DNA of 33,484 nucleotides, from NCBI RefSeq assembly GCF_009795805.1, contig NZ_WTEY01000018.1, forward strand, positions 1 through 33,484. Direction: 5' to 3'. Numbering within the stretch: position 1 is the first letter of the stretch; each line of letters begins with the position of its first letter. Positions 1 through 33,484 of the stretch are shown here, piece by piece. The notes under the pieces are model-generated. The model was not told the DNA's origin. It did not search any database and worked only from the letters and a program-made list of their open reading frames with translations. This DNA is from Gilliamella sp. Pra-s52 (GTDB lineage: Bacteria > Pseudomonadota > Gammaproteobacteria > Enterobacterales > Orbaceae). The position numbers were made by a program, and so were the translations under genes.

Positions 1-9
1 GGGTTGCGT

Positions 10-38
10 ATACTACGCCAACCTTTTTTATTCGTCAA
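10..38 (-). promoter_or_regulatory. rRNA operon P2 promoter (leftward)
   Basis: Read on the minus strand there is a -35 TTGACG (33-38), a 17-bp spacer and a -10 TAGTAT (10-15), followed by ACGCAACCC up to the window edge. It lies about 110 bp downstream of the P1 start, the usual P1-P2 spacing of enterobacterial rrn operons. Transcription leaves the window at base 1, so the 16S rRNA gene is expected just outside. The tandem arrangement is seen; the rRNA gene itself is inferred. Confidence 0.8.
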
Positions 39-120
39 GATCTTTTTTTAAAATTTTTGACCTTGTTCACTAACCTTATTCGCCGCCTGCTTTATGCTGA
101 CTGCGTGTCATTGGGTGCGC

Positions 121-172
121 ATTATAGGGATTTAAAAAAATCATGCAAGGGGTTATTGTGCAATTTATTTCT
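121..172 (-). promoter_or_regulatory. rRNA operon P1 promoter with AT-rich UP region (leftward)
   Basis: On the minus strand: -35 TTGCAT (143-148), a 16-bp spacer, -10 TATAAT (121-126) and the discriminator GCGCACCC, predicting a start at A112. The 16-bp spacer, the CTATAATGCGC-type core and the GC-rich discriminator are hallmarks of stringently controlled, ppGpp/iNTP-sensitive rrn P1 promoters. The AT-rich stretch at about 152-172 sits where the UP element that binds the RNA polymerase alpha subunit lies. E. coli rrnH likewise follows gmhB. Fis sites were not resolved. Confidence 0.85.
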
Positions 173-302
173 GCTTGCTTTCTTTTTGCTCAAAATGAAT
201 TAAAAACAGACCAAAGCTATACATTCCAACCAAAATTACTATTTTATTTTTATCGTTTGATTTGTTAGCTATATAACTTACACAACTTCTCTTAATTAAA
301 AA

Positions 303-839
303 TTAAGATTCTGCTTTTATTTTTTTTGGTAAATCAGCCAAACTATCAATAACCCAATCAGCTTTTTCTAATGCTTCTTCTGTTATGGTATCGCCCGTTT
401 TTACTAACACGGTTTTTTTAACGCCAGCTTTTTTACCCGATAATAAGTCAGACACTCTATCTCCAACCATATAGGAATTAGCAATATCAATTTTTAGTTC
501 TTTAGCTGCTGTTTGAATCATCCCCGGACTTGGTTTGCGGCATTCACAATTATCAATTAGCGGATCATGTGGACAATAATAGATGCCATCTAAATCAACA
601 CCACGATCTTGTAATGACCAATCCATCCATTCAGTCAATGTATGAAATTGTTCTTCAGTAAATATATTTCTGGCAATCCCCGATTGATTGGTTGTAATGA
701 CTAATAAAAATCCCATTTTCTTGAGCTCTTGCATCGCCTCAATAACACCATCAATAAAGTGGAATTTATCAATTGTATGTACATAATTATAATCTATATT
801 AATAGTACCATCTCGATCTAAAAAAATAGCGGGCTTCAT
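303..839 (-). CDS. gmhB: D-glycero-beta-D-manno-heptose-1,7-bisphosphate 7-phosphatase
   Basis: This cytoplasmic HAD-superfamily phosphatase removes the C7 phosphate from heptose 1,7-bisphosphate in ADP-heptose synthesis for the LPS inner core. It is 178 aa, close to the E. coli length. HAD motif I is DRDGT (residues 8-12, nucleophile Asp8), motif II is in TTNQSG (49-54) and motif IV is GDRVSD (126-131). The family zinc site is present as Cys89, His91, Cys98 and Cys100, followed by the RKPSPG loop. An AAGGA at 851-855 lies 11 nt before the ATG. The gene is divergent from metN, and the rrn P1 promoter lies downstream, as at E. coli rrnH. Sequence 173-302 between this stop and the rrn UP region shows nothing further except a 7-bp AT palindrome (291-307) over the stop codon. 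Confidence 0.97.
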
Positions 840-897
840 ATTTACTTTTTTCCTTTTAACTTTAGGTATTACTCTAATTCATATAGCATATTATTGA

Positions 898-926
898 TTG
901 ACTTAGATGTCTAGACGTCTTAATAT
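898..926 (+). promoter_or_regulatory. metNIQ promoter
   Basis: -35 TTGACT (898-903), spacer of exactly 17 bp (904-920) and -10 TAATAT (921-926), predicting a start near 933 and a leader of about 24 nt before the metN ATG at 957. The spacer is almost entirely the MetJ operator, so repressor and RNA polymerase should compete directly. Confidence 0.8.
905..920 (+). promoter_or_regulatory. MetJ operator (two tandem met boxes)
   Basis: AGATGTCT (905-912) followed directly by AGACGTCT (913-920). The second box equals the 8-bp MetJ consensus and the first differs by one base. MetJ with S-adenosylmethionine binds tandem 8-bp boxes cooperatively, and two is the minimum functional array. The flanking 8-mers do not match. 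The site implies that a metJ gene exists elsewhere in the genome. Confidence 0.9.
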
Positions 927-956
927 TCATCCATTCATCTTTTGTCTTTATATATT

Positions 957-1988
957 ATGATAAAATTACAACATATTTCGAAAATATTTGAACATAATAA
1001 AACCCCTATTCATGCATTAAAAGACATCACTATACATGTTCCACAAGGAAAGATTTATGGTGTTATTGGTAAATCAGGGGCAGGAAAGAGCACTCTTATC
1101 CGTTGTGTTAACTTACTTGAAAAACCAACTAGTGGTAAAATATTTTTTGATAATCAAGAAATCACTCACCTATCAAACAGAAAGCTAATTGAAGTACGTC
1201 GAAAGATTAGTATGATTTTTCAACATTTTAATCTACTTTCCTCACGTACTGTTTTTGATAATATCGCTTTTCCACTTGAGCTCAATAAAACCCCTAAAGC
1301 AAAAATCAAACAAAAGGTCAACGAGCTTATTGAGCTAGTTGGATTGACTGAAAAGGCAAATGTTTACCCGGCTAATTTATCAGGTGGGCAAAAACAGCGC
1401 GTTGCGATTGCAAGAGCTTTAGCTAGTGACCCCAAAGTGCTCTTATGCGACGAAGCAACTAGCGCACTCGATCCCGAAACAACCCGTTCTATTTTGAAAT
1501 TATTGAAAGATATTAATCAAAAATTAGGGCTTACTATTTTACTAATTACGCACGAAATGGACGTAGTAAAACAGATTTGCGATCAAGTCGCGGTTATCAG
1601 TAATGGCGAATTAGTGGAGCAATCATCGGTCGGCGAAATTTTTTCCCACGCTAAAACCGATATTGCAAGACAGTTTATACAATCAACTTTACACCTAAAT
1701 ATCCCTGACGATTATTTAGCAAGATTATCTCAAGACCCTAAAGAGGGCCTTAATCCTCTGGTTCGCTTAGAATTTACGGGCGTTTCGGTTGATTTACCTT
1801 TGTTATCACAAATTGCCAAAGAATTTAGTATCGAAAGTAACATTATTAGCGCGCAAATGGATTATGCTGGTGGTGTTAAATTTGGTTTAATGCTAGCCCA
1901 AATGGATGGTAATCCTAAAAGAATTTCGTCGGCAATCCAATTTTTGGAAAACAATAATACCAAAGTAGAGGTACTAGGTTATGTTTGA
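957..1988 (+). CDS. metN: D-/L-methionine ABC transporter, ATP-binding protein MetN
   Basis: ATPase of the MetNIQ methionine importer, acting as a dimer on the inner face of the membrane. From the ATG at 957 it is 343 aa, as in E. coli, and begins [11 protein letters not shown]. Walker [10 protein letters not shown] is at 38-46, the signature LSGGQ at 141-145, Walker B and catalytic Glu in LLCDEATS (162-169), and the switch His at 199. The C-terminal NIL domain (about 265-343) is the site through which cytoplasmic methionine inhibits transport in this family. A TTG in frame at 942 would add five residues but has no ribosome-binding site and lies only about 9 nt after the predicted transcript start, so 957 is preferred. 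The stop overlaps the metI start. Confidence 0.97.
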
Positions 1989-2742
1989 TTTTATTCCCTC
2001 TTTTAAACCTTTCGAATCTTTATTTCGATACTTAGCTCAATATAATTTTTGGGGCGATTTTGTTGCATTTTGTTCATCATTTAATGGTTTTAATGAAGCT
2101 ATGTTATTTAAAATGGCTCAAGCAACAGATGAAACTATTTATATGGTCATTATGTCTGGATTTTGGGGCTCCGTTATCGGCTTACCAATAGGTATATTGC
2201 TTTATACAACAAGAAAAGGACAAATTCTAGATTGCTACGTAGCGAATAGTGCACTTTCATTTATTACGAATATATTCCGCTCAATACCGTTTATTATATT
2301 AATTGTCTGGATTATTCCTTTTACTACTTTCTTTATAGGAACCTTTATTGGCAAACAAGCAGCTATCGTACCATTAAGTATTGGAGTATCTCCATTAATT
2401 GCTCGCATGATTGAAAATGCTTTATTAGAAGTACCAAAAGGATTAATTGAAGCAGCTCGCTCCATGGGGGCAACACCGTTACAGATTATCTACAAAGTTT
2501 TATTACCCGAGTCATTACCTGTGATTATAAATAGTATGACAATTACTTTAATCACCTTAACAGGGTATATTGCCATGGCAGGCGCTGTCGGTGCAGGAGG
2601 CCTTGGCCAGCTCGCCATTCAATATGGCTATAATGGCTATAAGCCTGCTATAATGAATACAGTTTTAGTTATACTAATTATTATTGTCTTTATTATTCAA
2701 TTTATTGGCAATAGTATTGTTAAACGTACTACTCATCATTAA
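1981..2742 (+). CDS. metI: D-/L-methionine ABC transporter, permease MetI
   Basis: Integral membrane subunit of the methionine importer. The core matches MetI closely: the [11 protein letters not shown] segment, the EAA loop with [10 protein letters not shown] (about residues 155-164, the MetN contact) and the C-terminal [10 protein letters not shown] stretch. The first ATG at 1981 overlaps the metN stop by 8 nt, a normal coupling arrangement, and gives 253 aa against about 217 in E. coli. The extra 35-40 N-terminal residues are aromatic-rich. Met41 at 2101 would give 213 aa, closer to the family length, but has no better ribosome-binding site. The identity is secure and the start is not. Confidence 0.93.
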
Positions 2743-2756
2743 TTTTGGAGAATCTT

Positions 2757-3659
2757 ATGTCAATCAAAAAGTTAGCACTTATCACCACATTAGTGAGTGC
2801 ATTTTTTTTAACGGGTTGTGACAATAATAAACAATCAGTTGCAACTGATAATAAACCAGCAGATAAAACTCAAGTTAACACACTTAAAGTTGGCGTTATT
2901 TCAGGGCCAGAACAAGAAGTAGCAGAAATTGCAAAACAACAAGCAAAAGATCTTTATAATTTAGATATTGAACTTGTTATTTTTAATGACTATGTTACAC
3001 CAAACCAAGCACTAAATGATGGTTTAATTGACGTAAACGCTTTTCAACATAAGCCTTATTTAGATGAACAAATAAAAGAACGTGGTTATAAATTAGATAT
3101 TGTAGGTAACTCATTTGTTTACCCTATTGCTAGCTATTCTAAAAAACTTAAACCTATTGACCAAACAGAAGAAACCGGTGAAGGTGTAAAAATAACCTCA
3201 CCGCGTGGTGAAACATTTTTTATTGCAGCTAATTCAACGATTGCTATTCCTAATGATCCTACAAATTTAGGTCGTGCATTATTGCTATTACAACATGAAG
3301 GAATGATTACGGTTGATAACGCAAAAGGTTTATTACCAACAGTTCTTGATATTACCAGCAATCCTTATAACTACAAAATTGTTGAACTTGAAGCACCAAT
3401 GTTGCCACGTTCACTAGATGATGCTCAAGTTGATCTAGCAATCATCAACAATGCATTTGCAGGACAAGTCAATTTAACACCAAGTAAAGATGGAATTTTT
3501 GTTGAAGACAAAGACTCGCCATATGTCAACATCATCGTTGCTCGTGAAAATAACAAAGATGATGAAAATGTCAAAAACTTTGTTAAATCTTACCAAACTG
3601 AGGCTGTAGCTGAAAAAGCAAATCAAATCTTTAATGGTGGTGCGATTCGCGGTTGGTAA
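2757..3659 (+). CDS. metQ: Methionine-binding lipoprotein MetQ
   Basis: Substrate-binding lipoprotein that hands methionine to MetNI. GGAG (2747-2750) sits 6 nt before the ATG at 2757, so the upstream in-frame TTG at 2745 is part of the ribosome-binding site and is not the start. The product is 300 aa. The signal peptide ends in the lipobox LTGC with acylated Cys21, and Asp22 follows; in E. coli Asp at +2 favours retention in the inner membrane. Family blocks include VPNDPTNLGR-like IPNDPTNLGR, LLPTVLD and the C-terminal FNGGA.RGW. It is about 30 residues longer than E. coli MetQ, partly from a polar insert before IPNDPTNLG (roughly residues 138-160). It is the last gene of metNIQ and is followed by a hairpin. 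Confidence 0.96.
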   Translation: MSIKKLALITTLVSAFFLTGCDNNKQSVATDNKPADKTQVNTLKVGVISGPEQEVAEIAKQQAKDLYNLDIELVIFNDYVTPNQALNDGLIDVNAFQHKPYLDEQIKERGYKLDIVGNSFVYPIASYSKKLKPIDQTEETGEGVKITSPRGETFFIAANSTIAIPNDPTNLGRALLLLQHEGMITVDNAKGLLPTVLDITSNPYNYKIVELEAPMLPRSLDDAQVDLAIINNAFAGQVNLTPSKDGIFVEDKDSPYVNIIVARENNKDDENVKNFVKSYQTEAVAEKANQIFNGGAIRGW

Positions 3660-3685
3660 TAATAAGTAACAAAGATTTATTTACC

Positions 3686-3717
3686 TTAATATCGTCGGCT
3701 TAGGTTGACGATATTAA
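3686..3717 (+). terminator. Hairpin after metQ
   Basis: TTAATATCGTC (3686-3696) and GACGATATTAA (3707-3717) form a perfect 11-bp stem with a 10-nt loop, 26 bp after the metQ stop. The following CTTTGCTAT is only weakly U-rich, so termination may be leaky. It marks the probable end of metNIQ, ahead of trmO. Confidence 0.65.
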
Positions 3718-3773
3718 CTTTGCTATCATATAGAAATAACAAGCTATAGAATAAATTCAAACAAATATGGATT

Positions 3774-4493
3774 ATGACATATCAAATTAACCCCATCGGC
3801 ATTATCCGCTCCCCCTATAGTGAAAAATTTGCTGTTCCAAGACAACCCAACTTAGTCAGTGCTGGGAAAGGGGAACTTCATTTGTTAGCACCTTATAACG
3901 ATCCCATTAGTGTTAAAGGATTAGAACAATTTTCTCACTTATGGTTATTATTTTTATTTCACCATATCGATCCAGAAAAATGGAGACTAACCGTTCGTCC
4001 ACCGCGTTTAGGTGGTAACAAAACAATGGGCGTATTTGCTAGCCGATCACCATTTAGACCTAATCATATTGGTCTTTCAGCTGTTGAATTAAAAGATATC
4101 GTCATTGAAAACAAACAGATCATATTGAAATTAGGCAGCCTTGACTTAGTCGACGGCACACCAATTATTGATATTAAACCTTACCTACCTTATTGTGACA
4201 GCCATCCTGATGCCTTTGCAGGATATGCACAATCTATTCCCGATGAAAAATTAACCGTTGAATTTTCACAAAAAGCACAATTAATATTAGATTTACAAAA
4301 ACAGAACTATCCTCAACTTACCGACCTAATTACCCAAGTGATATCTCAAGATCCAAGGCCTGCGTACAAACAAAACAATAGTCGCGAACAAACCTATGGA
4401 ATCACACTGTACCATTTTAATATAAAATGGAAAATCACCAATAATCACGCCATTATTGAACATATTTATGAGGAAGATATAAACGGTAAGTAA
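3774..4493 (+). CDS. trmO: tRNA (adenine(37)-N6)-methyltransferase TrmO
   Basis: SAM-dependent enzyme of the TsaA/YaeB family that N6-methylates t6A37 in threonine tRNAs to give m6t6A, tuning decoding. It is 239 aa (E. coli 235). The N-terminal beta-barrel domain shows IGIIRSPY (8-15), AVPRQP, FSHLW and RPPRLGG followed by GVFASRSPFRPN, which line the SAM and tRNA site. The C-terminal domain carries DPRPAY. In E. coli trmO-rcsF-metQIN are neighbours; here trmO follows metQ directly and rcsF is absent. A strong terminator follows. Confidence 0.96.
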   Translation: MTYQINPIGIIRSPYSEKFAVPRQPNLVSAGKGELHLLAPYNDPISVKGLEQFSHLWLLFLFHHIDPEKWRLTVRPPRLGGNKTMGVFASRSPFRPNHIGLSAVELKDIVIENKQIILKLGSLDLVDGTPIIDIKPYLPYCDSHPDAFAGYAQSIPDEKLTVEFSQKAQLILDLQKQNYPQLTDLITQVISQDPRPAYKQNNSREQTYGITLYHFNIKWKITNNHAIIEHIYEEDINGK

Positions 4494-4588
4494 AATTTTT
4501 AATTAGAGTAATGAATTGATTTATAAATATAATTCAAAACACACACAAAACGGTTAAAAAGGCTTGTTCATTACTACCCTTCACTTTC

Positions 4589-4624
4589 CCACTAAAATTA
4601 TATGTATAATTTTAGTGGTTTTTT
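4589..4624 (+). terminator. Rho-independent terminator of trmO
   Basis: CCACTAAAATTATA (4589-4602) pairs perfectly with TATAATTTTAGTGG (4605-4618); the innermost pairs open to make the loop. Six T residues follow (4619-4624). No T tract lies on the minus-strand side, so it serves trmO and not hslO. Confidence 0.88.
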
Positions 4625-4640
4625 AGTGAAACATTAAAGA

Positions 4641-5504
4641 TCAATGATAATTAACCTTATGCCTATTTCTTATTTCAGCAATATCGATAGAATCAAACAA
4701 ATAATGCTTTCCGCAATAATCACAATGAATATCAATATTACCGCCATCTTCTTTCAGGATTTCATCAATTTCGTTAGTGGGTAATGTCATTAAACTATCT
4801 TCACAACGTTGACGTGAACAACCACACTTAAAAGTAATATAATGTGTTTCAAAAAGGCGCACTTCTTCTTGATTATATAAACGATATAAAATCTCATCGG
4901 TAGAAAGCTGTAGTAACTCGTCACCCGTAATTGTTTCAGTTAATGCGCTTAGATGCTCAAATGATTCAGCCGTATCATCATTAGCTGGCAAAATTTGCAA
5001 TAAAATCCCTGCGGCCATTGGCTTATTATTGTGAACACCAGTTTTCACAAATAAACGGGTAGGAAGCTGCTCTGATTGCATAAAATAGTTTTCGATGCAA
5101 CCAATAAGCGTATCTTTTTCTAACCCAACGATACCTTGATAGCGCTCGCCATTTTTAGGTGTAATAGTAATAACAATATAGCCATTACCCACCATATCTT
5201 TGAGTGTTGCATCGTCAGCAATTTCACCATTAACTCGAGCAACTCCTCGTAGCTGTTGTTGATCATTACCGTTAACAACAGCTAACGATAACGCCCCATC
5301 ACCTTGCAACTGAACCGCAATATCACCCTCAAATTTTAGTGTTGCAGTTAATAAACTGGTTACAACCAATAATTCACCAAGTAAATTTTGTACAGCAACA
5401 GGGTAAGTATGATTATCTAACACCGCTTGGTATGTTTGTTCAAGACGGGTAATTTCACCACGAATAGGATGATTATCAAATAAAAATCGATTTAAAGTAT
5501 CCAT
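4641..5504 (-). CDS. hslO: Hsp33 redox-regulated chaperone HslO
   Basis: Cytoplasmic holdase activated by oxidative stress: the zinc-bound cysteines oxidise, the linker unfolds and the protein binds unfolding clients. From the start at 5504 it is 287 aa. The zinc cluster is intact as CGC (Cys227, Cys229) and CDYC (Cys261, Cys264). The N-terminal domain has conserved SLLTATLKF and the [12 protein letters not shown] block. The chosen ATG lies one base after the hslR stop, with AAGGTG about 12 nt upstream, consistent with translational coupling. An ATG at 5534 inside hslR would add 10 residues but has no ribosome-binding site. The gene pair hslR-hslO matches E. coli. Confidence 0.95.
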
Positions 5505-5505
5505 A

Positions 5506-5904
5506 TTAACTGTTGTCACCTTGTTGCCTATCATATTTAAATTTAATCAAATCACGCCGCTCCTTTTTATCTGGTCTTCTATCTGGATGAGGCATTGTCA
5601 ATGCATTAAGTTTACGTGCTTGTGCTATTGCTTCACGTTTAGCAATACTATCTGAAGTTTCTTGATAAAGTTGCTGAGCTTCTGTGGCAGTTCTTCGTTG
5701 TTCACTGATGGCTAAAATTTGAATTGTTTTTTGATCCGAACCTTGACGAAGCGTTACAGTCGCACCAACTTCAACAATTTTACTTGGTTTAGTACGTTGA
5801 CCGTTATAATGCACTTTACCGCCTTCAATCATTTCTCGGGCTAATGCTCGTGACTTATAAAACCTTGCGGCCCAAAGCCATTTATCTAATCGAACAAGAA
5901 CCAT
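5506..5904 (-). CDS. hslR: Ribosome-associated heat shock protein Hsp15
   Basis: Small RNA-binding protein that recognises stalled 50S subunits carrying peptidyl-tRNA and helps free them. It has an S4 domain: [16 protein letters not shown] near the N-terminus, then [13 protein letters not shown]. The basic C-terminal tail contains the highly conserved [20 protein letters not shown]. The ATG at 5904 is preferred because GAGG lies 5 nt upstream and the product (132 aa) then matches the E. coli length. A longer frame from 5967 would add 21 cysteine-rich residues without family support. It is translated just ahead of hslO with a 1-nt gap. Confidence 0.95.
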
Positions 5905-6001
5905 TACATCCTCACACCACTTATTATCAAGCCTTTCACACTCAAAGACACATAATACCTTAAACATCTTAACCAGTTATATAAGAATACTTTTGTAAAA
6001 A

Positions 6002-7633
6002 TCAATGTTCATGCTTAATAATATAATTATTGCCATCAGTAGAAAATACACCTGAAAAACTAAATGGCTGTAATTTGCCTTGTAAATTAACCGAATAATT
6101 CATAGCGGTTGGAGGCTGTTTTAGTAATTTCCAGTCTTCTAACAGTGAACTGGTTACACCATAAGCATTTAATTGCAAAGATAATGGTTCATTTTGTGAT
6201 AAATCAACTTTTGTATTTGACTCGATCATCCCTCCACTCGTTAATGTACTAAACGTTAACAAAGCACGATTTTCAGCATCAAATTTTAAAACCATATCAG
6301 GATAACTAATATCAACTCGATTAAACGATCCTTTTTCAGATTTAAAAGAAGTCGATCCTGAAAAGAGACCTAATTTGTGATCTTTCGCTAAAACGACATC
6401 CGTACCCGAAACCTGAAAGTTATATAACGTGAAAGGAAAATCGCTATATTTTCTAATTATCAAACTTTGTAAAACGGTAAGTTTATCTATCTTGATACTT
6501 TTAAAAATACTCGGTAATGCCAACAGTTCCAGCTTTTCAGGAAGCTGATAATTAATATTTGATAATGTTAATTGCTCTAGATGTAAAGTGTTATCTTTCC
6601 ACTTCCCAATAAAATTTATACCGCCTTTATTCCATTTTGCTAGTGCTTTTTTGATCTCCACTTCTTCATCATTAGATGATAATTGAATTAATACCGACGC
6701 AAACTTCTCATCATCCCAAACAACATGATCAGCATTAAAAACAAAAGCACTTTGATCAAAATGCCACTGCTCATCATAACTCAGATTAGTTGCTTCAACA
6801 TTACCTTTTTCAATTAAAAAATTAGGCACCTGAATGCTACTTTCAAATATTGATAATTGCTTGATCGTCAAATTTGGCAGAATATGAGAATACCTATTCC
6901 AAAAATCATCATCAGTTGATTGCAAATTAATATTATATAGCTGTAGCTGATCGACATTTAAATGCTTATCAGCAAGTATTTTTAATTTACCAACAAAAAA
7001 ACCATTATCAATATTAGCACCTAAATTAGTCACTGTCGTAATACCATCACAATGGAATCCTTGAATAAGCAATGATTTAATTGGAATTTGATTGACCGAT
7101 ACAGCTTGCGAGGTAAAATCAAATTGATATTTATCTTCCCCTGATAACGAACCCGTTGATAACGAAAATGGTTTAACACCACCATTTAGCTGTGTAAATG
7201 AAATCCTATCTTGCCCGCTATTAACTGAAATATTAACGGTTGAATCAACTAATTTTAGTGTATTTGTTGAAAAGCTATAATGGCTAAATTGACCATCTTT
7301 ATCGACATGATTAATGGTACCATTAATGACAATAACATAATTAAAATGGTTTAATTGCCAGAGACGATTTTTATCCAATCCTATGACTAATGTTGGTACA
7401 TGAACAACCTCTTGTCTATCATTTCTTACAATAACATTATCAAAAACTAATTCATAGAAATTTGAAAAAGAGTGACGAACACTACCGATTGAAATTGTAT
7501 AAGAACTCAATTTGGATAATTGTTGACTAACTATTTTAGCTCCGAAGGAAGTTTGTATGGCAAAATAAGACAATAAAACCAAAAACCAAATAATGGTTAA
7601 GAAGATGATTATATAAAATCGTAATCGTCGCAT
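6002..7633 (-). CDS. yicH: AsmA-family inner-membrane protein, YicH-like
   Basis: 543-aa protein with one N-terminal membrane segment (about residues 7-27) and a long periplasmic beta-rich region. It resembles E. coli YicH (569 aa) across its length; shared landmarks are NGGVKPFS, LGANIDNG, the DHKLGLFSGS stretch and FNRVDISYPD. AsmA-like proteins (AsmA, TamB, YhdP, YdbH, YicH) are bridge-like proteins tied to phospholipid movement between inner and outer membranes; YicH's own role is poorly defined. No ribosome-binding site is obvious, and a 13-bp inverted repeat lies just upstream. It precedes hslR-hslO on the same strand by about 97 bp, a neighbourhood unlike E. coli. Confidence 0.85.
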   Translation of the reverse strand: MRRLRFYIIIFLTIIWFLVLLSYFAIQTSFGAKIVSQQLSKLSSYTISIGSVRHSFSNFYELVFDNVIVRNDRQEVVHVPTLVIGLDKNRLWQLNHFNYVIVINGTINHVDKDGQFSHYSFSTNTLKLVDSTVNISVNSGQDRISFTQLNGGVKPFSLSTGSLSGEDKYQFDFTSQAVSVNQIPIKSLLIQGFHCDGITTVTNLGANIDNGFFVGKLKILADKHLNVDQLQLYNINLQSTDDDFWNRYSHILPNLTIKQLSIFESSIQVPNFLIEKGNVEATNLSYDEQWHFDQSAFVFNADHVVWDDEKFASVLIQLSSNDEEVEIKKALAKWNKGGINFIGKWKDNTLHLEQLTLSNINYQLPEKLELLALPSIFKSIKIDKLTVLQSLIIRKYSDFPFTLYNFQVSGTDVVLAKDHKLGLFSGSTSFKSEKGSFNRVDISYPDMVLKFDAENRALLTFSTLTSGGMIESNTKVDLSQNEPLSLQLNAYGVTSSLLEDWKLLKQPPTAMNYSVNLQGKLQPFSFSGVFSTDGNNYIIKHEH

Positions 7634-7638
7634 AAATA

Positions 7639-7675
7639 AATGTAATTATTATAATAAACAGCTAATAATTACATT
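7639..7675. repeat. 13-bp perfect inverted repeat between yicH and greA
   Basis: AATGTAATTATTA (7639-7651) and TAATAATTACATT (7663-7675) are exact reverse complements separated by 11 nt. They sit 6 bp outside the yicH start codon, in the divergent yicH/greA space. It could be an operator for a dimeric repressor or a 5' UTR hairpin of yicH; no known motif was matched. Confidence 0.6.
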
Positions 7676-7878
7676 ACGATAACCGATTTTAATCAAAATA
7701 GCATCTCATTTTAGGTATAAATGATTTGTTATTCAGCAAGTTTTGCAGTTAATATATAAGAATTCGCTATGAAATTTTTAAATAATCAATAAAACAATTC
7801 ACTTTCCCTTTTTCTTTTAATTAAACTAAGGGATAGTTATTTTTATTTATTAAATAAGTAAAAACTGGAGATACCTCG

Positions 7879-8355
7879 ATGAAACAAATCCCAATGACAG
7901 TAAAGGGAGCTGAACTATTACGTGCTGAACTAGAAGAGCTAAAAAATGTCAAAAGGCCACAAATCACAGCTGCCATTGCTGAAGCTAGAGCGCACGGCGA
8001 TTTAAAAGAAAACGCTGAATATCACGCAGCCAGAGAGCAACAAGGTTTTTGTGAAGGTCGAATTCAAGAAATTGAAGGCAAATTATCACAAGCACAAATT
8101 ATAGACATAACCAAAGTAAAAAACACTGGACGTATTATTTTTGGTGCTACGGTAACTGTCGTTAATATCGAAACTGACGAAGAAACAACCTATCGCATCG
8201 TTGGTGATGACGAAGCAGACTATAGACAAAACCTGATATCGGTCAACTCACCTATTGCTCGTGGGCTAATCGGCAAAGAAGATGGCGATACAGTACAAAT
8301 CAAAACACCAGGTGGTGATGTCGAGTTTGATATTATTAAAGTTGAATATATCTAG
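7879..8355 (+). CDS. greA: Transcription elongation factor GreA
   Basis: Binds the RNA polymerase secondary channel and stimulates cleavage of backtracked transcripts. It is 158 aa, the full family length. The N-terminal coiled coil (1-75) carries the acidic tip residues Asp41 and Glu44 in [10 protein letters not shown], the pair that coordinates catalytic Mg2+. The C-terminal FKBP-like domain ends in the [14 protein letters not shown] block. GGAG (7867-7870) lies 8 nt before the ATG. A long leader with an inverted repeat (TCCCTT/AAGGGA) lies upstream, and a strong terminator follows. Confidence 0.98.
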
Positions 8356-8384
8356 TAAAGAACAACTTTAACAACAGATAAACC

Positions 8385-8411
8385 AACAGGGCAAATAGCC
8401 CTGTTATTTTT
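8385..8411 (+). terminator. Rho-independent terminator of greA
   Basis: AACAGGGC (8385-8392), loop aaata, GCCCTGTT (8398-8405), then ATTTTTATTT. It lies in the 58-bp gap between the convergent greA and yhbY stop codons. The minus-strand side lacks a good T tract. Confidence 0.9.
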
Positions 8412-8413
8412 AT

Positions 8414-8710
8414 TTAAGATTTAGGTAAAGTGATTTTTTTATCTTCACTTGGTCTAAAAATCGTGAAATTAGAACCTACCAATTGTACCGATAATGCTTT
8501 TGTTTCACGAATAATCGCATCGCAAATAAGCTTTTTAGTTTCGCGGTCTTCAGCAGAAACCTTAATTTTGATTAACTCATGAAAATTTAACGCATGATCA
8601 ATTTCGGCAAGTACGCCTTCGGTAAATCCATTAGCACCAATCATCACAATAGGCTTTAAATGATGCGCTTCACTTTTTAAATACTGTTTTTGTTTATTCG
8701 ATAAATTCAT
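8414..8710 (-). CDS. yhbY: Ribosome assembly RNA-binding protein YhbY
   Basis: 98-aa single CRS1-YhbY (CRM) domain protein that associates with pre-50S particles. The fold's GxxG loop appears as GANG (about residues 24-27) within VMIGANGFTEGV, and the second half carries HELIKIKVSAEDRE. Length and sequence match E. coli YhbY (97 aa) throughout. It is divergent from rlmE, another 50S assembly gene, as in E. coli. No clear ribosome-binding site; the promoter prediction gives a leader of about 27 nt. Confidence 0.97.
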   Translation of the reverse strand: MNLSNKQKQYLKSEAHHLKPIVMIGANGFTEGVLAEIDHALNFHELIKIKVSAEDRETKKLICDAIIRETKALSVQLVGSNFTIFRPSEDKKITLPKS

Positions 8711-8730
8711 TAAATTTTTATCACATTAAG

Positions 8731-8759
8731 TTGCAATTTTGCTATTCTACCCTTATATA
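8731..8759 (+). promoter_or_regulatory. rlmE-ftsH promoter
   Basis: -35 TTGCAA (8731-8736), 17-bp spacer, -10 TATATA (8754-8759); predicted start near 8766. It overlaps the divergent yhbY promoter. Confidence 0.6.
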
Positions 8760-8772
8760 TATTTGTAATCAA
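8744..8772 (-). promoter_or_regulatory. yhbY promoter
   Basis: On the minus strand: -35 TTGATT (8767-8772), 17-bp spacer (8750-8766), -10 TAGAAT (8744-8749); predicted start near 8737. It is interleaved with the rlmE promoter on the opposite strand. Confidence 0.6.
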
Positions 8773-8807
8773 TGAAGTGACCTCTTTACATTAAGGATTT
8801 ATTCACT

Positions 8808-9434
8808 GTGAGTAACAAAAAACGCTCTGCTAGCTCGACACGTTGGCTCAATGAGCATTTTAAAGATCGCTTTGTGCAACAAGCACAAAAAAAAGGACTG
8901 CGATCCAGAGCATGGTTCAAACTAGAAGAAATTCAAAAAAGTGACAAACTATTCAAACCCGGAATAACCGTTGTTGATTTAGGTGCAGCACCGGGGGGAT
9001 GGTCACAGTATGTTGCATCGCTGATTGGTAACAAAGGTCGTATTATTGCATGTGACTTACTGCCAATGGATCCAATTGTTGGGGTTGATTTTCTTCAAGG
9101 CGATTTTCGTGATGAAGCCGTTTTAAAAGCTTTACTTGAACGTGTTGGTAAAGAAAAAGTCCAAGTTGTCATGTCAGATATGGCACCGAACATGAGTGGA
9201 CAGCCTGCCGTTGACATACCAAGAGCCATGTATTTAGTTGAACTCGCATTAGACATGTGTCGAGACGTACTTGCTCCAAACGGCAACTTTATTGTAAAAG
9301 TGTTTCAAGGTGAAGGATTCGAAGCATACCTAAAACAGGTAAGAGACATGTTCAAAACCGTCAAAATTCGCAAGCCAGAAGCATCACGCGCAAGGTCTCG
9401 AGAAGTTTATATTGTTGCAATGGGTATGAAGTAG
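8808..9434 (+). CDS. rlmE: 23S rRNA (uridine(2552)-2'-O)-methyltransferase RlmE
   Basis: SAM-dependent methylation of U2552 in the A-loop of the 50S subunit, a late assembly step (also called RrmJ/FtsJ). It is 208 aa. Catalytic residues Lys38, Asp124, Lys164 and Glu199 fall at the same positions as in E. coli. The SAM-binding motif is [12 protein letters not shown] (56-67), and SDMAPNMSG follows. Translation starts at GTG 8808, with AAGGA (8793-8797) 10 nt upstream; the resulting N-terminus [10 protein letters not shown] aligns with MTGKKRSASS. It is followed by ftsH, 76 bp on, as in E. coli. Confidence 0.98.
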
Positions 9435-9510
9435 CCAGTTGTACAATTTTGTAGTACCATACTTCGTTAAATTTAGTCGTAACTGTTAATTTTTATGAGA
9501 GGTTTTTCTT

Positions 9511-11388
9511 TTGAACGACATGGTGAAGAATTTACTGATCTGGGGAATTATCGCTGTAGTATTGATTGCGGGATTTAATCAATTCAGCTCAATTGCAAAC
9601 AGTAACCCTCAAGTCAATTATACCCAATTTAATTCCGATATCACGAATGGCAAACTCCAAGAAGTGCATATTAAAGGGCGTGAAATTGTTGCTAAAACCA
9701 AAGAAAATAATGAGTATACTACTTATATTCCCTATATTGATGAAAAACTTATGGATGACCTATTGAGTAACAAAGTACCTGTCTATGGTAGTCCTGACGA
9801 AAGGCCAAACCTAATCGTTAGCATTCTTATCTCTTGGTTTCCTATTATTTTACTTATTGGTTTTTGGCTATTTATGATGCGCCAAATGCAAGGTGGTGGT
9901 AAAGGCGGACCGATGTCAGTGGGTAAAAGCAAAGCCAAAATGTTAACCCCAGATCAAGTTAAAACTAAATTTACCGACGTAGCAGGCAGTGAAGAAGCCA
10001 AACAAGAAGTAACTGAAGTGGTCGATTTTTTACGCGACCCAGGTAAATACCAAAAACTTGGTGGACGAATTCCAAAAGGGATCCTAATGGTAGGCCCTCC
10101 GGGCACAGGTAAGACCTTGCTAGCCAAAGCCATTGCTGGCGAAGCTAATGTTCCGTTTTTCAGCATGTCAGGTTCTGACTTTGTTGAAATGTTTGTTGGT
10201 GTCGGCGCATCGCGCGTGCGTGATTTATTTGAACAAGCTCGAAAACATTCACCATGCATTATTTTTATTGACGAAATTGATGCCGTTGGTCGCAAACGTG
10301 GTGCAGGCTCAATGGGTGGGCACGACGAACGTGAACAAACATTAAACCAGATGCTGGTCGAAATGGATGGCTTTGAAACTAACAGTGGTATCATCATCAT
10401 CGCAGCAACAAACCGCGTTGATATTTTAGATCCTGCATTATTACGACCAGGACGCTTTGATCGACAAGTTCAAATTGGCTTGCCTGACATGAAAGGGCGA
10501 GAACAAATTCTTGCGGTACATGCTCGCAAAGTACCACTTGGAACCGATGTTGACTTATCAGTCCTAGCACGAGGTACACCGGGCTATTCGGGTGCAGAAC
10601 TAGCAAACTTAGTCAACGAAGCTGCCTTATTTGCCGCACGTCGTAATAAACGGCTTGTCACCATGGATGAATTTGAAGAAGCCAAAGATAAAATCAACAT
10701 GGGCACCGAACGACGTTCGTTAAGCATGACTCAAGAACAACTTATATCAACCGCTTATCACGAAGCTGGGCACGCTATTATTGGTCACTTAATGCCAGAT
10801 CATGACCCGATCCACAAAGTTACCATCATTCCACGTGGGCGCGCCCTTGGTGTGACGTTCTTTTTACCAGAAGGCGACCGTGTTAGTGAAAGTCGTGAAA
10901 AGCTCGAAGGCGACATTGCCACACTTTATGGTGGACGACTTGCTGAAGAACTTATTTATGGTGCAAACAAAATTTCAACAGGTGCATCAAATGACATTAA
11001 AGTAGCTACACAATATGCAAGAGCCATGGTTACACAGTGGGGCTTTTCGGACCGTTTAGGACCGCTGTTTTACGAAACAGACGACAACCAGTATGGACGA
11101 CCAAAAGACATCTCTGACGAAACAGCTCGCATCATTGACGAAGAAGTCAAAGCCATTATTGACCGTAATTATCAACGAGCTCGTAAAATCCTAACGGAAA
11201 ATATTGACGTATTACATGCAATGAAAGATGCGCTTATGAAATACGAAACCATTGATTCAAAACAAGTCGCAGACTTAATTGCTCGTCGCCCACTTACCGC
11301 ACCAGATGACTGGACCGACAGCGACGAAAAGGCAGCAAAGCAGATCCCAAATGAAGGGAATGACACGCCGCCACAATCAGAAAGTTAA
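9511..11388 (+). CDS. ftsH: ATP-dependent zinc metalloprotease FtsH
   Basis: Hexameric membrane AAA+ protease that degrades damaged membrane proteins and regulators such as LpxC and sigma-32. It is 625 aa. Two membrane segments (about 5-24 and 103-122) flank a periplasmic domain. The AAA module has Walker A GPPGTGKT (195-202), pore motif FVGVGA, Walker B FIDEID and the second region of homology (ATNRVD...RPGRFDR). The zinc site HEAGH is at 417-421. The start is TTG 9511: GAGAGG (9497-9502) lies 8 nt upstream, whereas the ATG at 9520 would be 17 nt away. The N-terminus MNDMVKN parallels the MSDMAKN form of E. coli. The C-terminal tail is polar and low in complexity. A terminator follows. Confidence 0.98.
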
Positions 11389-11400
11389 TAAACCAAACTC

Positions 11401-11422
11401 AACGCGCTACGGCGCGTTTTTT
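11401..11422 (+). terminator. Rho-independent terminator of ftsH
   Basis: AACGCGC (11401-11407), tetraloop TACG, GCGCGTT (11412-11418), and a run of six T residues (11417-11422). It separates ftsH from folP, which probably has its own promoter in 11423-11485. Confidence 0.92.
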
Positions 11423-11485
11423 ATCGACAAAATACCTTATAAATAAACACAATCACATAATATAACCTGAATAAGGCTGTTAATC

Positions 11486-12322
11486 ATGGAAATACATTTT
11501 CAAAATCAGACAATAGATCTTTCTTTTCCGCAAGTCATGGGCATTGTTAATATGACGCCTGATTCGTTTTCTGATGGTGGAAATTATAACAACCTTGATG
11601 ACGCCATGCGTCGTGTTGACAGCATGATTCAAGCTGGCGCAACCTTTATTGATGTAGGGGGCGAATCAACACGCCCCGGTGCAGCCGAGGTATCGATTGA
11701 TGAAGAGCTAAACCGTGTTGTGCCATTAGTTGAAAAAATTGCTCGTTATTTTGATGTTTGGATTTCGGTTGACACCTCAAAGCCACAAGTGATGACTGAA
11801 TCAGCTAAAGCAGGGGCTCACCTAATTAACGATGTTCGAGCCTTAACAGAACCCGGTGCACTTGAAGCCGCAGCCCAAACAGGCTTACCTGTTTGCCTCA
11901 TGCACATGCAAGGCGACCCACAAACCATGCAAAATGCACCACACTACGAGCAAGATATTTATCAGGAAGTTGATGACTTTTTTGCAAAACAGATCGAACG
12001 CTGCATAAACGCTGGCATTGACCGCCAAAAAATCATCCTTGACCCCGGTTTTGGATTTGGTAAAACACTAGCGCACAATTACCGACTATTAGCAACGCTT
12101 GAACGATTCCACCATTACAACCTGCCTTTATTAGTCGGCATGTCACGAAAATCCATGATAGGACAAGTGCTAAATGTCCCACCGCAAGAACGAATGTTAG
12201 GCAGTGTCTCTTGTGCGGTGATAGCGGCAATGAAAGGGGCACAGATTATTCGTGTGCATGATGTGAAAGAAACATTTGATGCGTTGAGAATTGTACAGGC
12301 AACCCTTGCAGAAAGGGAATAA
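11486..12322 (+). CDS. folP: Dihydropteroate synthase
   Basis: Condenses p-aminobenzoate with 6-hydroxymethyl-7,8-dihydropterin pyrophosphate in folate synthesis; it is the sulfonamide target. It is a TIM barrel of 278 aa (E. coli 282). Motifs: VNMTPDSFSDGG near the N-terminus, DVGGESTRPGA with the pABA-loop Thr-Arg-Pro, DPGFGFGK, and GMSRKSMIG. The STRPGA loop has no insertion of the kind seen in acquired sulfonamide resistance. AAGG (11473-11476) lies 9 nt before the ATG. In E. coli glmM follows folP; here an inverted-repeat element and convergent ubiA follow. Confidence 0.98.
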   Translation: MEIHFQNQTIDLSFPQVMGIVNMTPDSFSDGGNYNNLDDAMRRVDSMIQAGATFIDVGGESTRPGAAEVSIDEELNRVVPLVEKIARYFDVWISVDTSKPQVMTESAKAGAHLINDVRALTEPGALEAAAQTGLPVCLMHMQGDPQTMQNAPHYEQDIYQEVDDFFAKQIERCINAGIDRQKIILDPGFGFGKTLAHNYRLLATLERFHHYNLPLLVGMSRKSMIGQVLNVPPQERMLGSVSCAVIAAMKGAQIIRVHDVKETFDALRIVQATLAERE

Positions 12323-12330
12323 AGTATAGT

Positions 12331-12346
12331 TTTTTTGATCAAAAAA
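12331..12346. repeat. T6-GATC-A6 palindrome after folP
   Basis: A perfect 16-bp palindrome centred on a GATC site, 8 bp after the folP stop. It is too tight to make a normal terminator loop; part of it may still help end the folP transcript. It lies outside the inverted-repeat element. Confidence 0.5.
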
Positions 12347-12352
12347 CGCCTA

Positions 12353-12386
12353 GAAAAACTTCAATAAAATCAATACCTTTCCTGAC
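12353..12386 (+). repeat. Left 34-bp terminal inverted repeat
   Basis: Begins GAAAAACTTC and ends CCTTTCCTGAC. All 34 bases are the exact reverse complement of 12742-12775. The match breaks at both ends: A12352 faces A12776, and C12387 faces A12741. Confidence 0.95.
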
Positions 12387-12741
12387 CGTTTTTTTTGGGT
12401 TTTTGCATTGCTTTTTAACATAAAAACAACTAACAAAAAATACCTAAGGTTATGTTGTTGTCTTGTTACGGCGTCGGACAAATTTGTCTGGAACAAATTT
12501 GAACATCTGAGCATAGCGAAGATGGCCTCGTAGAGGCGAGTATCAGGATGATACGAGTAATGCCGAAGGCCACATTCTGTAGCCTTGCGAGGGGTTTTTA
12601 GTGGATTTCGCAAAAAATCCCCTAAATCGGACGTGGTCACTGTAGCTATTTTGTTCACCCAAAGTTCAAACGTCCGAAACCTCTGCACTCAATCCACTCT
12701 ATGCACCAACAAAAAAAGACATTATTTTGATAAAAAAATCA

Positions 12742-12775
12742 GTCAGGAAAGGTATTGATTTTATTGAAGTTTTTC
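12742..12775 (-). repeat. Right 34-bp terminal inverted repeat
   Basis: Begins GTCAGGAAAGG and ends GAAGTTTTTC, the perfect partner of 12353-12386. Its outer end is 9 bp from the ubiA stop codon, so the ubiA transcript would run straight into the element. Confidence 0.95.
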
Positions 12776-12784
12776 AATCACTTT

Positions 12785-13624
12785 TTAAGCGATTTTTAAA
12801 CTAAAAATCACTCCCAAAAACACAACAATTCCAACATAATTATTATTTAAAAAAGCTTGAAAACAACGTTTTCGTTCTCGATTTTTGATTAACCATTGTT
12901 GGTAAATAAATAACATGGCAACAAGCAATAAAGCAATATAAAAAACCAATGATAACTGGTTGATGATGCCAATCATAAATAGCCCAATCATCGTTAATAC
13001 CTGCAATATTCCAATAATTAACTTATCGTACCGCCCAAATAAAATGGCGGTGGATTTTATGCCTATTTTGATATCGTCGTTACGATCCACCATCGCATAT
13101 TCCGTATCATAAGCAATTATCCAAAAAATATTAGCCAAGCAAAGTAACCAACAAGTGAGAGGGAATTGCTCTATAATGGCTGCATATGCCATAGGAATCC
13201 CCCAACTAAAGGCAATGCCTAAAGTGACTTGCGGTAAGTGGGTATAACGCTTCATGAACGGGTAAATCATTGCTGTTAGTAAGGCTATGCATGCAATAAG
13301 CCACGATAGCTTATTTAAGGTAAGCAATAGGCAAAGAGCAATAAATAATAGGATAAATAAAGTCCATAATGCGCTTTTTTCGGTCAATGCACCCCGTGCT
13401 AGTGGGCGGTTTTTTGTGCGTTCGACGTGAGTATCGAAATGACGATCGGCATAGTCGTTGACAACACACCCTGCAGCCCGCATGGTAATTACGCCTAAAA
13501 TAAAAATAAGTGTGATATAGGTGTAAGGTTGACCTGTTAGCCATATTGCCCAGAGCGTTGGCCAAAGTAGTAGTAAAGTGCCGATGGGTTTGTCTAACCG
13601 CATTAATTGTATATACGCTAACAT
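12785..13624 (-). CDS. ubiA: 4-hydroxybenzoate octaprenyltransferase
   Basis: Membrane prenyltransferase that attaches the polyprenyl tail to 4-hydroxybenzoate in ubiquinone synthesis. It is 279 aa (E. coli 290, with a longer N-terminus). Both Asp-rich, Mg2+/diphosphate-binding motifs are present: NDYADRHFD (56-64) and [12 protein letters not shown] (173-184). Multiple hydrophobic helices span the rest, including [12 protein letters not shown] and the [11 protein letters not shown] block. An in-frame stop shortly upstream of the ATG with no intervening start fixes the start. It has its own promoter in the 134-bp gap after dmsD, so it is probably expressed independently of the dms genes. In E. 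coli ubiA pairs with ubiC, which is absent here. Confidence 0.97.
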
Positions 13625-13658
13625 AAAATATGTATTTGCTATTTAAAATAATAAGTGG

Positions 13659-13686
13659 ATTATACCTTGTTACTTAAAAGCTGCAA
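13659..13686 (-). promoter_or_regulatory. ubiA promoter
   Basis: On the minus strand: -35 TTGCAG (13681-13686), 16-bp spacer, consensus -10 TATAAT (13659-13664), predicted start near 13651 and a leader of about 27 nt. Confidence 0.65.
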
Positions 13687-13758
13687 TGCGCACTATCACT
13701 ATCATCAGCAAGGTTTGTTAGGAAAAGGTTTATTAACTAAAAAGCAATAAAGAGAAAG

Positions 13759-14340
13759 TTAAAGCATATGTAGATACTGTTGTGCAATCACCGCTAATGC
13801 TCGATAAAATGGGCTTACTTCATTTTTCTTTAATTTTTCTAAATAGGCTGATGACCAAATCAATAAGTGTTCATCAATTAATTGTTTTGCTATTTTGGGT
13901 TTGTCCTTTTCTTGCAATATGGCATAAGCTATTAGCATTAATCCAAATTGATCTTCGGGTTCGTTAATACCCGTATTCAGTATTAACCCGTGTTGCTGTA
14001 AAAATTGACGATAGCGCTCGTGCGATTCGCCCATTAATAATTGCTCCTGATCTAAATAGACCGATCCCCACGGGGGCGCAGGCATGGTACCCTGCCCTTC
14101 AAATAATAGCGAAAACTGATAATTAAGTTCTGGGTTGTTAATTTGAGTGGCGATTATTTGGCACTGTTCAGCAATGAGCACAGTATTTTGCCAGTTAGCA
14201 ATATGCTCAATTTGACATAAGGTATCAATGAGCGGTTTAACCGTTTGGTGATCAGGTGGATAATAAAAAAAGGCACCTAATACTTTGGCTAAAATGGTGG
14301 ATGTAAGTTTATCTAGATGCGTTGCTTGGTTATTTTTCAT
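13759..14340 (-). CDS. dmsD: Tat proofreading chaperone DmsD (TorD/DmsD family)
   Basis: Cytoplasmic chaperone that binds the twin-arginine signal of DmsA and holds back export until the molybdenum cofactor is inserted. It is 193 aa (E. coli 204) and all-helical. Family signatures: PPWGSVYLD (89-97), EPEDQFG (127-133), a LLIWSSAYLE stretch and PFYRAL near the C-terminus. It is the fourth gene after dmsABC, 42 bp after dmsC, with AGG 11 nt before the ATG. Position and motifs support DmsD over TorD or a NarJ-type chaperone. The N-terminus ARVLGALFYY-like AKVLGAFFYY also agrees with DmsD. Confidence 0.9.
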   Translation of the reverse strand: MKNNQATHLDKLTSTILAKVLGAFFYYPPDHQTVKPLIDTLCQIEHIANWQNTVLIAEQCQIIATQINNPELNYQFSLLFEGQGTMPAPPWGSVYLDQEQLLMGESHERYRQFLQQHGLILNTGINEPEDQFGLMLIAYAILQEKDKPKIAKQLIDEHLLIWSSAYLEKLKKNEVSPFYRALAVIAQQYLHML

Positions 14341-14382
14341 TAAATCGCTACCTGACTATAAATGGATCGTATTGCTGATGCA

Positions 14383-15222
14383 TTACATCGGAATTGTCCA
14401 TAAATTATAAAATGCAATGCGCCCACTGATTTCGCCAATGAAGATACCAATAAAGGCAAGAATATAAATGATCGTTGCATGGCGTTTTTGCCAAATGTTG
14501 ATAGTCATTAATATTAATGCCATGATTAATAGTATGCATTCGGTCATCATCCAGCTCTGTTGTTGATGAGTGAGTTCTGGCGCGATTGTAGCCATTAAGT
14601 TGGCATAAGGCACTTTCAATAAAATAATAAATAAGCTTCCTATTACACAAGCCATATAACCTAGTTTCGGTAATCCTAATAGCGCAATAGTAACGCCACC
14701 TAAAGCAAGCATGGCGGTATACATGTGTATAGCAGTGTAATAGGTATTCCATGTTTTTACGGTCGGTAGCATATAGGTTAATACGATCGTCCAAACAAAA
14801 AATAGGCTGATAATAATTAAAAGTGTCGCCAATATTTGGTCTAAATGTGGAATTTGCTTGAGATGTAAACAAGTCTTTTTGATTATTTTTAATTTATTGG
14901 TATTCGGATGTAATGCATAATAGTTTATTAGTACCCATGCAAAGGTGACACCGAATAATACGCCAAAGGTGAAAATTTCGTTACTCATTGGTGATCGCCC
15001 AATACCAAATATCACATTTAACGCACGCAAGGGCTTACCTAGGTGAAACGAGGCTATCACCATACCTATAGCCATAAAAATTAGAGCAATTATATTGATT
15101 TTTTGGATAATAGCATTCCGATTTGAGTCACGATTAACTAAATAAAATAGCCCCCCTAACCATACCATGCCAGCGGATAACTGCCCAAATACAGTAAAAA
15201 AAACCAGTGGTAATTCATGCAT
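14383..15222 (-). CDS. dmsC: Anaerobic DMSO reductase, membrane anchor subunit C
   Basis: Membrane anchor of the DmsABC complex; it oxidises menaquinol and passes electrons to DmsB. It is 279 aa, with about eight hydrophobic helices. It begins MHELPLVFFTVFGQLSAG, typical of DmsC; the family's conserved quinol-site His is probably among the early loop histidines such as that in ASFHLGKP. AGGAGG (15230-15235), lying inside the last codons of dmsB, sits 7 nt before the ATG, and the dmsB stop is one base upstream, so translation should be coupled. Confidence 0.95.
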   Translation of the reverse strand: MHELPLVFFTVFGQLSAGMVWLGGLFYLVNRDSNRNAIIQKINIIALIFMAIGMVIASFHLGKPLRALNVIFGIGRSPMSNEIFTFGVLFGVTFAWVLINYYALHPNTNKLKIIKKTCLHLKQIPHLDQILATLLIIISLFFVWTIVLTYMLPTVKTWNTYYTAIHMYTAMLALGGVTIALLGLPKLGYMACVIGSLFIILLKVPYANLMATIAPELTHQQQSWMMTECILLIMALILMTINIWQKRHATIIYILAFIGIFIGEISGRIAFYNLWTIPM

Positions 15223-15223
15223 G

Positions 15224-15838
15224 TTAAACCTCCTCAGGGTTGAGTATTTGTCCTAATGTATCGCCCGAGGCTTTCGCTTGTGAATGAGGTTTGATAACAA
15301 TATTCGGTTTGGTTAGGTTTTCGTTTGGTAGCGGAGCAATATTTCGTTCACTACCATGTCGCTGGCGCAGTTTTTCAATTTCGTCAAAATCTAATGCTCT
15401 TTGTGGGCAGGATTCGACACAAACGGGTTTGAGTCCTTGCTCAACACGCTCGTAGCAACCATCACATTTTGACATAACCTTTTTTTGATGGTCAAACTGT
15501 GGCGCACCATATGGGCAACGCATTTCGCAATATCGGCAACCGATACAGACATCTTGATTAACCACAACTAGCCCATCTTGTTTGCGTTTGTGCATTGCGC
15601 CCGTTGGGCAACCTTGTACACAAGTAGGCTGTTCACAATGGTTACAGGAAATCGATAAATAATAAGTAAAGGTATCATTTTGCCAAATACCATCAACTTG
15701 TTGCCATGTCCCTCCGCCATATTCATAAACTCGGCGAAAATGGACACCTAATGCGTTGTCTTTTTCGTCCTTGCAACTAAGTTGGCAGGTTTTACATCCT
15801 GTACATTTTGAAGAATCAATATAAAATCCATATTGCAT
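15224..15838 (-). CDS. dmsB: Anaerobic DMSO reductase, iron-sulfur subunit B
   Basis: Electron-transfer subunit carrying four [4Fe-4S] clusters between DmsC and DmsA. It is 204 aa (E. coli 205). Sixteen cysteines fall in four ferredoxin-type groups: 12/15/18/22, 65/68/73/77, 98/101/104/108 and 125/128/140/144. The C-terminal TKPNIVIKP and NPEEV match E. coli. There is no signal peptide; the subunit is exported bound to DmsA. AGGAGG lies within the last codons of dmsA, 8 nt before the ATG. Confidence 0.97.
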   Translation of the reverse strand: MQYGFYIDSSKCTGCKTCQLSCKDEKDNALGVHFRRVYEYGGGTWQQVDGIWQNDTFTYYLSISCNHCEQPTCVQGCPTGAMHKRKQDGLVVVNQDVCIGCRYCEMRCPYGAPQFDHQKKVMSKCDGCYERVEQGLKPVCVESCPQRALDFDEIEKLRQRHGSERNIAPLPNENLTKPNIVIKPHSQAKASGDTLGQILNPEEV

Positions 15839-15840
15839 TT

Positions 15841-18312
15841 TTATCGCCTCCTTGTTACTGGCAATGTCAATGATGCAGCCGATAATGGTTTTACGTCGAC
15901 CAAATTAGTATGTTGTGGATTTGATTTAGCCAACACTGTTGGACGCAACGAAGTTAAACGATTAATACACCCGCCAATATCAACCCCTGATGCATTAGTT
16001 TTTGCCCACATACCTTGAGGTATTGCTACCACACCCGGTAATATCCGTGGTGTAACTTTGGCGGGAATATAAAGCCGTCCACGATCGTTGTAAACCTCAA
16101 CTAATTGACCATGTTTAATTTGTCTTTGTTTGGCATCAAATGGGTTAATCCAAAGGCTATTGGCTACCGCTTCGCTTAGTTGTGGTAAGTTGCTATAAGT
16201 AGAATGACAATGCCCTTTGGTATGAAAACCAATAAGTTGCAATGGATATTTTTCACGTTTTGTTTTATCTTCACTGCCTTCAATGGCAGGTAAATAGGCA
16301 GGAATAGGGTGAAGAACATCGTCTGGATCGAGTTCCCATTCATTAGCGATGGTGGCTAATGCTTCTGAATAGATTTCTATTTTTCCTGATGGTGTATTTA
16401 ATGGATTTTTGATAGGGTCATCTCGAAAGGCTTTTAGCCCAATTTGGGTATCGCTATCAGCTAGTTTGCGATCAATAACCCCCATACCATTAGTATTGGC
16501 AAAAGGCGGTAAATGGGGTTCGTTTTTGCGTAGTTTTTCATAACAATAAGCTATCCAATCTTCTTGCGTTCGCCCTTCGGTAAATTTGTCCTTTACGCCC
16601 ATTTTTATAGACAGCTCAGTTAATACTTCATAAGCTGGGCGGTTTTCCCAAAGTGGTGTTATTGCGCGTTGCATACGAATAAGGTAGTGATAAGCACCCG
16701 ATGCATAAGAGTTATTAATCAAATCGTTACTTTCAACCGAGGAAACATCGGGCAAGACTAAATCTGCATATTTTGCTGATGCGGTCATATGCGTATCCCA
16801 AACAAGAATGAACTCACATTTAGACTCATCTTGTAGAATTTGGTGAGTACGATTAAGATCAGAATGCTGATTTCCCATTACATTACCAGCGTAGTTCCAA
16901 ATAAATTTGATGCCAACATCTAATTTATCTTTACCAAGTAAATAGGCATTTTTTGCTGTTAGACTTAATGGGTCATCAATCGCCTTTGTCCACAAAAAGA
17001 AAGGAATACTGGTTTTTATTGGATTGGGAATACTTAAACTTGGAACAGGATAAGTAACACTCCCCCCCCAAGTACCAATGTTAGTACCCGGTTTACCAAA
17101 TTGCCCTGCGATAATTGGCAATAGCATAATTGCTCTGGCTGTGTGCTCGCCATTTTGCCAACGTTGTACACCATATCCTTGTGATATCCAAGCTGCTTTA
17201 GCGTTTACGATATCCATCGCAAGTTTACGAATTTGCGTAGCTGCAATACCCGTTTTTTGAGCCGCCCATTCAGGCGTTTTTGGCGTTCGGTCATTACCTA
17301 ATCCTAAAATATAGGACTTATAATCGCTAAAAGGTGGTGCACTGTCAGGTAAAGAATCAGCATTCCAACCTACACAATATTGGTTAAGCATTGCATCATC
17401 AATACGGTCTTGTTCAAGTAATGCATAAACGATTGCTGCAACAAGTGCCGCATCGGTTCCGGGAATAATTGGGATCCACTCCGCATTATATCCCACAACA
17501 CTTTCATTACGCCTAGGGTCGATAATAATAACTCGTGCTTTGCTTTGCGATAATGCGTTAAATAACTCAGTAACTTGCCCACCACCAGACATGCGAGTTT
17601 CGGCAATATTCTGCCCAAACATCACGACCAAATCAGCGTGTTTTATTTGATCAATCAATGAATCTTTAGCATTACCATAAATATAAGGTCGAATAGCCGA
17701 AATCTGTCCACTGGAATAGTCACCATGATAATTAAGATAACCTCCAATGCTGTTTAAAAAACGTTTACAGGCATTGCGTCCAGAAATATTAGCGCCTGTG
17801 GTTCCTGATCCATATTGATAATAAATTGCCTCATTGCCATAGCTATTAATGGTATATTTGAGTTTATCGGCTAACAAGTTAATTGCTTCATTCCACGAAA
17901 TCCGTTTAAATTTACCTTCACCACGCTTACCAATTCGTAACATCGGGTATTTTAAGCGTTCAGGATCGTAAGTGCGCCATCGAACTGAGCGCCCACGTAA
18001 ACAAGGGCGAATTTGGTGTTGACCAAAAACAGGATCATTAATACCGTCTTCCGATGATATTTTGGTGATAATATCGTTTTTGACATGGACTTTTAATGGA
18101 CATCGGCTACCACAGTTAACTAAACATGCACTATAACAAACATGCTCTTGGTTAGTGGGGTTATTAGTAACTGTTTTGCCGTTAACATTGGTATTTGGCT
18201 CAGCATAAGCAAAAGGTAATTGCATATTGCTGGTTAAGGCGACTACACTACCAATGGTTAATGATTTTTGTAAAAAATCACGTCGACTTATTTTATTTTT
18301 TGATTTGCTCAC
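15841..18312 (-). CDS. dmsA: Anaerobic DMSO reductase, molybdopterin catalytic subunit A
   Basis: Mo-bisPGD enzyme that reduces dimethyl sulfoxide and related S-/N-oxides as terminal electron acceptors. It starts at GTG 18312 with AGGG 6 nt upstream and is 823 aa (E. coli 814). The Tat signal has SRRDFLQKS (9-17), a hydrophobic stretch and probable cleavage after AYA (about 37). Cys63, Cys67, Cys71 and Cys104 match the FS0 [4Fe-4S] ligands, and GDYSS (about 197-201) contains the molybdenum-ligating Ser. An in-frame TTG at 18396 would add 28 residues with a second hydrophobic segment before the Tat signal; it lies upstream of the likely promoter -10 and was rejected. It is the first gene of dmsABCD. 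No convincing FNR site was found. Confidence 0.95.
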   Translation of the reverse strand: MSKSKNKISRRDFLQKSLTIGSVVALTSNMQLPFAYAEPNTNVNGKTVTNNPTNQEHVCYSACLVNCGSRCPLKVHVKNDIITKISSEDGINDPVFGQHQIRPCLRGRSVRWRTYDPERLKYPMLRIGKRGEGKFKRISWNEAINLLADKLKYTINSYGNEAIYYQYGSGTTGANISGRNACKRFLNSIGGYLNYHGDYSSGQISAIRPYIYGNAKDSLIDQIKHADLVVMFGQNIAETRMSGGGQVTELFNALSQSKARVIIIDPRRNESVVGYNAEWIPIIPGTDAALVAAIVYALLEQDRIDDAMLNQYCVGWNADSLPDSAPPFSDYKSYILGLGNDRTPKTPEWAAQKTGIAATQIRKLAMDIVNAKAAWISQGYGVQRWQNGEHTARAIMLLPIIAGQFGKPGTNIGTWGGSVTYPVPSLSIPNPIKTSIPFFLWTKAIDDPLSLTAKNAYLLGKDKLDVGIKFIWNYAGNVMGNQHSDLNRTHQILQDESKCEFILVWDTHMTASAKYADLVLPDVSSVESNDLINNSYASGAYHYLIRMQRAITPLWENRPAYEVLTELSIKMGVKDKFTEGRTQEDWIAYCYEKLRKNEPHLPPFANTNGMGVIDRKLADSDTQIGLKAFRDDPIKNPLNTPSGKIEIYSEALATIANEWELDPDDVLHPIPAYLPAIEGSEDKTKREKYPLQLIGFHTKGHCHSTYSNLPQLSEAVANSLWINPFDAKQRQIKHGQLVEVYNDRGRLYIPAKVTPRILPGVVAIPQGMWAKTNASGVDIGGCINRLTSLRPTVLAKSNPQHTNLVDVKPLSAASLTLPVTRRR

Positions 18313-18350
18313 ATTATTCCCTAATATTGATATGGGATTTGTTGATAATA

Positions 18351-18378
18351 ATACTAAAAAACAAATAAACAAACTCAA
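18351..18378 (-). promoter_or_regulatory. Possible dmsABCD promoter
   Basis: On the minus strand: -35 TTGAGT (18373-18378), 16-bp spacer, -10 TAGTAT (18351-18356), predicted start near 18344, about 32 nt before the GTG. Expected anaerobic control by FNR could not be confirmed: the TTGAC half-site at 18392-18396 lacks a matching second half. Confidence 0.4.
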
Positions 18379-18405
18379 AACAACAAAATTAGTCAATCTC
18401 TTTTT

Positions 18406-18440
18406 AAAAGAGCATTAGTGCACAAAATTACTAATACTCT
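18406..18440 (-). terminator. Hairpin terminator of the adhesion-domain gene
   Basis: On the minus strand AGAGTATTAGT (18440-18430), a 10-nt loop and ACTAATGCTCT (18419-18409) form an 11-bp stem with one G-U pair, ending in UUUU. It lies 30 bp after the stop of the preceding minus-strand gene and before the dms promoter. Confidence 0.65.
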
Positions 18441-18470
18441 TTACTTGCGTTATTTAATAAACAAGACTTT

Positions 18471-19904
18471 TTAAGGTGTTACACATACAGAGGTTAAAAA
18501 CATACTCGAATCCGTAGGTATAATAGCACCATTATAACCCGCTACTGAGTATTGGCTACTACCATCCGAATCTGATGTCCAAAACATAGAACTATGTCTC
18601 CAATCATCAGTATCAAAAGTATATGTTTTACCCCACTCATTTAACAACCCACCTATCCACCTGCCATTACTTTTATAGCTAAGTTGCCTAAGAAATTCAT
18701 TTCGTTGCCCTGGTGCGCCTAACATCCAACTAGGGTAATTTGCATTGGTATAATCAGCAATACCGCCAACCCGATAATTCCCCCCTAAATCACGACAAAA
18801 TTCTTGAGCATGACCATAATCAACCATACCTTGATTATTATCATTATCATCAATATCAATAGGTTTAATAATATACCAACGTTCTATCTTAAAGCTATAA
18901 AGTAACTGACTATGTTGACTATCAGCATAAAGTTTAAAAAGCGACGGGCTAAAGCTTTTGTTAATTGAATCTTTATTAGGACCTTTTAAGGTTATCTTTA
19001 ATCGTGCTTCGTCTGAACTTAATAACAAGCTAACCAAACTACTACCGCTAACAGCCGAAACAGTCGTACCATTAGCATTGATCACTTGTTCTGGTGTAAT
19101 ACCTACTAACCGCAAATAAAAGCTGAGCTCATTTGCCCCCGTTGTTGGAAAGTTTTCCTCAGGATTATCAACATCTTTTATTTCAAGTCCATGCAATGAA
19201 CTCCAATTTTTACCATTCATACCATATACATCATTTGGTGTAGCAAAACACACGCGCGCATGATTTGTTTTCATGTTCGGATTAAAGTTATAAATATGGG
19301 CACCTCCCCATTCTGGACCAATATTGTTTTCTCTTGGTTCTCCATACTGGGTCGATAATTGAACTTTCGTTACGTACAGATTCAAGCGATAAGGCGCAAA
19401 ACAAGGATCAAATTTACTTGTTGGATTTTCTTTGACGATATCAGTAACATTATTACCGCTTACGTCATACCAAGCTAGTGATAACCTACCGCTTATATCA
19501 ATATTATCATCACCATCTTCATCGTACCAATAATGATTAGTACTAATCAAATCGTTTAACGCAATATTTGGGTAATTACTATTGCCTGATAAAGGAACCA
19601 GTGTTTCAACACTATCAAAGGTATCCATACCATCTGGTAGATCAATTACATCAGAATAATCAATTACTGTCGCATTAGGATATAAGCTTGACTCTCCTCC
19701 CTCTGGTATATATGCTTGCCCATTAGACAACCTGATACCTAATAACGCTTTAATATCGCTTTTTGTTGCGCCACCATCAAAAGTTAAGTAGGGTGCATGA
19801 CCGTGTATCGTATTTGAGGTAGTGGCTGATAACGCATTCACATAGCGTATATGACAAGTTATACAAAATAAAGTTAATATAAAATAATGCAATACAAATT
19901 TCAT
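18471..19904 (-). CDS. Secreted adhesion-domain protein (DUF823/invasin-type module)
   Basis: 477 aa with a classic signal peptide (hydrophobic core 5-18; cleavage probably after Ala24 or Ala27). The mature part resembles the adhesion module that ends some invasin/intimin-type enterobacterial surface proteins: NTIHGHAPYLTFDGG just after the signal, NFPTTGANEL (251-260), the FKLYADSQ...SFKIERWYI stretch (323-345), then a C-type-lectin-like end with AQEFCRDLGG (366-375), WIGGLLNEWG (416-425), MFWTSDSDGS (440-449) and CVTP. DEDGDDNID (128-136) looks like a Ca2+-binding loop. Mature cysteines 168/219 and 370/474 could form two disulfides. No beta-barrel, Ig repeats, LPXTG or lipobox is present, so how it stays at the surface is unclear. 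Family assignment rests on remembered motifs. It is monocistronic, with a terminator after it and parE divergent upstream. Confidence 0.75.
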   Translation of the reverse strand: MKFVLHYFILTLFCITCHIRYVNALSATTSNTIHGHAPYLTFDGGATKSDIKALLGIRLSNGQAYIPEGGESSLYPNATVIDYSDVIDLPDGMDTFDSVETLVPLSGNSNYPNIALNDLISTNHYWYDEDGDDNIDISGRLSLAWYDVSGNNVTDIVKENPTSKFDPCFAPYRLNLYVTKVQLSTQYGEPRENNIGPEWGGAHIYNFNPNMKTNHARVCFATPNDVYGMNGKNWSSLHGLEIKDVDNPEENFPTTGANELSFYLRLVGITPEQVINANGTTVSAVSGSSLVSLLLSSDEARLKITLKGPNKDSINKSFSPSLFKLYADSQHSQLLYSFKIERWYIIKPIDIDDNDNNQGMVDYGHAQEFCRDLGGNYRVGGIADYTNANYPSWMLGAPGQRNEFLRQLSYKSNGRWIGGLLNEWGKTYTFDTDDWRHSSMFWTSDSDGSSQYSVAGYNGAIIPTDSSMFLTSVCVTP

Positions 19905-19967
19905 TTTACTAATAATTCCATCCGATTAAATAGTTAGTTACTATTTTTATTCCCTATATTTATTTTA

Positions 19968-19993
19968 TGATTTTTATTTTTTAATAAAAATCA
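19968..19993. repeat. AT-rich palindrome upstream of the adhesion gene
   Basis: TGATTTTTAT (19968-19977) and ATAAAAATCA (19984-19993) form a perfect 10-bp stem with a 6-nt spacer, in the 274-bp divergent region between the adhesion gene and parE. A role as operator or leader hairpin is possible. The rest of 19905-20116 is AT-rich with no other clear site. Confidence 0.45.
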
Positions 19994-20116
19994 GTATTAA
20001 CACTTTGTATTAATACCGACAAAAAATAAAAACTATGTAAAGTATAACTGTTTTATTATACTTTATTAATAACTTTTAAAGTTTAATATTTCAAATGAAC
20101 TCCTTTACCATTGCGC

Positions 20117-20146
20117 TTGGTCTTATGCTTCAAAGGTTGGTATAAT
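20117..20146 (+). promoter_or_regulatory. parE promoter with extended -10
   Basis: -35-like TTGGTC (20117-20122), 18-bp spacer, consensus -10 TATAAT (20141-20146) preceded by TG at 20138-20139 (extended -10). Predicted start near 20153, leader about 26 nt. Confidence 0.7.
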
Positions 20147-20178
20147 AACTGCCATTTATTAAAATAAATAGAAAAACT

Positions 20179-22068
20179 ATGTCGCAATCTACTTATAATG
20201 CTGTTGATATTGAAGTTTTAAAAGGGCTTGATCCTGTTCGTCATCGCCCTGGTATGTATACCGATACAGCTCGCCCAAACCATTTAGGTCAAGAAGTCAT
20301 TGATAACAGTGTCGATGAAGCCATTGCAGGTCATGCTCGCCAAATCAAAGTAACGCTTTATGAAGATAATTCGCTTGAAGTAATTGACGATGGACGTGGC
20401 ATGCCTGTTGATATTCACCCAGAAGAAGGTGTACCAGCGATTGAGTTATTACTTTGTCGCTTACATGCTGGGGGGAAGTTTTCAAACAAGAATTATCAGT
20501 TTTCTGGCGGTTTACATGGTGTTGGTATTTCAGTAGTAAATGCATTATCAAAACGCGTTGAAGTCACTGTTCACCGTGATGGACAAGTGTATGAGATGGC
20601 CTTTGAAAATGGCAATAAAGTTGAAGATTTACACATCACAGGGACATGTGGGCGTCGTAATACGGGCACAAAAGTGCATTTTTGGCCAGACGAAAAATAT
20701 TTTGATTCACCACGATTTTCAGTACCACGCTTGTCGCATCTACTTAAAGCCAAGGCAGTTCTTTGCCCTGGTCTTGAAATTACTTTTAAAGATAAAATTA
20801 ACAATACCGAACAACGCTGGTGCTATCAAGATGGGTTAAAGGACTATTTGATGGAGTCGGTAAGTGGTTATGTACTTTTACCTGAAACCCCATTTGCTGG
20901 TAACCGCATTGGCGAAACAGAAGCCGTAGAATGGGCGTTGCTTTGGATGCCAGAAGGTGGCGAACTATTAACTGAAAGTTACGTTAATTTAATCCCAACC
21001 GTTCAAGGTGGTACGCATGTCAATGGTTTACGCCAAGGGTTGTTAGACGCCATGCGTGAGTTTTGTGAGTTTCGTAATTTATTACCACGAGGCTTGAAAT
21101 TAACCGCTGATGATATTTGGGAACGTTGTGCTTACGTTATTTCAGTTAAAATGCAAGAGCCTCAATTTGCGGGGCAAACTAAAGAGCGTTTATCATCACG
21201 CCAATGTGCGGCCTTTGTGTCGGCAATTGTCAAAGACGCTTTTAGCCTTTGGTTAAATCAACATGTTCAATTAGCCGAACTACTGGCCGAAATGGTGATT
21301 TCAAGCGCGCAAAAACGTTTAAAAGCCTCTAAAAAGGTTATTCGTAAAAAGCTGACTAGTGGTCCTGCACTACCCGGGAAACTGGCTGATTGCTCATCGC
21401 AAGATTTAAGTCGTACTGAACTATTTTTAGTGGAAGGGGACTCGGCAGGCGGTTCAGCTAAACAGGCCCGAGATCGTGAGTTTCAAGCAATTATGCCACT
21501 TAAAGGTAAGATTTTAAATACTTGGGAAGTCTCATCTGACGAGGTGCTGGGTTCACAAGAGATTCATGATATTTCAGTTGCTATTGGTATCGATCCCGAT
21601 AGTGATGATTTAAGCCAATTACGCTATGGTAAGATCTGTATCTTAGCCGATGCCGATTCTGATGGGCTACATATTGCTACATTACTTTGTGCGTTATTTG
21701 TTCGCCACTTTCGTGCAATGGTTGAACATGGACATGTGTTTGTTGCAATGCCCCCACTTTACCGTATCGATTTAGGAAAAGAAGTCCATTACGCTCTAGA
21801 TGAAGAAGAAAAAGAAGGCATTTTAGAACAGCTAAAACGCAAAAAAGGCAAACCAAACGTACAACGTTTTAAAGGTCTTGGTGAAATGAATCCGCTACAA
21901 CTTCGCGAAACAACAATGGATCCCAACACACGCCGTTTAGTGCAACTATCTCTTGATGATGTCGAACAAACGATGGCACTGATGGATATGCTACTTGCTA
22001 AAAAACGCTCAGAAGATCGCCGTGAATGGCTACAAGAAAAAGGCGATCAAGTTGAACTTGATGTCTAA
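20179..22068 (+). CDS. parE: DNA topoisomerase IV subunit B
   Basis: ATPase subunit of topoisomerase IV, which decatenates daughter chromosomes. It is 629 aa (E. coli 630). The N-terminal GHKL ATPase domain has the VIDNSVDEA and DDGRGMPVD motifs and GGLHGVGISVVNALS. The TOPRIM domain has EGDSAGGSA (about residues 417-425) and the metal-binding DADSDG. The start gives MSQSTYNAVDIEVL, aligning with E. coli; no strong ribosome-binding site precedes it. Length and absence of the 165-170-residue insert typical of enterobacterial GyrB separate it from gyrase. parC follows after 27 bp. Confidence 0.97.
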   Translation: MSQSTYNAVDIEVLKGLDPVRHRPGMYTDTARPNHLGQEVIDNSVDEAIAGHARQIKVTLYEDNSLEVIDDGRGMPVDIHPEEGVPAIELLLCRLHAGGKFSNKNYQFSGGLHGVGISVVNALSKRVEVTVHRDGQVYEMAFENGNKVEDLHITGTCGRRNTGTKVHFWPDEKYFDSPRFSVPRLSHLLKAKAVLCPGLEITFKDKINNTEQRWCYQDGLKDYLMESVSGYVLLPETPFAGNRIGETEAVEWALLWMPEGGELLTESYVNLIPTVQGGTHVNGLRQGLLDAMREFCEFRNLLPRGLKLTADDIWERCAYVISVKMQEPQFAGQTKERLSSRQCAAFVSAIVKDAFSLWLNQHVQLAELLAEMVISSAQKRLKASKKVIRKKLTSGPALPGKLADCSSQDLSRTELFLVEGDSAGGSAKQARDREFQAIMPLKGKILNTWEVSSDEVLGSQEIHDISVAIGIDPDSDDLSQLRYGKICILADADSDGLHIATLLCALFVRHFRAMVEHGHVFVAMPPLYRIDLGKEVHYALDEEEKEGILEQLKRKKGKPNVQRFKGLGEMNPLQLRETTMDPNTRRLVQLSLDDVEQTMALMDMLLAKKRSEDRREWLQEKGDQVELDV

Positions 22069-22095
22069 TAAACAGAATGATTTAGAGGAACAATA

Positions 22096-24324
22096 ATGAG
22101 TGAGATAACTCATGACGGAGTAGAAACCCAGTCACTACGCACCTTCACTGAAAGTGCCTATTTAAACTACTCAATGTATGTCATTATGGATCGTGCGCTA
22201 CCCTTTATTGGAGATGGTTTAAAGCCTGTGCAACGGCGCATTGTTTATGCCATGTCAGAATTAGGGCTTAATGCGCAAGCTAAATTCAAAAAATCAGCCC
22301 GTACCGTGGGTGATGTGCTTGGTAAATATCATCCTCATGGTGATAGTGCCTGTTACGAAGCTATGGTACTGATGGCTCAGCCGTTTTCTTATCGTTACCC
22401 TTTAGTTGATGGTCAAGGTAACTGGGGGGCACCTGATGATCCTAAATCATTTGCGGCTATGCGTTACACTGAATCACGCTTATCAAAATATGCTGAGCTA
22501 TTATTAGGTGAACTAGGTCAAGGAACGGTTGATTATACACCAAACTTTGATGGTACCTTACAAGAACCTAAAATGCTACCAGCCAGATTACCAAATATTT
22601 TATTAAATGGCACAACAGGGATTGCGGTTGGTATGGCAACTGATATTCCACCTCATAACATTCGTGAAGTAGCAAATGCGGTGATGATGTTGGCTGATAA
22701 TCCGAATGCGACACTCAGCGAAGTGATGGCTCACATACAAGGGCCTGATTTCCCAACTGAGGCCGAAATTATCACGCCACGTGAAGATATCGAAAAGATC
22801 TACAAAACAGGACGTGGGTCAATTCGTATGCGTGCAGTGTGGAAAAAAGAAGACGGTGATATTGTTATTACCGATTTGCCACATCAAGTTTCAGGCGCCA
22901 AAATCTTAGAGCAAATTGCTTCGCAAATGCGAGCTAAAAAACTGCCTTTAATTGAAGATTTGCGTGATGAGTCTGATCACGAAAATCCAACTCGCTTGGT
23001 CATAGTACCCCGTTCTAATCGTGTTGATCTAGAACAAGTAATGAATCATCTATTTGCCACAACCGATCTTGAAAAGAGCTACCGAGTTAATATGAACATG
23101 ATTGGACTAGATAATCGTCCATCAGTAAAAGGTTTGGTCGATATTTTGACTGAATGGCTAGAATATCGTAAAAACACTGTTACTCGCCGCTTAAATTATC
23201 GATTAGATAAAATATTAAAACGATTGCATATCCTTGATGGTTTATTGATTGCGTTTTTAAACATCGATGAAGTCATCGATATTATTCGCAACGAAGATGA
23301 GCCTAAGCAAGAGTTAATGAGCCGTTTTGCATTAACTGATATTCAAGCCGAAGCAATTTTAGAATTAAAACTTCGTCATTTAGCCAAACTTGAAGAAGTT
23401 CGCATCAAAGGAGAACAAAGTGAGCTAGCTAAAGAGCGTGATCACTTGCAAGCTTTATTAGCTTCACCTAAAAAACTGAGTAATTTAATTAAAAAAGAGC
23501 TAAAAGAAGATGCTGAAAAATATGGTGATGAACGCCGTTCACCAATTGTTGAGCGTAGCGAAGCCAAAGCGATCAGTGAACAAGAATTAACTCCGTCAGA
23601 ACCGGTTACTGTGATTCTATCAGAAATGGGCTGGGTCAGAACAGCTAAAGGTCATGATATTGATCCGGTTGGTTTAAGTTATAAAGCGGGTGATAGTTTT
23701 AAAGCAGCAGCTAAAGGAAAAAGCAATCAACCCGTTATTTTTATCGATTCAACCGGTCGTAGCTATGCCATAGATCCCAACACCTTACCTTCAGCACGAA
23801 GCCAAGGTGAACCATTAACTGGTAAACTAGCCCTACCTGCTGGTGCAACAGTTGAGCATGTTTTGATGTCGCAAAACGATAATCAAAAATTTTTACTGGC
23901 ATCAACGGCAGGCTATGGTTTTATTTGTCAGTTCAGCGATTTAGTCGCTCGCAATCGCAACGGTAAGGCTATTATCAATTTACCTAAAGATTCCAGCATT
24001 CTTGCACCAATTGAGATTCCTTCTGAAAATAGCTTGTTGTTATCGATTACTAAAGCAGGACGAATGCTTATTTTCCCCGTAAAAGATTTACCTGAACTTG
24101 CTAAAGGGAAAGGAAATAAAATTGTGTCGCTATCTGGCGCAGACGATAGCCTTTCTTATATGATATTCGTTACACCAGAAACATCAGTAACATTATATGT
24201 TGGTAAACGCAAACTTACGTTGCATCCTGATGATTTACAAAAATTTAAAGCAGAACGAGCACGAAAAGGAACCGCATTACCACGAGGTTTGCAAAAGATA
24301 GATCAAATTGAGGTAAACGAATAA
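22096..24324 (+). CDS. parC: DNA topoisomerase IV subunit A
   Basis: DNA cleavage-religation subunit of topoisomerase IV. It is 742 aa (E. coli 752). Catalytic Tyr124 is in [12 protein letters not shown]. In the quinolone-determining loop [10 protein letters not shown] (79-88), Ser84 and Glu88 correspond to E. coli Ser80 and Glu84, the drug-susceptible residues. The C-terminal beta-pinwheel region begins after about residue 495 ([13 protein letters not shown]). AGAGGAA (22084-22090) lies 5 nt before the ATG. parE and parC are adjacent, unlike E. coli, where several genes separate them. Confidence 0.98.
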
Positions 24325-24325
24325 T

Positions 24326-25171
24326 ATGTCTTTTATTTGGGCAATCATTACAGGGTTTGTTTTAAGCATTGTATTAAAAACAGGATGGGGGTTTTTCCTT
24401 GGACTTTTTATTGGACCAATGCTTTACCGCAAACTTTGCAACACCTTGACCGAACAAAGAACACAAGCAAACCCAACCCTTTATCTAACGGTTGTGTTTG
24501 AAGTGCTTGGTCATTTAAGCAAAGCCAAAGGCGTGGTAACACAAGATGATATTAATCTTGCCAGTCAATTTATGGACAGACTACAACTTGATAGTAGCAG
24601 TCGCAAACTAGCTCAAGAGTCATTTAATCGTGGTAAAGCAAGTGACTATCCTTTGCGATCGCGTTTAGCTGAACTATACTCACAATATCGTTACCGACGT
24701 AATGTTTTAAATATTTTTTGTGAACAACTGATCCAAGCTGCATTAATTGACGGTATTTTGGATGACAAAGAACAACAAATTCTTTTCATTGTTGCTGACG
24801 AATTTCATATTCCACGTCAACAAATGGCAATATATATCCAAATGATGATGGGAAGTTACCATTTTCGTCAAAATAGCTATAGAGGTCAACAAGATCAGCA
24901 AGGTCAATATCAACACAATAATCGCTATGGTGGTTATCAAGGCCGTTCAGCGCAATCCGATCTACAAAATGCTTACAAAATTTTAGGCGTTGAGTCGACA
25001 GCTGAAATATCAGAAATTAAAAGAGCTTATCGAAAATTGATGAACGAACATCACCCCGACAAATTAGTCTCTAAAGGCTTACCTAAAGAGATGCTTGAAT
25101 CTGCCAAAAAACGAGCACAAGAAATTCAAGCTGCTTATGACCTTATCAAAGCATCGCGTGGATTTAAGTAG
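24326..25171 (+). CDS. djlA: Membrane-anchored co-chaperone DjlA
   Basis: Type III DnaJ-like protein that stimulates DnaK from the inner membrane. It is 281 aa (E. coli 271). An N-terminal Gly-containing membrane segment (about 4-32) is followed by a TerB-like helical domain (about 50-175), a Gln/Tyr/Gly-rich linker (about 185-210) and a C-terminal J domain with YKILGV and the essential His-Pro-Asp in EHHPDKL. The ATG is one base after the parC stop, with GAGG (24310-24313) 12 nt upstream, so it is probably coupled to parC. Confidence 0.95.
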   Translation: MSFIWAIITGFVLSIVLKTGWGFFLGLFIGPMLYRKLCNTLTEQRTQANPTLYLTVVFEVLGHLSKAKGVVTQDDINLASQFMDRLQLDSSSRKLAQESFNRGKASDYPLRSRLAELYSQYRYRRNVLNIFCEQLIQAALIDGILDDKEQQILFIVADEFHIPRQQMAIYIQMMMGSYHFRQNSYRGQQDQQGQYQHNNRYGGYQGRSAQSDLQNAYKILGVESTAEISEIKRAYRKLMNEHHPDKLVSKGLPKEMLESAKKRAQEIQAAYDLIKASRGFK

Positions 25172-25182
25172 AGACTATTATT

Positions 25183-26631
25183 ATGATGCATTGGCGCTCC
25201 ATTATTCGAATCATTGGATTATTAATTGCCCTGCTATCGATATTCATGCTATTACCGGCACTAGTGGCATTAATCTATCGTGATGGCGCTGGTGCAATCT
25301 TTGTGCGCTCATTTTTTGCAGCACTGATTTTAGGATGTTTATTATGGTTGCCTAATCGCCATCATCGCCACGAACTAAATAGCCGTGAAGGTTTTCTTAT
25401 CGTTGTGCTATTTTGGGTTGTGTTAGGTACAATCGGCGCTTTTCCTTTTATCTTTGATACGCATATCAATCTAAATTTAACCAACGCATTTTTTGAATCA
25501 TTTTCAAGTTTAACTACCACCGGCGCTACCACTATTGTTAAATTAGATCATCTACCTAAAGCGTTACTTTTTTACCGTCAGTTATTGCAATGGCTTGGTG
25601 GTATGGGGATTATCGTGCTTGCTGTTGCCATCTTACCTTTATTGGGCGTTGGGGGAATGCAACTTTATCGAGCCGAAATTCCTGGTCCACAAAAAGACAG
25701 CAAAATGCGCCCTCGTATTGCCGAAACAGCAAAAACACTTTGGTCAATTTATATTTTGCTTACTACGCTTTGTGCGATCTGTTTATGGTTTGCGGGTATG
25801 AATGTTTTTGATGCCATTTCACATAGCTTTTCAACCATTTCAATGGGTGGTTTTTCAACGCACGATGATAACCTTGCTTATTTCAATAGCGCTACAATTA
25901 ATTATATTATCACCCTCTTTTTAATCTTATCAGGTTGTAATTTTGCACTACATTTTGCCGCATTAAGCGGGTTTTCAATTAAAGTTTACTGGCGGGATCA
26001 AGAGTTTAGAACCTTTATTTTTATTTTAGCGATTTTAATTGCCATCTGTGCATTTGGCATTTATGTTTATCAACCAGAACGAAAATTAAGTATAGATAAA
26101 ATAGTATTGCAAGTTGTATCGATAACAGCAACAGTCGGATTTACCGTCGATGATATCAACACATGGCCGTCATCATTACCTATATTCTTATTATGTGCAT
26201 CATTTATTGGTGGTTGCGCAGGCTCTACAGGTGGCGGATTAAAAGTGGTTCGTGTGTTAATTTTGTTTATGCAAGGCTCGCGTGAATTAAAACGCCTTAT
26301 TCACCCTAACGCAATTTATACCTTAAAATTAAATAATCGTGTTGTTCCTGAACGTATTATTGAGGCTGTTTGGGGATTTTTTTCGGCCTATACATTAGTC
26401 TTTTTAGTCAGCTTATTTATTATTATGGCAACGGGTATTGATGCAACTAATTCTTTTTACATTGTTGCTTCATCACTTAATAATTTAGGTGTAGGGCTTG
26501 GTAATGTAAGCGACACTTTTGCTAGCGTAAGTAATGTTGTTAAATGGGTAATGGTTGTTGATATGTTGTTTGGGCGCTTAGAAATATTTACCTTACTGGT
26601 TTTATTTACGCCTACTTTTTGGCGAAGTTAA
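25183..26631 (+). CDS. trkH: Trk potassium uptake protein TrkH
   Basis: K+-translocating subunit of the Trk system; works with the cytoplasmic regulator TrkA, which is not in this window. It is 482 aa (E. coli 483). Four pore loops supply the selectivity filter: TTTGATT (about residue 109), SMGGFSTHD, TATVGFTVD and NNLGVGLG. The GGCAGSTGGGLKV block and the C-terminal FGRLEIFTLLVLFTPTFWR match TrkH. It begins at tandem ATGs (25183/25186), 11 bp after djlA, so parE-parC-djlA-trkH may be one transcription unit. In E. coli trkH pairs with other genes. Confidence 0.97.
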   Translation: MMHWRSIIRIIGLLIALLSIFMLLPALVALIYRDGAGAIFVRSFFAALILGCLLWLPNRHHRHELNSREGFLIVVLFWVVLGTIGAFPFIFDTHINLNLTNAFFESFSSLTTTGATTIVKLDHLPKALLFYRQLLQWLGGMGIIVLAVAILPLLGVGGMQLYRAEIPGPQKDSKMRPRIAETAKTLWSIYILLTTLCAICLWFAGMNVFDAISHSFSTISMGGFSTHDDNLAYFNSATINYIITLFLILSGCNFALHFAALSGFSIKVYWRDQEFRTFIFILAILIAICAFGIYVYQPERKLSIDKIVLQVVSITATVGFTVDDINTWPSSLPIFLLCASFIGGCAGSTGGGLKVVRVLILFMQGSRELKRLIHPNAIYTLKLNNRVVPERIIEAVWGFFSAYTLVFLVSLFIIMATGIDATNSFYIVASSLNNLGVGLGNVSDTFASVSNVVKWVMVVDMLFGRLEIFTLLVLFTPTFWRS

Positions 26632-26774
26632 TTTTATACTAAAATGCATACCTTCCCTGAAGATTTTTGACAAAATAGGTAATTTTTATAAATATTTTAT
26701 TGATTATTTAATAAATTACAGACAGAATTACAGTGCAGCATGTGCTGTATTTATTAGAGGTAATCACCTGACAT

Positions 26775-28349
26775 ATGGAATGGATCATGGATCCTACAAT
26801 CTGGATTGGCTTATCCACTCTGGTTGTACTTGAAATCGTCCTTGGTATTGATAACATTGTTTTTATTGCCATCCTTGCCGAGAAACTTCCACCCCATCAA
26901 CGAGATAAAGCCCGCGTTACTGGTCTTGCCTTTGCATTAATTACACGAATATTGTTATTAATGTTTACAGGTTGGTTAGTTACGCTCACAACCCCATTAT
27001 TTTCGATATCCGGAATTAGCTTTAATGCGCGCCAACTGATTATGTTAATCGGTGGAGTATTTTTACTATTTAAAGCAACAATGGAGCTCAACGAACGTCT
27101 TGAAGGGTCATCACACGAAGACGGTAAACCGAAAAAAACCTCACACTTTTGGACTGTTGTAGCACAGATAGTCGTACTTGATGCGGTATTTTCGTTAGAC
27201 TCAGTCATTACAGCGGTTGGAATGGTTGAACATATTCCCGTCATGATTATTGCGGTGTGTATTGCTATTGCTATTATGATGGTTGCAAGTAAACCACTTG
27301 CCTATTTTGTCAATGCTCACCCAACTATTGTTATTCTTTGTTTAAGCTTTTTATTGATGATTGGCTTTAGTCTGGTTGCCGAAGGTTTTGGTTTTATGAT
27401 TCCAAAAGGCTATCTATATGCAGCGATTGGCTTCTCTATTATGATTGAGTTTTTCAATCAATTAGCTATTTTTAACCGTCGAAAAGCATTAAATAAAAAA
27501 CCATTACGAGAACGTACTGCCGAAGCAATCTTACACCTACTGAAAGGCGATGCCGAAGAAGACCCAGATATTAACGCTGTGGATGTAGCTTCTGATACCA
27601 ACAAAAAAGAACCTGTGTTTAATCATCAAGAATTAAGTATGGTTGAACGAGTCCTTGGTCTTGCGCAACGCTCAGTCAGTAGCATAATGACATCAAGACT
27701 CAATGTGGATATGATCAATATTAATGATGAGCGTGACATTATTATCAAAGAAATTTTTGAAAATCCACACTCACGTTTAGTCGTTACCGATAATGCCTCA
27801 ATCGATGAACCACTAGGTATTATCCAAGTTAATGATCTATTAAAAGATATACTACAAAATAAAGAACCTATTGATATTCACTCGCTTATCAAACAACCGC
27901 TGATCTTTCCTGAAACGGTATCGTTACTGGTTGCATTAGATCAATTTAAACAAGCCAAAACTCACTTTGCTTTTGTAGTTGACGAATTTGGCTCAATGCA
28001 AGGGGTTGTTTCGGTAACAGACATTATCGAAACCATTGCGGGTGATTTTCCAACTGAAGAAGAGGAAATTGACGCTAAACACGATATTCAATGCCTAGAC
28101 GATAACACTTGGATTGCTAATGGCTATATTCCAGTTGAAGAACTCGTCAGATTTGTGCCAATTCCTATCGATGATAAACGTGAATATCATACGCTTGCAG
28201 GACTATTAATGGAAAAAGCACAACATCTTCTTAATGTTGGCGAAAAAATCGAGATTGATGGTTATTTATTTGAAATTGCCGAAGTAGAAAGTCATCGCAT
28301 CCTGAAAGTAAAAATTACATTAAATAAAACTGATTCAGTATCGTCTTAG
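26775..28349 (+). CDS. yegH: TerC-family membrane protein with CBS and CorC/HlyC domains, YegH-like
   Basis: 524-aa inner-membrane protein close to E. coli YegH (527 aa), sharing MEWI.DP.IW at the start, VLGIDN(I/L)[29 protein letters not shown] and [17 protein letters not shown]. Order: TerC-type membrane domain (about 1-235), a charged linker, a CBS pair (about 300-420, with SSIMTSR and [12 protein letters not shown]) and a C-terminal transporter-associated CorC/HlyC domain (about 435-515). TerC relatives are linked to metal-ion, especially Mn2+, export or delivery; the role of YegH itself is not established. No yybP-ykoY-type riboswitch is visible in the 143 bp upstream. AGAGG lies 14 nt before the ATG. 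Confidence 0.88.
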
Positions 28350-28386
28350 TTTTAAGGCTAGTGCATGACAACGAGTAGAATAACGC

Positions 28387-28416
28387 TTGACCAAAATAAA
28401 TAACTGACAATAATAA
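28387..28416 (+). promoter_or_regulatory. Possible promoter upstream of the NCS2 permease
   Basis: -35 TTGACC (28387-28392), 18-bp spacer, -10 TAATAA (28411-28416), predicted start near 28423. A terminator-like hairpin lies immediately downstream, before the permease start codon. Confidence 0.4.
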
Positions 28417-28437
28417 ACCGGTAAAATTTTTATTTAT

Positions 28438-28474
28438 AAAAAAGGTGTGGGGTAATGACTTCTCATCTTTTTTT
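28438..28474 (+). terminator. Terminator-like hairpin between yegH and the NCS2 permease
   Basis: AAAAAAGGTG (28438-28447) pairs with CATCTTTTTT (28464-28473), with one G-U pair and a 16-nt loop; T-rich sequence continues to 28481. It can terminate yegH or, if the promoter at 28387 is real, attenuate the permease transcript. Confidence 0.6.
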
Positions 28475-28551
28475 ATTTTTTGGGTAAAAAATAGGTAATA
28501 CACGTTACAAACTTTCACTCATACTTATCAATAACAATTGGGCTTTAACTT

Positions 28552-29862
28552 ATGAATTCTATATTCGAAAAAATATTTCAATTGAAAGAAAAAAAAACCA
28601 CAGTCGGTACTGAAATTATCGCTGGTTGCACCACCTTCTTAACAATGGTTTATATCATCTTTGTAAACCCTTCAATTTTATCAGCAACCGGCATGGATAA
28701 ATCTGCGGTGTTTGTACTAACTTGTATAATTACTGCTTTTTCCACAATTTTAATGGGCTTATTTGCTAACTTACCTATAGCACTCGCTCCTGCTATGGGA
28801 CTTAATGTCTTTTTTGCCTATGGAATATGTGGTGCAATGGGCTACTCTTGGCAAGTGGGTATGGGTGCCATATTTTGGGGTTCATTAATCTTTTTTGCGT
28901 TGTCACTATTTAAAGTTCGTCACTGGCTAATTGAGCACATTCCACAATGCTTACGTGTAGGCATTAGCGCTGGTATTGGGTTATTTATTGCTTTTATGGG
29001 CTTTCAAAACATGGGCATTGTCGTTGCATCACCCGCAACATTACTGACCATGGGCAATATTTTATCGCTTAAAGTCTTGTTAGGTTCGCTTGGTTTTTTC
29101 ATTATTGTTATTTTAGCCGCTCGCAACTTTCACGCTGCCGTATTAATTTCGATTTTGGTGGTAACACTGCTTGCATTATGGCTTGATCCAAATATCAGTT
29201 ACCAAGGTCTTATATCTATGCCACCTAGTGTGACTAGCGTTGTTGGCCATGTTGATTTGGCTGGTTCACTAAATATTGGTATTATGGGTGTGATATTTTC
29301 GATAATGATTGTCAGTTTATTCGATTCTTCAGGCACCATCTTAGCGCTAACAGACAAAGCAGGAATTAGTGATGAAAAAGGCCGATTCCCTAAAATGCGT
29401 CAAGCACTCTTAATCGACAGTTTTAGCTCTTCTTTAGGTGGATTATTTGGGACATCATCAGTATTAACTTATATCGAAAGTTCAGCGGGTATTTCAGTCG
29501 GTGGACGTACAGGGTTAACTGCGGTTGTTGTCGGTATATTATTTTTAATAGTGACATTTTTATCACCACTAGCGCATTTAGTCCCTACCTATGCAACATC
29601 AGGCGCACTTATTTTTGTTGGCATTTTAATGGTGTCAAGCTTAGTGAAAGTTAACTGGTCTGATTTAACCGAAGCAACACCAGCTTTTATTACTGCAATC
29701 ATGATGCCGTTTGCTTTTGCCATCACTGAAGGTGTTGCACTTGGTTTTATCTCCTATGTCGTACTAAAAACCTTTACGGGTAAATTTAAAGATCTAAATC
29801 TTTGTGTGATTATTTTTGCACTACTTTTTGCTTTAAAATTTATCTTTATTGATCATCATTAA
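28552..29862 (+). CDS. NCS2-family purine permease, AdeP/AdeQ-like (adenine:H+ symporter)
   Basis: 436-aa inner-membrane protein with about 12-14 hydrophobic segments. It resembles the E. coli COG2252 permeases AdeQ/PurP and AdeP throughout: GCTTFLTMVYI, FANLPIALAPAMGLN, GMGAIFWG, the LFDSSGT motif, GTSSVLTYIESSAGISVGGRTGLTAV, and the end DLNLCV. The paralogous guanine/hypoxanthine carriers GhxP/GhxQ share most of these, so adenine specificity is inferred from closer overall resemblance to AdeQ. No PurR operator or purine riboswitch was recognised in the 202-bp upstream gap. The ribosome-binding site is weak. Confidence 0.85.
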   Translation: MNSIFEKIFQLKEKKTTVGTEIIAGCTTFLTMVYIIFVNPSILSATGMDKSAVFVLTCIITAFSTILMGLFANLPIALAPAMGLNVFFAYGICGAMGYSWQVGMGAIFWGSLIFFALSLFKVRHWLIEHIPQCLRVGISAGIGLFIAFMGFQNMGIVVASPATLLTMGNILSLKVLLGSLGFFIIVILAARNFHAAVLISILVVTLLALWLDPNISYQGLISMPPSVTSVVGHVDLAGSLNIGIMGVIFSIMIVSLFDSSGTILALTDKAGISDEKGRFPKMRQALLIDSFSSSLGGLFGTSSVLTYIESSAGISVGGRTGLTAVVVGILFLIVTFLSPLAHLVPTYATSGALIFVGILMVSSLVKVNWSDLTEATPAFITAIMMPFAFAITEGVALGFISYVVLKTFTGKFKDLNLCVIIFALLFALKFIFIDHH

Positions 29863-29869
29863 TAAGTAA

Positions 29870-29897
29870 TTCCCCCACCCACAATTAGGTGGGGGAA
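29870..29897 (+). terminator. GC-rich hairpin after the NCS2 permease
   Basis: TTCCCCCACC (29870-29879) and GGTGGGGGAA (29888-29897) form a perfect 10-bp stem with an 8-nt loop, 7 bp after the stop. No U tract follows on either strand, so it may be a pause or RNA 3'-end stabilising structure and not a canonical intrinsic terminator. Confidence 0.55.
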
Positions 29898-29922
29898 AGA
29901 CAAAATAGGTTAAAACAGCCAA

Positions 29923-29964
29923 TAAAAATACCGATTTTTCAAACCTCACAGCTAAAAATACCGA
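29923..29964 (+). repeat. Paired 12-bp direct repeats upstream of rpsL
   Basis: TAAAAATACCGA occurs at 29923-29934 and 29953-29964, exactly 30 bp apart (about three helical turns, same face). They lie about 80-120 bp upstream of the rpsL -35. The remainder of the 311-bp gap (29863-30173) holds the hairpin after the permease, the rpsL promoter and an AT-rich leader. Confidence 0.5.
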
Positions 29965-30041
29965 CCAATACTCCCATTAAAATAGAATCATTATTTAGTA
30001 ATAATTAAACTCAAAATCAAGCGCTTAATGTTCGTAAAAAC

Positions 30042-30070
30042 TTGACATTGTCTTCCTTGGGGTCTAGAAT
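30042..30070 (+). promoter_or_regulatory. str operon (rpsL) promoter
   Basis: Consensus -35 TTGACA (30042-30047), 17-bp spacer, -10 TAGAAT (30065-30070), followed by CTTGCGACCC, a GC-containing discriminator of the kind seen in stringently controlled ribosomal promoters. Predicted start near 30077. The leader can fold GACC(C)AAAAC (30076-30085) onto GTTTTGGTC (30099-30107), with one bulged C, just after the start site. Confidence 0.85.
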
Positions 30071-30155
30071 CTTGCGACCCAAAACTTATATAAAATAGGT
30101 TTTGGTCTACAGTTATTAATTACGTATCTAAAAAGCAATTTTAAATTTATTTTAA

Positions 30156-31119
<964 letters not shown>

Positions 31120-31150
31120 TATTCGCACTTATATAAGTGACTTGAATTAA

Positions 31151-31178
31151 GACTGAAAGCCCTTATCTGCTTTCAGTC
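31151..31178 (+). other. Perfect hairpin between rpsG and fusA
   Basis: GACTGAAAGC (31151-31160), 8-nt loop, GCTTTCAGTC (31169-31178). No U tract follows, and fusA is in the same operon, so this is more likely an RNA processing, stability or partial attenuation element than a full terminator. Confidence 0.6.
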
Positions 31179-31227
31179 AACCTAAATGATATATTGTTAA
31201 GCAAACGATTCTAAACAGAGGATTAAT

Positions 31228-33330
31228 ATGGCTCGTACAACCCCTATAGCACGCTACCGTAACATCGGTATTAGTGCGCACATTGACGCAGGTAAAACAA
31301 CAACGACTGAACGTATTTTGTTTTATACTGGTGTTAGTCATAAAATTGGTGAAGTTCATGATGGCGCAGCAACCATGGACTGGATGGAACAAGAACAAGA
31401 ACGTGGTATTACTATCACGTCTGCGGCAACAACAGCATTCTGGTCTGGTATGGGTCAACAATTTGAACCACACCGTATCAACATCATCGACACCCCGGGA
31501 CACGTTGACTTCACAATCGAAGTTGAACGTTCTATGCGTGTTTTAGATGGTGCTGTGATGGTTTACTGTGCGGTTGGTGGTGTTCAACCACAATCAGAAA
31601 CAGTATGGCGTCAAGCAAACAAATATAAAGTTCCACGTATTGCATTTGTCAACAAAATGGACCGTATGGGTGCTAACTTCCTACGCGTTGTTGATCAAAT
31701 CAAAACGCGTTTAGCAGCAGTTCCTGTGCCTTTAGTTTTACCAATCGGTGCTGAAGAAGGATTTACTGGTGTTGTTGATTTACTTAAACGTAAAGCAATT
31801 AACTGGAACGACGCGGATCAAGGTGTAACTTTCACTTATGAAGATGTACCAGCTGATATGGCTGAACAAGTTGAAGAATGGCGTTCATACCTAATCGAAG
31901 CTGCTGCTGAAGCAAGTGAAGAGTTAATGGAAAAATACCTTGGTGGTGAAGAATTAACAGAAGAAGAAGTTAAAGCAGCGTTACGTGAACGCGTACTTGC
32001 TAATGAAATCATCTTAGTAACTTGTGGTAGTGCCTTTAAAAATAAAGGTGTTCAATTCATGCTTGATGCAGTTGTTGAGTACTTACCTGCACCAACTGAC
32101 GTACCTGCAATCAAAGGTGAACTACCAAATGGTGAAGCGGCTGAGCGTCACTCAAGTGATGACGAACCATTCTCATCATTAGCGTTCAAAATCGCAACTG
32201 ACCCATTTGTGGGTAACTTAACCTTCTTCCGTGTTTACTCAGGTGTGGTTAATTCTGGAGATACCGTTCTTAACTCTGTTAAAGATAAAAAAGAGCGTTT
32301 TGGTCGTATCGTTCAGATGCACGCTAACAAACGTGAAGAAATCAAAGAAGTTCGCGCTGGTGACATCGCTGCTGCAATCGGTCTTAAAGATGTTACAACT
32401 GGTGATACACTTTGTGCTGAAAGCGCACCAATTATTCTTGAAAGAATGGAATTCCCAGAGCCGGTAATTTCGGTTGCTGTTGAACCAAAAACCAAAGCTG
32501 ACCAAGAAAAAATGGGGCTTGCTTTAGGTCGACTAGCACAAGAAGACCCTTCATTCCGTGTTCACACTGATGAAGAATCTGGTCAAACTATCATTTCTGG
32601 TATGGGTGAGCTTCACTTAGAAATCATCGTTGACCGTATGAAACGTGAATTTAAAGTGGAAGCAAATGTTGGTAAACCACAAGTTGCTTACCGTGAAACA
32701 ATTCGCAATGAAGTAGAACAAGAAGGTAAATTTGTTCGTCAGTCTGGTGGTCGTGGTCAATACGGTCATGTATGGTTAAAAATCAAACCATTGGAAGCGG
32801 GTGGCGAAGGCTACAAATTCAACAACGAAATCGTTGGTGGTGTGGTTCCTAAAGAATACATCCCTGCGGTTGACAAAGGCTGTCAAGAACAAATGAAAAA
32901 CGGTGTTCTTGCTGGTTACCCAATTGTTGATGTTGAAGTTACTATCTTTGATGGTTCTTACCATGATGTTGACTCATCAGAAATGGCATTTAAAATTGCC
33001 GGTTCAATGGCATTTAAAGACGGCTTCATGAAAGCTAAACCTGTGCTTTTAGAACCGATTATGAAAGTAGAAGTTGAAACTCCAGAAGATTATATGGGTG
33101 ACGTAATCGGTGACTTAAACCGTCGTCGTGGTATGATCGAAGGTATGGAAGATACTGCAACTGGTAAAACAGTAAAAGCACAAGTTCCACTTTCAGAAAT
33201 GTTTGGTTATGCGACAGACCTTCGTTCACAAACACAAGGTCGTGCTTCTTACTCTATGGAGTTCTTGAAGTACAATGAAGCGCCAACAAATATTGCAACC
33301 GCAATTATTGAAGCTCGTAAAGCGAAATAA
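31228..33330 (+). CDS. fusA: Elongation factor G
   Basis: Translocation GTPase of 700 aa (E. coli 704). G1 is AHIDAGKTT (17-25), followed by the switch I block with [11 protein letters not shown]3 DTPGHVDF, G4 [10 protein letters not shown]. Domain II follows, and domain IV includes [12 protein letters not shown]; the RRGMIEGME loop lies near the C-terminus. GAGGA (31218-31222) lies 5 nt before the ATG. It is the third gene of the str operon; the coding sequence shows the restricted, highly expressed codon style seen in rpsL and rpsG. Confidence 0.99.
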
Positions 33331-33350
33331 TTTTTATCTAAATAAAGTAA

Positions 33351-33378
33351 CGCTTCCCTTAGCAACATAAGGGAAGTG
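33351..33378 (+). other. Hairpin between fusA and tuf
   Basis: CGCTTCCCTTA (33351-33361), loop gcaaca, TAAGGGAAGTG (33368-33378): 11 bp with one G-U pair. It is followed by ATTTAATAAAGG and not a clean U tract. Probably a processing or partial termination site within the str operon. Confidence 0.55.
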
Positions 33379-33387
33379 ATTTAATAA

Positions 33388-33484
<97 letters not shown>

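Follow-up and report, generated by a model that had tools for sequence, protein, structure and literature searches.

A structured element between folP and ubiA in Gilliamella and its possible place in a mosaic repeat family

The convergent gap between a folP-type gene (Pterin_bind, plus strand) and a UbiA gene (minus strand) in the bee-gut bacterium Gilliamella sp. Pra-s52 is occupied by a 423-bp element at positions 12353-12775, and the question it raises is whether this element is a miniature transposon (MITE) mobilized in trans, a structured noncoding RNA, or the remnant of something larger, the three candidates named in a preliminary description. Positions refer to the window, that is, the whole 33,484-nucleotide stretch analyzed here (contig C11 of a 2.49 Mb genome in 65 contigs). 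The ends of the element form an exact 34-bp reverse-complement pair (12353-12386 and 12742-12775), longer than any other exact inverted repeat in the window whose arms lie at most 600 bp apart, and the arms extend to 55 nt at 87% once mismatches are allowed. With the element removed, the longest exact inverted repeat elsewhere in the window is 14 bp, and 100 dinucleotide shuffles gave a maximum of 17 versus the 34 of the real sequence; the scan was seeded at 12 bases, so arms below that length were scored as none. The segment 12350-12785 has a predicted minimum free energy of -148.1 on the plus strand and -151.0 on the minus strand (z -10.1 in each case), with none of 100 shuffles equally stable on either strand. 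The only open reading frame of at least 80 aa, a 112-aa frame on the minus strand, has no Pfam hit, and homologous copies of the element differ from one another by 1-2-nt indels. The preliminary description is thus borne out on the perfect ends, the structured interior, the convergent setting, and the lack of a protein gene, and inspection by eye likewise showed no target-site duplication at the window copy. Its remark that glmM is missing after folP does not bear on the element as a cause, since folP faces ubiA with or without it; this arrangement was found at 18 of 30 genus loci, which are all of those with folP inside the fetched stretch.

The conserved end unit of the element is 41 bp rather than 34, and it turned out to be a motif, here called M, found throughout the genome. 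The left, folP-side copy lies at 12354-12394 on the plus strand and the right, ubiA-side copy at 12734-12774 on the minus strand, both placed by core sites and a profile of 103 copies from the same genome, with the consensus AAAAAC-TT-N-AATAAAATCAATANNTTTCCTGACCGNTTTTT. At up to three mismatches the genome contains 101 core sites, as compared with none for the reversed control, and among the 103 parsed copies (up to four mismatches) conservation spans exactly 41 positions and is near background outside them, except for weak T- and A-runs upstream; the A and T runs that edge M are conserved even though they played no part in copy selection. All but one of the 103 copies lie outside predicted open reading frames (two of these 102 overlap the edge of a frame by 17 nt), and the remaining copy sits in the 112-aa frame of the window element, which is taken to be spurious. 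Most M copies are solo, with flanks not shared with other copies (the largest flank clusters hold 8 copies upstream and 10 downstream), and such solo copies occur in all gene-orientation classes. A weak M-like match (up to five mismatches) was also seen at 26638-26661 on the plus strand of the window, distant from the element. Five M copies (L104, L121, L125, L137, and L038) have common upstream flanks near contig ends, as if they adjoined some longer repeat, for example an rRNA operon.

Beyond this genome, the 24-nt core of M is exact in G. bombicola, G. bombi, and two further Gilliamella (30 stretches), and a core match was found in 12 of 60 genomes, own included, all 12 within Gilliamella. 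A gapped form of the pattern gave 72 copies in the own genome, 79 in G. bombicola, 47 in genome G018 (whose copies most commonly have the center ATCAATGG), and 9 in G028. In 23 of the 35 genus genomes it found none, and the controls gave no match. One G018 stretch (L217, 1171-2236) carries six tandem M copies at steps of ~198-212 bp with a common unit between them. M is not palindromic, and its sequence suggests that it probably binds IHF; the variable bases coincide with the N4 of the IHF consensus, the last base of which is unmatched. That the window copy has perfect arms reflects the genome-wide conservation of M. Two M copies that flank a module (10 inverted and 12 direct pairs in the own genome, and in G. 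bombicola 3 and 17, respectively) show no closer similarity than pairs drawn at random (p 0.46-0.78), so the perfect arms carry little information on recent movement. An LTR-like origin, in which paired copies would be more alike than random ones, found no support in the same comparison.

Between its two M copies the window element is made of four modules: an L tail (12397-12472, plus strand), a palindrome P (12477-12561, plus), a hairpin module S (12562-12660, plus), and an R tail (12660-12731, on the minus strand as probed). Probes derived from the window showed that all four recur adjoining M at other loci, and all 10 own-genome copies of P lie in or beside M-bounded modules. P also has a relative outside the genus, with P-like sequence (84%) at eight places across two Proteus mirabilis records; the one place that was read (L216, 2501-2574) falls inside rhs-type sequence, and its source record is labeled a plasmid but has a size of 4.09 Mb. 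Among 22 aligned copies of S, 15 fold as an uninterrupted hairpin of 11-12 pairs (the L051 row was mis-cut), and five or more distinct arm pairs preserve the pairing; on an automatic alignment the covariation is weak, with one of 10 pairs compensatory. The order M-R-S-P-L-M was found at several loci in the own genome and in G. bombicola, and array-free copies with inverted M ends are represented by the window element, L046, and L159, together with L038 and L042 by homology. A further unit of 154-155 bp, called X, lies between direct M copies at L037, L052, L063, and L113.

The larger relatives of the element carry cargo. In these, a CRISPR array with its leader replaces the L tail, giving the order M-R-S-P-array-leader-M at several loci in the own genome and in G. 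bombicola and in Gilliamella sp. Pas-s25, and partly in G022 and G033. The own genome holds 35 copies (up to three mismatches) of the 28-nt repeat CCTTAACGCCGTATAGGCGGTTTAGAAA and its variants at eight dispersed loci, two of them with a single repeat; six of the eight loci yielded 29 full spacers, all distinct, and M lies within 0.5 kb at all eight. The first repeat stands 178-180 nt from M at five of these eight loci as well as in Pas-s25, and 262-263 nt from it at four G. bombicola loci; at the other three own loci the leader-side M is degenerate, truncated, or reversed and the opposite-side M is kept. Where both ends were found, the M copies of array cassettes are direct (L046, L051, L061, and L063 in the own genome; L074, L082, L083, and L085 in G. 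bombicola), as are the array-adjoining copies at Pas-s25 locus L071, with L044 as an exception because its leader-side M is degenerate and reversed. The L071 stretch itself holds a 13-repeat array (5976-6716) beside X, M, S, and R. No open reading frame of at least 90 aa lies inside cassettes L046, L051, L061, and L063. These relatives, as distinct from the window copy, have the features of type I-F arrays, namely 28-nt repeats, steps of ~60 nt, distinct spacers, and an I-F cas gene in the genome, assigned by family from Csy4 only. The Csy4 gene stands in a run of I-F-sized open reading frames with an array of its own that has a different repeat, and the nearest M among the matches listed is ~12.6 kb away. 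Matches to phage records were absent both for the window element and for the array stretches of three of the eight own loci, and parts of five of the 29 spacers, used as exact patterns, had no match in viral contigs. Part of the window element found a single weak place in one of 5,426 E. coli genomes.

Protein genes form a second kind of cargo. Among 16 loci examined in G. bombicola, 12 related open reading frames of a paralogous family lie between or beside M copies, and the four frames of this family that were searched have no Pfam family above the cut-off. A 477-aa protein encoded in the window (18471-19904, minus strand) resembles this family by tblastn and had no match in Pfam or NCBIfam up to E 0.1. 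The suggestion that the element is a decayed larger one therefore holds in part, in that larger relatives containing arrays or genes do exist. The link between arrays and modules is lineage-specific, because arrays with a related leader in G018 and G033 mostly have no P, S, or R (five of five and two of three loci, respectively), and M was found at one of these eight loci; arrays can therefore be dispersed without these modules.

To follow the folP-ubiA site through the genus, similarity to the window interior was scored, against shuffles of two-base blocks, in the stretch of up to 520 bp beyond the UbiA match at 30 loci (own included) from the 34 genus genomes with UbiA. Decayed copies in the same orientation were found in four species (G009, z 13.6; G008, z 11.8; G014, z 8.9; G022, z 6.2), and the closest relative, G028 (UbiA 98%), has an inverted copy with z 30.7. 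In G020 (UbiA 95%) the gap is 8 bp, and clear similarity is absent at 24 of the 30 loci, G020 among them; an inverted match in G034 with z 2.3 was not scored as the element. Filled and near-empty alleles thus both exist, and the element, with ~100 M ends in the genome and its modules at other loci, is neither single-copy nor identical in all relatives. The element is probably old at this site. As judged from these alignments, the simplest history would be an old presence, with the element later inverted in G028 and lost from G020, and independent insertions are the alternative history.

We have moderate confidence in the reading that the window element belongs, as a resident module free of cargo, to a mosaic repeat family of Gilliamella in which M is a dispersed, probably IHF-binding boundary. 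Recombination at M, whether carried out by a recombinase or transposase acting in trans or resulting from homologous exchange between M copies, would lead to modules being inverted, joined, or removed; we infer this mechanism from the arrangements described above. The window copy is probably without an essential role. Several observations weigh against this reading: no mobilizing enzyme was found in the families searched (Y1_Tnp and TniQ), M copies flanking one cassette resemble each other no more than random pairs do, G018 and G033 arrays with a related leader mostly do without P, S, and R, eight orthologous regions of G028, all too divergent, gave no exact empty allele for a solo M, and the IHF site is predicted from sequence, the last base of its consensus being unmatched. 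A more specific proposal, which we regard as tentative, is that small non-autonomous cassettes with the IHF-type 41-bp boundary scatter "seed" CRISPR loci (a leader with one or a few repeats) around the genome, along with genes for surface proteins, and also invert modules where they stand, that the resident type I-F adaptation machinery would fill the seeds, and that the window element represents a cassette of this kind that is empty.

A conventional MITE is an unlikely explanation on present evidence. Here an IS transposase would act in trans, solo M copies would be truncated remains, and arrays and genes would have been picked up in the manner of composite transposons. The element fits in its size and structure, in its intergenic position, and in its copy number, as do the inverted ends at the window copy, L046, and L159, and it is short, free of a transposase gene, and present in many copies. 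However, terminal inverted repeats are not a property of each copy, because M mostly stands alone amid flanks unrelated to one another, and the ends of array cassettes are direct. Calling M the inverted ends of a MITE is insufficient when there are ~100 copies, mostly without a mate; the MITE-like, structured, and multicopy character, with no recognized protein gene, is supported. By eye no target duplication is visible at the window copy, the G020 allele being too divergent to define the insertion site, and no matching IS was found among the families searched. Y1_Tnp is absent from the own genome, G018, and G023 (G. bombicola R-53248) and matched one of 35 genus genomes, and an IS200/REP-type mover was rejected on its absence from those three. 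TniQ is likewise missing from the three and matched two of 35 genus genomes and none of 14 control genomes; a CRISPR-associated transposon was rejected on this basis. Terminator hairpins as an insertion target for M were also rejected, since they were seen at a minority of copies and folding of the 45 nt upstream was no better than that of controls (p 0.63; 97 of 103 copies, six with short flanks being left out).

Comparably improbable is that M is a functional chromosomal site, bound by IHF or another nucleoid protein and laid out with replication direction, and that modules, arrays, and genes have simply gathered in adjoining AT-rich gaps. The very high conservation of M and the solo copies in all gene-orientation classes favor this, as does the orientation of neighboring M clusters. 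In G. bombicola, 30 of 37 pairs of neighbors are co-directional (p below 1e-4; 100 of 112 sites listed, 5 of 63 clusters removed for mixed orientation); the figures are 29 of 45 for the own genome (p 0.051; 10 of 74 removed) and 16 of 23 for G018 (p 0.050; 0 of 40 removed). The co-directional clusters hint at replication-linked insertion or selection, and they count in favor of the mosaic-family reading as well. Against a chromosomal site, the gapped pattern is absent from 23 of the 35 genus genomes, M is a module edge at many loci, and local GC skew agrees weakly with M orientation (43 of 71 and 19 of 28 loci; per-locus p 0.10 and 0.09). Least probable is that the element serves folP and ubiA as a structured RNA or as a bidirectional terminator. 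Although the fold is strong on both strands and at least five arm pairs maintain the S hairpin, the window has no Rfam match at the gathering score, one of 10 pairs is compensatory on the automatic alignment (on which a conserved RNA was rejected), the close relative G020 has no element, and similar modules occur at many unrelated loci.

If the cassette readings are true, CRISPR arrays in this genus travel as MITE-like repeat cargo with neither cas nor transposase genes of their own, one boundary sequence organizes both phage memory and a protein family, array seeding at a distance from cas genes becomes testable, and the folP-ubiA copy offers a marked site of inversion for such a test. Our literature search gave no description recognized as this repeat family, and within the literature searched the presence of one shared set of modules around both dispersed CRISPR arrays and a protein family appears to be new. 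Comparison with known systems places the family more precisely. Integron cassettes have a palindromic attC-type site and are served by an IntI integrase, and M is not palindromic. Type I-F CRISPR-associated transposons carry a CRISPR array within an element with conserved ends, as the Gilliamella array cassettes do, yet the own genome has no TniQ and the four cassettes L046, L051, L061, and L063 contain no frame of at least 90 aa. Tn3-type elements have characteristic ends and 5-bp duplications, neither of which was seen in the Gilliamella family. The likeness to the Tn3-derived TIMEs lies instead in miniature elements that form mosaics, since TIMEs are said to generate mosaic non-autonomous transposons (PMC4133298). 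Genomes with I-F systems typically have two or more arrays (PMC12814883, in whose main text the words Gilliamella and transpos- are absent), but the dispersed Gilliamella arrays differ in having common non-CRISPR flanking modules and an end motif. REP/BIME sequences are likewise mosaic and number about 100 copies (PMC2817692), as the Gilliamella family does, but M is not palindromic and the Y1 transposase family is missing from the own genome. Correia/NEMIS and other bacterial MITEs such as ERIC and RUP are similarly short, structured, intergenic, and many-copy. An IHF site has been reported for Correia elements, whose ends are 24 bp with a target duplication (PMC2229807); by contrast, the Gilliamella end is 41 bp and mostly solo, the interior is larger and modular, and relatives carry CRISPR or gene cargo.
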